In this document: positions 1 through 48,484 of the stretch, piece by piece | Layout of the letters: each line of letters opens with the position of its first letter | How positions within the stretch are numbered: position 1 is the stretch's first letter | Source: Chloroflexota bacterium | GTDB lineage: Bacteria; Chloroflexota; Anaerolineae; Anaerolineales; Villigracilaceae | Assembly: GCA_024434165.1 (NCBI GenBank) | Contig: QMIW01000042.1 | Location: forward strand, 1-48,484 | DNA: 48,484 nt | Direction: 5' to 3' | The notes under the pieces: model-generated | The model's input: only the letters and a program-made list of their open reading frames with translations | Databases searched by the model: none | Told to the model about the DNA's origin: nothing | Position numbers and translations under genes: made by a program

Positions 1-95
1 TTTAGAAAACAAATTCCTGCTCATGCCGCCGTCCTCGGCGGCGGGGACGCCGCCGGGAGCGTATTTTTGTAAAATTTATTTCGACCGACTACTTA
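1..95 (+). mobile_element. MITE-A copy 1, truncated at the contig end
   Basis: This is identical to the inner 95 bases of the complete 115-bp element at 32147-32261, apart from one C/T difference in the left half. It keeps the right terminal inverted repeat GACCGACTACT followed by TA and lacks the outer 20 bases of the left end because the sequence starts here. The centre is a GC-rich hairpin (GGCGGC/GCCGCC). It has no coding capacity of its own. Confidence 0.85.
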
Positions 96-151
96 GTTGC
101 ACGACATAAGTTGTCGGAGAGCGGTTGACTCACCAACTCAATCATGTTTGC

Positions 152-214
152 AATCCTCCACAATTTCTGGCGGGTTCGTCCACAATTTCTTCACAATGGA
201 ATGATACTCTTGGG
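152..214 (+). promoter_or_regulatory. Promoter with phased TCCACAA direct repeats (copy A)
   Basis: TCCACAA-type heptamers start at 157, 179 and 190, spaced 22 and 11 bases, so they lie on one face of the helix. A -10-like GATACT follows at 203-208. The same arrangement, with identical 22 and 11 spacing and the same distance to the -10, occurs upstream of the two-component operon at 1163-1214. Direct repeats at about 11 bp with a poor -35 fit activation by an OmpR-family regulator; the one encoded at 1855 is the obvious candidate by inference. Confidence 0.55.
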
Positions 215-240
215 AAAACTGGTCAAGGAGAAGAAATTTC

Positions 241-783
241 GTGAATACTTCAAATCCATCCCATCTTGTTTACGCCAGAGTCGCGGGATTCACCTTTCTT
301 TTCTATATCGCAGCCGGAATGACCAGCCTTTCTCTGGGAAGCGAATCTCAACTCGCGGATCTGCTGTACTTTCTCCAAAACCTCTCAGCCCTCGTTTTGG
401 GCGTGACCTTATACCTGCTCACCCGCGAACACGGACCCGCCCTTGCGCTGCTGGCGTTGACCTGCCGAATCATGGAAGCCATACACAGCGAAAGCGAAAT
501 CTTCTTCGCGGTGGGAAGCCTGCTCTTCTGCATCCTCCTCCTGCGCGGACGGGTCATTCCCGCCGGGCTGGCTTGGCTGGGCGTGATTGCCTCGGCTCTT
601 CTGGTTGTGATCCTGCCTCTCCAACTTGCAGGGGTATTGGCTGGCGCAGGCTGGGCTTCGTCCGTCACGTGGATGATATGGATGCCCATGCTGGTCTTTG
701 AATTGGGAGTCTCGCTCTGGTTCCTCTTCAAGGGAGTTAACGAGCCGAGGATTGCCGCAGCGGCTCAAACCAATCAACTATAA
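241..783 (+). CDS. DUF4386-like integral membrane protein
   Basis: A 180-residue hydrophobic protein with about five or six predicted membrane segments (near 13-33, 41-60, 65-80, 85-102, 107-130 and 140-163) and a short polar tail. The N-terminus (YARVAGFTFLFYIAAG) resembles the opening of DUF4386 proteins, but it is shorter than the usual 220 or more residues of that family. The start is GTG, chosen because AAGGAG lies at 225-230 and the phased promoter ends just upstream. No biochemical function is known. The shared operator suggests it is a target of the neighbouring two-component system. The family assignment is from memory of the N-terminal pattern. Confidence 0.7.
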   Translation: MNTSNPSHLVYARVAGFTFLFYIAAGMTSLSLGSESQLADLLYFLQNLSALVLGVTLYLLTREHGPALALLALTCRIMEAIHSESEIFFAVGSLLFCILLLRGRVIPAGLAWLGVIASALLVVILPLQLAGVLAGAGWASSVTWMIWMPMLVFELGVSLWFLFKGVNEPRIAAAAQTNQL

Positions 784-800
784 ATTGCTTCATTGGAAAT

Positions 801-960
801 TAACTCAAGTTGCCGCCTTCCAATAGATTTTTTAGGTTCCCCGCCCAAAGCCCTCACCCTGCCCTCTCCCATCGGGAGAGGGGGAAGCCATCCCAGAATA
901 TATAACCTTGTTTGGGGTGAGGGAAGCCTCTTGAAACCAAGGCAGCAACTCGGGTAAATT
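801..960. repeat. Palindromic element B with a nested CCCTCACCC hairpin
   Basis: This gene-free stretch has imperfect inverted ends: the left end TAACTCAAGTTGCCGCCTT (801-819) is matched in inverse by AAGGCAGCAACTCGGGTAA near 939-957. Inside are CCCTCACCC (851-859) and GGGTGAGGG (915-923), and an inner stem CCCTCTCCC/GGGAGAGGG at 862-882. A second copy of the left end, with one mismatch over about 30 bases, is at 48358-48388. The inner hairpin type recurs inside the TIR gene at 27591-27660. It looks like a small non-coding mobile palindrome. Confidence 0.6.
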
Positions 961-1040
961 ACATCATTGAAGTAATACCGTGATCGTTCAACAATGGACG
1001 AAATTGCGCAAGCCGGTGATGGGGCAAAATAAATGAGGCA

Positions 1041-1061
1041 GCGCGAGATAGTATCTCGCGC
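1041..1061. repeat. Near-perfect palindrome, TAGTATCTCGC family
   Basis: GCGCGAGATA at 1041-1050 and TATCTCGCGC at 1052-1061 form a 10-bp perfect stem around one base. The core recurs in a second palindrome at 17362-17390, so it is a dispersed family and not a local terminator. Apart from this palindrome and the element at 801-960, nothing gene-like is visible between 784 and 1150. Confidence 0.6.
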
Positions 1062-1151
1062 ATTTACGCAAACCCGCTACCCACAAGCCTTGAAAGGCAT
1101 TGAATCCATATTCTGCGAACAAAGATTGCCGGTAAATTTTCTTATACTTCG

Positions 1152-1216
1152 TTGACACTTCCTCCACAAACCTTCCGGCAGTCATCCATAATCCCTCCAC
1201 AATGGATTGATATATT
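1152..1216 (+). promoter_or_regulatory. Promoter with phased TCCACAA direct repeats (copy B)
   Basis: TCCACAA at 1163, TCCATAA at 1185 and TCCACAA at 1196 repeat the 22/11 spacing seen at 157-196. Weaker matches at 1152 (TTGACAC) and 1174 (TCCGGCA) fill the same 11-bp register. GATATA at 1209-1214 is in the -10 position. The site lies upstream of the small membrane protein and two-component genes and suggests autoregulation. Confidence 0.55.
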
Positions 1217-1260
1217 TGAAGGGCAGGAACGAACCAAATCAATTACCACTGGAGGTAAAA

Positions 1261-1737
1261 ATGTCGAATAATAATTTTGCAGGCTGGGTCATTGCCCGTA
1301 CGATTGGTGTGCTCATCCTCCTCAGCCTGATCGGCGGAGCCGGATTTATGGCATACAAAGCTGGCGTCGCGCAGGGAATTGCGCAAGCTCCCGAAGTAGC
1401 GGTTGCGATTGAAAAGTCTGCCGAAAATGGGCAGGTCGCGCCAGTCGCCCCGGTGTACGGATATGGCTACCCGCACCCTTATGGTTTTGGGCATCCGTAC
1501 ATCTTCAATCCCTTCGGCGCGATCTGCTTGTCCATCTTCTTCCTCTTCCTGTTCCTTGGGTTCATGAAGATGATGTTCTTCCGCCGTATGCGGCATGGCG
1601 GGGAGCGCCACGGACATTGGGGCAAAGGCTGGGAGGGCAGCGTCCCCTCGATGTTCGATGAGTGGCACAAACGCGCACACGAGGCCCCCGCAGGGGGCGG
1701 CGAGAAGCCCGCCGGGGAAAAGACGGAAGAGAAGTAG
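1261..1737 (+). CDS. Small two-TM membrane protein upstream of a two-component system
   Basis: A 158-residue protein, start chosen at ATG 1261 because GGAGG lies at 1251-1255; an earlier in-frame start at 1207 would run through the promoter. One membrane segment is near residues 8-30. A Tyr/Pro/Gly-rich stretch (near 61-78) precedes a second segment near 83-106. The C-terminal tail is rich in His, Arg and Gly and carries MFDEWHKRAHE before a charged end. I recall similar small proteins beside two-component genes in Chloroflexota but know no assigned role. It may sense envelope conditions or modulate the kinase at 2584; this is inference from position. Confidence 0.75.
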   Translation: MSNNNFAGWVIARTIGVLILLSLIGGAGFMAYKAGVAQGIAQAPEVAVAIEKSAENGQVAPVAPVYGYGYPHPYGFGHPYIFNPFGAICLSIFFLFLFLGFMKMMFFRRMRHGGERHGHWGKGWEGSVPSMFDEWHKRAHEAPAGGGEKPAGEKTEEK

Positions 1738-1850
1738 CAAGTAATAAGAAGCGAGTAGCGAGGAGGAGCGCAAGCCCTTCCTCGTTACTTAGCCCTCATG
1801 ACTCGTTTCCCAAACCACTATTCACTATTCACCAATCACTATATACTTCC
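1738..1850. repeat. Heptad repeat tract between the membrane protein and the regulator gene
   Basis: AGTAGCA, AGTAATA, AGAAGCG and AGTAGCG are consecutive degenerate 7-mers, followed by an inverted arm. AGTAGCGAGGA (1754-1764) pairs with TCCTCGTTACT (1779-1789) with one mismatch. A second run, CACTATT CACTATT CACCAAT CACTATA, leads almost to the next start codon. No T-tract follows the hairpin, so it is not an obvious terminator. Confidence 0.55.
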
Positions 1851-1854
1851 CCCC

Positions 1855-2544
1855 ATGCCCGAACTTATCCTTGTTGTAGATGACGAACCCAAAGTTGCCC
1901 GCCTCGCCCGCGACTATCTGGAGAAAAACGGATTCAGAGTCATCACCGCCGCCGACGGTCAATCTGCGCTGGCAGCCGCCCGGCGCGACAAACCCGACCT
2001 GATCGTCCTCGACCTGATGCTCCCGCAAATGGACGGGCGCGAAGTCTGCCGCATCCTGCGCCGCGAAAGCGGCGTGCCCATCATCATGCTCACGGCTTTG
2101 TCTGAAGAAATAGACCAGGTAACCGGTCTCGAAATCGGCGCGGACGATTACATCACCAAGCCGTTTTCGCCGCGCGCATTGGTGGCGAGAGTCCGCGCCC
2201 TGCTTCGCAGGGCAAAGGGCGGAGTCAAACCGTCGGGCATTCTCCGCGCGGGCGGACTGGAAGTGGACCCGGATCGTTATCTCGTCACATTCAACGGCGG
2301 CCCCATCAAACTCACACCCAACGAGTTCAAATTGCTATACCTGCTCGCCAGCCATGCAGGGCAAACCCTCACCCGCGAGCAGCTGCTCGAAGACCTGCAT
2401 GGCGCCGCCTCCAGCATGGACCGCAGCGTGGATTCGCACATCAAGAACCTGAGGAAGAAACTCGAAGCCGCATCGGGGAACTCCATGATCGAAACCATTT
2501 ACGGCATTGGCTACAGGTTTATAGAAGGAAGCAACAAGAAATAG
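1855..2544 (+). CDS. OmpR/PhoB-family response regulator
   Basis: A DNA-binding response regulator of 229 residues from ATG 1855. The receiver domain (3-118) has the acidic pair D9/D10, phosphoacceptor D53, switch residue T80 and K102. The C-terminal part (about 130-226) is a winged helix of the Trans_Reg_C type, with LTPNEFKLLYLLASHAG, RSVDSHIKNLRKKL and the YGIGYRF end. I prefer 1855 over 1798 because the receiver starts at residue 3; no clear Shine-Dalgarno is present, since the upstream sequence is heptad repeat. The histidine kinase follows after 39 bases. Its likely targets are the two phased promoters at 152 and 1152, by inference. Confidence 0.92.
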   Translation: MPELILVVDDEPKVARLARDYLEKNGFRVITAADGQSALAAARRDKPDLIVLDLMLPQMDGREVCRILRRESGVPIIMLTALSEEIDQVTGLEIGADDYITKPFSPRALVARVRALLRRAKGGVKPSGILRAGGLEVDPDRYLVTFNGGPIKLTPNEFKLLYLLASHAGQTLTREQLLEDLHGAASSMDRSVDSHIKNLRKKLEAASGNSMIETIYGIGYRFIEGSNKK

Positions 2545-2583
2545 CCGGCGGGTAAAAGATTCAACCTGCAACCTGCATCTCCC

Positions 2584-3669
2584 ATGTCCCACCAACCTCC
2601 CCACCACCCCCCTGCCGCTCAAAAGAGACGCCGTGGAGCCGGACGTTTTTTTCCGTTCATGATTTTTTTCTTCGGCGTCATCATGCTTTTCATCGGAGGC
2701 ACCGCCGCTTTTCTTTATCTGATCTTTTCGGAATACTCCGGGGTTAGGAACATCTGGCTGCTGGTCTGCGGCGCCCCGGTGGGCGTGATTCTCTTCGTCT
2801 TCATCGCAATTTTCACTTTATACACCCGCTTCGGCAGGCCGATGGAACAGATCGTCAACGCCATTGATTCCATCGCCGAGGGCAACTTATCTGTCCGCGT
2901 TCCAGACGATGATTCGCCGCAGTTCCACGAGTTGATCAAGCGCTTCAACAAAATGGTCGGCGAACTCGAACGCGCCGAGCAGCAGCGCCGCAACCTCACC
3001 GCCGACATCGCCCACGAACTTCGCACGCCCCTGCACATCATTCAAGGCAATCTCGAAGGCATCCTCGATGGCGTCTATCAACCCACCTCCGAACACATCA
3101 ACAACACGCTGGATGAGACCAAGCTGCTTGCCCGCCTCGTGAACGACTTGCAGACTCTCTCGCTTGCCGAAACGGGACAACTTCCGCTTCACCCCACCCG
3201 CTTCCTGCTTGCCGACCTGCTGGCGGATCTCGCTTCGAGTTTTTCCTCTCAAGCCGCCGCCCAAAACGTTGACCTGAAAACAAACATCTCGAACCCGGAT
3301 CAACTGCTCACCGCCGATTACGACCGGCTCAACCAGGTGTTGTCCAACCTCGTCTCGAACGCATTGCGGCACACGCCTGCGGGCGGGATAATCTCCATCG
3401 AAACGGAATCAACTTCCGGCGAGAAAGGAAGCGTGCGGATCAAGGTCAAAGATTCAGGCGAGGGAATACCGTCCGAAGACCTTCCTTTCATCTTCGACCG
3501 GTTCTGGCGCGGCGATAAATCCCGCAGCGGGCGCGCGCACAGCGGGCTTGGGCTTGCAATTGCAAAACAACTGGTGCAGGCGCACGGCGGGGAGATTCAG
3601 GTTTCCAGCGAATTGAACAAAGGCACGGTCTTCACCATCGAAATCCCGGACGCGCCTTTAACGCTATAA
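2584..3669 (+). CDS. Sensor histidine kinase (HAMP, HisKA, HATPase_c)
   Basis: A membrane histidine kinase of 361 residues. Two segments lie near 22-48 and 55-80 with almost no extracytoplasmic loop, so it probably senses something in or near the membrane. A HAMP region (about 80-132) and the dimerisation helix with H144 in DIAHELRTPL follow. The catalytic domain has N-box NQVLSNLVSNALRH (from 250), G1 DSGEGIP and G2 GLGLAIAKQLVQAHGG. The intramembrane architecture and gene order after an OmpR-type regulator indicate a cognate pair. The signal is unknown. Confidence 0.92.
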   Translation: MSHQPPHHPPAAQKRRRGAGRFFPFMIFFFGVIMLFIGGTAAFLYLIFSEYSGVRNIWLLVCGAPVGVILFVFIAIFTLYTRFGRPMEQIVNAIDSIAEGNLSVRVPDDDSPQFHELIKRFNKMVGELERAEQQRRNLTADIAHELRTPLHIIQGNLEGILDGVYQPTSEHINNTLDETKLLARLVNDLQTLSLAETGQLPLHPTRFLLADLLADLASSFSSQAAAQNVDLKTNISNPDQLLTADYDRLNQVLSNLVSNALRHTPAGGIISIETESTSGEKGSVRIKVKDSGEGIPSEDLPFIFDRFWRGDKSRSGRAHSGLGLAIAKQLVQAHGGEIQVSSELNKGTVFTIEIPDAPLTL

Positions 3670-3670
3670 T
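3665..3670 (+). promoter_or_regulatory. -10-like TATAAT at the end of the kinase gene
   Basis: A perfect TATAAT overlaps the kinase stop codon, 28 bases before the next start. No convincing -35 is present. It may allow separate transcription of the membrane protein at 3698. Confidence 0.35.
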
Positions 3671-3697
3671 GCTCGCGCACAGGAGTTCCTTCAAATT

Positions 3698-4678
3698 ATG
3701 CGCGCGCGCCCACCCATTCTTCTCTTCATTGTTTCAGCGGTCTCCCTCGTTGTGTACCAGGTCGTCCGTCAGTTATACGCTCCATACTGGCAGGACCTGG
3801 CGAATACGTCTTTTGGGATTCTTGCAGGCACCCCGGACTGGCTCGCCTACCAAAACCGCCTGCTGGCTCCGTTTCTCATTTCGCTGATCGCGCTGACCGG
3901 AATTTCGCAGGTCTCCGCGCTCAAGGTGTTTGTCCTGCTGGCGGTGCTGGCGCAGAACCTCCTGCTTTTTTTTCTACTCCGAAGATCGAATGTGACGGGG
4001 GGACAGGCGGTTGCCGCGGTTCTGGCTTATTCCATGATGTTCCTGTTCATTCAAGAGTACAGCCTGTATCCCTGGGATTTTGCCGACCTGCTTCTGTTCT
4101 TGCTGTTTGCCTGGGGAGTGTTCGCGCGAAAGCCGCCGCTTTATTTCGTAATTCTTTTCTTCGTGACCATCCTCAACCGCGAGAGCGCGTTGTTCATCAG
4201 CCTGTTCATGATGTTCGATGCGTTTGAATTCAACGGCTCCGCGCCTTCGAGCGGGAAACTGACGCTCAAATCGAAAGCCAGGCTGATCACCGGCATCCTC
4301 CTCATGCTGGCAGGGATTTTGTACATCACCGCAATTCGCGAGGTTTTGTTCGTCAACCAGCCGGGCGGGTTCAGCGACAGCCGCCACGAGTGGGTCGGGA
4401 ATCATTTCAACCTGCCGGAAAACCTTTTTACGCTTTTCATCGAAAATTTTTCCAGTCTTCACATTCTGAATTCGCTGTTCCTGCTGGGTTCGACGGCGTA
4501 TGTGTTTTCATTTGCGAGGCGCGAGTGGAAGGCGGCGCTCCTGTATGCCGCCATGGTGTTCAACATTCTGGTCTTCGGCGTGGTCAACGAGAACAGGTTG
4601 TACGGAATCCTTTTGCCGTTTCTGGTCTTTTTCATTTTTGTTGCGGGGGATTCCGAACGGGCAAACCAGCCCAATTAG
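3698..4678 (+). CDS. Polytopic membrane protein of unknown function
   Basis: 326 residues, mostly hydrophobic, with eight or more predicted membrane segments. AGGAG at 3683-3687 supports the start. Notable conserved-looking patches are NRLLAPFLISL near 53-63, a YPWDFADLLLF segment near 126 and ILNRESALFISLFM near 157. These give it the look of a GT-C or polysaccharide-polymerase-type membrane enzyme, but I see no acidic DxD loop near the N-terminus and cannot assign a family. It is not obviously functionally linked to uvrC downstream. Confidence 0.75.
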   Translation: MRARPPILLFIVSAVSLVVYQVVRQLYAPYWQDLANTSFGILAGTPDWLAYQNRLLAPFLISLIALTGISQVSALKVFVLLAVLAQNLLLFFLLRRSNVTGGQAVAAVLAYSMMFLFIQEYSLYPWDFADLLLFLLFAWGVFARKPPLYFVILFFVTILNRESALFISLFMMFDAFEFNGSAPSSGKLTLKSKARLITGILLMLAGILYITAIREVLFVNQPGGFSDSRHEWVGNHFNLPENLFTLFIENFSSLHILNSLFLLGSTAYVFSFARREWKAALLYAAMVFNILVFGVVNENRLYGILLPFLVFFIFVAGDSERANQPN

Positions 4679-4697
4679 CCGCTTTCGGTTGGCGTGA

Positions 4698-4712
4698 TAG
4701 AATAACCGCCAA
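4698..4712 (+). promoter_or_regulatory. Leaderless-type promoter of uvrC (TAGAAT-N8-ATG)
   Basis: TAGAAT at 4698-4703 is followed by 8 bases and then the uvrC ATG. No Shine-Dalgarno sequence is present. The spacing places the transcription start at or next to the start codon. The same arrangement occurs at 12815, 19275, 32282 and 36460. The -35 is weak. Confidence 0.45.
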
Positions 4713-6583
4713 TGGAAATTTCAGAGAAACTGCAAGGCATTCTCGCCACCCTTCCAGCGAAGCCGGGCTGCTATCTGTATCGCAACGCCGAAGGGACGAT
4801 CATCTACGTCGGCAAGGCGGTCAACCTGAAGAACCGCGTGCGGAGTTACTTCCACGCGGATTCCAGCCACGATAACAAGACCCGCCGCCTGGTGCGCGAC
4901 ATCGCGGATATCGAGTGGATCGTCGTCGGCTCGGAGCTCGAGGCGCTCATCCTTGAGATGAACCTCATCAAGAAGCACCGCCCCAGGTACAACGTCCGCC
5001 TCAAGGATGACAAGCGTTACCCGTACATCAAAGTCCACTGGAATGAGCCGTACCCGAAAGTGACCGTCACCCGCCAGATGACGGAGGACGGCGCGCGTTA
5101 CTTCGGTCCGTACACCTCAGCGTGGGCGGTCTACCAGACGCTGGAGGTCTTGCGAAAGATCTTCCCATACCTGACATGCGACCGGGAGATCACCGGCAAC
5201 GACCCGCGCGCATGTTTGTATTACGACATCAAACTCTGCACGGCGCCGTGCATCGGGGCGATTTCAAAGGAAGGCTACCGTCAGATGATCTCGGACCTGA
5301 TGGAATTCCTGGGCGGACACAGCGAGCCGATTGTCCAGCGGCTGCAGCAGGAAATGCAAAAGGCATCGGACGAGATGCGCTTCGAGAAAGCCGCCGCCCT
5401 GCGCGACCAGTTGAAAGCCATGCAGTCCATCATCGAGCGCCAGAAGATCGTCTTCGGCTCGGACTATGAGGATTCGGATGTCATCGCCATGGCGCGCGCG
5501 GACGGTGAAGCCTGCGTGCAAATCTTCTTCATCCGCGGCGGCAAGTTGATCGGGCGCGAATACTTCATCCTCGAAGGCACGGAGGATGCCAGCGACAACG
5601 AAGTGATGGCGGAATTCGTCAAACAGTTCTATACTGAAGCGGCGGTCATCCCCGAACAGGTGATGCTGCCGCAGGAGATCGAGGAACGCAAGATCATCGC
5701 GCAGTGGCTGCGTTCCAGGCGCGGCGGGGAAAAGGTGGAACTCTTTGTGCCGAAAGAAGGTCAACCTAAAGACCTCGTGCAGATGGCGGCGGAGAACGCC
5801 TCGGAGACCCTGCAAGCCCTGCGCGCCCAGTGGCAGGCAGACGCTCACCGGCAGGAGCAGGCGCTCAGCGAATTGCAAGCCGCGTTGAATCTTCCGTCGC
5901 CGCCGAACCGCATCGAGTGTTACGATGTCAGCCATACGCAGGGCGTGGCGACGGTCGGCGCGATGGTGGTCTTCGAACAGGGCGTGCCGGCGAAAAATCT
6001 GTATCGCAAATTCAACATCGAAAGCACGAGCATCGGTGCGCCCGACGATTTTGCCTCGATGGAGGAAATGCTCACGCGCCGCTTCCGGCGTTGGAAAGGA
6101 TCGCAGGAAGCAGAATCCGGTCCGGGGTCCAAAAAAGATGCGTCGTTCTCCTTCCTGCCGGACCTCATCATCATTGACGGGGGCAAGGGGCAGCTTGGTC
6201 GCGTGGTCAAAGTGCTGGAGCAGTTCGATTTGTACGGCAGGGTTCCGGTGGTGGGGTTGGCAAAGCAGGAGGAGGAGATTTTCTTCCCGCACAGGAGCGA
6301 GCCGCTGCTGCTGCCGCGTCATTCGCAGGGACTTTATTTGGTTCAGAGAATCCGCGATGAGGCACACCGTTACGGAATCACCGCGCATCGCAAAAAACGC
6401 ACGAAGCTGGGTCTCGCGTCCCAACTGGATTCCATCCCCGGGATTGGTCCTGCACGCCGAAAGGCGCTCTTGAAACATTTCGGCTCTGTGGATAAGATTA
6501 GGGAGGCAAGCATCGAAGAGATGCTGAAAGTGAAAGGCATGAATGAAACCGCCGCGCAGAGCGTCAAGGCGCATTTGGAGTAG
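4712..6583 (+). CDS. uvrC: UvrABC excinuclease subunit C
   Basis: UvrC makes the dual incisions in nucleotide excision repair after UvrA/UvrB recognise a lesion. The 623 residues have all expected parts. The N-terminal GIY-YIG nuclease has GCYLYRN and IYVGKAVNLKNRVRSYF (19-47), which includes R42. A UVR domain that binds UvrB lies near 203-238 (MRFEKAAALRDQLKAM). The RNase H-like C-terminal nuclease follows, with IECYDVSHTQG and LIIIDGGKGQL. A tandem helix-hairpin-helix (LDSIPGIGPARRKALL and MLKVKGMNETAAQSV) closes the protein. Length is normal for the family. It starts directly at a probable leaderless promoter. Confidence 0.97.
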   Translation: MEISEKLQGILATLPAKPGCYLYRNAEGTIIYVGKAVNLKNRVRSYFHADSSHDNKTRRLVRDIADIEWIVVGSELEALILEMNLIKKHRPRYNVRLKDDKRYPYIKVHWNEPYPKVTVTRQMTEDGARYFGPYTSAWAVYQTLEVLRKIFPYLTCDREITGNDPRACLYYDIKLCTAPCIGAISKEGYRQMISDLMEFLGGHSEPIVQRLQQEMQKASDEMRFEKAAALRDQLKAMQSIIERQKIVFGSDYEDSDVIAMARADGEACVQIFFIRGGKLIGREYFILEGTEDASDNEVMAEFVKQFYTEAAVIPEQVMLPQEIEERKIIAQWLRSRRGGEKVELFVPKEGQPKDLVQMAAENASETLQALRAQWQADAHRQEQALSELQAALNLPSPPNRIECYDVSHTQGVATVGAMVVFEQGVPAKNLYRKFNIESTSIGAPDDFASMEEMLTRRFRRWKGSQEAESGPGSKKDASFSFLPDLIIIDGGKGQLGRVVKVLEQFDLYGRVPVVGLAKQEEEIFFPHRSEPLLLPRHSQGLYLVQRIRDEAHRYGITAHRKKRTKLGLASQLDSIPGIGPARRKALLKHFGSVDKIREASIEEMLKVKGMNETAAQSVKAHLE

Positions 6584-6591
6584 GAGTTAAG

Positions 6592-6906
6592 ATGGTTACA
6601 AAATCGGTTACATTATCCAATCCGATTTATGAAATTCTTCAGCAAACAACCGGCGATGCCGACATCAACAACGCGCTGTCGAAGATCTTAAGGGATTTCT
6701 TCCAACTGAAAATTCAATCGCTACGGGAAAAAATTGCTGCGTATGAACAAAAATACGGGATGACATTTTCGGAATTTGAAGAGGCATGTCGGAGCGGCAA
6801 AATCGAAAATCCGTATTCCTATGAGGTCGAAAAAGATGATTGGGAGTGGGAGGCATCCATCACTGAAATGGAAGACCTGATGGAGTACGAGCAATGGCTG
6901 TCGTAA
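6592..6906 (+). CDS. Putative antitoxin of a TumE/TumA-like toxin-antitoxin pair
   Basis: A small acidic protein of 104 residues starting 8 bases after uvrC. It has a predicted helical N-terminal half (LSKILRDFFQLKIQSLREKIAAYEQKYG), a FSEFEEACRSGKI patch and an acidic tail ending in EDLMEYEQWLS. The gene overlaps the next by 13 bases. Length, charge and the coupled order antitoxin-toxin fit the partner of TumE-family toxins. The acidic tail could block the toxin. The identification rests mainly on the neighbour. Confidence 0.6.
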   Translation: MVTKSVTLSNPIYEILQQTTGDADINNALSKILRDFFQLKIQSLREKIAAYEQKYGMTFSEFEEACRSGKIENPYSYEVEKDDWEWEASITEMEDLMEYEQWLS

Positions 6907-7232
6907 GCGTTTCCGAGTTTCGACAACATGTTGAAACCGTTGGCTCCAATTCCGATTCGGTCATGCGGATTCGCATCCTCAGCGAAACAAAAAGCCAGGT
7001 TCAGATGAGGATATTCCTTGCCAATCGCACCTTTTTGGATGTGTATTACAATGCCAAGACTAGTAAAACTGCTTTCGCCCAAATCAAGGATGACCAGCGT
7101 ATTTTTGGAGCGGATAACGCACATGAATTCTGGCATTGGCATCCGTATGAAGATCCGCAACGCCACGTTCGCGCGAACGATGCTGTCACCTTCGATGAAT
7201 TTCTGAAACGTGTGGAAGCGGCGATAAAATGA
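6894..7232 (+). CDS. TumE/DUF6516-like toxin candidate
   Basis: 112 residues, overlapping the putative antitoxin gene by 13 bases and the next gene by 4 (ATGA). The central sequence contains VQMRIFLANRTFLDVYYNA, then RIFGADNAHEFWHWHP and a final HVRANDAVTFDEFLKRV. This layout of a beta-rich core, clustered His/Trp and a terminal short helix resembles the TumE (DUF6516) group of small toxins. The family match is from memory and the mechanism is unknown. A later start at ATG 6963 (MRIRILSE) is possible. Confidence 0.55.
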   Translation: MAVVSVSEFRQHVETVGSNSDSVMRIRILSETKSQVQMRIFLANRTFLDVYYNAKTSKTAFAQIKDDQRIFGADNAHEFWHWHPYEDPQRHVRANDAVTFDEFLKRVEAAIK

Positions 7233-7609
7233 AAGAAGTCTGGATCGTGGACGACGACGAGGAGATGGGTCATGCCATCGGCTTGATGCTGCAGCTGCTG
7301 GATTACGTTCCCAAAAAATTTCTGAACCCGCGCCCGGCGGCGCAGGCTCTGCTGGCGGGCAAACGTCCCGAACTGCTGATCCTCGACATCAACATGCCGG
7401 AAGTGACCGGGTTGGACATGCTCGAGTTCCTCCGCCGCCGCAAGGAATGGAAGGACCTGCCCGTCATCATGCTCTCCTCCGAGGCGGCGGATGTGATGGT
7501 GGAGAAAGCCCTGCGCATGGGCGCGGACGGCTACGTGATGAAACCTGTTACAATTGACGAACTGGAAAAGGCGATGGCACAAGCCTTTTACAAGCATCTT
7601 TCAAAGTAA
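7229..7609 (+). CDS. Single-domain CheY-like response regulator
   Basis: 126 residues that form only a receiver domain. The acidic cluster is D8-D10, the phosphoacceptor D53 is in LLILDINMP, the switch position is S83 and the conserved lysine is K105 in GYVMKPV. There is no output domain, so it must act by protein contact or phosphotransfer. The start overlaps the stop of the toxin-like gene (ATGA), which implies translational coupling. No kinase is adjacent. Coupling of a stand-alone receiver to a toxin-antitoxin-like pair is unusual. Confidence 0.88.
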   Translation: MKEVWIVDDDEEMGHAIGLMLQLLDYVPKKFLNPRPAAQALLAGKRPELLILDINMPEVTGLDMLEFLRRRKEWKDLPVIMLSSEAADVMVEKALRMGADGYVMKPVTIDELEKAMAQAFYKHLSK

Positions 7610-7619
7610 GCGAGTACGA

Positions 7620-7772
7620 ATGACCGGAAAAATTTCAAAAACCAAAAAACAAACCCGAAGCCTGGAAGAGGCTTTCTCCCGCAGGCAGAGAGCCGCGCAG
7701 ATTTTCTTCGCGGTCTTTGCCGTGATTCTCATCCTTTCGATGGTGCTTTCCGCAGTCACCACAAGTTTCTAG
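7620..7772 (+). CDS. Small single-TM protein
   Basis: 50 residues beginning at ATG 7620, 10 bases after the receiver gene. A basic N-terminus (KISKTKKQTRSLEEAFSRRQR) precedes one hydrophobic helix (AAQIFFAVFAVILILSMVLSAV), so the N-terminus is expected to be cytoplasmic. No function is recognised. Its place between the receiver gene and prfA in one directional run supports it as a real gene. Confidence 0.55.
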   Translation: MTGKISKTKKQTRSLEEAFSRRQRAAQIFFAVFAVILILSMVLSAVTTSF

Positions 7773-7867
7773 CATCGCCAACTGCCATACTCCCTGCGCG
7801 CGGCTCCTTCTGGCGCCGCGCTTTCTTGTGCGAGAAAAAGTACAGCAAAAGATGACAAGGAATCAAT

Positions 7868-8944
7868 ATGCTCGATAAATTAAAAGCCATCGAAGAAAAA
7901 TTCGAACAACTCGGTAATGAACTGCTCGAGGTGGGCAACGATTACAAGCGCGCCGCGGAGATCAACAAAGAGCGTGTGGATTTGGAGCCGCTGGTCGAGA
8001 AGGCGCGGGAATACCGCCAGGCGGTGAAAAGCCTGGAGGAAGCCCGGGCAATTCTCACGTCGGAGAAGGATGCGGAGTTGGTCGCGCTCGCCGAAGCGGA
8101 CATTGACGAACTCACCCCGAAGATCGAAGCGCTCGAAAAAACCATCAAAGGCATGCTCGTGCCGAAGGACCCGCGCGACGACAAGAACGTCATCGTGGAA
8201 ATTCGGGCGGGAGCGGGCGGCGATGAAGCCGCCATTTTTGCCGCGGACCTGTTCCGCATGTACACGCGCTATGCCGAAGACAAAAAATGGAAGACCGAAA
8301 TTCTCTCCGAAAATGCCATCGGCGTGGGCGGATACAAGGAGGTCATCTTCGAGGTCAAGGGAAAGGGCGCGTTTTCAAAATTGAAATACGAATCGGGCGT
8401 GCATCGCGTGCAGCGCGTGCCCGCCACCGAAGCGCAGGGGCGCATCCACACCTCCACCGCCACCGTCGCCGTGCTTGCCGAAGTGGACGATGTCGAAATC
8501 GAAATTCCCGAATCCGACATCGAGATCGAGGTCTTTCGTTCATCCGGCGCGGGCGGGCAGAACGTGCAAAAGAACTCCACCGCCGTGCGCTTGTATCATA
8601 AACCAACCGGCATGGTCGTGACCTGCCAGGACGAACGCTCGCAGCTGCAAAACAGATTGCGCGCCATGTCCATTTTGCGCGCGCGGCTGTACGAGATCGA
8701 AGAACAAAAACGCCGCGCCGAACTCGAAGCCGACCGCCGTTCGCAGGTGGGAACCGGCGAGCGTTCGGAAAAAATCCGCACGTACAATTATCCGCAGAAC
8801 CGCGTCACCGACCACCGCATTGGTTTATCCAATTACAACCTGCCCGCCGTGATGGACGGCGACATTGACGGGTTCATTGACGAACTCACCACGCGCGACG
8901 AAGCGGGCAAACTCGCCGCCAGCGGCGTGGAAGATGACGAGTAA
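7868..8944 (+). CDS. prfA: Peptide chain release factor 1
   Basis: RF1 releases the finished protein at UAA and UAG codons. The 358-residue protein has the RF1-type anticodon tripeptide PAT (185-187, in [10 protein letters not shown]) and the GGQ motif at 229-231 that enters the peptidyl transferase centre. AAGGA at 7858-7862 sets the start. Its methyltransferase PrmC, which normally is encoded next to it, lies 3 kb downstream beyond two transporter genes in the same direction. A hairpin with a T-run follows the stop. Confidence 0.97.
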
Positions 8945-8946
8945 CG

Positions 8947-8978
8947 AAAAGGAGAGGACGCGGTAACGTGTCCTTTTT
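8947..8978 (+). terminator. Probable intrinsic terminator or attenuator after prfA
   Basis: AAAAGGA (8947-8953) can pair with TCCTTTT (8971-8977), giving a stem followed by a short T-run directly before the next start codon at 8984. The stem is short and may only partly terminate. Confidence 0.4.
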
Positions 8979-8983
8979 AATTT

Positions 8984-11119
8984 ATGCCCAAAACCATCGC
9001 CCGAATCTTTGCTGTCATTCTCGTTGCCGCGCTGGCATGGACCCTGCGAATGCGCGCCGTCTCCATGCTGCCGATTGACTTCGACGAGGACGATTACCTG
9101 CGCGCGGGACAACAATACGCGCATCTAATTCGGACTTCGGACTGGTCCGGTTTTCTGGAAACGAACTACCGCCCCGAACATCCCCCGCTGGCGAAAATCG
9201 CCTACGGCATCGTCTTTTCATTTTTTCCCGAACAGCCGCTCGTAGAGGATGTGGCGATCACGGCTGCCCCCGCCTCCTCCCTGCCCGAAGATTTGCTCCA
9301 AGCCGGGCGCACCGAAGCCGCCGTCTTCGGCACGCTGACCGCCGCCCTGCTCGCCCTCGTCAACCCGCTGGGCGGACTGTTCCTCGCGGCGCATACATTC
9401 ACCATCAAATACACCAGCCAGATCATGCTGGACGGTCTCTCTGCGTTATTGAGTTTGAGCGCGGTTTTGGCGTATTGGCAGTTTAGGAAGAAAAACCACA
9501 ACGGCTGGCTCATCGCTTCAGCGATTGTGCTTGGGCTCGCCGCAGACTCAAAGTACCTGCATGGCACGGTCGGTTTTGCCATCCTCGCGGACTGGCTGCT
9601 CGAAAATAAAGCCAGCCTCTCGCTCAAAAACCCGAAAGCATTCACGCCCATCCTCGGCTGGGGGATTCTTTCCCTGCTCACCTTTTTCGCTTTCAATCCC
9701 TATCTCTGGGCAGACCCCGCCGGGCGGTTGCAGGAATCCTTCGGCGCGGTGACGTACACCGTGACCAACCCGAATGTGGACCGCGCCTCCTACCCGTTCT
9801 GGCAGCAACTCAACTGGCTGACCATGTCGGTGCCGTGGCACAACAACCCGCGTGTGTTCGTGGTCATGCTGGATACGTTCATCGCATTTCTCGCCGTCCT
9901 CGGCTTCAAGCGGACGTGGGAACGACATCGCATTTTCGCGCTGTGGCTGGCAATTGATGTTTTCATCCTGCTGGTCTGGCGCACCAAATGGCCCCAATAC
10001 ATCCTGATCGTCACTGCGCCGTTGAGTCTCTCCGCTGCCGAAGGGACTGCCCTGCTCTGGGGTCAAATGCTCCAGGCGTGGAAAAACCGTCCGAAGACCG
10101 GAGCAGCCTACAGGAAGGTCGAGATGCGGCGCGCCGTCCCCTGGCTCATCCCCGGCTTGACCGCCTTCCTCGTGCTGACCATCTTCCCGCTCCTTTTCCA
10201 AATCGCCATTTCGCTGACGGATTTCAACAGCGCATCCATCCGCGACGGCTTCAGCGGCGGGATTTGGCGCGCGGTGTGGCAGGGCATCAGCGGGCAGATC
10301 GAAGCGGTTCAACTGGATATCGAGGCGCGTTCCAATCAGGTGAACTTCACGGGCTTGGGTTCGTACCCTGCCGTTTTTCAAGTCATCACGGCGGGCTTTG
10401 GCGATGGATACAACATCCTGTTTTTCAATGTGATGTGGACGCTTCTCTCCGTCACGCTGCAAGGCGGGCTGGGAGTGGCGGTCGCTTTGCTGTTATGGCA
10501 AAAAGGCGTGCGGCTGGGAAAGTTCTGGCAGGCGTTGTTCATCCTGCCCTGGGCAATCCCTGAAATGGTCGGCGCGCTGATGTGGCTGAACATTGTGCAG
10601 GAGGACTGGGGCTGGCTGTATCTCGCCGCGAAAAAGTATGGGGCGGACTCTTTCTTCGGCGCGCTGGTCAACGGCATCCAGACCAGTTCGAGCGCGTGGC
10701 TTTTGCTGTTCCTCCTGCCCGCCGTGTGGTATGGATTTCCGTTCATGATGCTGGCTGCCAGCGCGGGGTTGAAGATGATTCCGAAGGACGTGTACGACGC
10801 CGCCGCCATGGACGGCGCGAACGCCGTGCAGACGTTTCGTTTCGTCACCCTGCCGCTGCTCATGCCATTGCTCCTGCCCGCCTTCATCGTGCGCGGGATT
10901 TTTGCCTTCAACCAGTTCTATCTTTTCCAGGCGTTCTTTTTTTGGAACGCCACGCTTGCCACACTGTCCTACAATGTTTTCAACCCGTCGGGCTTCAACG
11001 CCCTTGGGCAATTTGCCGTCTCGGCGGTGATCAACATCATCACGGTCTTGATTCTCATCCTGTTCGTTTCCATGTTCAACCGCTGGAGCAGGGCGGGCGA
11101 AGGAGTGACGTATGCGTAA
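8984..11119 (+). CDS. Fusion: GT-C (PMT/ArnT-like) glycosyltransferase + MalF-type ABC permease
   Basis: A 711-residue membrane protein made of two unrelated halves in one uninterrupted frame. Residues 1 to about 375 look like a GT-C glycosyltransferase: an acidic loop after the first membrane helix (DFDEDDY, 32-38), EHPPLAK at 65-71, then helices with YTSQIMLDGLSALLSL and GLAADSKYLHG. From about 378 the protein becomes a sugar-type ABC permease of the MalF kind, with LIPGLTAFLVLTIFPLLFQI, then the EAA loop near 604-623 (YDAAAMDGANAVQTFRFVTLPLL) that contacts the ATPase. A MalG-type partner overlaps it by 8 bases. No ATPase or binding protein is encoded nearby. Such a fusion could glycosylate while exporting or importing a lipid-linked or sugar substrate; that is inference. 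An assembly join is unlikely because the frame and composition continue across the junction. Confidence 0.85.
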   Translation: MPKTIARIFAVILVAALAWTLRMRAVSMLPIDFDEDDYLRAGQQYAHLIRTSDWSGFLETNYRPEHPPLAKIAYGIVFSFFPEQPLVEDVAITAAPASSLPEDLLQAGRTEAAVFGTLTAALLALVNPLGGLFLAAHTFTIKYTSQIMLDGLSALLSLSAVLAYWQFRKKNHNGWLIASAIVLGLAADSKYLHGTVGFAILADWLLENKASLSLKNPKAFTPILGWGILSLLTFFAFNPYLWADPAGRLQESFGAVTYTVTNPNVDRASYPFWQQLNWLTMSVPWHNNPRVFVVMLDTFIAFLAVLGFKRTWERHRIFALWLAIDVFILLVWRTKWPQYILIVTAPLSLSAAEGTALLWGQMLQAWKNRPKTGAAYRKVEMRRAVPWLIPGLTAFLVLTIFPLLFQIAISLTDFNSASIRDGFSGGIWRAVWQGISGQIEAVQLDIEARSNQVNFTGLGSYPAVFQVITAGFGDGYNILFFNVMWTLLSVTLQGGLGVAVALLLWQKGVRLGKFWQALFILPWAIPEMVGALMWLNIVQEDWGWLYLAAKKYGADSFFGALVNGIQTSSSAWLLLFLLPAVWYGFPFMMLAASAGLKMIPKDVYDAAAMDGANAVQTFRFVTLPLLMPLLLPAFIVRGIFAFNQFYLFQAFFFWNATLATLSYNVFNPSGFNALGQFAVSAVINIITVLILILFVSMFNRWSRAGEGVTYA

Positions 11120-11966
11120 CATTCCGTTCTGGAGACAGGTCGTCACGCAGATTCTGCTGGCGCTGACGGGTTTCTTCGTCATCCTGCCCATTTGGGGCAT
11201 CGTGCGTCTCGCTTTCGACGGTTCCCTGCGCGGGCGTCCCACCGAGTTTTTACTCCTGCCGAAGCAGTGGTCGTTTACCGCGTTCATGCAGGTGTTGGAT
11301 CGTCCCTATCAATCCGTTAACTTCTCCACTTTATTCAAGAACAGCATGGTGGTTTCGCTCAGTGCGGCGATCATCGCCATCATTCTCGGCATCAGCCTTG
11401 CCTACGCCTTCGCGCGCTTCCGCTTCCCCGCCCGCCAGCAGGGATTGTTTGCCATCCTGCTCACGGCGTTCCTGCCGCCTGTGGCATTCATGACGCCGCT
11501 CTACATCCTGCTCAGTATGCTGCAGATCCGCACCACGCTCTTTGCGCTGGTCATTGTTTATGCCGCGTTTGCCATGCCGTTCTGCATCTGGAACATGCGC
11601 GCCGCCTTCCAAGCCATTCCAAAGGAAGTGGAGGAAGCCGCCTTCCTCGACGGCGCGGGAGACTTCGGCACCTTCATTCACATCACGTTTCCATTGGCGC
11701 TGCCGTCCATCGCCGTCGCAGGTCTGATCGCCTTCCTGATGGCATATTCCGAATTCACGCTGGGCTGGCTCTTCGTCGAAAAAGCCGATAACGTCACGCT
11801 TGCCATGTCCATTTATGCCATCGTCCAATCGCAATATTCGGGCGGCGCGCAGCCGTGGAGTTACCTCGGTTCGCTTGCCATCATCATGTCCGTCCCCGCT
11901 GTGGTCATCTTCCTTATTTTCCAGCGCACCCTGCTCGAACGCATGATGTTCGGATCCGCCGAATGA
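11112..11966 (+). CDS. MalG-type ABC transporter permease
   Basis: An inner-membrane permease of 284 residues, family of carbohydrate ABC importers (CUT1). It has six predicted helices and the EAA motif EEAAFLDGAGDFGTFIHITFPL starting at 174, which docks on the ATPase. The start overlaps the preceding fusion gene by 8 bases and the stop overlaps prmC by 4. It is presumably the heterodimer partner of the MalF-like half of the preceding protein. The ATPase and solute-binding protein must be encoded elsewhere, as in systems that share a general MsmK/UgpC-like ATPase. Confidence 0.92.
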   Translation: MRNIPFWRQVVTQILLALTGFFVILPIWGIVRLAFDGSLRGRPTEFLLLPKQWSFTAFMQVLDRPYQSVNFSTLFKNSMVVSLSAAIIAIILGISLAYAFARFRFPARQQGLFAILLTAFLPPVAFMTPLYILLSMLQIRTTLFALVIVYAAFAMPFCIWNMRAAFQAIPKEVEEAAFLDGAGDFGTFIHITFPLALPSIAVAGLIAFLMAYSEFTLGWLFVEKADNVTLAMSIYAIVQSQYSGGAQPWSYLGSLAIIMSVPAVVIFLIFQRTLLERMMFGSAE

Positions 11967-12817
11967 ACGCCGGAGAACTATTCCACGCTTACCTCGCCGA
12001 GTACCAGGGCGAGACGGCTGAATTGGATCTTCAACTGATTCTCGCGCACGTGATGGAAGTCCCGCGCTCGTGGCTGCTCGCCCACCTCGACTCGCCTCTG
12101 ACTCCGCCGCAGGTTGATTCAGCGAATGACGCCTTTGCCCGTCTGCGGGCTGGGACTCCGCTCCCCTACATTCTCGGTCACTGGGAATTTTACGGTCTCG
12201 ATTTCGACCTCACGCCCAATGTGCTGATTCCGCGCCCGGAAACCGAACTCCTGGTGGAAAAAGCCATCCAATGGCTGGGCAGCAGTCCCGAAAGACGAAC
12301 CGTCGCCGACATCGGCACCGGCTCCGGAGTCATCGCCGTCTCCATCGCCATGCACGTCCCGGATGCGCGCATCCTCGCCACTGATATTTCCATCAAGGCA
12401 TTGAAGGTCGCCAGGCACAACGCGCAGAAATTTCACGTCCATCACAAGATTGATTTTCTGCAATGCGACCTGCTGCCACAACACATTGACCCATTGCCCA
12501 CCGACAGTCATTTCGACTTGATCTGCGCCAACCTGCCATACATTCCGACCCAAACTTTGCATGGACTTCCCGTGTATGGGCGTGAACCCACTCTCGCCCT
12601 GGACGGAGGCGAAGACGGGCTCGACCTGTTCCGCCGGCTGCTCGCCCTATCCACAGAGTGGCTTGCGCCGCGAGGCGCGCTCCTGCTGGAGATCGAAGCC
12701 GCGCAGGGGATGAAAGCCCTCAGCCTGGCATACGACCTGTTCGCAGAAGCCGCCATTCAACTGCATAAAGACCTCGCCGGGCGCGACAGACTGCTCGAAA
12801 TCCATTTGCACGAATAA
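11963..12817 (+). CDS. prmC: Release factor glutamine methyltransferase
   Basis: PrmC methylates the glutamine of the GGQ motif in RF1/RF2 using S-adenosylmethionine. The 284-residue protein starts at ATG 11963, overlapping the permease stop as ATGA. The N-terminal helical domain contains PYILGHWEFYG, then the SAM-binding VADIGTGSGVIAV (114-126). The substrate motif is NLPY (190-193), where most homologues have NPPY. It is on the same strand as prfA but is separated from it by the fusion and permease genes, so its translation is coupled to a transporter gene. Confidence 0.95.
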   Translation: MNAGELFHAYLAEYQGETAELDLQLILAHVMEVPRSWLLAHLDSPLTPPQVDSANDAFARLRAGTPLPYILGHWEFYGLDFDLTPNVLIPRPETELLVEKAIQWLGSSPERRTVADIGTGSGVIAVSIAMHVPDARILATDISIKALKVARHNAQKFHVHHKIDFLQCDLLPQHIDPLPTDSHFDLICANLPYIPTQTLHGLPVYGREPTLALDGGEDGLDLFRRLLALSTEWLAPRGALLLEIEAAQGMKALSLAYDLFAEAAIQLHKDLAGRDRLLEIHLHE

Positions 12818-12827
12818 AATAGGGACA
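12815..12827 (+). promoter_or_regulatory. Possible leaderless promoter (TAAAAT-N6-ATG)
   Basis: TAAAAT at 12815-12820 overlaps the prmC stop and precedes the next start by 6 bases. The AGGG within this gap could instead act as a short ribosome site, so this is ambiguous. Confidence 0.25.
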
Positions 12828-13435
12828 TGAAAACCGAAATCCTCCCCGCAGTAAACCTCCCGCGCGCGCTCGACGTTCTAAAAACCGGCGGTATTGTCGC
12901 CTTCCCCACCGACACCGTCTACGGGTTGGGCGCGCTCGCTTTCGACAACGCCGCCATCGAAAGCATCTACGCCGCCAAGGATCGCCCCATCGAAAAAGCC
13001 ATCCCAATTTTGATTGGCGATTTGAGCGACCTCGAAAAGGTTGCGATGAACGTCCCGGATATGGCTCTCCGTTTTGCCGCCCGCTTCTGGCCCGGACCGT
13101 TGACCTGCGTCGTCCCCAAACAGCCGGCTCTCCCTCCAGCCGTCTCTGCCACTCCCACCGTCGCCGTGCGCATCCCAAACCATCCCGATGCGCTTGCCCT
13201 GCTGCGCGCTGCCGGACCGATGGCTGTCACCTCGGCAAACATCTCCGGCGCGCAGAGCCCAGCCGCCGCGCAGGAAGTGTATGACCAACTCAACGGGCGG
13301 ATTCCGTTGATATTGGACGGCGGCAGGACGCCCGGCGGCATTCCATCCACGCTGGTAGATTGCACCGGAGACAAACCCGTTATTTTGCGCGAAGGACCGA
13401 TTGCGCTGGAAACGCTGCTTGCCGCACTCGATTAA
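12827..13435 (+). CDS. L-threonylcarbamoyladenylate synthase (Sua5/YrdC/TsaC family)
   Basis: It forms threonylcarbamoyl-AMP from threonine, bicarbonate and ATP, the first step of the tRNA t6A modification. The 202 residues cover the YrdC domain with GGIVAFPTDTVYGLGALA, the KDRP motif in AAKDRPIEKAIPILI, and TSANISG. There is no C-terminal Sua5 domain, so it is the short YrdC/TsaC type. The downstream gene on the other strand is tsaD, which catalyses the second step of the same pathway. A strong terminator separates them. Confidence 0.95.
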   Translation: MKTEILPAVNLPRALDVLKTGGIVAFPTDTVYGLGALAFDNAAIESIYAAKDRPIEKAIPILIGDLSDLEKVAMNVPDMALRFAARFWPGPLTCVVPKQPALPPAVSATPTVAVRIPNHPDALALLRAAGPMAVTSANISGAQSPAAAQEVYDQLNGRIPLILDGGRTPGGIPSTLVDCTGDKPVILREGPIALETLLAALD

Positions 13436-13512
13436 TTTCTCATCGAACACTTAATCACGGTTCAGCCGTCTTTTAACTCCCCCCATATAATGACTATTGC
13501 ATTCTCCTGATT

Positions 13513-13556
13513 ACTCCCCTGTCCGGCTTGGGCAAGCCGCTGGGGAGTGATTTTTT
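13513..13556 (+). terminator. Intrinsic terminator after the YrdC-family gene
   Basis: ACTCCCC (13513-13519) pairs with GGGGAGT (13542-13548) around an inner CGGCTT/AAGCCG stem, followed by six T. The T-run overlaps the last codon of tsaD on the opposite strand. Confidence 0.8.
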
Positions 13557-14604
13557 ACGACAACGGCCACGTGGGCAGGACGTCCATTTCCAACTCGGAG
13601 ACATGCCCCAGCGCGTAGCGGAAATATCCCGCCGCGCCGATCATCGCCGCATTGTCGGTGCAAAGCGAAAGGGGTGGAATGTGCACGGGGAATTCCGTCT
13701 GCGCTTTGAATGTCTGGCGCAAGGCGCGGTTGGCAGAAACGCCGCCCGCCACCAGAATTTCCTTCGCGCCGAATTCGCGCGCCGCATCCATCGTTTTCCT
13801 GAACAGCACATCCACCACCGCTTTTTGGAACGAAGCCGCCAGGTCATGCACGGGGAGGTTGTGACTGCGCTTTTTCAAATCCTGCACTTCATAAAGGACG
13901 GAGGTTTTCACTCCACTGAAGGAAAAATTCCAGGTTCCATCGAGCCAGGCGCGGGGAAAGTTGAAGCGCGAAGCGTCCCCCTCCTCCGCCGCTTTCTGGA
14001 TGGACGGTCCGCCGGGGTAGGGTAAATCCAACAGCCGCGCCACCTTATCGAAGGCTTCGCCCGCCGCATCGTCCAGCGTGGAGCCGAGGCGCCGATAGGT
14101 CAGGTGGTCGGTCATCAGATTCAACTCGGTGTGACCGCCGGAGACAAGCAGAGCCATGAGCGGGAATTGCGGCGCGGGCGGTTCGCCTTCCCCCGCACTA
14201 CCCCGCAGAACGGCGCTGTCGTACACCCACGCGGAATAGATGTGCCCCTCCAGGTGATTCACGCCGACAATGGGTTTATCGAGCGCGAGCGCGATGCCTT
14301 TCGCCATGTTCATGCCGACGATGAGCGAGCCGGCGAGACCGGGTCCCTGTGTGACGGCGATGGCGTCAATATCGTTGAGCGTGAGGTGCGCCTGCGCAAG
14401 CGCCGCCTGCACAACGGGGATGATGCTCAACACATGCTGGCGCGACGCGACTTCGGGAAACACGCCGCCATAGCGGGCATGGACTTCCATTTGGGACGCA
14501 ACGACGGACGAAAGCAGCGCGCGTCCGTTTTCGAGGACGGCGCAGGCGGTTTCATCGCACGAGGTTTCGATGGCAAGGATTCGGGCGGGTTTCAGTTCGG
14601 TCAT
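13555..14604 (-). CDS. tsaD: tRNA N6-adenosine threonylcarbamoyltransferase
   Basis: TsaD transfers the threonylcarbamoyl group to A37 of tRNAs that read ANN codons. The 349-residue ASKHA-fold protein has ILAIETSCDETACAVL at the N-terminus, the metal-binding HLEGH (H117 and H121), LVSGGHTEL and LLVAGGVSANRALR-like glycine loops. It is convergent with the YrdC-family gene of the same pathway. The start overlaps the stop of the upstream ATPase gene by 4 bases, implying cotranscription. Confidence 0.96.
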   Translation of the reverse strand: MTELKPARILAIETSCDETACAVLENGRALLSSVVASQMEVHARYGGVFPEVASRQHVLSIIPVVQAALAQAHLTLNDIDAIAVTQGPGLAGSLIVGMNMAKGIALALDKPIVGVNHLEGHIYSAWVYDSAVLRGSAGEGEPPAPQFPLMALLVSGGHTELNLMTDHLTYRRLGSTLDDAAGEAFDKVARLLDLPYPGGPSIQKAAEEGDASRFNFPRAWLDGTWNFSFSGVKTSVLYEVQDLKKRSHNLPVHDLAASFQKAVVDVLFRKTMDAAREFGAKEILVAGGVSANRALRQTFKAQTEFPVHIPPLSLCTDNAAMIGAAGYFRYALGHVSELEMDVLPTWPLS

Positions 14605-15407
14605 AAATATCTCAAGAAGGCATCGGGGTTGGCGAGAAAATCCCGCGTCAAATTGACGTGCTCCAATTCATTATATTTCACTTCGCGGATTGTGCCATCC
14701 TGAAATTGCAAAATCTGCGCGCCGGGAAAGGCAAGGAGGATGGGCGAATGTGTGGCGATGACGAACTGCGCCTCTTCCCCGACCATTTGCCTGACAGCCG
14801 CAAGAAAACTGAGCTGCCGGGACGGCGAAAGCGCCGCTTCGGGTTCGTCCATGAGATACAAGCCGCCGGGGACAAACCGCGCCTGAAAGAGGGTGAGAAA
14901 GGCTTCGCCGTGCGAGAAGTTATCGAGGTCCTTGCCGTAGCGATTCTTCATCGCTGCCAACTGACCTTCATACGCCGAACGCGCCAGGTCTGCCGCATAT
15001 TTCGAACGTCCCTTGTAATCGCGTTCCACATTCTTCATCTCTTCTTCCAGTTCCTCGCGCGTCTCACGCATGGAGCGGGCATATCCGAAGAAATCCTCGG
15101 CGCGCATGAAGAAACCCTTGCGCGTCCGCTTTGTCCAAGCCAGTTTGAAGTAACGCGCCAGTTTGCGGATGGGCGCGAGGGTCTTGTCCGTTTTCACGCT
15201 CTCGCTCCCCACCGTGATGGATTCGACCGCGCAAGCCAGCGCCTCCAGGACGGTGGATTTGCCGGAACCGTTCTCGCCCACGAAGAAAGTCACAGGCGCG
15301 GTGAACTCGATCCCGGAAAGCGAGCGGACGACGGGAACGGTGAAGGGAAACTCACCCGTATCGCTTTCCAGAAAGGGGCGCAGTGTGACGGATTGAAGAT
15401 GAATCAT
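14601..15407 (-). CDS. AAA/ABC-type ATPase (RecF/SMC-like, COG3910-type)
   Basis: 268 residues with Walker A GENGSGKST (44-52), an intervening helical, charged region (about 105-165, EELEEEMKNVERDYKG), signature-like FSHGEAFLTLF, Walker B GGLYLMDEPEAALSP and the switch histidine IATHSPILLA. This is the compact, soluble ABC-ATPase type of RecF/SMC relatives, not a transporter subunit. Members are often annotated as predicted ATPases with no known role; some are tied to nucleases, but none is adjacent here. It overlaps tsaD by 4 bases. Confidence 0.88.
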   Translation of the reverse strand: MIHLQSVTLRPFLESDTGEFPFTVPVVRSLSGIEFTAPVTFFVGENGSGKSTVLEALACAVESITVGSESVKTDKTLAPIRKLARYFKLAWTKRTRKGFFMRAEDFFGYARSMRETREELEEEMKNVERDYKGRSKYAADLARSAYEGQLAAMKNRYGKDLDNFSHGEAFLTLFQARFVPGGLYLMDEPEAALSPSRQLSFLAAVRQMVGEEAQFVIATHSPILLAFPGAQILQFQDGTIREVKYNELEHVNLTRDFLANPDAFLRYL

Positions 15408-15479
15408 TGTGGACGATGGACCATGGACAACGGACGATGGGAACGTTTTCCATGGTCCATCGTCCGTCGTCTGTGATCG
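15408..15479. repeat. Inverted heptad-repeat hairpin
   Basis: GGACGATGGACCATGG (15411-15426) is the exact inverse of CCATGGTCCATCGTCC (15450-15465), a 16-bp perfect stem. Each arm is made of degenerate 7-mers of the GGACNAT type. It fills the whole space between the M24 peptidase gene and the ATPase gene. No T-run follows on either strand. Confidence 0.75.
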
Positions 15480-16700
15480 TTATTTCTGCTTCCACTTTTT
15501 CATCGGCAAAACAAAATCATACGGGTAGTCCGCGAGTTTTTCCACAGAGCCGTCGGGGCGCATCCAATAGGAATCCTCGATGCGGAAGCCCATACCCTGC
15601 TCCGGGTAATACAGCCCCGGTTCGATGGTGAAGATGGCGCCGGGCTTGAGGCGGTTATCGTCCGAGACGGTATGCCTGCTCCAGGGTCTCTCGTGGAGAT
15701 TCAAGCCGATGCCGTGCCCCAGCGAGTGGACGTAGCCCTCGGTCAGGACTCCCTCCGTGTGCATGGGGGTCTTGTGCCCGTTCGCATTGAAGGCGTCGCA
15801 GACGAATTTCTGATAGTCCTTGAACGCGGCGTTCATGTCAATATTCTCGACAACCTTTTCGTAGACAGTTTTCACCTCATCGAACAATTTCTGCGCTTCC
15901 GGGGCGGCGTAGCCCAAGCTCCACGTGCGGGTGAAATCGTAATAGTAGCCGCCGCCCGCCTCGGCAGGATAGAAGTCGAACACGATGGTCTGACCGAGGC
16001 GCATCAAATCGGCGGGATTGCCCGAGGAGTGCGGCACGCCCGCATCGCGCCCGATGGCAAAGATAAAACCGGATGGCAGTTCCGCGCCCAGCTCCGAGGT
16101 CCAAAGGCGGATTTTCGAGTGGACGTCGCCCACTGTCAGCGGGGAGCCATCCTCTTTCAACAGGACTTCATCCTCCCGCACATCACGGGACGTGAGATAT
16201 TCACGCACCTTGTCCACCACCGCAGCGGTGACCCTGCCCACCCTGCGGATGCGTTCCACTTCCCTTTCATCCTTCGATTCCATGGCGTACATGAAAATCG
16301 AATCTTCCTGGTTCTCGCCGACCAGTTCCAGTTCGGGCAGTTCCGTTTTGATGCGCCCGGCAATGTGCAATGCCATGCCCAGATCGGTGTGACCAAACAT
16401 GCCAACCCGCCCCGCTGTAACGCCGCACTCCGTCAGGATTTCTTTCGGACGTTTTGCCAGGTCTTCCATTGCGCCGGTGCGCAGGGGAATCACCTTCAGG
16501 CCGCTTTTTTCGGCTTCGTCGCGTTCCATGGCATTGCAGTACAAAACGGGCGTCTCGCCGCGTTTTTTGACCAGTACCGCTTTATTGACGTGCCCGCCGC
16601 CCGTCAGGTAATACATGGGCGGATTGTGCTCGGCGTTGCCGAGAACGATCATGGCATCCAGGCTGCGGGATTGCATCAAAGCATCGAGGTCTGATTTCAT
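15480..16700 (-). CDS. Xaa-Pro peptidase family metallopeptidase (M24B)
   Basis: A 406-residue pita-bread peptidase that would cleave the bond before proline in short peptides. The C-terminal catalytic domain shows metal-ligand segments VFDFYPAEAGGGYYYDFTRTW (two Asp), the HSLGHGIGLNLHE histidine region and the two glutamates in FTIEPGLYYPEQGMGFRIED. The N-terminal creatinase-like domain begins at LDALMQSRSLDAMIVLG. The stop of the upstream zinc-ribbon gene overlaps this start by 4 bases. No signal peptide is seen, so it is likely cytoplasmic. Exact substrate (dipeptidase or aminopeptidase) is undecided. Confidence 0.92.
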   Translation of the reverse strand: MKSDLDALMQSRSLDAMIVLGNAEHNPPMYYLTGGGHVNKAVLVKKRGETPVLYCNAMERDEAEKSGLKVIPLRTGAMEDLAKRPKEILTECGVTAGRVGMFGHTDLGMALHIAGRIKTELPELELVGENQEDSIFMYAMESKDEREVERIRRVGRVTAAVVDKVREYLTSRDVREDEVLLKEDGSPLTVGDVHSKIRLWTSELGAELPSGFIFAIGRDAGVPHSSGNPADLMRLGQTIVFDFYPAEAGGGYYYDFTRTWSLGYAAPEAQKLFDEVKTVYEKVVENIDMNAAFKDYQKFVCDAFNANGHKTPMHTEGVLTEGYVHSLGHGIGLNLHERPWSRHTVSDDNRLKPGAIFTIEPGLYYPEQGMGFRIEDSYWMRPDGSVEKLADYPYDFVLPMKKWKQK

Positions 16701-17281
16701 GGGGTCTCCAGTTGGTTGAGTTTTGAAAATTCGCGTGCAATGTCTTCGTTCTCGAATTCCAACTGCACGAGTTTTTTATCGCGCAGGAACTTCGCAGATA
16801 CGCCGATCAATTGGTCGGCTTCGCTGAACATGGCAAGGATCGTCAACGGGCGGCGGGTCACCAGCCTTCCGTAAAATGGGATTGCCAGCGTTTTGGCGAC
16901 CGCCTCGACCATCGTCCCGCCGAGGATGCCGGCAAACAGTCCTGCCGCGCCGCCCAGCACAAAAGGCGTGTTGAGAGTTTGCGGCGATGTCCCTTCGGGG
17001 GCGAGCAGCGTCACCGGAACGAACACGACCGCCCCCACGATAAGCCCGGCAATCAAAAATGGAACAAGCGTCACCATGGCGATGCGGCGTTCCTTTTCTG
17101 CGCAGGCTTTGCACATGGGCACTTTCATCTCCAGGGTCACGGGTTTGCTGCGGATCTGTACGCCCATGTTCAGGGACATGCCCAGCGTCTCTTCCTTCGG
17201 CTTGCCGCAGCTCACACACCGCTCCGGGAATTTGAGGGCGGGCGGTTTTTTCAGGTCGGGGATGGGGAGTTGGAAAATCAT
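16697..17281 (-). CDS. Zinc-ribbon membrane protein of unknown function
   Basis: 194 residues. Two CxxC pairs (C22/C25 and C57/C60) suggest a zinc ribbon at the N-terminus, on the cytoplasmic side. Two hydrophobic segments follow (about 69-94 and 106-128), then a soluble C-terminal part with LTILAMFSEADQLIGVSAKFLRDKKLVQLEFENEDIAREF. I do not recognise a named family. It is translationally coupled to the M24 peptidase gene (ATGA overlap). Confidence 0.75.
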   Translation of the reverse strand: MIFQLPIPDLKKPPALKFPERCVSCGKPKEETLGMSLNMGVQIRSKPVTLEMKVPMCKACAEKERRIAMVTLVPFLIAGLIVGAVVFVPVTLLAPEGTSPQTLNTPFVLGGAAGLFAGILGGTMVEAVAKTLAIPFYGRLVTRRPLTILAMFSEADQLIGVSAKFLRDKKLVQLEFENEDIAREFSKLNQLETP

Positions 17282-17502
17282 TTTTCACCTGTAAAACTCC
17301 GAAGGAGCGGCATGATTATGGTGCCGATAAAAAAATTCGGTGGCGGTAAAGGAGGAAGTGAAGTAGAGCGAGGTAGTATCTCGCTCTACTCAGCGCATCA
17401 CTTCAGTCGCAGGGGCGATCCGTTTTGGCAAAACAGGCAGCCAATCTGTAAGAAAGGGTCGCCCTGTGCCAGGCATTTTGAAAAAGCATGGGTGCGCCGC
17501 CC
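17282..17502. repeat. Intergenic repeat region with a long palindrome
   Basis: AGTAGAGCGAG (17362-17372) and CTCGCTCTACT (17380-17390) form an 11-bp perfect stem whose loop, GTAGTAT, gives the same TAGTATCTCGC core as the palindrome at 1041. A further GC-rich inverted segment runs from AGGGGCGA near 17411 to TCGCCCT near 17459 and GCCGCCCCTAC near 17497. No gene is seen. Confidence 0.5.
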
Positions 17503-18870
17503 CTACCGCGTAATATCAGTTAGTAAATTCTTCAACCCCACCAGCAGCGCGCCCTCCTGCTCAGGCAGGACGGTGCGCGGGTCGAGCAGCACGTTATCGT
17601 TCTCCGTCCGCGCGATGATGGGCGGATTATTTCTCCGCAGGGCGCGCAAAAATTTTTCGGCAGATTTGACCTTGAGTTCGAGCAAAACGGTTGGGATGGT
17701 TTCGCCAGGAAGCGACCCGCCGCCCACCGTGGATTGACCCTCGACCACTTCACCCTGCCCCAATTCCATGCGCCACGCCTCCGCCCGACCCCGAACCTGT
17801 TTCAACGTAAGCGATATCATCTTCAGGATGGGGATTTCGCGCTCCGCCTCATCCTTGAGGTAATGCGCGAGCGTGGCAGATAACCCCGCCAGGCACGCTT
17901 TATCCGCACGGACGGCTCGCGCCAGCGGATGCTTTTTGATTTTGTCGAGCAGGGATTTCCTGCCGGCGATGATTCCCGCCTGCGGACCGCCCAGCAGTTT
18001 ATCGCCGGAGAACATAACCAGATCCACGCCGGCTTGCAGGGATTCCTGAACCGTCGGTTCGTGAGAGAAGCCGTATTTGGCGGTGTCGTACAACGCGCCG
18101 GAGCCGAGGTCATCCACAACAGGGATGCCCGCTTTGTGAGCCGCATCCACGATGTCTTTCAGACCGGGCTCTTCGGTGAAGCCGATGATCCTGAAATTGG
18201 AGCGGTGCGCGCGCATGACCAGCGCGGGCGCTTCTTCGAGAGCGGATTGGTAATCGGATAAACGGACTTTGTTGGTTGTGCCAATCTCCACCAACTTCGC
18301 GCCGGATTGTTTCATCACTTCCGGCACGCGGAAGCCGCCGCCGATTTCGACCAGCTGCGAGCGGGCGATGACCACGCCCTTTTTGTGCGCCAGCGCAGAA
18401 AGCGTGAGCAGGACCGCCGAAGCGCAGTTGTTGACCACGAGCGCGGATTCTGCGCCGGTCAATTTTTGCAGAAACGCTTCGGCGTGGATCAAACGCGAGC
18501 CGCGCCTGCCGGTTTCCAGGTCGAATTCGAGGTTGGAGTAGCCGCGCGAGACAATGTCCATTGCATGGATGGCGGCATCGCTGAGGGGGGCGCGTCCCAG
18601 GTTGGTGTGGAGGATGACCCCCGTGGCGTTGATGACCGGATGAAGGGTCTGCGCCGTCCAGGCGGAGAGGGTGGATTCGGCTTGGGCGAGGATCGAGTCG
18701 GTAGATGGCAAGCCAGCCAGCGTCCCGGCTTTGAAGCGTGCGCGGATGTCGTCCAATGTTTGGCGCAGGGCATCCAACGTCAGCGGTCTGCCGAAACGCG
18801 CAACCAGGTGCGCGGTCGTTTCGGTTTGAAGAAGCTGCTCGACGGAGGGAAGGTTACGAAGGGTCGTCAT
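17503..18870 (-). CDS. selA: L-seryl-tRNA(Sec) selenium transferase
   Basis: SelA is a PLP enzyme that converts Ser-tRNA(Sec) to selenocysteinyl-tRNA(Sec) with selenophosphate. The 455 residues are full length. Features are the N-terminal LRNLPSVEQLL domain, INATGVILHTNLGRAPLS (80-97), the PLP lysine K291 in FSGDKLLGGPQAG, and a normal C-terminus (VGGGSLPGETIPT). No selB, selD or tRNA-Sec is visible in the window, and I found no gene here with an internal UGA that looks like a selenoprotein. It overlaps the upstream membrane-protein gene by 17 bases. Confidence 0.96.
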   Translation of the reverse strand: MTTLRNLPSVEQLLQTETTAHLVARFGRPLTLDALRQTLDDIRARFKAGTLAGLPSTDSILAQAESTLSAWTAQTLHPVINATGVILHTNLGRAPLSDAAIHAMDIVSRGYSNLEFDLETGRRGSRLIHAEAFLQKLTGAESALVVNNCASAVLLTLSALAHKKGVVIARSQLVEIGGGFRVPEVMKQSGAKLVEIGTTNKVRLSDYQSALEEAPALVMRAHRSNFRIIGFTEEPGLKDIVDAAHKAGIPVVDDLGSGALYDTAKYGFSHEPTVQESLQAGVDLVMFSGDKLLGGPQAGIIAGRKSLLDKIKKHPLARAVRADKACLAGLSATLAHYLKDEAEREIPILKMISLTLKQVRGRAEAWRMELGQGEVVEGQSTVGGGSLPGETIPTVLLELKVKSAEKFLRALRRNNPPIIARTENDNVLLDPRTVLPEQEGALLVGLKNLLTDITR

Positions 18871-19267
18871 CGTGAATTACAGGCGGACGGCGGTTGGCTT
18901 TTTCGCGGACGCGGATGAAATACTCCGCGGCAATGAATCCGCCTGCCAAACCGAGAATGACATAAAGGGTGACGAGACGCCCAAGTTGAAGCCAGGCGAG
19001 CGTGGCGCCGTAGATGCCCACCCACAGCGCCTGCCGGATGATGACGTTGGCTTCGGCGGGCGGGTCGGACGGGAAACGTTGATGCAGGTAAAAGACGATG
19101 GGAAGCGCCGTGCCTGTGAGCGCCATGAGCAGGAGGGCGAAAAATCCCCAGCGCGACCAGACGTAGGGAAGGGTCATCGTGATGACGAGGTACAAGCCGC
19201 CCCAGCCGATGAGCGCGAGGGCAAGAGCGGAAAGCCCGAACGGCTTGAAATGAAGTTTTTCTTCCAT
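18854..19267 (-). CDS. Four-TM membrane protein upstream of selA
   Basis: 137 residues with four predicted helices (near 10-30, 38-57, 78-96 and 98-117) and a charged tail ending in HDDDPS. I place the start at 19267 because a TATAAT lies exactly 7 bases upstream, fitting a leaderless transcript; a longer start at 19303 would run through that promoter. It overlaps selA by 17 bases and so leads the selA transcript. No function is recognised. Confidence 0.7.
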   Translation of the reverse strand: MEEKLHFKPFGLSALALALIGWGGLYLVITMTLPYVWSRWGFFALLLMALTGTALPIVFYLHQRFPSDPPAEANVIIRQALWVGIYGATLAWLQLGRLVTLYVILGLAGGFIAAEYFIRVREKANRRPPVIHDDDPS

Positions 19268-19303
19268 TGACGGAATTATACCCGCATCAGATTCCGCCCC
19301 CAA
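19268..19303 (-). promoter_or_regulatory. Leaderless promoter of the selA operon (TATAAT-N7-ATG)
   Basis: On the minus strand TTGGGG (19298-19303), a 17-base spacer and TATAAT (19275-19280) precede the ATG by 7 bases. There is no Shine-Dalgarno, so transcription should begin at or beside the start codon. Confidence 0.55.
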
Positions 19304-19399
19304 AAGGGAACGTGGAGGGTTTTACCGCGCAGCACGCCAGGAGCGCAAGGTGAGTCTGGCTCTTCCATTTCTGGCGGGAAAACCATTATCACGAAGGAT

Positions 19400-19433
19400 C
19401 ACAAAGGATGTTTTGGAGATTTTTCCCTTTGTG
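19400..19433. repeat. Small hairpin in the gap between VWA gene and selA operon
   Basis: CACAAAGG (19400-19407) pairs with CCTTTGTG (19426-19433). The surrounding 19304-19531 shows CACAAAGGAT-like short repeats but no gene. It could be a dispersed repeat or a weak terminator for the VWA operon. Confidence 0.35.
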
Positions 19434-19531
19434 CCCCTTTGTCTCCTGGGTGGTTGAAAAAAAGACGTTAAGAACGGTAGACCCGTGAGCCTTTAACCCG
19501 GCGCGCATTGCAATTCGGAATATGGTGAGAG

Positions 19532-20578
19532 TTACAACAACGGATTCCAGACGATGGACAACACCATGGCAAGCACCACAAACAAGGCGGCGATTGCCGC
19601 AAAGAAGACGCTGATCTCGATGGTTTCCGTGACCGTGAACAACTGAGTGGGCAATTTATCGAAGACTTCCTGCAATTCGACGGCGCTCTCGGCAAGGTGA
19701 TATGAACCGCCGGTGATGTCGGCAACCTGCCTGAGCGTGGCTTCGTCAATCTCGCGGCGGAAGTTGCCGCCGCCTCCCCCACCGCCGCCCATGAAGGGGT
19801 CGAACGGGTTCGAGTAGGAAGCGTACGGATTGCAGTTCATTGGCGAGGTGTTGTTGGTCGTGCCGAAGCCGATGGTATAGACGCGCACACCGCGGGCGGC
19901 TGCCATGCGCGCGGCTTCGAGCGGATGGATGCCAGTGGTGGTTACGCCGTCGGTCAACAGAACGATGATGGCAGGCACGTAAACGCCTTCGGGCAGCGGC
20001 GTCACTTCAAGACTCGAATAAGGGCTGACAACCGAATCGTCAATTTCGGAGATGGCGTTGAGCGACATGAGGATGCCCTCGCCGATGGCGGTGCGCCGCG
20101 CTGTGGCAATGTTCTGGATGGTCGCTTCCAGCAGGGCGCGGTCGGTGGTGGGACGCTGGGCTATCGCCGCAAACCCCGCAAACACGACGATGCCAATCTG
20201 CGTGTTCGAGTCCTGCGCCCTGATGAATTCCAGCGCGGCGGCTTTGGCGGATTCCAACCGGTTCGGGAAAATATCGGTGGAGCACATGCTGCGCGAGACG
20301 TCAATGGCGAGGATGATGGTGGCGTTGGCGGCAGGCAATGTGACCGTGGAAACGGGCCGCGCCATCGCCATGATAAGGCTGGACAACGCCAGCAGGAACA
20401 GCGCGAATGGCAGGTGACGCTTCCATTGGGATTGTTTGGGCAGGGCGGCGCGGATCAGCGACAGGCTCGAGTAGCGCACGGCAAACGGTCTGCGGCGGCG
20501 CAGAATCAGGATATAGGCGAGAATCGAGATCGGAATCAACGCCAGAAGATACAAAACCGGGGACCAGAGCAACTCCAT
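19532..20578 (-). CDS. VWA-domain membrane protein (BatA/BatB-like), second copy
   Basis: 348 residues from ATG 20578, chosen because GGAGG lies 5 bases upstream and because the earlier ATG at 20608 falls inside a palindromic repeat. N-terminal helices (about 4-22 and 52-70) precede a von Willebrand A domain with MIDAS motif IDVSRSM, and a C-terminal helix anchors it again (TETIEISVFFAAIAALFVVLAMV). A glycine stretch (about eight Gly) lies in the late VWA domain. It is the last gene of a MoxR-DUF58-VWA-VWA group. In Bat-type operons these proteins act in envelope stress or metal-linked assembly; the actual role here is unknown. Confidence 0.88.
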   Translation of the reverse strand: MELLWSPVLYLLALIPISILAYILILRRRRPFAVRYSSLSLIRAALPKQSQWKRHLPFALFLLALSSLIMAMARPVSTVTLPAANATIILAIDVSRSMCSTDIFPNRLESAKAAALEFIRAQDSNTQIGIVVFAGFAAIAQRPTTDRALLEATIQNIATARRTAIGEGILMSLNAISEIDDSVVSPYSSLEVTPLPEGVYVPAIIVLLTDGVTTTGIHPLEAARMAAARGVRVYTIGFGTTNNTSPMNCNPYASYSNPFDPFMGGGGGGGGNFRREIDEATLRQVADITGGSYHLAESAVELQEVFDKLPTQLFTVTETIEISVFFAAIAALFVVLAMVLSIVWNPLL

Positions 20579-20602
20579 CAGAACCTCCAGCGCCGACCGG
20601 GT

Positions 20603-20675
20603 TGTCATGCCGAGCGCAGCGAAGCATCTCCACTGTAATAGCGAGACGCTTCACTGCCGCTCAGAGTGACATGCA
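20603..20675. repeat. REP-like palindrome between the two VWA genes
   Basis: GAGCGCAGCGAAGCATCTC and GAGACGCTTC..CCGCTC form a long imperfect inverted repeat flanked by TGTCA and TGACA. It resembles dispersed REP-like elements. It overlaps an alternative start of the downstream VWA gene. Confidence 0.55.
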
Positions 20676-20683
20676 CCGGGAAA

Positions 20684-21691
20684 CTACGGCACACGGCTAA
20701 ACCACAACAACGACAACGCACCGCCAGCCAATAAGAGCAATATGCTCACGCCCGCAAAGATCGCAGTGACTTCGGTCTCTTCACGCTCGACCCGCAGGCG
20801 CGGCTCGATGCTTTCGTAAATCTCGTGCAGGTCTTCCGCATCCTGCGCGTTGAAATATGTCCCTTCGGTGATTTCGGCAATCTGCCTGAGGGCGGCTTCA
20901 TCCACCTGCGTGAAGACCGTAAACCCGTTTACTGTCAACTGTATACCTTCGGTGCTGCCGATCGCAATCGTATGGATGCGCACGCCGCGCTCCGCCGCGA
21001 ACTCCGCCGCCGCCAGCGGGTCGGGGTCCATGTTGTTCTCGCCATCGGTGAGCAGGACGATGACCGAGGATTGGTCTGCGGAAACTTCGGGGGTTGCGTT
21101 GAGCGGCGCGGGAACCTGCGCGCCTTCGAATCCCGTAATCGGAGTCTGACCCGTCAGATTGGCAATTGTGTTCAGCGAAGCCACGATGCCATTCGCCAGC
21201 GACGTGCCGCGTTCCGGTTTCAAGCGTTGGATCGCTTCAATGACGGCAGCCTGGTCTGCCGACGGAATCTGCACGGAGAGTCCGCTTTCGCTGAACGCCA
21301 CTACACCGATCTCCACCGTCGAAGGCTGGCGCGAGACGAAATCAATCGCCACCGCTTTGGCGGCTTCGAGCCGGTTCGGCTCGAAATCCTCCGCCGCCAT
21401 GCTGCCGGAGACATCGAAGGCAAGGATGACGATTCCCTCCACCTTGGGCAGACCCACCACCATCTGCGGGCGCGCCAGCGCGATGAACAAAACCGTCAGC
21501 CCGACCAGAAACAAAATCGCGGGGATATGCCGCCTCGCCCCGACACTGCGCCCCGACGCCTGCCGGACCAAGCCCAAACTTCCGTAACGAAGCGCGAGTT
21601 GATGGCGGCGTCTTTGCATTCGCAGGTACAACAGCGCCAGCAGCGGAATCGCGGTCAACGTCCAAAGCATGGAAGTCCAAATGAACGACAT
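20684..21691 (-). CDS. VWA-domain membrane protein (BatA/BatB-like), first copy
   Basis: 335 residues: N-terminal membrane helices (near 7-24 and 55-72), a VWA domain with MIDAS motif FDVSGSMAAEDFEPNRLEAAK and the later threonine/aspartate loops (LLTDGENNMDPDP), then a C-terminal helix (VTAIFAGVSILLLLAGGALSLLWF). It is a paralogue of the next gene; both have the same DVSxSM and PNRLExAK sequences. The start lies 7 bases after the DUF58 stop, consistent with one transcript. Membrane-anchored VWA pairs are typical partners of MoxR ATPases. Confidence 0.9.
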   Translation of the reverse strand: MSFIWTSMLWTLTAIPLLALLYLRMQRRRHQLALRYGSLGLVRQASGRSVGARRHIPAILFLVGLTVLFIALARPQMVVGLPKVEGIVILAFDVSGSMAAEDFEPNRLEAAKAVAIDFVSRQPSTVEIGVVAFSESGLSVQIPSADQAAVIEAIQRLKPERGTSLANGIVASLNTIANLTGQTPITGFEGAQVPAPLNATPEVSADQSSVIVLLTDGENNMDPDPLAAAEFAAERGVRIHTIAIGSTEGIQLTVNGFTVFTQVDEAALRQIAEITEGTYFNAQDAEDLHEIYESIEPRLRVEREETEVTAIFAGVSILLLLAGGALSLLWFSRVP

Positions 21692-21698
21692 GGCTTCG

Positions 21699-22598
21699 TC
21701 ATCTCCGGCGCTGGCGGCGCAGCATCACAAAACTGGCAATCGCGTGAATCAAATCGGATTCGGTGGAGAGCGGCAGCACATCCACGCCTGCGCGTTTGAA
21801 CGCTTCGCTCAACGCCGTCTCGCGTTCGCGCGCCGCCTCCATGAACCGCTGGCGGAACTTTTTGTCGTGCGTATCCACGTACAACTGCTCGCCTGTCTCG
21901 GCATCCTCCAGCACCACATAGCCCACGTCCGGCAGGGATACCTCGCGCGGGTCCCAGAGGCGGATCGCGATCACCTCATGGCGGCGGCTGAGCAAACTCA
22001 GCGAACGCTCCCAGCCGGGCGCGCTGATGAAATCCGAAACGATGAACACCAGCGAACGTTTTTTGACGGCGTGCAATGCGCCCTTGATCAAAACAGACAG
22101 GTCGGTCATCGGCGCGCGGGACAGGCGCGGCTGTTTGAGGAGGTCGTTGATGAGACGCAGGACGTGCAGCCGCCCGCCTCTTGCCGGGACCGTGTGCTGG
22201 ATGCCGCTCCCAAACATGATCGCCCCGACGCGGTTTCCGTGCCGCGTGAGCAGGCGCGATAACGTGCCGACGAAATCAATCAACACATTCCGCTTTTGGT
22301 TTTCGAGCGCGCCGAAATCCACCGAGGGGCTCAAATCCAGCAGGAACCATGCGATGATCTCGCGGTCTTCCATGTACTGGCGGACGTACGGCGTATCCAT
22401 GCGCGCGCTGACGTTCCAGTCAATGTAGCGGATGTCGTCTTCCGGCTGGTACTCGCGCAGGTCGGCAAAGTCCACGCCGAAGCCGCGAAAGAGACTGCGG
22501 TAATCGCCCTGCAAATATCCGTCCAGGCGGCGGATGACCTGCCAATCGAGCCGGTGCAGGATGCGCTCAGGAGTTCGCGCGGACGTTGAAGTGTTCAT
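21699..22598 (-). CDS. DUF58 domain protein
   Basis: 299 residues with the DUF58 hallmark YQPEDDIRYIDWNVSARMDTPYVRQY near 52-77, followed by a VWA-like fold (LLDLSPSVDFG, then FIVSDFISAPGWE). No membrane segment is seen. DUF58 proteins are standard partners of MoxR AAA+ ATPases. The gene overlaps the MoxR stop by 32 bases, so a somewhat later start is possible, but the order and direction indicate one operon. Confidence 0.92.
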   Translation of the reverse strand: MNTSTSARTPERILHRLDWQVIRRLDGYLQGDYRSLFRGFGVDFADLREYQPEDDIRYIDWNVSARMDTPYVRQYMEDREIIAWFLLDLSPSVDFGALENQKRNVLIDFVGTLSRLLTRHGNRVGAIMFGSGIQHTVPARGGRLHVLRLINDLLKQPRLSRAPMTDLSVLIKGALHAVKKRSLVFIVSDFISAPGWERSLSLLSRRHEVIAIRLWDPREVSLPDVGYVVLEDAETGEQLYVDTHDKKFRQRFMEAARERETALSEAFKRAGVDVLPLSTESDLIHAIASFVMLRRQRRR

Positions 22599-23574
22599 TC
22601 AGAGGCACCACGGGAATCGGGATGCGGTCGAGAATCTTCGTGAGAATTTCATCGCTGGTCACTTCGTCCGAAAGCGCTTCGTACGAAAGCACCAGCCGGT
22701 GACGGATGACATCGAGCGCCATATCCAGCACATCCTGCGGCAGGACGTAACTGCGTCCGCGCACGAAGGCGAGCGCTTTGGCGGTGAGAATCAAATTGAT
22801 CGAGGCGCGCGGGCTGGCGCCGAAGGTGATGTAACGTTCGAGGTCCGTCAGTCCCACATCCCTCGGGCTGCGCGTGGCGTTCACGAGTTTGACCGCATAC
22901 TCGATGAGCGACGGGTCCACATACACTTGATCTGCCTTCTTTTGCAGTTCGACCAGCTGCTCGGTGGTGAGCACCTTCTGGACGGCTTGCAATGCGCCGG
23001 TCATGCGCTCCACGATGACGAACTCCTCCGTCGGGTTGGGGTAGCCGACCAGCACCTTGAGCATGAAGCGGTCTACCTGCGCTTCGGGCAGGGCGTACGT
23101 CCCCTCGGTTTCGATGGGATTTTGAGTCGCCAGCACCAGAAACGGGTTCGGCACTTTGAAGGTTTCGCGCCCGATGGTCACCTGCCGCTCCTGCATCACT
23201 TCGAGCAGGGCGCTTTGCACCTTGGCGGGCGCGCGGTTGATCTCATCCGCCAGCAGAAGGTTCGTGAACACCGGACCAAGCGAGGTGTTGAACTCGCCGG
23301 TTTTCTGGTTGTAGATGCGCGTGCCGACCAGATCGGCTGGGACGAGGTCCGGCGTGAACTGGATGCGTTTGAATTCGCCGCCGATGGAATCCGCCAGCGT
23401 TTTGATCGCCATTGTCTTCGCCAGCCCCGGCACGCCTTCCACGAGGATGTGTCCGCGCGCGAGCAGCGCCACGATGAGCCGCTCAAGCAGGTGGTCCTGC
23501 CCAACGATGACCTTCTTCACTTCGTACAGCACACGTTCCATGGGAAGTTTGTTCTCACGGTTGGTTTGTTCCAT
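22567..23574 (-). CDS. MoxR-family AAA+ ATPase
   Basis: 335 residues. Walker A is GVPGLAKT (47-54), Walker B is LLADEINRAP, and sensor/lid segments EVMQERQVTIG and NPIETEGTYALPEAQVDRFMLKV are typical of MoxR. Such ATPases act with DUF58 and VWA proteins as chaperone-like complexes that mature or regulate membrane-associated targets. AGGAG upstream supports the start. The HtrA-like protease gene precedes it with a GC-rich palindrome between them. Confidence 0.95.
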   Translation of the reverse strand: MEQTNRENKLPMERVLYEVKKVIVGQDHLLERLIVALLARGHILVEGVPGLAKTMAIKTLADSIGGEFKRIQFTPDLVPADLVGTRIYNQKTGEFNTSLGPVFTNLLLADEINRAPAKVQSALLEVMQERQVTIGRETFKVPNPFLVLATQNPIETEGTYALPEAQVDRFMLKVLVGYPNPTEEFVIVERMTGALQAVQKVLTTEQLVELQKKADQVYVDPSLIEYAVKLVNATRSPRDVGLTDLERYITFGASPRASINLILTAKALAFVRGRSYVLPQDVLDMALDVIRHRLVLSYEALSDEVTSDEILTKILDRIPIPVVPLNEHFNVRANS

Positions 23575-23597
23575 GTGGGGTCTCCTTTGGATTAATG

Positions 23598-23640
23598 ACG
23601 CTCCCGGCGGCGTCCCCGCCGCCGAGGACAGCGGCGGGAG
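23598..23640. repeat. Isolated core of MITE-A
   Basis: ACGCTCCCGGCGGCGTCC and the following GC-rich palindrome match the interior of MITE-A over about 37 bases with one mismatch. The terminal inverted repeats and AT-rich arms are missing. It sits between the protease stop and the moxR promoter region. It is either a decayed copy or an independent hairpin captured by the MITE. Confidence 0.55.
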
Positions 23641-23649
23641 GGTACAAGA

Positions 23650-24489
23650 CTAATACGGCGGCGAGCCCATCCCGCCGACGGCAACGTTGATGGGGACAGC
23701 AAACCCGATGCCGACAAAGAAATTTTCTTCGGTGGGATTGATCAGCCCGGTGACGATGCCGATGACGTGTCCGTAACGGTTCAACAGCGGACCGCCGGAG
23801 TTGCCGGGGTTTGCCGCGGCGTCGAACTGGATCATGCCGGGGATTTCCACGTTACTGCCCGGCACGCGAAAGACGCGGTCAAAGCCGGAGATGACTCCTG
23901 AACTCATCGAACTGTACAAGCCGAACGGGTTCCCAACCACAAAGGCTTCATCCCCCACCCGCATCGCGCCGGGGTTGCCCAACACTGCAGGGACGACGAA
24001 CAACGGCGTATCCAACGCCTGGATGACGGCAAGGTCGAGTTCGGGCATTTCCGTGATGATCTGCGCTTCAGACTCCGTGCCATCTGCAAAGGTGACGGTG
24101 ATGCGGCTTGCGCCCCGGATGACGTGCAGGCTGGTGAGGATGTCCCCGAAGCTGTCCACGACCACGCCGCTTCCCAAGCCGAAACCTGATTCAGCATCCC
24201 GATGCTGTTCCTCCGTTTGAATCAAAACCAGCGACGGCTGGATGATCTGGTACACCTGCGCCGAATACGCAGGCGGCGGGGTGGCGGATGCCATCGCCGA
24301 AGCGACCGACGCGTTGACATCCTCCGCGCTGAGCTGGCTGGGTTGGACGACGACGAAATGATAGAGCAGGATGACCAAAAGGGCGGCAAAAACTCCCGAG
24401 GCGAAGGGCAGCCCCCGCCGCAGAAGCGAAGCGATGTTCTTCATCCGCCCTTTCCATCGCTCGATTTTCGTTTCAGACGATTCGCTCAT
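23650..24489 (-). CDS. Membrane-anchored trypsin-like serine protease (HtrA/S1C-like, no PDZ)
   Basis: 279 residues. A basic N-terminus, one membrane anchor (near 27-48) and an extracytoplasmic protease domain with catalytic triad H122 (LTSLHVIRGA), D152 (ELDLAVI) and S231 (NPGNSGGP). It ends shortly after the protease core (VGIGFAVPINVAVGGMGSPPY), with no PDZ domain, unlike DegP/DegS. The palindrome at 23598-23640 starts 10 bases beyond the stop, so loss of a former C-terminus by rearrangement is possible. AAGGA sets the start. It heads the MoxR/VWA group and may process its envelope targets, by inference. Confidence 0.88.
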   Translation of the reverse strand: MSESSETKIERWKGRMKNIASLLRRGLPFASGVFAALLVILLYHFVVVQPSQLSAEDVNASVASAMASATPPPAYSAQVYQIIQPSLVLIQTEEQHRDAESGFGLGSGVVVDSFGDILTSLHVIRGASRITVTFADGTESEAQIITEMPELDLAVIQALDTPLFVVPAVLGNPGAMRVGDEAFVVGNPFGLYSSMSSGVISGFDRVFRVPGSNVEIPGMIQFDAAANPGNSGGPLLNRYGHVIGIVTGLINPTEENFFVGIGFAVPINVAVGGMGSPPY

Positions 24490-24703
24490 GCACAGTTCCT
24501 TGATAAAAGGGAGAACGTCAGATGCGATTCAATGCTTGATAACACTATAAGGCTTGTATTTTAGATAAAGATGAGAGAATTTACCCCATTCTTACACTCA
24601 GGAAGTTGGGTTACAAATTTCACAGATTTGAGCGGGGGAATGTATACTTTCAGTGAGCAGTAATCAGTGATCGGTGATCAGTGAGCAGTGACCGGGATGA
24701 GGT
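24490..24703. promoter_or_regulatory. Divergent promoter region with a heptad-repeat tract
   Basis: This AT-rich gap separates the minus-strand protease from the plus-strand nitroreductase. TATAGT on the minus strand (24544-24549 region) and TATACT on the plus strand (24643-24648) are candidate -10 boxes with poor -35s. From 24652 to 24696 the 7-mers GTGAGCA, GTAATCA, GTGATCG, GTGATCA, GTGAGCA, GTGACCG run in tandem directly before the nitroreductase ribosome site. Confidence 0.45.
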
Positions 24704-24709
24704 GTGATG

Positions 24710-25318
24710 ATGAATGTTGCGGATGCAATTCGATTGAAGCGCGCGGTGCGGAAGTTTCAGGATAAGCCCCTGCCCGACGATGTGATTCGCGCAATTCTGA
24801 ACGCGGGGCGGAGGTCGCAGTCGTCGAAGAACGAGCAGGGCTGGCGGTTCATCGCGATTCGAGAGAAAGACACGCTGAAGCAGCTCTCGACCTGCGGCAC
24901 GTGGGCGGGACATCTCGCGGGCGCGGCGCTGGCAGTTGCCATTTTGACCCCCGACCCGACGGCGAAATTCCAAACCATGTTCGATGCGGGGCAGGCGGCG
25001 GCATTTATGCAGTTGATGGCGCTCGAATTGGGCGTCGGTTCATGTCCCGCTTCGATCTACGAACACGATAAAGCGCGGGAGATTTTGGGGTTTCCTCCTG
25101 AATGGCATGTACGGATCATTTTGTCGTTTGGCTATCCTGCAAACGAGGAAAAACTATCCGCGCCGCCGAAGAAGGGGGGACGGGCCGCGTTCGAGGATGT
25201 GGTGCATTGGGAAAAGTGGCAGGGTAATTGGGGATTGGGAATTGAAGGGAGGAGGATTGGAGGATTAGGGAATTGGCGCATTGACCAGGTGCGCTGGCTG
25301 AGCGATTGGGAAAAGTAA
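24710..25318 (+). CDS. Nitroreductase-family FMN protein with a repeat-derived C-terminus
   Basis: 202 residues from the third of three candidate starts, which has GAGG 7 bases upstream. The N-terminal pattern is that of FMN-dependent nitroreductases: LKRAVRKFQDKPLPDDVIRAILNAGRRSQSSKNEQGWRF, with the FMN-binding Arg residues, then the central AGQAAAFMQLMALELGVGSC helix and HVRIILSFGYP. Enzymes of this family reduce nitro compounds, quinones or flavins with NAD(P)H. After VVHWEKW the C-terminus is encoded by heptad repeats (25224-25277) and reads GNWGLGIEGRRIGGLGNW; this tail has no family counterpart I know. Confidence 0.9.
   Translation: MNVADAIRLKRAVRKFQDKPLPDDVIRAILNAGRRSQSSKNEQGWRFIAIREKDTLKQLSTCGTWAGHLAGAALAVAILTPDPTAKFQTMFDAGQAAAFMQLMALELGVGSCPASIYEHDKAREILGFPPEWHVRIILSFGYPANEEKLSAPPKKGGRAAFEDVVHWEKWQGNWGLGIEGRRIGGLGNWRIDQVRWLSDWEK
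25224..25277 (+). repeat. Heptad repeats inside the nitroreductase 3' end
   Basis: AATTGGG, GATTGGG, AATTGAA, GGGAGGA, GGATTGG, AGGATTA and GGGAATT run in tandem in frame, close to the stop. The tract adds about 18 Gly/Trp/Ile-rich residues. Confidence 0.6.
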
Positions 25319-25331
25319 GCCGCGCCTGGCG

Positions 25332-25337
25332 TATAAT
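25332..25337 (+). promoter_or_regulatory. TATAAT -10 of the membrane protein/TIR unit
   Basis: A perfect TATAAT lies 35 bases before the start at 25373, between the nitroreductase stop and the ribosome site AAAGGG. A matching -35 is not evident. It suggests that the defence-like pair has its own promoter. Confidence 0.45.
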
Positions 25338-25372
25338 GGAAGAAAATCCGCTGGCAGCGAAAGGGTAAAGTC

Positions 25373-25795
25373 ATGGCGAAGAAAAAGTTCACTCCCGACG
25401 AGATCAAGCACCTTGAGTTCATCCAGGACGTGGTCAGCCGCACGAACTCCAACTCCTTCCAGATGAAGGGCTGGATGGTGGCGATCGTTTCCGCCCTGCT
25501 GGCGATCTTCGCTGACAGGCAGAACGATCTGTACGTCCTCGTGGCGCTCATCCCCACCTTCATCTTCTGGGGTTTGGACGCCTACTACCTTCAGCAGGAG
25601 CGCAAATTCCGCGGCGTGTACAACGATGTGGCGGGGCTTTCCAAAAGCTCGAAGGAAATCCAGCCCTTTGCCATGCCCATCCACCAGTACACGGAGGACA
25701 GTTATTCTTACTGGAACGTCTTCGGCTCAAGGACGATCATCCTGCTGTACCTGCCCGTGGTCCTGATTCTGCTGGGGATTTATTTCTTTTTGTAA
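25373..25795 (+). CDS. Small multi-TM protein preceding the TIR-NB-ARC-TPR gene
   Basis: 140 residues. A polar N-terminus with HLEFIQDVVSRTNSNSFQMKGW leads into two helices (about 34-49 and 53-73); the second ends in FWGLDAYYLQQERKFR. A third helix closes the protein (122-140). I recall this HLEFIQ/NSFxxKGW/FWxLDAYYL pattern as a widespread small membrane family of unknown function, often in accessory or defence regions, but cannot name it. With the TIR gene only 105 bases downstream it could be a membrane effector or a partner of the TIR protein. That role is inference. Confidence 0.75.
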   Translation: MAKKKFTPDEIKHLEFIQDVVSRTNSNSFQMKGWMVAIVSALLAIFADRQNDLYVLVALIPTFIFWGLDAYYLQQERKFRGVYNDVAGLSKSSKEIQPFAMPIHQYTEDSYSYWNVFGSRTIILLYLPVVLILLGIYFFL

Positions 25796-25804
25796 AACAA
25801 CCAT

Positions 25805-25871
25805 CCACGAATAGATCACGAATAAACGAATGTCATTGGGTTATTCGTGCATTCGCGAAAATCATTCGTGG
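25805..25871. repeat. Double-stem hairpin between the membrane protein and TIR genes
   Basis: CCACGAAT (25805-25812) pairs with ATTCGTGG (25864-25871), and CACGAATAA (25817-25825) with TTATTCGTG (25841-25849). The arms are short ACGAAT repeats related to those at 39474-39507 and 39915-40030. No T-run follows, so it need not terminate, but it could weaken read-through to the TIR gene. Confidence 0.65.
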
Positions 25872-25900
25872 ACGGTTCTCATCCAACAGGGAGTCAACCC

Positions 25901-28900
25901 ATGAGCCATTGCTTCATCAGTTATTCGAACGGGGACGCTGACGAATTCGGACCCCAGTTAGCTTTGGAACTGGAGGGTGGTCATCCGTTTGTCGAGGCGT
26001 GGTTCGACAAACGCGATATCAAGCCCGGTCAAACATGGGATGAAAGAGTCCCCGAAGCGATCAAGACCTGCAAATGCCTGCTGTTCGTCATGACGAAGGA
26101 CAGCGTTGCGGAAAATTCGATCTGCTTCGATGAGTGGGATTTGGCGCTCAAATACAAGAAGCCGATTCTGGTTCTACGCCTGCACAAAGACGCAGAACCG
26201 CCGTTCCGATTGGGAAAGCGCCAGTGGATTGACTTCACGGATAACCACAAAGCAGGGATGGCAAAATTACTGCTGGCGATCCAAAGATTAGATAAGCCCG
26301 AAGGTCAACTTGACATATTGAAAGATAGACTCGCCGATGCCGAGCGGGATTTGGTTCGGGCAACACAAGAAGATAAACCGCGCATTCAATCTGAAATCGA
26401 AGAACTGATAAAGCAAATCGAAGTTCAACAGAAAATCGCCGAAGACCCCAAAGCCGCTGCAGAGCAGACTCAGAAAAACATCGAAGCAGGGTTGGAGCGC
26501 GAGCGACAGCCAGTCAAACCGACAGCGGCACAGACTTCCACCAAGTTCATCAATCCCCCTCCTGGCATCGCGCCGAATTATTTCCAAGACCGCTTTGTCG
26601 AGACCGAGCAAATCGTCCACTTCCTGCAAGATGACTCGCAGAGGCTGATGACCATCGTCGGGCGCGGAGGGGTGGGGAAAACGGCGATGGTGTGCAGACT
26701 GCTCAAAGGTCTGGAGGGAGGCGAACTTCCAGATGGGCTGGGCAACATGCGGGTGGAGGGAATCGTCTATCTCAGCGAGAGCGGAAGTCACCGCGTCAAT
26801 TTCGCCAATCTGTTTTATGACCTGTGCAAACTCCTGCCTGCCGATGCCGCGAACGCGCTGGACACCGTCTATAAAAATCCGCAGGCGAGCACTGCGTCGA
26901 AGATGAGCGCGCTGTTGGACAGGTTCACGGCGGGGAAGGTGGTTCTGCTGTTGGATAACGTCGAACCGCTCATCAGCGTCGAGACCTTCGACATCGCCGA
27001 CGCGGAACTGGATGAATGCCTGCGCGCCCTGCTGCATGGAGCGCACAGCGCGTTGAAGGTCATCCTGACCACGCGCGTCGCCCCGCGCGGACTGAACCTG
27101 TGCGAGCCTGGCAGGCAGCGCGTGTTGACTCTCGACAGCGGCTTGGAGCAGAAATACGCCGTCGAAATGCTGCGCGAAATGGACGTGGACGGGAAGTTGG
27201 GGCTGAAATCTGCCAACCTTGAAGCCTTGAAGCGGGCATACGAGCGGACGCTAGGTTTTCCGCGCGCGCTCGAAGCCCTGTTTGCCATCCTGGCTTCCGA
27301 CCGTTATACGACGCTCGAAGAACTGCTCGCCATGCCCACGCCCGTCAACGTGGTGGAGGCGCTGGTGGGCGAAGCCTTCAACCGTTTGGACACGAACGCG
27401 CAAAAGGTGATGCAGGCGCTGGCGGTCTACAACCGACCCGTGCCCGCCGCCGCCGTGGACTACCTGCTCGCGCCGCACATCCCCGCCATTGACAGCGCGC
27501 CGATTTTGCAGCGGCTGGCGAACATGCACTTCGCACGCAAGGAGAGCGGACGGTTTTATTTACATCCTGTGGATCGGGAGTTTGCGTTTTCCCTCATCCC
27601 CAACCCCTCTCCCGCTGGGAGAGGGGAGTCGAGCCGCTTTGCGGCGAGACAGGGTGAGGGAGAGTACACCCAACATGATTTACTGAGCCGCGCCGCAGAT
27701 TATTTTAGACAAGCCCGCAAACCCCGCGCAGAATGGAAAAAACTGGATGACCTCGCCACACAACTGGCAGAATTTGACCTGCGCTGTGCCGCTGGCGATT
27801 ATGATAAAGCGTGTAGAGTACTAACCGACATTGATTTTGACTATTTGTATTTATGGGGATGTTACCGCCTATTGATTCAACTGCGCCTCCGCATAAAAGA
27901 TGGGATTCGAACAAAAAACTTGATTATGGAAAATTTGAACAGCTTGGGGCTCTCATACCGTTCGATTGGATACCCTAAAGAAGCAATTTTGTATTACGAA
28001 TTGGGGTTAACGATTGCCAAAGAAACAAACGACAAGAAAATGGAAAGTGTTTTTTTAGCGAACCTTGGACTTGCTTACGCATCTATTGATAAGATTCACA
28101 AAGCTATTGCTCTGTATGAAAAGGCATTAGCTATCAACCGCGAAATTGGTAACCGACATGGCGAATGCAATGCGCTGGCTAATTTAGGAAACCGCTTTTT
28201 AGAACTCGGTGACTCCAACAAAGCCATAGAATTCAATGAACAAGCCCTAGTCATTGCTCGAGAAGTTGGCAATCGTCGATTTGAGGGAAATGCGTTAAAT
28301 GGGCTAGGCAGAGCATATAAGTCCCTTAACCTTTCATTGCAATGCATCCAATATCACCAACAAGCATTGATGATTAGACGCGAAATCAAAGATCGGCAAG
28401 GTGAAGGAATTACACTTGGCGACCTTGGAAGGGTTTACTCCATGCTTGGAGATACAACTAAGGCTACACAATTTCATAATGAAGCATTTGATGTTTTTCA
28501 TGAAATAGGTATTCGAGACGGCGAAACGATTGAATTGATAAATATTGGCGTTGCCTTATTAAGCGATGGAAAGTATCGGGAGTCAGTTCAGCATTTTTTA
28601 CAATCAGTTCAAATTGCTGATGAAATCCATAATCTTGATATTCAATTCTACGCGAGGTTGAATTTAGCACAGGCTTATCTTTTTCAAAAGGATTTGATAA
28701 ATGCCCGAACCACCATCGAAGCCGCACTGCAATATGATGTGCCAGAAAACAATCACAATGCCAGCGCCCTGCACGGAATCATCGCCTTGCGGCAGGGGGA
28801 CGCAAGCGCGGCACGGGGAGCCTTCCTCCGCGCGATCGGGCAGGCGGATGAGATCCTGTCCAAGACGGCGGAGTATTATTCCGCGCTGGATGCGAAGGGG

Positions 28901-29149
28901 TTGGCGTTGTGCGGGCTCGCGATTCTGGACCATGGACGACGGACGATAGACGATGGTCAATCGTCCATGGTCAATGGTCAATCGCCCACGGTCTATCGTC
29001 AACAAGCCATCGAAACCTTCCGTAAGGCACGGAAGATTGCGCCGCACGCGGGGATTGTGAAATCTGTGCTGAGATTATTCGATGAGTTGGTCAAGTGCGA
29101 TAAAGAGGAGATTTTGAAAGAGGTGAGGCAGGCAGTAGAAGGAAAGTGA
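25901..29149 (+). CDS. TIR - coiled coil - NB-ARC - TPR protein (NLR-like)
   Basis: 1082 residues from ATG 25901, with AGGGAG 8 bases upstream. Residues 1-130 are a TIR domain: FISYSNGDADEF, the WFDKRDIKPGQTW loop, and E78 in SICFDEWDLAL at the position of the NADase glutamate. A charged helical linker (132-205) follows. The NB-ARC ATPase has Walker A GRGGVGKT (254-261), Walker B VVLLLDNVEP (347-356), TTR at 390-392, the GFPRALE motif (452-458) and an LHPVDREFAF region near 555-563. TPR units of about 40 residues cover roughly 668-960. A REP-like hairpin (564-587) and a heptad tract (about 1010-1036) are inserted in frame. The layout is that of NLR/STAND sensors: TPRs sense, NB-ARC oligomerises, TIR consumes NAD+. 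A defence role is inferred. Confidence 0.93.
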   Translation: MSHCFISYSNGDADEFGPQLALELEGGHPFVEAWFDKRDIKPGQTWDERVPEAIKTCKCLLFVMTKDSVAENSICFDEWDLALKYKKPILVLRLHKDAEPPFRLGKRQWIDFTDNHKAGMAKLLLAIQRLDKPEGQLDILKDRLADAERDLVRATQEDKPRIQSEIEELIKQIEVQQKIAEDPKAAAEQTQKNIEAGLERERQPVKPTAAQTSTKFINPPPGIAPNYFQDRFVETEQIVHFLQDDSQRLMTIVGRGGVGKTAMVCRLLKGLEGGELPDGLGNMRVEGIVYLSESGSHRVNFANLFYDLCKLLPADAANALDTVYKNPQASTASKMSALLDRFTAGKVVLLLDNVEPLISVETFDIADAELDECLRALLHGAHSALKVILTTRVAPRGLNLCEPGRQRVLTLDSGLEQKYAVEMLREMDVDGKLGLKSANLEALKRAYERTLGFPRALEALFAILASDRYTTLEELLAMPTPVNVVEALVGEAFNRLDTNAQKVMQALAVYNRPVPAAAVDYLLAPHIPAIDSAPILQRLANMHFARKESGRFYLHPVDREFAFSLIPNPSPAGRGESSRFAARQGEGEYTQHDLLSRAADYFRQARKPRAEWKKLDDLATQLAEFDLRCAAGDYDKACRVLTDIDFDYLYLWGCYRLLIQLRLRIKDGIRTKNLIMENLNSLGLSYRSIGYPKEAILYYELGLTIAKETNDKKMESVFLANLGLAYASIDKIHKAIALYEKALAINREIGNRHGECNALANLGNRFLELGDSNKAIEFNEQALVIAREVGNRRFEGNALNGLGRAYKSLNLSLQCIQYHQQALMIRREIKDRQGEGITLGDLGRVYSMLGDTTKATQFHNEAFDVFHEIGIRDGETIELINIGVALLSDGKYRESVQHFLQSVQIADEIHNLDIQFYARLNLAQAYLFQKDLINARTTIEAALQYDVPENNHNASALHGIIALRQGDASAARGAFLRAIGQADEILSKTAEYYSALDAKGLALCGLAILDHGRRTIDDGQSSMVNGQSPTVYRQQAIETFRKARKIAPHAGIVKSVLRLFDELVKCDKEEILKEVRQAVEGK
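27591..27660 (+). repeat. REP-like hairpin inserted in frame in the TIR gene
   Basis: CCCTCATCCCC and GGGTGAGGG flank an inner CCCCTCTCCC/GGGAGAGGGG stem and a small GAGCCGC/GCGGC stem. The element is the same type as that at 851-923. Translation gives LIPNPSPAGRGE and RQGEGE, which interrupts a region that otherwise reads like an NB-ARC C-terminus running into the TPR leader. Confidence 0.75.
28927..29003 (+). repeat. Eleven in-frame heptad repeats in the TIR gene 3' end
   Basis: Consecutive 7-mers GGACCAT, GGACGAC, GGACGAT, AGACGAT, GGTCAAT, CGTCCAT, GGTCAAT, GGTCAAT, CGCCCAC, GGTCTAT and CGTCAAC form an array with inverted arms (28928-28939 pairs perfectly with 28961-28972). They encode a Asp/Gly/Gln/Ser-rich insert between two TPR-like helices. 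Confidence 0.75.
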
Positions 29150-29160
29150 TTTCTGAAATG

Positions 29161-29195
29161 AACAACAAAAACAGGCAGGCTTATCACCTGCCTGT
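29161..29195 (-). terminator. Intrinsic terminator after the aldehyde oxidoreductase gene
   Basis: On the minus strand ACAGGCAGG and CCTGCCTGT (29171-29179 and 29187-29195) form a 9-bp perfect stem followed by a T-rich tail (TTTTGTTGTT). It also lies just beyond the plus-strand TIR gene stop. Confidence 0.8.
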
Positions 29196-29217
29196 GGATT
29201 CTCAGAATGACGTTACT

Positions 29218-31380
29218 TTAAACCTTCTTCTTCGCCTGCTCAACCACCTCGACCAGTTCGGGCAGGTCCATGCCGAGGGCGCGGAGTTTTTCCAGGGTGG
29301 GGATGCTGTCCCGGTCCCAGCCGCGGCGCTCGTAGACGGCGTCCATCAGTTTTTCGTACTGCTCCTCGCGGTACTTGCGGAGGTGCGCCATCTTCTCCTT
29401 CGTCGTCAAGCCTTCGGGGTCAATTTCCAGCAAACGCTTGAGTTGTTCGTCGTAGCGCTCCCTGCGCGATTCGTACTCCAACTCGGTCACGGGTCCCATG
29501 GCACGGTAGGGCGGGTAGTCGTGCTGACGTCCCACACGTCCCATGCGTAAGGCAAAGACCTTCTGGAAGTTATAGACGCGCTCCGACTGCGCCAGCAGGT
29601 CTTCGGCTTTGGTCGGCTTGCCGGTCACGCCCTGGTGAATCCACGTGTAATTTTCGACGTGTTCCTCCACCTTGGCGGGCTCCTTCGTCTGCTTGTTGTT
29701 CGCCGGGGAGATGTCGTTCCACGGCAGTTTGCACAGACCATGCAGGCTGAACCATGTCCGCCACATGGGGAAGTAGTGCAGCGCCTCGGCTTTGTCCTGG
29801 AAAGTGGGCAGCAGGTGATGGACCTGGTCCATGAAGATGAGCCACGCCTCGTCGTGCTGCGGACCTTTGGTTGCCAGCCCGTAGCCGCCCTGCTGGGCGA
29901 TGGATTCCTTGGTCATGTATTCGGAGATTTCCATGCCTTTGATCTCCATGCCGATGTCGTGCATGAAGACCGGGTCGCCGCCGAACTCACGCGCGAAATA
30001 TTTCTTCATGTAGCGGACGCCCTGCCCCACGATCACGCCGAAGCCTTCACCGCGCGCCATTTGGTGGAGCAGTTCCAGCGCCGCGGCACCATTGCCGAAG
30101 TTCAATTCCAGCCCGCCGGTGTGTTCTTTGGTGAGGATGCCTTCTTCGTAACACTCCATCGCAAAGGCAATGCAGTTGGCGACGGAAATCGTGTCAATAC
30201 CGTAAGTGTCGCAGTAGAAGTTAAGTTCGAGCACCTTCTGCGCGTCGAAGTTGCCGATGTTCGAGCCGAGACCGGCGGCGTTCTCGTATTCAGGTCCATC
30301 TACCAGGACACAGGACCCGGCATACGGTCCGGTTTGAAGCGGGAAGTGATCCACCCCGTGCGAGCAGGACATGGTGCATCCCAGCCAGCATCCATCCGGC
30401 AAGCCCTGGGTGAATTTCTCCTTCCAGACCTTCGAGTCAATCTTGTGCGCATCGGGATGCGAGCCGAAGCGGAAGTTGTGCGTGGGCAGGAGGTCGAAGT
30501 GATCCATCACATCCACGATGTTGGCGGTACCGATCTTGCGCATCTGGTTCTGCGAATCGTCCAGTTCGGTGATCTCCTTGTTGATGCGCTGTCCCGCCTT
30601 GCGGATGAGCGCCATATCCGCCACGCCGTTCTTGTCGCCGCTCATGTCGCTGAACCGGCAGACGATGGCGGCAATTTTCTTATCGCGGAAGACGCGCCCC
30701 GCGCCGCCTCGTCCCGCCTGCTTGAGCCGCGCCTCCTTCCGGCGGACGTCGTACCACGTGGAGTTGATCGCCGCAATGCGGACGTGCTCCGCCGCCTGCC
30801 CGGTGGACAGCACCGCCACGCCGCGTTTGCCTTTTTCATCGCCGCCATACTTCGCGGTGAGGATGCTGCCGATGAGATGCGAATCCTCCGCCTCGAACGA
30901 ATACGGCTCGATCGTGACCCTGCCGTTGTCCCCGTCTATGAAGATGAGCACATCCTCTGCCGCCTTGCCCTGAATTTCGAGCGCGTCGAAGCCGGAGAAT
31001 TTGAGGAACGGCGCAAAATAGCCGCCGACGTTGCTGTCAATGACGTTTTCCGTCAGCGGGCTCAACGTCACCACCGTGGCTTTGCCGGTGCCGGGATACG
31101 CCGTGATGCCGCAGATGGGACCGTTGGCAATGACCAGTTCGTTTTGCGGGTCGTTCCATTTGGTTTCCGGCGTGACCGCGTCCCACAACAGTTTGAGCGC
31201 AAATCCGCGCCCGCCGGTGAACAGGTCCTTCATTTGTTGTGTGACCGGTTTTTCGTAAATGGCATTGTCGTTCAGGTTGATGTAGAGCGTGCGGTTGGCG
31301 TATCCCCGCTCCACGGGTCGTAATTCGTAGGAATACACCCCCAGATACGTTGTTTCTGCCGGGTTGACAGAGAGAGTCAT
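29218..31380 (-). CDS. Aldehyde:ferredoxin oxidoreductase (tungsten-pterin AOR family)
   Basis: 720 residues with full AOR architecture. The N-terminal domain holds LFTGGRGFALKLLWD, NGPICGITAYPGTGK and GGYFAPFLKFSGFDALEI. A GRGGAGRVFRDKK segment follows. The [4Fe-4S] ligands appear as DGCWLGCTMSC near 327-338 plus a late cysteine in HGLCKLPW. Such enzymes oxidise aldehydes to acids and pass electrons to ferredoxin, using a tungstopterin. AAGGAG upstream sets the start. The ADP-forming acyl-CoA synthetase at 32335 could use or supply the resulting acids. A somewhat longer than average C-terminus (IDPEGLTTKEKMAHLRKYREEQYEKLMDAVYERRGWDRDSIPTLEKL) is typical of several AOR subgroups. Confidence 0.94.
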   Translation of the reverse strand: MTLSVNPAETTYLGVYSYELRPVERGYANRTLYINLNDNAIYEKPVTQQMKDLFTGGRGFALKLLWDAVTPETKWNDPQNELVIANGPICGITAYPGTGKATVVTLSPLTENVIDSNVGGYFAPFLKFSGFDALEIQGKAAEDVLIFIDGDNGRVTIEPYSFEAEDSHLIGSILTAKYGGDEKGKRGVAVLSTGQAAEHVRIAAINSTWYDVRRKEARLKQAGRGGAGRVFRDKKIAAIVCRFSDMSGDKNGVADMALIRKAGQRINKEITELDDSQNQMRKIGTANIVDVMDHFDLLPTHNFRFGSHPDAHKIDSKVWKEKFTQGLPDGCWLGCTMSCSHGVDHFPLQTGPYAGSCVLVDGPEYENAAGLGSNIGNFDAQKVLELNFYCDTYGIDTISVANCIAFAMECYEEGILTKEHTGGLELNFGNGAAALELLHQMARGEGFGVIVGQGVRYMKKYFAREFGGDPVFMHDIGMEIKGMEISEYMTKESIAQQGGYGLATKGPQHDEAWLIFMDQVHHLLPTFQDKAEALHYFPMWRTWFSLHGLCKLPWNDISPANNKQTKEPAKVEEHVENYTWIHQGVTGKPTKAEDLLAQSERVYNFQKVFALRMGRVGRQHDYPPYRAMGPVTELEYESRRERYDEQLKRLLEIDPEGLTTKEKMAHLRKYREEQYEKLMDAVYERRGWDRDSIPTLEKLRALGMDLPELVEVVEQAKKKV

Positions 31381-31402
31381 GTGAAAATCTCCTTTTTTAT
31401 TA

Positions 31403-31540
31403 ACTCACCTTACGCAGTAAACCGCCAAGACGCCATGTCGCCAAGTTTTTTACGCCTTTTACTCTTCTCTTGGCGTTCTTGGCGCCTGGCGGCAAAAAAA
31501 GGGTTTGACTGCGTAACGGGCGAAATCGCGTAAGGTGAGT
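31403..31540. repeat. Palindromic element C with 13-bp perfect inverted ends
   Basis: ACTCACCTTACGC (31403-31415) and GCGTAAGGTGAGT (31528-31540) are perfect inverse copies. Between them a long imperfect hairpin is built from CGCCAAGA-like short repeats on the left and TCTTGGCG-like repeats on the right. No gene lies in 31381-31680; the rest of that stretch is a terminator and AT-rich spacer. Confidence 0.7.
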
Positions 31541-31640
31541 GATGAATCCGGGCGCATTTCAGGGCGCAAACCCTATTATGACAAAAGCGGCTGGGAATGC
31601 CTACTGACTATCTTCCCCTTCCGGGAGTGTCAACAGGCAG

Positions 31641-31673
31641 GACAAAACAAAATCCCCGCCTGAGACGGGGATT
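31641..31673 (-). terminator. Intrinsic terminator after the brnTA locus
   Basis: On the minus strand AATCCCCG and CGGGGATT (31651-31673) form an 8-bp perfect stem with a 7-base loop, followed by TTGTTTTGTC. It lies 8 bases beyond the antitoxin stop. Confidence 0.85.
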
Positions 31674-31680
31674 CTTCAAG

Positions 31681-31923
31681 TTATCTTCCAGCCTGTTCCA
31701 GCCGTTCCGCCAGCCAGATTTTGATGATGGACTGCCGGATTACACCCAGGCGTCTCGCTTCACGCTCGAGCGCGTCCAGCATCCAGGCGGGGATTTCCAT
31801 ATCAATGTGCTTTTGCTCTTCCGCGGGTCGGCGCGCCTTGGAAAGGTCAAGGTCTTCGATGACGCTTTCGCCGTCGTCGAATTTTTTGTCGAAATCAGGG
31901 GCTTTCGTTTTCGTACAATTCAA
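31681..31923 (-). CDS. brnA: BrnA-like antitoxin (CopG/ribbon-helix-helix type)
   Basis: About 80 residues. The acidic leader DFDKKFDDGESVIEDLDLSKARRPAEEQK is followed by an MEIPAWMLDALEREARRLGVIRQSIIKIWLAERLEQ ribbon-helix-helix, as in BrnA, which represses its operon and neutralises BrnT. The start is uncertain: TTG at 31923 is too close to GAGGAG (31925-31930), while ACG at 31914 has ideal spacing and would match an ancestral ATG, so the start codon may have decayed. It overlaps the 3' end of the broken toxin gene. Confidence 0.75.
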   Translation of the reverse strand: MNCTKTKAPDFDKKFDDGESVIEDLDLSKARRPAEEQKHIDMEIPAWMLDALEREARRLGVIRQSIIKIWLAERLEQAGR

Positions 31924-32276
31924 TCTCCTCGTCTCTTGAACGCCGCACAGATATGATCCTGATGTTCTCACCGCGGCATGTAACCGCCGCCGACCAGAAT
32001 TTACCCTCGATCTTCCCAATCACAAGGAATCGCGGCTCATCCAAATTTTTTGCGGGAATTTCCAAATCATTCTCTCCATCCACAACGCTTGCGCGGTTTT
32101 GAAATCAATCCCATGCTTTGCAAGGTTAATACCGCTTTTACGCGGGTAAGTAGTCGGTCATAAGTTTTTAGAAAACAAATTCCTGCTTATGCCGCCGTCC
32201 TCGGCGGCGGGGACGCCGCCGGGAGCGTATTTTTGTAAAATTTATTTCGACCGACTACTTAGAATTCAAAAGGCAT
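31895..32276 (-). pseudogene. brnT: BrnT toxin gene broken by MITE insertion and a frameshift
   Basis: The toxin can be rebuilt in three pieces. ATG 32276 begins MPFEF; MITE-A then intervenes (32147-32261); removing it with one TA copy restores YPRKSGINLAKHG and IDFKTAQALW. At about 32080 one base is missing: restoring GG to GGG gives LWDGENDLEIPAKNLDEPRF and joins the remaining frame VIGKIEGKFWSAAVTCRGE and IRIISVRRSRDEEIELYE. BrnT is an RNase toxin with this KHGIDF and RIISxRRS pattern. Two independent lesions mean it is inactive. Confidence 0.85.
32147..32261 (+). mobile_element. MITE-A copy 2, complete, inserted in brnT
   Basis: 115 bp including a TA at each end. The terminal inverted repeats are AGTAGTCGGTC (left) and GACCGACTACT (right). 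The centre is a GC-rich hairpin in AT-rich arms. The interrupted brnT frame shows directly that TA was duplicated at insertion, as in IS630/Tc1-mariner elements. It has no transposase gene, so it must be moved in trans. Confidence 0.9.
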
Positions 32277-32281
32277 GAAAA

Positions 32282-32287
32282 ATTATA
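32282..32287 (-). promoter_or_regulatory. Leaderless promoter of brnTA (TATAAT-N5-ATG)
   Basis: On the minus strand TATAAT precedes the brnT ATG by 5 bases, with no Shine-Dalgarno. It is intact even though the toxin gene is broken, so the antitoxin may still be transcribed through the MITE. Confidence 0.5.
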
Positions 32288-32334
32288 CCAACAGAAAACA
32301 TGAAATTTTCCCAACTCTATGGTTTAATCCCTGC

Positions 32335-34389
32335 ATGGATAACTCCCTCCTCCCCTTCTTTCGACCCACAGGCGTCGTCGTCATCGGCGCGTCCACGTCG
32401 CCGGAAAAACTCGGCTACGGCGCGGCGCGCAATTTGGTTCTCAGCGGGTATCCGGGAGCGGTTCACTTCGTGGCGCAAAAAAGCGGAGAATTGTTCGGGC
32501 GGAAAATCCACACCGACCTGCGGGATGTTCCCGACCCCGTTGACCTGGCGATTCTGATCGTTCCCACCCAAGCCACACCGGAGGCGATTGAAGGGTGCGG
32601 AAAGCGCGGCATCAAAGCGGCGGTGATCGTCTCATCGGGGTTTCGGGAGGTCGGAGCGGAAGGAGCGGCGCTGGAGGCACATTGCGTTGAGATTGCGCGC
32701 AAACACGGCGTGCGCCTGTTGGGACCCAACTGTATCGGCACGATTGACACCCACCTTCCACTCGATACCACCTTTCTCCAGCCGCCCATGCCGGAAAAAG
32801 GCGGCATCGGCTTCATCTCCCATTCGGGCGCATTCGCCGCCGCCATCGTGGATTGGGCGCGCGGGCAGGGCTTCGGCTTTTCGCGCATCGTCAGCCTCGG
32901 CAATCAAGCCGATGTCAACGAGACGGATATGCTGTCCATGCTGGCGGAGGACCCGCAGACCAGGGTCATCGTGATGTACATGGAAAGCATTTCGGATGGG
33001 AGACGGTTCGTCCGGGCGGCGGGCGAAGCGGTCAGGTGCAAGCCGGTCATTGCGTTGAAAGTGGGGCGCTTCGAATCCGGACAAAAAGCCGCCGCCTCGC
33101 ACACCGGGGCTTTGGCTGCCTCTGACACCGCGTTCGACGCCGCTTTTGAAAAAGCGGGCGTGCTCCGCGCCGAAACCGCCGAGCAGATGTTCGACTGGGC
33201 GCGGGCGTTGGAAAATTGTCCGCTGCCAAAAGGGAACCGGATTGGGATTCTCACCAACGCAGGCGGACCCGGCGTGATCGCCGCCGATTCGCTCGAACAT
33301 CACGGTTTGCTCCTTGCCCGGCTGGACGATTCCACGCGGGCGGCTTTATCCGCCATGCTCCCATCCGCAGCAAACACCCACAACCCGGTGGATATGCTCG
33401 CCTCGGCTTCACCCGAAATCTACGCCGCGTGCCTGAAGGTCCTTTTGCAGGATGAAAACGTGGACGGCGTCATGGTCATCCTGCCGCCGCCGCCGATGTT
33501 CAAAGCCGAGGAGGCGGCGAAAAAAATAATCGAAATCATTGGCGCATACGACAAACCGGTCGCGATCTCTTTGATGGGCTCGATGCTGGTGGAAAATGCG
33601 GGGAATGAATTCCGAACTGCGCGGGTTCCGGCATACCCCTTCCCGGAGCGGGCGGCGTCGGCGCTGGCGGCGCTGGTAAAACGGACGATGGACAATAGAC
33701 CATTGATGATTGAGCCCATCGTCCGGCGTCAAGCCTCCATGACCGGCATGTCCGCGGACGAATTGATGAACGCGTACGGCATTCCGACCGCGCCTGTCAG
33801 GCTGGCACGCGATGAACACGAAGCCGCCGCCATTGCAAACGAACTCGGTTACCCTGTGGTGATGAAGATCGCGTCGCCCGATATCCTGCACAAGTCGGAT
33901 GTCGGCGGGGTGATGCTGAACATCCGGGACAACTCGTCCCTCCGGAGCGGTTACATGCGGATGATGAAACGCATCAAGGCGCTGATTCCTGCCGTGCGGG
34001 TGCATGGCGTGTACATCCAACGTCAAATCCCCGAAGGGCAGGAGGTCATCGTTGGGATGGTGCGCGACCCGCAATTCGGCGCGTTGATGATGTTCGGCTC
34101 CGGCGGCGTGGAGGTGGAGGGACTCAAGGATGTGGCATTCGCTTTGGGGACGTTGAACCAGGCTGGGGCGGAGTCCATGATGCGCAAGACCTGGGCGGGG
34201 AGAAAACTCAAAGGCTTCCGCAGCATCCCGCCTGTAGATGCGGAGGCGGTCAAGAATGTCCTGGTCAAATTATCGCACCTTGCCGCGGACCATGAAGAGA
34301 TCGAGGAGATCGAAATCAATCCCCTGCGCGTACTGACGAAGGGCGCGGTGGCGGTGGATGTGCGGGTGAAACGTGTTGAATTGCCATAG
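32335..34389 (+). CDS. ADP-forming acyl/acetyl-CoA synthetase, fused alpha-beta subunits
   Basis: 684 residues from ATG 32335; the longer start at 32275 would run through the brnT promoter. Residues 1 to about 450 are the CoA-binding and CoA-ligase domains (FRPTGVVVIGASTSPEKLGYG, GPNCIGTID, GIGFISHSGAF) with the phosphorylated histidine H256 in ASHTGALA. The ATP-grasp beta part starts near 470 (MSADELMNAYGIPTAPVRLARDEHEAAA, YPVVMKIASPDILHKSDVGG). The enzyme makes ATP from acyl-CoA plus ADP and phosphate. The alpha-beta linker (near 450-465) carries a heptad tract. TTTAAT lies 6 bases before the start, hinting at another leaderless transcript. It pairs logically with the aldehyde oxidoreductase on the other side of brnTA. 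Confidence 0.93.
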   Translation: MDNSLLPFFRPTGVVVIGASTSPEKLGYGAARNLVLSGYPGAVHFVAQKSGELFGRKIHTDLRDVPDPVDLAILIVPTQATPEAIEGCGKRGIKAAVIVSSGFREVGAEGAALEAHCVEIARKHGVRLLGPNCIGTIDTHLPLDTTFLQPPMPEKGGIGFISHSGAFAAAIVDWARGQGFGFSRIVSLGNQADVNETDMLSMLAEDPQTRVIVMYMESISDGRRFVRAAGEAVRCKPVIALKVGRFESGQKAAASHTGALAASDTAFDAAFEKAGVLRAETAEQMFDWARALENCPLPKGNRIGILTNAGGPGVIAADSLEHHGLLLARLDDSTRAALSAMLPSAANTHNPVDMLASASPEIYAACLKVLLQDENVDGVMVILPPPPMFKAEEAAKKIIEIIGAYDKPVAISLMGSMLVENAGNEFRTARVPAYPFPERAASALAALVKRTMDNRPLMIEPIVRRQASMTGMSADELMNAYGIPTAPVRLARDEHEAAAIANELGYPVVMKIASPDILHKSDVGGVMLNIRDNSSLRSGYMRMMKRIKALIPAVRVHGVYIQRQIPEGQEVIVGMVRDPQFGALMMFGSGGVEVEGLKDVAFALGTLNQAGAESMMRKTWAGRKLKGFRSIPPVDAEAVKNVLVKLSHLAADHEEIEEIEINPLRVLTKGAVAVDVRVKRVELP
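33682..33725 (+). repeat. Heptad tract in the domain linker of the acyl-CoA synthetase gene
   Basis: CGGACGATGG (33682-33691) is the perfect inverse of CCATCGTCCG (33716-33725), and the tract reads as GGACGAT, GGACAAT, AGACCAT, TGATGAT 7-mers. It encodes TMDNRPLMIEPIVR between the ligase and ATP-grasp domains without breaking the frame. Confidence 0.65.
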
Positions 34390-34404
34390 AAAATATCGTA
34401 TAGT
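34376..34404 (+). promoter_or_regulatory. Promoter of the dodecin gene
   Basis: TTGAAT (34376-34381), a 17-base spacer and TATAGT (34399-34404) form a near-consensus sigma-70-type promoter that overlaps the end of the synthetase gene. Confidence 0.65.
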
Positions 34405-34449
34405 GTTTGTAGCGTGGAATGTATTCCATACCCAAACAAGGAGTGAACC

Positions 34450-34665
34450 ATGGCAGAGAGCGTCTACAAAGTGATCGAACTGATCGGCACCAGCACCGAG
34501 TCGTGGGAGAAGGCGGCTGCCGCGGCGGTGGAGCGCGCTTCGCAATCCCTGCGCGACCTGCGCGTTGCGGAGGTCGTCGAAATGGATTTAGTGATCGAGG
34601 ATGGCAAGGTGACCACCTACCGCACGAAGGTGAAACTCTCCTTCAAATACGAGAGCGGCGGCTGA
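34450..34665 (+). CDS. Dodecin family flavin-binding protein
   Basis: 71 residues with the dodecin pattern: VYKVIELIGTSTESWEKAAAAAVERASQSLRDLRVAEV, where W19 would stack on the flavin, then MDLVIEDGKVTTYRTKVKLSFKY. Dodecins form hollow dodecamers that store or buffer riboflavin, FMN or FAD. AAGGAG at 34437-34442 sets the start. It has its own promoter, and a weak hairpin (34717-34732) follows. Confidence 0.93.
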   Translation: MAESVYKVIELIGTSTESWEKAAAAAVERASQSLRDLRVAEVVEMDLVIEDGKVTTYRTKVKLSFKYESGG

Positions 34666-34752
34666 CGCTTTTTGAAAGTAAGGGGAAACGTATTCTCATC
34701 ATCCCGTTGGGTAAAACTCCTCGATGAAGGAGAAGTAAATTTATTTGTCTGT

Positions 34753-34908
34753 TAAGTAGTCGGTCGAAATAAATTTTACAAAAATACGCTCCCGGCGGCG
34801 TCCCCGCCGCCGAGGACGGCGGCATGAGCAGGAATTTGTTTTCTAAAACGCCGAGGACGGCGGCATGAGCAGGAATTTGTTTTCTAAAAACTTATGACCG
34901 ACTACTTA
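34753..34908 (-). mobile_element. MITE-A copy 3 with a 41-bp internal tandem duplication
   Basis: A complete element in inverted orientation, with TA and the same 11-bp inverted ends on both sides. It is 156 bp because a 41-bp block, beginning CGCCGAGGACGGCGGC and ending TTTTCTAAAA, is repeated in tandem. Without it the length is exactly 115 bp. The outer TA is followed directly by GGAG, the ribosome site of the next gene. Confidence 0.9.
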
Positions 34909-34918
34909 GGAGAAATTC

Positions 34919-36424
34919 ATGAATGCCAGGAGCAGGGTTGATTCGTATTTTTGGATGGCTTTCTTCATCGGGCTGGCTGTGCGCCTGGCGGTCGTCCCCT
35001 TCACGATGACCGACGAGGCGGACGCAGTCACCCGCATTTTCATCACACAGGAATGGATGAGGGATCCCGGAATCATCTATCACGGGGTCTGGGGTCCGCT
35101 CCAAACCTACTTTATCGCGCTCTCGCTCGTCGTTTGGGATAACCCGGTATATTCGCCGGTCATCCTGAACTGCATTTTCTCGGCGGCGGCGGCAATCCCG
35201 CTGTATTATTTCGTAAAACGCGAATGGGACGAGAAACCCGCCTTGTTTGCTGCGTGCCTGTATCTTGTCTATCCGGTGGCGTTCCGGTACGGTTTTTTTG
35301 CATTATCCGACGTGCCGTTCATCTTCTTTATTTCGCTGGGCATGCTCCTCCTTTCGCTCGCCCGCGATGCAGGCGGCAATTGGAAACATGCCGCGCTGGC
35401 GGGAATTACGGTCACGCTGGCGGGCGCGCTTCGCTACGAAGCCTGGGGGTTGACGCCCTTTCTCGGATTGCTGCTTTGGAAAAAATGGCGCGAAATGTTC
35501 CTGTTTTACCTGAGCGCCGCCGTCTTTCCGGTATTTTGGATGACGGGAAACTACCTGTATTCCGGCGATCCGTTTTACAGTTTCAATTTTGCGCTCGACT
35601 GGACGCTTAACATCTCGCAAAACGATGTGAACGTATCCACAATCGAGTATGTGAACCGGGCAACCTACTTTCCCCGCGTTTTGTTCTTCGGGCTTACCCC
35701 CATTGCCTTCCTGGTCTGTATTCTGGGAATGTTCTACGCCGTCCAGCGGTGGAAAAAACAGGCGATCTGGCTCCTCCCGCTCGCGGCGTTGTTTGGGACC
35801 TTTACGATCAATGCGGTCAGTGGAAAACTATCCACCCAGGTCAGGTACAGCCTGACGCTGGCGATTTTCATGATCCCCTTTGCGGCGGAGTGGTTCGAGC
35901 GCATGAAAGATTCCCCCCGCCGCACGCTGTACAGCGCCGTTGTGATCGCCTCCATGATTCCGCTTGGGTTTCTCCGCGCCATGATTCCCTGGCAATTCGA
36001 CTTCCCCAACCCGATACCGAGGCAGGTCTCCTATCTCCCGCGCCTCAGCCGGGAAACGGTCAACATCTCAACGGACTTAAACCGTCACCTGGCAAATCAC
36101 CCCGGCGGGCTTATCCTCGATTTTTACGATTGGGGCGATACGTATTACATCGCTCTCATGACTGGAAAGCACAAATCCAACATCTACATGACCCCCGGAG
36201 AAGTGAACGAACCAATGAAGCCCGACGAAGTCGAGGCGTTCCTGTTGGAAAATCCAAAAGGCGTTGTTTTGTTGACGGAAACTCCCAGGTTTCTTCAAGT
36301 TGAGGCGGGGGACGAAGGACCGCTCCTTCGGATTATCGGCACGGACAGGACGCTTCACATCCGGGAAATTGGCGGGGTGGAAGGGCAGCGGGTGTTCGCC
36401 TACTCCGTCAACGCGGAAGACTGA
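34919..36424 (+). CDS. GT-C (PMT/ArnT-like) membrane glycosyltransferase
   Basis: 501 residues: about nine to eleven membrane helices, then a soluble C-terminal domain (about 345-501). The first extracytoplasmic loop carries the acidic pair D32/E33 (FTMTDEADAV) and HGVWGPLQTYF, as in dolichyl-phosphate or undecaprenyl-phosphate sugar transferases of the GT39/GT83 kind. It would transfer a lipid-linked sugar to a protein or lipid outside the membrane; the substrate is unknown. GGAG at 34909-34912, immediately outside MITE-A copy 3, sets the start, so the element occupies its upstream region. Confidence 0.85.
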   Translation: MNARSRVDSYFWMAFFIGLAVRLAVVPFTMTDEADAVTRIFITQEWMRDPGIIYHGVWGPLQTYFIALSLVVWDNPVYSPVILNCIFSAAAAIPLYYFVKREWDEKPALFAACLYLVYPVAFRYGFFALSDVPFIFFISLGMLLLSLARDAGGNWKHAALAGITVTLAGALRYEAWGLTPFLGLLLWKKWREMFLFYLSAAVFPVFWMTGNYLYSGDPFYSFNFALDWTLNISQNDVNVSTIEYVNRATYFPRVLFFGLTPIAFLVCILGMFYAVQRWKKQAIWLLPLAALFGTFTINAVSGKLSTQVRYSLTLAIFMIPFAAEWFERMKDSPRRTLYSAVVIASMIPLGFLRAMIPWQFDFPNPIPRQVSYLPRLSRETVNISTDLNRHLANHPGGLILDFYDWGDTYYIALMTGKHKSNIYMTPGEVNEPMKPDEVEAFLLENPKGVVLLTETPRFLQVEAGDEGPLLRIIGTDRTLHIREIGGVEGQRVFAYSVNAED

Positions 36425-36459
36425 TTCGATTTTGCGCGCATCATGGGCGCGAGGTCAGT

Positions 36460-36473
36460 TACAATTGCGCCCA
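36460..36473 (+). promoter_or_regulatory. Leaderless promoter (TACAAT-N7-ATG)
   Basis: TACAAT at 36460-36465 is 7 bases upstream of the ATG at 36473, with no ribosome site. The -35 is weak. This decides the start of the next gene. Confidence 0.45.
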
Positions 36474-37288
36474 TGACCGCCCTCCATTCCTTCATTTCCC
36501 GCTATCCGAACAAAACCATCAGCGCTGCCGTGTACGACCTGCAAACCGGGAGGGAGATTTTCGCCAACGCCGATGTGATGATGCACCCCGCCAGCACGAT
36601 GAAAGTGCCGGTGATGATGGAGGTTTTCCGTCAGGCGCAGGCGGGTCTGCTTTCTCTGGATGAACGCCTCCCCATTTACAACTCGTTCAACAGCATCGTG
36701 GATGGCAGCGAGTTTGCGCTGGAAGAAGCGGACGACTCGGACAAAACCTTGTACGCAAGAATTGGCGAAAGCGAAACCATCCGCGAGTTGAACCGATTGA
36801 TGATCGTGCGTTCGTCGAACCTTGCCACCAACCTGCTGATGGAACGGGTCGGCACGTCCCGCGTAGATGCGTTCATCAAGGAACTTGGCATTGCGGATAT
36901 GACCGTCATCCGCGGGCTGGAGGACAAGAAGGCGTACCGCTTGAATATCAACAACTCCGCCAGCGCAAGGAGTTCCACCCGCATGATGCGTTTGATCGCG
37001 GAGGGCAAAGTTATTTCAAGGCAAGCCTGCGATGAGATGATCCAGGTCATGCTGGGGCAGGAATTCAACGAAAGCATTCCCGCCTTGCTGCCCGGCGGCG
37101 TAAGGGTCGCGCACAAAACCGGCTGGACGGGTGATTTCTTCCACGACATTGGCATCGTGTTCCCGCCGAATCGCGAGCCGTTTGCAATTTCGCTCTTCAC
37201 GTACGGCTTCCCGGAAAACGACGAAAGCCAGGCGCACAACTGCATGGCGGAAATTTCGAGCATTATTTATTCCGAATTGATTGGTTGA
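36473..37288 (+). CDS. Class A beta-lactamase-like serine hydrolase
   Basis: 271 residues. The penicilloyl-serine fold motifs are present: SxxK as S41-T-M-K44, SxN as S114-S-N116 and KTG at 215-217 (VAHKTGW). The class A omega-loop Glu (ExxLN) is not evident; that region reads NINNSASARSSTRMMRLI. There is no signal peptide, so as annotated the protein is cytoplasmic. This suggests an esterase, peptidase or cell-wall related hydrolase and not an antibiotic resistance enzyme. The start is set by the leaderless promoter; an upstream in-frame start at 36443 has no support. Confidence 0.82.
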   Translation: MTALHSFISRYPNKTISAAVYDLQTGREIFANADVMMHPASTMKVPVMMEVFRQAQAGLLSLDERLPIYNSFNSIVDGSEFALEEADDSDKTLYARIGESETIRELNRLMIVRSSNLATNLLMERVGTSRVDAFIKELGIADMTVIRGLEDKKAYRLNINNSASARSSTRMMRLIAEGKVISRQACDEMIQVMLGQEFNESIPALLPGGVRVAHKTGWTGDFFHDIGIVFPPNREPFAISLFTYGFPENDESQAHNCMAEISSIIYSELIG

Positions 37289-37380
37289 CGTTAGACGATG
37301 GACGACATCGTGCCCGAAGGGTATAGAGCGTTGACCATAAAACCATCGTCCATCGTCAATGGTCTATCGTCTTTCATCTG
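37289..37380. repeat. Inverted heptad-repeat hairpin
   Basis: GACGATGGACGA (37294-37305) is the perfect inverse of TCGTCCATCGTC (37346-37357). Further degenerate 7-mers (AATGGTC, TATCGTC) extend to the ribosome site of the next gene. Same family as 15408-15479. Confidence 0.7.
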
Positions 37381-37392
37381 CAAAGGATATTC

Positions 37393-38190
37393 ATGATCGC
37401 CGTCTCCACCCTTACTTACTACCCCATCAAAGCCTGCAAGGGATTCGACGTTCCCGCATCGAATGTCGAACGCATGGGGCTCGAACACGACCGCCGCATG
37501 ATGGTCGTCACGCCGGATGGCGGGTTTTTGACTCAGCGTGAGTATCCTCGTCTGGCGCTGGTCACGCCCGCGTTAAAGAAGGAAGCGGTTACGTTATCCG
37601 CGCCGGGTTTCGATTCGCTTCAAATTGGGATTCAAAAATCGGGCACGCCAACGAAGGTCAGCATTTGGAAAAGCAAAAATGTGGACGCCATTGACCAGGG
37701 CGACGAAGCCGCCAATTGGTTTTCGGATTGGCTGGGGGTGTCTGTGCGGTTGGTCCACTTTGCGGATGGGTTTATCCGCAGGGTCAGCCGCGAATATGCC
37801 GTCCATCCCGACGACCACACCGGATTTGCAGACGGCTACCCGATCTTGATCGCTTCGGAAGAATCGCTTCAGGACTTAAACTCGCGGCTGGATTCGGCAA
37901 TTCCGATGAATCGCTTCCGCCCGAACCTGGTGGTCAGAGGCTGCGAGCCGTTCGCGGAAGATAAGTGGAAGCGCATCCGCATCGGCGGCGTGGAGATGGC
38001 GCTGGTCAAACCGTGCGCGCGCTGTGTCGTTACAACCATTGACAAAGAAACGCTCGAAAAAAGCAAAGAGCCGTTGAAGACTCTCAGCGCCTACCGAAAG
38101 CACGAACTGGGAGCCATTTTCGGGGTGAATGTGATTCCGTTGAACGGAGGCAGGATCGAGGTCGGTATGAGCGTGGAGGTTTTGGAATGA
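37393..38190 (+). CDS. MOSC domain protein (YcbX-like)
   Basis: 265 residues. The N-terminal MOSC beta-barrel domain (ISTLTYYPIKACKGFDVPASNVERMGLEHDRRMMVV, TQREYPRLALV) is followed by a MOSC domain with FADGYPILIASEESLQDLN, MNRFRPNLVVRG and the cysteine segment KPCARCVVTTID, where sulfur or molybdenum cofactor would bind. Related proteins reduce N-hydroxylated compounds or transfer sulfur. AAAGGA at 37381-37386 sets the start. The next gene overlaps by 4 bases. Confidence 0.92.
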   Translation: MIAVSTLTYYPIKACKGFDVPASNVERMGLEHDRRMMVVTPDGGFLTQREYPRLALVTPALKKEAVTLSAPGFDSLQIGIQKSGTPTKVSIWKSKNVDAIDQGDEAANWFSDWLGVSVRLVHFADGFIRRVSREYAVHPDDHTGFADGYPILIASEESLQDLNSRLDSAIPMNRFRPNLVVRGCEPFAEDKWKRIRIGGVEMALVKPCARCVVTTIDKETLEKSKEPLKTLSAYRKHELGAIFGVNVIPLNGGRIEVGMSVEVLE

Positions 38191-38429
38191 TGGAACTGTT
38201 GGTTGACATCCTCGGCTGGATCGGCTCGGCGACATATCTTCTCGCCTTCGCCTTGAACTCCGCGAAGAAAGTGAAGAGCGATTCATTAGTCTATCAGGGC
38301 ATGAATATTTTTGCAGGGACGGTGATGTCCTACTACACCTTCACAGAAGGCGCATACGCTGCAACCGCGCTCAACATCGTCTGGGCGTTGATCGGGGTGG
38401 TGACGCTGGTGAATAAAAACAGACGATAG
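38187..38429 (+). CDS. Small membrane protein, CBU_0592-like
   Basis: 80 residues with three helices: LLVDILGWIGSATYLLAFAL, YQGMNIFAGTVMSYYTF and ATALNIVWALIGVVTLV. The GWIGSATYLLAF and LNIVWALIG patterns match a small membrane family often labelled CBU_0592. No function is known. It overlaps the MOSC gene stop, so it is translationally coupled. Confidence 0.75.
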   Translation: MMELLVDILGWIGSATYLLAFALNSAKKVKSDSLVYQGMNIFAGTVMSYYTFTEGAYAATALNIVWALIGVVTLVNKNRR

Positions 38430-38484
38430 ACCACGGGCGTTGGACGATGGTTTACCAGGGTCAATCGTTCGTCATCCATTGTCA
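38422..38484. repeat. Heptad repeats between convergent genes
   Basis: AGACGAT, AGACCAC, GGGCGTT, GGACGAT then GGTCAAT, CGTTCGT, CATCCAT form an inverted array. It reaches into the stop codons of both flanking genes. Confidence 0.55.
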
Positions 38485-39456
38485 GCGAAGCACATCCTGC
38501 GCGTACTGATCCGCAAACAGCGCGGGTTGACCGCCCGTGTGCCAGAAGAGAATCGTCTCGTCCTTCTTGAAAAATCCCTTGCGGATGAGGTCAATCATCC
38601 CTGCCGCGGCTCTGCCTGTGTAAACGGGGTCGAGCAGCAAGCCCTCATGCCGCGCAAAGAGGCGAATCGCCTCCCGCTCCCCTTCCCCAAACACGCCGTA
38701 GCCCGCCTGGCAATATTCGTCATTGGCAAGGACATCGTCGCGGGTGAAGTGGATGCGTTCCCCCAGTTTCCCGCTGGCTTGCGAAGCCAACTCGGAAACG
38801 TGCGATTTCAAATGGTCTTCGGGTTCGTCAATGCTGATTCCCAACACCCTGCCCTTGTACCCAAACACGCGCTGACCCAATACCAGTCCTGCGTGCGTCC
38901 CGCCAGAGGATGTGCCGAAGACGATCCAGTCAACCCCGCCCCCACTTAACTGCTTCATCAACTCTTCCATCGCAAAAGCATAGCCCAACGCGCCCGTCGG
39001 GCTGGAGCCGCCATAAGGGACAAGGTATGGTTTCTTCCCCGCGGTGACAGCATCGTCGAACGTTTTCTGCAAAACCTGGTCGCGGAAGGCGCGGTCTTCA
39101 ACAGTGATGATCTCCACGCCGAAGAGTTGGTCGAGCAGGAGGTTGGCGGAGGCTTTTTCAGGCTTCACGCCCGTCAGCACCAGTTTGCACTCAAAGCCAA
39201 ATCGCGCCGCCGCCGCGGCAGTCTGACGGCAGTGATTGGACTGCATCGCCCCGCCCGAAATGAGCAAGTCCGCGCCCTGCTCGCGTGCTTCGGCGGCGAG
39301 AAATTCCAGTTTGCGCGTCTTGTTCCCGCCAAATGCCAGCCCCGTCTGGTCGTCGCGCTTGACGAGGATGCGCGGTCCGTTGAGGGCGCGGGACAGATTG
39401 GGCAACTCTTCGATTGGAGTGGGAAGGTGGGCAAAGCGAAGACGGGAAAGGTTCAT
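38482..39456 (-). CDS. D-cysteine desulfhydrase / ACC deaminase-family PLP enzyme
   Basis: 324 residues from ATG 39456, chosen for GGAG 6 bases upstream. The fold-type II PLP lysine is K46 in FGGNKTRKLEFL; SGGAMQSNHCRQTAAAAARFG binds the cofactor and substrate; FGTSSGGTHAGL is the phosphate loop. This pattern is common to D-cysteine desulfhydrase and 1-aminocyclopropane-1-carboxylate deaminase. The sequence alone does not settle the substrate, but D-cysteine desulfhydrase is the commoner bacterial activity. Confidence 0.9.
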   Translation of the reverse strand: MNLSRLRFAHLPTPIEELPNLSRALNGPRILVKRDDQTGLAFGGNKTRKLEFLAAEAREQGADLLISGGAMQSNHCRQTAAAAARFGFECKLVLTGVKPEKASANLLLDQLFGVEIITVEDRAFRDQVLQKTFDDAVTAGKKPYLVPYGGSSPTGALGYAFAMEELMKQLSGGGVDWIVFGTSSGGTHAGLVLGQRVFGYKGRVLGISIDEPEDHLKSHVSELASQASGKLGERIHFTRDDVLANDEYCQAGYGVFGEGEREAIRLFARHEGLLLDPVYTGRAAAGMIDLIRKGFFKKDETILFWHTGGQPALFADQYAQDVLR

Positions 39457-39473
39457 TGGTTCTCCATTCTTAT

Positions 39474-39507
39474 AATTCACGAATTACACAAAGAGGCACG
39501 AAAATTT
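39474..39507. repeat. Left inverted arm of the GxxExxY cassette
   Basis: The segment with CACGAATT, ACACAAAGAGG and CACGAAAA is the imperfect inverse of 39915-39948 (about 23 of 31 positions). It starts 18 bases downstream of the start of the desulfhydrase gene, outside it, and ends at the stop of the nuclease-like gene. Confidence 0.6.
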
Positions 39508-39883
39508 AATAGACGAAGCGCTTCCATTCGAGTTTGGGATGACTGCCAAAGTTGATCAACACACCCACTTTGTACCCCGTGGCTTTCAGGTAGTTGATGA
39601 CTTGCGCCTCTTCTCTGCCTGTTAACTTATCCAACGCCTTGAACTCAACGATGATCTTTTCAAAGCAGACCATGTCCGCGATGTATTCTTTCTTCAGGAT
39701 GTGCTGCTTGTAACGGATTTGCAAAACCTGCTGTGAAACGAAAGGAATTTTTCTTTCCGACGACTCGATTTCCATAGCCTCCTGATAAACAGGCTCCAAA
39801 AAACCATGACCCAGAGTTCGATGCACTTCCATCGCCGCGCCGATGATCGCAAACACCTCATCTTTGTACAGCAGATCAGTCAT
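39506..39883 (-). CDS. GxxExxY protein (PD-(D/E)XK-like nuclease family)
   Basis: 125 residues. The family motif GxxExxY is G27-FL-E30-PV-Y33. The nuclease-like core follows with D70 (EYIADMVCF) and E80-F-K82 (IIVEFKALD), matching the D-ExK pattern of PD-(D/E)XK folds. The function of these proteins is not established. The gene is enclosed by inverted arms of short CGAAGG/TTCGTG repeats at 39474-39507 and 39915-40030, suggesting that gene and repeats move together. Confidence 0.92.
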   Translation of the reverse strand: MTDLLYKDEVFAIIGAAMEVHRTLGHGFLEPVYQEAMEIESSERKIPFVSQQVLQIRYKQHILKKEYIADMVCFEKIIVEFKALDKLTGREEAQVINYLKATGYKVGVLINFGSHPKLEWKRFVY

Positions 39884-39914
39884 AAAACCTCCAAAAATCC
39901 GTGATCCTTTATGG

Positions 39915-40030
39915 TTTTTTCGTGTTCCTTCGTGCCCTTCGTGGATTCCTTCGTGCCTTTCGTGGATTCCTTCGTGTCCCTTCGTGCCCTTCGTAGATTC
40001 CTTCGTGTCCCTTCGTGCCCTTCGTGGATT
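39915..40030. repeat. Right arm of the GxxExxY cassette: TTCGTG repeat array
   Basis: Repeats of the kind CCTTCGTG, CCCTTCGTG and GATTCCTTCGTG occur about a dozen times. The first 34 bases are the imperfect inverse of 39474-39507. The array ends at the stop codon of the FemA/B-like gene. There is no CRISPR-like spacer structure. Confidence 0.7.
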
Positions 40031-41176
40031 CTACTCCAATGCCTGCCTCGTTTTTTGCCTTCCTCTTGACCTCATAAAATCCAACACGCGCGGCATCACA
40101 TCGGAATACATCGAGTACCAGAATTTATTCGGCGCAAAGTCGTACGCACCGAGTGTCCGCACCACCTCGCCGCCCAAGCCCTCCTTGAAGCGATACACGC
40201 CCCACATCGAGTCGCTTTCGTCGAAGACATCAGGCGCGCCCCACAAGTCGTAGGTCAGGCAGCCGTGCGCTTTGGCGTGCTTAATCGCTTCCCATTGCAG
40301 GAGATACGTCGGCATCTTTTCGCGGTGCTTATCCCGCGACATGCCATACACATAATATGCCCGCCCCGCGAACATAAACAAAAACAACCCAGCCACAGGT
40401 TCGCCATCCACTTCCGCAATCAATGGCACAGCAGATGGCTCAGACCTTTGGCTTTCGACCTTCGACATGTATGTCTTCCAAACCGTCATGTAGTACTCTT
40501 CATCCCGAATCACAAAGCCATCGCGCACGGATGTTTCGGCATACATGCGGTACAACATCCCCAAATCTTCCAGTTTGCCTACACGCACCGTAACACCCTT
40601 CCGTTCCGCGAGGCGGATGTTGTAGCGCGTCTTCTGTTTCATCCGCATCAGGATGTCTTCCTCGCTGGCGGATAGATCCACCATAACCGTATTGCGGAAC
40701 TGAATCTGGTCGGACGACTCCACCCACCCCCTGCGCCTCAAATCGGACCTCACAGCCTGTCCGCTGTTTTCTGTGACCTCATCTACGCTGGCGGGGACTC
40801 CGCGCCCCAAGACCACGTCGGGATCAATTTTCAGGAAGATCGCACCCTGTTTCTTCGCAAAGGATTGCAAGTCGTCCAATACCCGCTTGCGTAGGGATTC
40901 GTTCGTCCAATCCATGAGCGGACCTTTGGGGGCGTAGAGGATGGAGAAACGGCGGAAGGCGGTGCGTTTGAGGATGAGGGCAGATGCAGTAATTGGTAAT
41001 TGGTAATTGGTAATTGTCTGAGGGTCACTCGCCACTTTCCACTTTCCATCCTCCGTCCAGACGGCGTAATATGGAATCCACCCATACCTCGCCTTCACCT
41101 GCCCCCATTCGTAGGTTTGCAGAAAGTGCGGGTCGGGGAGATTTGAAATAATTTGATTCCAAAAATTCCTATTCAC
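40031..41176 (-). CDS. FemA/FemB-like peptidyltransferase (GNAT fold), copy 1
   Basis: 381 residues of the FemX/FemAB class, which transfers amino acids from aminoacyl-tRNA to peptidoglycan precursors or acts as a GNAT-type acyltransferase. Seen are PDPHFLQTYEWGQVKARYGW at the N-terminus, SILYAPKGPLMDW, MRMKQKTRYNIRLAERKGVTV and YVYGMSRDKHREKMPTYLLQWEAIKHAKAHGCLTYDLWG. The start is GTG inside a heptad tract. A repeat-encoded insert (KWKVASDPQTITNYQLPIT, about residues 47-65) separates VWTEDG from ASALILKRTAF. It is a paralogue of the next gene. Confidence 0.9.
   Translation of the reverse strand: MNRNFWNQIISNLPDPHFLQTYEWGQVKARYGWIPYYAVWTEDGKWKVASDPQTITNYQLPITASALILKRTAFRRFSILYAPKGPLMDWTNESLRKRVLDDLQSFAKKQGAIFLKIDPDVVLGRGVPASVDEVTENSGQAVRSDLRRRGWVESSDQIQFRNTVMVDLSASEEDILMRMKQKTRYNIRLAERKGVTVRVGKLEDLGMLYRMYAETSVRDGFVIRDEEYYMTVWKTYMSKVESQRSEPSAVPLIAEVDGEPVAGLFLFMFAGRAYYVYGMSRDKHREKMPTYLLQWEAIKHAKAHGCLTYDLWGAPDVFDESDSMWGVYRFKEGLGGEVVRTLGAYDFAPNKFWYSMYSDVMPRVLDFMRSRGRQKTRQALE
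40991..41048 (-). repeat. In-frame heptad tract in FemA/B-like copy 1
   Basis: AATTGGT is repeated three and a half times without change at 40991-41016, and CCACTTT/CCACTTT follows at 41032-41046. Read on the minus strand it encodes TNYQLPIT and KWKVAS. Confidence 0.75.
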
Positions 41177-41240
41177 TATTCCCTATTCCTATGAACTATT
41201 CACTATGCACTATTCACTATGCACTATTCCCTATTCCCAA
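41167..41240. repeat. Heptad tract spanning the junction of the two FemA/B-like genes
   Basis: ATTCACT, ATTCCCT, ATTCCTA, then ATTCACT/ATGCACT repeated, cover the gap. The GTG start of copy 1 (41176) and the stop and last codons of copy 2 (41224) lie inside it. Confidence 0.7.
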
Positions 41241-42261
41241 TAAACCTCAAATACGCCCAATACAACAACGGATTGTACACTCTATCCAACGCCTGCGCCG
41301 CGCGCTTGAGTTGACCGCCGAAGCCGCGCTTGAAGCGGTAGACGCCCCACAAGCCGTCGCTGCGATTTTCGAATTGTGCTTCGAGGGTCTCTTCGTTCTC
41401 ATCGGGGACGCCCCACAGGTCGTATTCCTCGCAGCTGCGCGCCTTTGCCCAACGGATGGCTTCCCATTGGATGAGATAGGTCGGCATACGGTTGCGTTCT
41501 TCATTGTTCGACGCGCCGTAAACGTACCAGGCGCGCCTGCCGTTCGCAAAGACCATCAGCGACGCAAGCGGCTTGCCTTCGTATTCCGCGAGGAGCAGTT
41601 CGCAGGTCCCTTTGGGGTGAAACAACTCATACGCGCGCTGATAATACTCCCTGGAATGTACGCCGAATCCATCGCGCCCGCCTGTGACAATCATCATCTC
41701 GTGGAAGGCGGCGATGTCATCCCACGCGCGGACAGTCACGCCCTTTTTCTCGGCAAGGCGGATGTTGTAGCGGGTTTTTTGTTTCATCCCTGCGAGAATT
41801 TCCTCTTCGCTTTTTTTTATGTCGAGAATGATCGTGCGGGGAGGCTGGATGTTGTGAGGGGAAGTGCGGAATTGGTCATTGGCAATTGGTAATTGGCTTG
41901 GCGAAGCGTCATCCCACAAGTCTGGTTCGACTTTGAGGAAGACGGCGCGATTCTTTTTGCAAACCGCATCAACTTCACGCCATAACTGCCCGCTGCTCAC
42001 TGATGACTGCTCACTGATAACTGATGACTGATCACTGCTCACTGGCAACTGGTCACTGGATACTTTTGGCATGTAGGCAATCGTAAATCCCAGCGGCAGC
42101 CTGCGGAATAAAACCTGAACGCCAGCATTTCCTGAAATAATGCGGACGGGTTTCCAGCCAAAATCCTTTTTGAGTTCGCCCCACTCACCCATCTGCAAGA
42201 GGTGCGCGTTGGGGAATTTTTTCAGGAATTGATTCCATTCATCAAAAGATACTTCCGTCAT
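41224..42261 (-). CDS. FemA/FemB-like peptidyltransferase (GNAT fold), copy 2
   Basis: 345 residues. It begins FDEWNQFLKKFPNAHLLQMGEWGELKKDFGW and has the same landmarks as copy 1: AYMPK, LAGMKQKTRYNIRLAEKKGVTV and YVYGASNNEERNRMPTYLIQWEAIRWAKARSCEEYDLWGVPDE. Two in-frame repeat tracts are inserted: one after AYMPK gives SSDQLPV-SSDQSSV-type heptapeptides, the other (41871-41898) gives SPSQLPIANDQF. Its start overlaps the CapD-like gene stop (ATGA). As part of the glycan locus it may attach amino acids to a cell-wall or surface glycan; this is inferred. Confidence 0.9.
   Translation of the reverse strand: MTEVSFDEWNQFLKKFPNAHLLQMGEWGELKKDFGWKPVRIISGNAGVQVLFRRLPLGFTIAYMPKVSSDQLPVSSDQSSVISEQSSVSSGQLWREVDAVCKKNRAVFLKVEPDLWDDASPSQLPIANDQFRTSPHNIQPPRTIILDIKKSEEEILAGMKQKTRYNIRLAEKKGVTVRAWDDIAAFHEMMIVTGGRDGFGVHSREYYQRAYELFHPKGTCELLLAEYEGKPLASLMVFANGRRAWYVYGASNNEERNRMPTYLIQWEAIRWAKARSCEEYDLWGVPDENEETLEAQFENRSDGLWGVYRFKRGFGGQLKRAAQALDRVYNPLLYWAYLRFIGNRE
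41871..42060 (-). repeat. Two in-frame heptad tracts in FemA/B-like copy 2
   Basis: The first (41871-41898) is ATTGGTC, ATTGGCA, ATTGGTA, ATTGGCT. The second (41992-42060) has about nine CACTGAT/GACTGCT/AACTGAT-type units. Because 7 and 3 share no factor, three DNA units give one 7-residue protein repeat, seen as SSDQLPV, SSDQSSV and ISEQSSV. Between the two tracts lies normal coding sequence. Confidence 0.75.
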
Positions 42262-44108
42262 CGCTGCACCGAGCCCGAAGGGAGGAAATGGTTGATGGTC
42301 TGGATCAGGTCGTCGGTCCGGGAATGAAGCGCGAGGTCGGCGAGTTGGTCGAGGACGCGCGCGAGCGAGCCGCCATCCACGTTCTCCTCCTCCGACATGC
42401 GGAAAATTTCAGAATGTTCGGTGCGTTCAAAATCCACGCCGTCTTCAAAAAGGTCTTCGCGCAGTTTTTCGCCAGGGCGCACACCCGTGAATTGAATCTC
42501 GATGTCACGATGCGGCTCGAGCCCCGAAAGACGGATGAGGTCTTCGGCGAGGTCGAGGATGCGGACCTGCTCGCCCATGTTGAGCATGAATACCTCGCCG
42601 CCCCTGCCCATCGCCGCGGCTTGCAAAACGAGATGCACGGCTTCGGGAATGGTCATGAAATAGCGGTGCATGTCTGGATGCGTGACCGTGACGGGACCGC
42701 CGCGCGCGATTTGATTTTTGAACAACGGAATGACGCTGCCGCGGCTGCCCAGCACATTCCCAAAACGTACGACGGAATACGCGAGGCTGCCCCGCTGCGC
42801 CGCATCGAGGACGATCATCTCAGCGAGGCGTTTGGTCGCGCCCATCACGCTGACGGGACGCACGGCTTTATCGGTGGAGATGAGTACGAGTCGTTCGGCG
42901 CGATGCCTGCCTGCCGCTTCGACGACGACCCGCGTGCCGAGGACGTTGTTCGTGACCGCCTCTTCGACATTCGCCTCCATGAGCGGGACGTGCTTGTGCG
43001 CCGCCGCATGAAAGACGACCTGCGGTTGGTGCTGTTGAAAAATTTTCTCGATGCGGTTCGGGTCGCGGACGTCGGCAATGACGGCTTGAATATCGAGCGA
43101 TGGAAAAATCTCTCTGAGTTCGATGAACGATTCGAAGATGCTGTTCTCGCCGTGACCGAGCAGGACGAGTTCACTCGGATTCCAGCGCGCGATCTGTCGG
43201 CACAACTCGCTCCCGATGGAGCCGCCCGCGCCCGTGACCAGCACGCGTCTGCCGCCGAGAATCGAACCGATGAGGCGGTCGTCAATTTTTACGGGTTCGC
43301 GTCGCAGAAGGTCAGTGATGTCCACTTCGCGCAGGCGGTTGACGCTGACCTTGCCGCCGATGAGTTCGTAAAAGCCAGGGATGATGCGCGAGGGAATGCC
43401 GCGCTTGCGGCACACATCGTTGACGAGGCGGATGATGCGCCCAGGCGCGGCAGGGATGGCAATGATGACCTCGTCCACTTGTTTGGTGTCGAGCGTTCTT
43501 TCGAACTGGTCAATTTTGCCGATGACCGAGACGCCATAGATCTGGTGATTTTGCTTGGCGGGGTCGTCATCCAAAAAGCCGACGGGAACCAGATTGAGCT
43601 GCGAAGTCTTCTGCAACTCGCGGACGACGAGCGCGCCCGCGTCTCCCGCGCCGAGGATGAGGGCGTGGCGGGTCTTGCCGTTGGTTTGCGCCGAAGACTG
43701 CTCGGCAAGGATTCGCAAAACAAAACGCGACCCGCCGATGAGGATGAGCGAGATGAGCCAGTCAATGCCGAGGGCGGAGCGCGGCATGCCAGGCTTGATC
43801 AGGTCGAAGCCGATCAGCACGAGCATCACACCCGAGGTCAGCACCGAGGCGGCGGTGACGGCAAAGGTGATGAGCCGCAGTTCGTTCGTGCTGGCATAGA
43901 CCCACAGGCGGCGGTAGAGTCCAAAGAAATAATAAACGGGAATTTTGACGAGCAGCGCCACTGCGCACATCACCAGCGTGGCGGGAAAATAGAACGGCAA
44001 TTCACTCACATCCAGCCGCAAGGCAAAACTTCCCAGCACCGAGACGATGGTGAGGGCAAGGTCGCCGATGAGGACGAAGCGGTTGCGAACGTGGGGACGG
44101 GAGGACAT
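42258..44108 (-). CDS. CapD/FlaA1/PglF-like nucleotide-sugar dehydratase, membrane type
   Basis: 616 residues. Four or five N-terminal helices (12-130) precede a first Rossmann fold (HALILGAGDAGALVVREL) and then the catalytic short-chain dehydrogenase domain with VLVTGAGGSIGSELCRQI, VFHAAAHKHVPLME, ISTDKAV and MGATKRLAE. The catalytic Tyr is replaced by Met, as in the UDP-GlcNAc 4,6-dehydratase group. It would make a 4-keto-6-deoxy sugar nucleotide for surface glycans. Overlap with the next gene by ATGA indicates one operon. Confidence 0.93.
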   Translation of the reverse strand: MSSRPHVRNRFVLIGDLALTIVSVLGSFALRLDVSELPFYFPATLVMCAVALLVKIPVYYFFGLYRRLWVYASTNELRLITFAVTAASVLTSGVMLVLIGFDLIKPGMPRSALGIDWLISLILIGGSRFVLRILAEQSSAQTNGKTRHALILGAGDAGALVVRELQKTSQLNLVPVGFLDDDPAKQNHQIYGVSVIGKIDQFERTLDTKQVDEVIIAIPAAPGRIIRLVNDVCRKRGIPSRIIPGFYELIGGKVSVNRLREVDITDLLRREPVKIDDRLIGSILGGRRVLVTGAGGSIGSELCRQIARWNPSELVLLGHGENSIFESFIELREIFPSLDIQAVIADVRDPNRIEKIFQQHQPQVVFHAAAHKHVPLMEANVEEAVTNNVLGTRVVVEAAGRHRAERLVLISTDKAVRPVSVMGATKRLAEMIVLDAAQRGSLAYSVVRFGNVLGSRGSVIPLFKNQIARGGPVTVTHPDMHRYFMTIPEAVHLVLQAAAMGRGGEVFMLNMGEQVRILDLAEDLIRLSGLEPHRDIEIQFTGVRPGEKLREDLFEDGVDFERTEHSEIFRMSEEENVDGGSLARVLDQLADLALHSRTDDLIQTINHFLPSGSVQR

Positions 44109-44135
44109 GGGAGAAAGGAGGAAGGATGAGGGATG

Positions 44136-44256
44136 AACTATGTATACAGGTAAACAGGTATGTAGGTATACAGGTAAACAAGTACACAGGAAAATAAATT
44201 GATCGTGTTTACATGTCTACCTGTCTACGTTTTTACGTGTCTACCTGCTTACCTAT
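44136..44256. repeat. Inverted octad-repeat array
   Basis: Left arm units are GTAAACAG, GTATGTAG, GTATACAG, GTAAACAA, GTACACAG; the right arm holds the inverse as TACATGTC, TACCTGTC, TACGTGTC, TACCTGCT. The unit is 8 bp, unlike the 7-bp families, but the inverted layout is the same. It occupies the gap between the epimerase and dehydratase genes and touches the epimerase stop. Confidence 0.7.
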
Positions 44257-45178
44257 GCACATTCCGCATCGCCTCTACTGCTTCGTACAATCCATCTGCC
44301 AATGAAACCTGCGGTTTGTAACCGAGCATATCCATGATTTTCTTCGGCGTGCCGATGGAGCGGTAGATGTCGCCGGGGCGCGGCTCTGCGTGGACGTGTT
44401 TGGGGGCGTTTGGAAAAAGTTCGTAGAGGATATCGAGCAGGTCGAGCAGGCGGGTTTCGATGCCCGTGCAGACGTTGAAGATCTGCCCCGGCGCGGCGGG
44501 ATGCTCGGCGGCGAGCAGGTTGGCTTGCACCACATCGCGCACGTTGACAAGGTCGCGGCTCTGACCGCCGTCGCCAAATATCGTGACGGGCTTGTTATCC
44601 AACATGCGGCGGATGAAGATCGGCACAGCGGCGGCGTACATCGAGTCGGGCCGCTGGCGCGGACCATAAACATTGAAATATCGAAGCGCAACCACCTCAA
44701 AGCCAAATTGGTTCGTGAACAATTCGCCGTACAGCTCGTCCACGCGCTTGGAGACCGCGTAAGGCGATAACTGGCGAAGCGGCGTATCTTCCGAAAGCGG
44801 ATAGGCTTCCGAATCGCCATACACCGCCGCGCTGGAAGCAAAGACGACGCGCTTCACGCCCGCCCTGCGAGCGGCTTCAAACAAAATGGAGGTTCCCGTC
44901 ACGTTGACATCGAGACACTCCTGCGGCTTTTCCATGGACTCTGGCACGGAAACGAACGCCGCTTCATGGAAGACGACCTCCATGCCTTTGACGGCTTTGG
45001 CGGCGGCATCCACATCGCGCAGGTCGCCTTCGATGATTTCGACATCCACGCCCTGCAAATTCTCGCGCCTGCCCGAAGAGAAATTATCGAAGACGCGGAC
45101 GGAATGTCCCATTTCCACTAAAGTTCGCGCAAGGTGCGAGCCGATAAAGCCCGCCCCGCCAGTGACCAGATAGTTCAT
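44249..45178 (-). CDS. NAD-dependent sugar epimerase/dehydratase (GalE-like)
   Basis: 309 residues from ATG 45178, with GGAAAGG upstream. The extended short-chain dehydrogenase features are VTGGAGFIGSHLA (5-17), VFHEAAFVSVPESME, the FASSAAVYGD serine, and YAVSKR with catalytic Tyr and Lys, followed by RYFNVYGPRQRPDS. It most resembles UDP-glucose/UDP-GlcNAc 4-epimerases. It belongs to the surface-glycan run on this strand. Confidence 0.92.
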   Translation of the reverse strand: MNYLVTGGAGFIGSHLARTLVEMGHSVRVFDNFSSGRRENLQGVDVEIIEGDLRDVDAAAKAVKGMEVVFHEAAFVSVPESMEKPQECLDVNVTGTSILFEAARRAGVKRVVFASSAAVYGDSEAYPLSEDTPLRQLSPYAVSKRVDELYGELFTNQFGFEVVALRYFNVYGPRQRPDSMYAAAVPIFIRRMLDNKPVTIFGDGGQSRDLVNVRDVVQANLLAAEHPAAPGQIFNVCTGIETRLLDLLDILYELFPNAPKHVHAEPRPGDIYRSIGTPKKIMDMLGYKPQVSLADGLYEAVEAMRNVHR

Positions 45179-45249
45179 CAATACGCCTTTCCAAAATGCA
45201 GAAATCATTCCACAGCACAACGCGAAATGAATTTCGCGGCACTTTTCAA

Positions 45250-46692
45250 TTACCTGCCCGTCCTTCGTATGACCGTACCAATCGTCCGAAGCACGATGCT
45301 GAAGTCCATGCCGAGCGAGCGGTGCTTGATGTAGTACAGGTCATATTCCAGTTTCACAAACGTCTCTTTGACCGTGGCAACATACCCGTAATTGATCTGC
45401 GCCCAGCCCGTGAGTCCCGGTTTGACCAGCAGCCTCGCGCGGTAATACGGAATCTGTTTTTGATACTCCGCCACCAGTTCGGGGCGTTCGGCGCGCGGAC
45501 CGACGAGACTCATCTCGCCGCGCAGAACATCCCAAAACTGGGGCAGTTCATCCAGGCGGGTCTTGCGCAAAAAGTTGCCGACTTTCGTCACACGCGGGTC
45601 GTTCTCCTCTGCCACTTTCGGCTGACCGTCCGCTTCCGCGTTCTGCTTCATGGTGCGGAATTTCAGGATCGTGAAAGGTCTGGCGCCCTTCCCCAGGCGC
45701 GGCTGGGAATAGAAAACGGGGAACCCGGTTTCGAGAATAATGGCAAGGGCGATAAACGGAAAGAACAGCAGGAAAATCAACGTGCCGACGATGCCGCCGA
45801 GGATATCCATCAGCCGCTTGGAGAATTCATACATCCCGCTCACGCGCACCTGGTCCACGAACGAGCGGATGACCCAGTCCGTTTCGAGGTGTTCGATGGG
45901 CACACGCTGGGTCAACTCCTCGTACATGATCGGCATGCGGGTCACTTCGATGCCGCGTTCCTGAACGTCCAGAATGGTCTGAAAGGTCTCGCCCTTGATC
46001 TCACCCGTGATCGCCACCACCACATCGGAGATGCGGTAATCTTCCACGAGATCGAGCAGGCGTTCGCTATCGCCCAGCACGGCAAATCCATGCACCGACT
46101 TCCCTTTTTTGGCGGGGTCGTCGTCAATGAAACCGATGATAAGGAACGGCGGCGGGTTGAGTTTGCGATACGCCTCCACCAGGGTGCGTCCCGCCTTGCC
46201 CGCGCCGACGACCAGCACGCGGCGCATCAAACCGGACGAGGTGTAGAGTCGGATGTAGACGGCGCGCCAGCCCAAAGTCAGGAAAGAGGCGAGCACGAGG
46301 AAGGCTCCCACCGCAATGCGGGGCAGGGAATTCGGGTCAATATTGATCGTGAACAGCAGCGAATATGCCAGCAGCCCAACGAGGGGCGCGACGGCAATCG
46401 CCCGCAGGGTCTTCCGCCAGTTCGAAGCGGTGTGGATGTCGTACGAATCCACCATCAGCAGCAGCCAGGCAAGCGGCAGGATGTAAAACCAAAACGGCAC
46501 TTCGATCTGGATGATGCGCTCCGCCAGGTTCGGCTTTACCCCGCTTTCGATCAGCCGATACAGGGAGTATTGATACCAAAAATAAATGGCGCCGACAGTG
46601 GCGGCAACCGATGCGATGAAATCCCCCACCAGCAAAATGGTGCGTTGTTCGCTTGGTCGCAATCGCAGTGAAGGACGGTAGATATCAGCCAT
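45250..46692 (-). CDS. Undecaprenyl-phosphate sugar phosphotransferase (WbaP/WcaJ type)
   Basis: 480 residues from ATG 46692, overlapping the upstream gene by 8 bases; a much earlier in-frame start is not supported. Four or five N-terminal helices (about 17-150), a Rossmann-like CoA-binding domain ([20 protein letters not shown]) and a late membrane hairpin precede the bacterial sugar-transferase domain: [52 protein letters not shown] and [14 protein letters not shown]. It puts the first sugar-1-phosphate on undecaprenyl phosphate and so starts glycan assembly. Confidence 0.95.
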
Positions 46693-47692
46693 TCTTGAAC
46701 ATGCTCGAAACGCCGCTCCACAGGAAACCTGCGCCCCACGCAATGTGCATGGTCGCAATGGCGAGCGGCAATCCCCACAGGAGAAATCCTTTCCTTGTTC
46801 TGACCGCCAGCCATGCGCCGGCAAGTCCCAACACAAAAAAATAAACGAATAATTGCAGCGCGAGCAGAATGCGCGCCGGCGTCATCCACAAGGATAACAC
46901 AATCAACGCCAGCAAGATCAACACGAACACGGGCGGCAGCGCCTGGCGCCAGCGCAGCGTATGCGGGTAGCGTTTGAGCATTTTGAATTTCCAAAAGCCG
47001 TAACGCCAGTACTGCGCCGCAAGTTTTCCGAGCGTGCTGCGCGAAAAATAAACCGAGCGGATCGAAGGCTCCAGCCAGACCACGCCGCCCGATTCGCGCA
47101 CGCGCGTATTGAATTCATAGTCTTCGTTCGCCAGCAGGGTTTCGTCGAACGCGCCGATCCGTTGAATCAACTCACGGCGGAACGAACCAAACGGAACCGT
47201 ATCCACCGCGCCCGCCTTCGCGTTGAGGCGGTACATGGCGTCGCCCACTCCCAGCGGGTGCGCCGCCGCAAACGCAATGGACTCGGCGATCCATGTCTCC
47301 GCGCCGGGGTGAATCTCCCACACGCCGCCCACGTTATCCCCTTTCCCCGATTGATGCGCCGCCACACACCGTTCCACATATTCGGGAATGGGCATGGAGT
47401 GGGCGTCCAGGCGGATAAGGATCCCGCCTCTCGACTCCCGAATGGCTTGATTCACACCAGATGGAATCGTCCGCGCCTGATTTTGCACCACGCGAACGGC
47501 GAGGTCGGCATGTTCCTTTTGGAAGGAAGCAATGACATCCAGCGTCCGGTCTGTGGACATGCCATCCGAGATCACCACTTCCATCCTTGCCAGCGGATAG
47601 GTCTGGCTGCGCAGCGCCCCCAACAGTTTGCGGATGGTGGCTTCCTCGTTATAACAAGGGACGATGATCGAGACGAAAGGCAAATCGGACAT
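46685..47692 (-). CDS. Family 2 glycosyltransferase with C-terminal membrane helices
   Basis: 335 residues. The GT-A fold begins VSIIVPCYNEEATIRKLLGALRSQTYP, with nucleotide-binding VVISDGMSTDRTLDVI and an acidic LIRLDAHSMPIPEYV segment; VWLEPSIRSVYFSRSTLGKLAAQYWRYGFWKFKML is typical of succinoglycan ExoA-like enzymes. Three helices close the protein (about 245-330). It extends a lipid-linked glycan at the membrane. It overlaps the phosphotransferase gene by 8 bases. No clear ribosome site precedes the ATG. Confidence 0.92.
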   Translation of the reverse strand: MSDLPFVSIIVPCYNEEATIRKLLGALRSQTYPLARMEVVISDGMSTDRTLDVIASFQKEHADLAVRVVQNQARTIPSGVNQAIRESRGGILIRLDAHSMPIPEYVERCVAAHQSGKGDNVGGVWEIHPGAETWIAESIAFAAAHPLGVGDAMYRLNAKAGAVDTVPFGSFRRELIQRIGAFDETLLANEDYEFNTRVRESGGVVWLEPSIRSVYFSRSTLGKLAAQYWRYGFWKFKMLKRYPHTLRWRQALPPVFVLILLALIVLSLWMTPARILLALQLFVYFFVLGLAGAWLAVRTRKGFLLWGLPLAIATMHIAWGAGFLWSGVSSMFKNG

Positions 47693-47706
47693 GGTTCAGG
47701 CATGGT

Positions 47707-47731
47707 TTCGCCGCCGACAAGCGGCGGCGAA
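47707..47731. repeat. Perfect hairpin upstream of the glycan operon
   Basis: TTCGCCGCCG (47707-47716) and CGGCGGCGAA (47722-47731) form a 10-bp perfect stem with a 5-base loop, 15 bases before the glycosyltransferase start on the minus strand. No T-run follows. It could limit read-through from ridA. The rest of 47693-47890 shows nothing gene-like. Confidence 0.5.
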
Positions 47732-47890
47732 GGGTTTTCGCCCCAACGGAGGCGTCTGGCTCGCGGCGCATTGTTTTTTCGCAGAAGTGTGGGCGCGAGT
47801 GCCCAAACAACTTAAGAGTGGAGGGGCAACCTGCAATGCAGTGTCCGCCCCGGTGCGGCTCGGAGGGTAATTCTACCACCATGCGCCGCG

Positions 47891-48274
47891 TCAGGCAGGC
47901 AGGGCAATCACCTCGATCTCGACCAGCGCGCCTTTTGGCAATCCCGCCACTGCCACCGTGCTGCGGGCAGGCGGATTCTCCCCGAAGGCTTCGGCGTACA
48001 CCGCATTCATTTTTGCAAAATCGTTCATGTCTTTGAGGAACACGGTGGTCTTCACTACATGGTTCAGGCTGGAACCCGCCGCCTCCAGCACACTGCGGAG
48101 GTTGGCGATCACCTGGCGGGTCTGCTCCTCCACGCCGCCGGATACTAATTCCATGGTGGCAGGATCGAGCGCAACCTGTCCGGCTGTGTAAATCATGGAG
48201 CCGGTGTGAATCGCCTGCGAATACGGACCGATCGCTTTGGGCGCTTTTTCGGTTTGAATCACGCGTTTGTTCAT
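47891..48274 (-). CDS. ridA: RidA family enamine/imine deaminase
   Basis: 127 residues from ATG 48274, with GAGGA upstream. [62 protein letters not shown] and the active-site arginine in [24 protein letters not shown] are standard RidA features. The trimeric enzyme hydrolyses reactive 2-aminoacrylate-type enamines formed by PLP enzymes. The D-cysteine desulfhydrase-like enzyme at 38482 would be one source of such intermediates, but they are 9 kb apart. Confidence 0.95.
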
Positions 48275-48357
48275 GATTTCCTCGTTTCGATTTGGGGATG
48301 GCAATGCGGGTATTTTACTGGAAATTCCGTTTCGCTCGTAATTGGCGGGAAAGAATC

Positions 48358-48389
48358 TAACTCAAGTTGCCACCTTCCAATAGATTTTC
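48358..48389. repeat. Partial copy of element B, cut by MITE-A
   Basis: TAACTCAAGTTGCCACCTT and CCAATAGATTTT match 801-832 with one mismatch. The match stops exactly where MITE-A begins with TA, at the position of TA in the other copy. Confidence 0.7.
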
Positions 48390-48484
48390 TAAGTAGTCGG
48401 TCGAAATAAATTTTACAAAAATACGCTCCCGGCGGCGTCCCCGCCGCCGAGGACGGCGGCATGAGCAGGAATTTGTTTTCTAAA
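48390..48484 (-). mobile_element. MITE-A copy 4, truncated at the contig end
   Basis: The exact inverse complement of bases 1-95, beginning TA-AGTAGTCGGTC and stopping at TTTTCTAAA, the same base at which copy 1 is cut. It is inserted into a copy of element B. Confidence 0.88.

Follow-up and report, generated by a model that had tools for sequence, protein, structure and literature searches.

FUS, a single polypeptide encoded by a Chloroflexota bacterium, joins a GT-C glycosyltransferase module to a MalF-type ABC permease, and the two parts are kept together across a wide range of Chloroflexota. Both halves are of known kinds; it is their union and its conservation that are new: Our searches of the open PMC literature gave no account of a GT-C module fused to an ABC permease, and ABC importers and lipid-carrier glycosyltransferases have hitherto been treated as separate systems. 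FUS probably belongs to the machinery for the uptake of starch fragments, which would tie the fusion to this process in many Anaerolineae and other Chloroflexota, organisms that are poorly cultivated. With the conserved fusion, a direct connection of nutrient import to sugar transfer outside the cytoplasm can be tested. The gene lies in a stretch of 48,484 nucleotides, called the window here, and is built up as follows:

8984..11119 (+): FUS, GT-C glycosyltransferase plus MalF-type ABC permease, stop codon included
8984..10057 (+): N-terminal half of FUS, residues 1-358, PMT/ArnT-type GT-C module (Pfam PMT_2, Pmt4 profile match, model)
10058..10114 (+): linker of FUS, about residues 359-377, variable (low column identity, length variation)
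10115..11116 (+): C-terminal half of FUS, residues 378-711, MalF/SugA-type CUT1 permease (BPD_transp_1, MalF and SugA matches)

The frame is open over 711 amino acids without an internal stop. A first inspection of the letters (the sequence-only reading) had assigned residues 1 to about 375 to a GT-C glycosyltransferase and residues 378-711 to a MalF-type permease, and both identities are borne out by Pfam and by the fold of the model: PMT_2 is found at residues 130-224 (27.5 bits at a curated cut-off of 26.1) and BPD_transp_1 at residues 496-701 (53.3 bits, curated cut-off 26.4), and the same two families were returned when the halves were scanned separately. For the profile of the N-terminal half, yeast Pmt4 is the sole credible solved structure (E 6e-4); the two other rows of this search have E values above 0.2 and are unrelated. 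The C-terminal half alone matches E. coli MalF with an E value of about 1e-21 and SugA with 2e-11, and the complete permease spans about residues 378-705. Our alignment of the fusions comprises the window's protein and 61 of the 68 listed fusions described below, the seven omitted being mostly cut by contig ends. In this alignment (n = 62), residues 359-382 of the linker have a mean column identity of 0.32 as compared to 0.63 in each half, and the region corresponding to FUS residues 355-384 is between 17 and 51 amino acids long. At an E value of 1e-3, PMT_2 matches 10 and PMT 2 of the 62 fusions. Pfam thus misses the GT-C half in most of them, and annotation pipelines are therefore expected to label most fusions as plain permeases.

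The AlphaFold2 model of FUS, built with 62 fusions (that of the window and those of 61 relatives), has a mean pLDDT of 93.1 and a pTM of 0.91. Its N-terminal half resembles Pmt4 (Z 27.6 over 344 residues), chain B of Pmt1-Pmt2 (Z 27.1), ArnT (Z 25.1 over 308 residues), oligosaccharyltransferases (Z up to 24.0) and ALG12 (Z 22.6), and the residues from about 375 to 710 have the fold of a type I importer (SugA, Z 24.3; MalF, Z 23.2). The border placed earlier at about residues 375-378 agrees with the model: The rows of SugA start at residues 375-383, and those of the oligosaccharyltransferases stop at 367-372; the best Pmt4 and ArnT rows cross this border, with some aligned residues up to 466-473. 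It had been considered that the N-terminal half might match nothing but the N-terminal helices of MalF-type proteins. This is not the case, as the Pmt4/ArnT fold and the invariant GT-C residues rule out a mere set of additional MalF helices. By our count from the helix list of the model, ten transmembrane helices precede the permease. With this even number, the N-terminus of the permease and the EAA loop would both lie inside, and the GT-C loop carrying D34/E35 is predicted to lie outside.

The DFDEDDY and EHPPLAK motifs and the EAA-type loop, already picked out by the sequence-only reading, are all present, and further conserved positions can be added to them:

9077..9097 (+): DFDEDDY, residues 32-38, predicted first outer loop with D34/E35 (D32 and D34 to Y38 in 61/61 fusions)
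9176..9196 (+): EHPPLAK, residues 65-71, PMT-type HPP motif (E65, H66 and P67 in 61/61; aligns with HPPFAK of Pmt4)
9308..9310 (+): R109, probably equivalent to Pmt1 R138 (62/62; Pmt4 alignment and the part of PMC7801869 available to us)
9431..9433 (+): D150, acidic position (E in 53, D in 9 of 62), probably equivalent to ArnT D158 (same part of PMC7801869)
9551..9553 (+): K190, probably equivalent to ArnT K203 (62/62; same part of PMC7801869)
10796..10819 (+): DAAAMDGA, EAA-type coupling loop, residues 605-612 (D610, G611 and A612 in 62/62)
10892..10921 (+): RGIFAFNQFY, R637 to Y646, conserved stretch specific for the fusion (alignment of 62 fusions)

In the GT-C half, D32, D34, E35, D36, D37 and Y38 as well as E65, H66 and P67 are invariant in all 61 fusions that have the respective columns, and R109, K142, Y143, M148 and K190 are invariant in 62/62. 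According to the part of PMC7801869 available to us, an acidic pair is conserved in this class of enzymes (D77/E78 in Pmt1, D55/E56 in ArnT), E78 of Pmt1 pairs with R138, and the substrate-contacting residues of ArnT include D158 and K203. We place D34/E35 of FUS at the position of the two acidic pairs; this and the other equivalences are our own assignments, made from the Pmt4 alignment or from the order of the motifs. The catalytic residues are nearly invariant also in 12 homologues that have another C-terminal half (H66 in 10/11). Invariance of D34/E35, H66, R109, the acidic residue 150 and K190 is what one expects of an active site that has been retained, and the GT-C half apparently is catalytically intact, as judged from its conservation. 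Moreover, both halves are under purifying selection: w ranges from 0.07 to 0.20 for the N-terminal and from 0.05 to 0.14 for the C-terminal half in five of six fusion pairs, dS not being computable in the remaining one.

The fusion recurs in the assemblies of relatives. Of 100 genomes drawn from the family, 21 (the window's own among them) have a full-length and stop-free fusion and 79 do not; with the latter we counted G016, whose fusion is shortened, and G032, which has a fragment at the end of a contig. At the level of the class, the N-terminal half was matched in 41 of 298 genomes drawn (E 1e-15), and the family and class searches gave 44 aligned homologues, i. e. 32 fusions and 12 proteins with another C-terminal half; nine of the 53 extracted ORFs were left out, being short or standalone or truncated at the end of a contig. 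Fourteen of 400 phylum genomes drawn match at 1e-60: Seven matches are full-length in the family of the window, three cover the N-terminal half alone, and two full-length and two partial matches lie outside the class. Finally, the profile of the N-terminal half found at least 98 relatives in the species genomes of GTDB r220, of which 80 are listed loci from Chloroflexota, chosen by record titles or belonging to groups that we placed there, and overlapping with the family and class draws. Among these listed matches, 68 of 80 loci encode the fusion as a single open frame of more than 550 amino acids, a few of these frames being truncated at a contig edge. As for the other listed loci, L147 and L156 keep a piece of the permease, L154 ends at a contig edge, and L151, L158, L161, L162, L164 and L165 are standalone GT-C genes. 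L141, L142 and L144 had been candidates for natural split genes; they are fusions, interrupted in L141 and L142 by a change of frame and in L144 by a same-frame stop.

The open frames in 21/100 family genomes and 68/80 listed loci indicate that the fusion is neither a misassembly nor due to chance, and the misassembly or missed frameshift near residue 375 that had been feared initially can be rejected. That the fusion is an artefact of this kind, or that two proteins are made via an internal start, is extremely improbable: In the window, residue 381 is indeed an in-frame ATG preceded by a Shine-Dalgarno-like stretch, but an in-frame start in the linker together with such a stretch occurs in only 13 of the 62 fusions, which rules out an obligatory internal start. 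In a tree of the GT-C proteins calculated with a quick method, most fusions fall into one large cluster with a few standalone genes inside (the rows L126_gtAdj and L149_gtAdj are mislabelled and correspond to the fusion ORFs themselves), and a single old fusion with later losses would fit this pattern.

The genes around FUS, and the related genes on another contig (C94) of the same genome, are the following:

7868..8944 (+): prfA, release factor 1, upstream, marks context A (named by eye; recurs in relatives)
11112..11966 (+): MalG2, MalG-type permease partner of FUS (BPD_transp_1, 56.5 bits)
11963..12817 (+): prmC, release factor methyltransferase, downstream, marks context A (named by eye, start in the window picked by eye; recurs in relatives)
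C94:17762-19006: operon binding protein, 69% to the reference, same genome as the window
C94:19111-20202: MalK, 82% to the reference, same genome as the window

In the window, the start of malG2 overlaps the stop of FUS by 8 nt. Among the listed matches, MalG2 was called immediately after the fusion in 56 of 68 loci, and 45 of these 56 have the identical 8-nt overlap. The coupling loop of the FUS permease begins with D (45) or E (17 of the 62 fusions) at residue 605. In addition, this half has conserved residues of its own: R637 is present in 61/62, Q644 and Y646 are present in 62/62 fusions, as compared to G (28), L (27, with Q in one) and N (24) at these positions in the 28 MalF proteins of the operons. 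The position of E527 is mostly occupied by P, T, S or W in these 28 proteins, and N684, likewise conserved in the fusion permease, is mostly replaced by S or A. Thus, E527, R637 and Y646 occur in none, and Q644 in one, of the 28 operon MalF proteins. We take the segment with R637 to correspond to the E. coli MalF segment that carries maltose contacts. With this correspondence and the conservation of E527, R637, Q644, Y646 and N684, a different or modified ligand is possible, and the residues E527, R637 and Y646 are a hint that the substrate differs from plain maltodextrin.

Two genomic contexts prevail. Among the listed matches, 23 of 68 fusions are found between prfA and prmC as in the window (context A), and 35 of 68 lie beside genes for a binding protein, MalF/MalG or GH13 enzymes (context B); ten were left unassigned, several of them on short contigs. 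The typical order in context B, as seen in L095, L107, L108 and L110, is MalK/ROK - binding protein - MalF - MalG - secreted GH13 - FUS - MalG2 - GH13; in L150, no GH13 gene was called and a GH57 gene lies downstream. Neighbouring genes were named by their best phmmer match to 17 reference proteins, of which those for the binding protein, GH13 and ROK were identified by Pfam and the others by eye; our greedy gene caller can miss genes such as MalK on C94, which was recovered by a separate search. In the genome of the window, C94 carries MalK, the binding protein, MalF, MalG and two GH13 genes together, without a fusion and its MalG2 partner. A tree of the fusions (quick method, 52 labelled rows) requires six switches between contexts A and B, at least five of them forced by well-supported branches, and the FUS-MalG2 pair therefore seems to travel as a unit. 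In the family draw, the operon binding protein (E 1e-60 or better) is present in 20 of the 21 fusion genomes as compared to 15 of the 79 others (Fisher p 1e-10 in a test that ignores kinship); this cut-off excludes weaker matches in the fusion-less genomes G022, G038, G092 and G094, with which the latter number would be 19 of 79. G036, the sole fusion genome without the binding protein at this cut-off, retains a GH13 gene. Since 15 family genomes have the binding protein without the full-length fusion, maltodextrin uptake seems not to need it.

Some loci have additional neighbours. In L099, L102, L120, L125 and L130, a standalone GT-C homologue of 364-390 amino acids is located directly upstream of the fusion, and four of these loci have prfA, with the standalone gene between prfA and the fusion; such tandem genes beside some prfA-type fusions form a supported branch of their own in the GT-C tree. 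An arginase-family match (reference identified by Pfam) lies between prfA and the fusion in L092, L111 and L120. Adjoining the fusion, L084 encodes a lipoprotein of about 770 amino acids with LacI-type Peripla_BP_4 and SBP_bac_8 (ABC binding protein) domains (L084:9944-12259), and L143, probably the same contig as L084, and L156 have their best match to the same lipoprotein reference. Downstream of FUS-MalG2, L112 encodes a protein of about 575 amino acids of the phosphoribulokinase/uridine kinase family (L112:13371-15101); unnamed genes in L115, L116, L119, L121 and L135 are similar to it by size and place only.

What may be the function of FUS? We consider it fairly probable that FUS and MalG2 are a second maltodextrin permease pair with a built-in transferase that is active, faces outward and depends on a lipid-phosphate-sugar. 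FUS and MalG2 would pair with the MalK ATPase and the binding protein shared with the alpha-glucan operon, and the resulting complex would serve as the second permease pair of maltodextrin uptake. The outward-facing GT-C half would take a sugar from a polyprenyl-phosphate carrier and glycosylate a target presented where the transporter opens to the outside. The most likely targets would be a glycan passed on by the binding protein and a surface component close by; in this way, the fusion would hold the site of transfer beside the site of import. The polyprenyl-phosphate sugar, as we assume from what is common in the family, is the donor of the GT-C half rather than the cargo of the permease. 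This proposal is in good agreement with the folds of the two halves, with the conservation of the GT-C residues and of the EAA loop over 62 fusions, and with purifying selection on both halves (w 0.05-0.20). Moreover, context B in 35 of the 68 listed fusions, the co-occurrence with the binding protein (20/21 vs 15/79), the GH57 gene of L150, the C94 operon in the window's own genome, and the pair seemingly moving as a unit speak for the proposal. Against it stand the 15 genomes with the binding protein, and altogether 79 of 100 family genomes, that have no full-length fusion, as well as the absence of E527, R637 and Y646 from the 28 operon MalF proteins, which argues against a ligand shared with the MalF-MalG pair of the operon. 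The sequence-only reading had proposed that sugar transfer at the membrane is coupled to ABC transport. The genetic link with alpha-glucan uptake genes fits this idea, the coupling itself being our inference, and the direct passage of a lipid-linked sugar to the pore, given as an example, is a guess. One may also imagine that the binding protein hands over an oligosaccharide, the GT-C half adds to it a sugar from a polyprenyl-phosphate carrier, and the marked product is imported via the ATP-driven FUS-MalG2 pore, with R637, E527, Q644 and Y646 recognising the mark. We regard this elaboration as quite unlikely; if true, it would unite group modification at the outer face and ABC import in one polypeptide.

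The residues specific for the fusion permease can also be read differently: The cargo of FUS-MalG2 might be another sugar, probably charged or modified (its own GT-C half might make or tag it, for example), and the pair would have in common with maltodextrin uptake only regulation, ATPase and location. The replacement of E527, R637, Q644, Y646 and N684 by mostly P/T/S/W, G, L, N and S/A, respectively, in operon MalF would be explained in this way, and many context B operons already have a complete MalF-MalG pair. However, the maltodextrin binding protein is present in 20 of the 21 fusion genomes of the family draw, and no binding-protein gene on the same strand was called at the 23 context A loci among the listed matches. 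We therefore consider a separate cargo to be possible but unlikely. The probability is lower still that the GT-C half is a Pmt-like protein O-glycosyltransferase that acts on the lipoproteins of the system (binding protein and amylase) at their Thr/Pro-rich linkers. Pmt proteins are indeed the closest solved neighbours by sequence and fold, and there is a precedent in the part of PMC3460810 available to us: Bacterial lipoproteins are glycosylated near Ser/Thr-Pro, and the PstS binding protein is glycosylated through Ppm1/Pmt (there by citation). The linkers of the binding proteins, however, show no difference with and without the fusion (length, p 0.93; T+S, p 0.40; P, p 0.72), and two linkers from fusion genomes have neither T nor S. 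This comparison covers the linkers of binding proteins, 15 vs 10 parsed out of 18 vs 15 fetched; parsing of the linker failed in the remaining eight of 33 loci (three with, five without fusion), which were left out.

An equally improbable function for the GT-C half is that of a non-enzymatic sensor of a lipid-phosphate-sugar or of a scaffold that gates or anchors the transporter. By length and model, FUS has neither the outer soluble domain of ArnT nor the MIR domain of Pmt proteins, and a fold alone proves no function. This is opposed by the residues: Apart from gaps, all 62 fusions conserve D34/E35, H66, R109, the acidic residue 150 and K190, and so, with hardly an exception, do the 12 homologues that have a different C-terminal half.

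Our proposal of a second permease pair with a built-in transferase places FUS between well-studied systems. FUS shares the fold of its C-terminal half (Z 23-24) and the EAA loop with MalF of MalFGK2 and SugA of LpqY-SugABC, both CUT1 importers, and as in these systems a MalG-type partner is encoded downstream and the surroundings are related to alpha-glucans (35/68 listed fusions). Unlike MalF and SugA, it has a whole GT-C module in front and conserved residues of its own in the membrane segments, and it is often the second permease pair of an operon or located far from a binding-protein gene. With Pmt4 and Pmt1-Pmt2, which as Pmt O-mannosyltransferases belong to GT39, the N-terminal half has in common the fold (Z 27), the DE pair, the HPP motif, and the Arg and Lys positions; these proteins possess a MIR domain, whereas FUS has none and is joined to a transporter half. 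Similarly, the fold (Z 25), the acidic pair and the positions of D158 and K203 are shared with the aminoarabinose transferase ArnT of GT83. In contrast to ArnT with its outer soluble domain, FUS lacks such a domain, has no known link to lipid A, and is joined to a permease.

Related GT-C modules are found in other settings as well. The Chloroflexota proteins L061:402-2570 and L064:1474-3630 have an N-terminal half like that of FUS (39% and 35% identity) but a Reg_prop beta-propeller as C-terminal half; these are the two that were scanned among the 12 homologues with another C-terminal half, and L034 and L066 are similar in the alignment. A standalone homologue (L162:9906-11030) is located at the end of a gene cluster that by eye contains transketolase, phosphoglucose isomerase, 6-phosphogluconate dehydrogenase, glucose-6-phosphate dehydrogenase, an OpcA-like protein and 6-phosphogluconolactonase, and the order of gene sizes in L158, L164 and L165 resembles this cluster. 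The window itself encodes a second PMT_2 protein of 501 amino acids (34919-36424, +), and its genome has 37 PMT_2 matches at an E value of 0.01.
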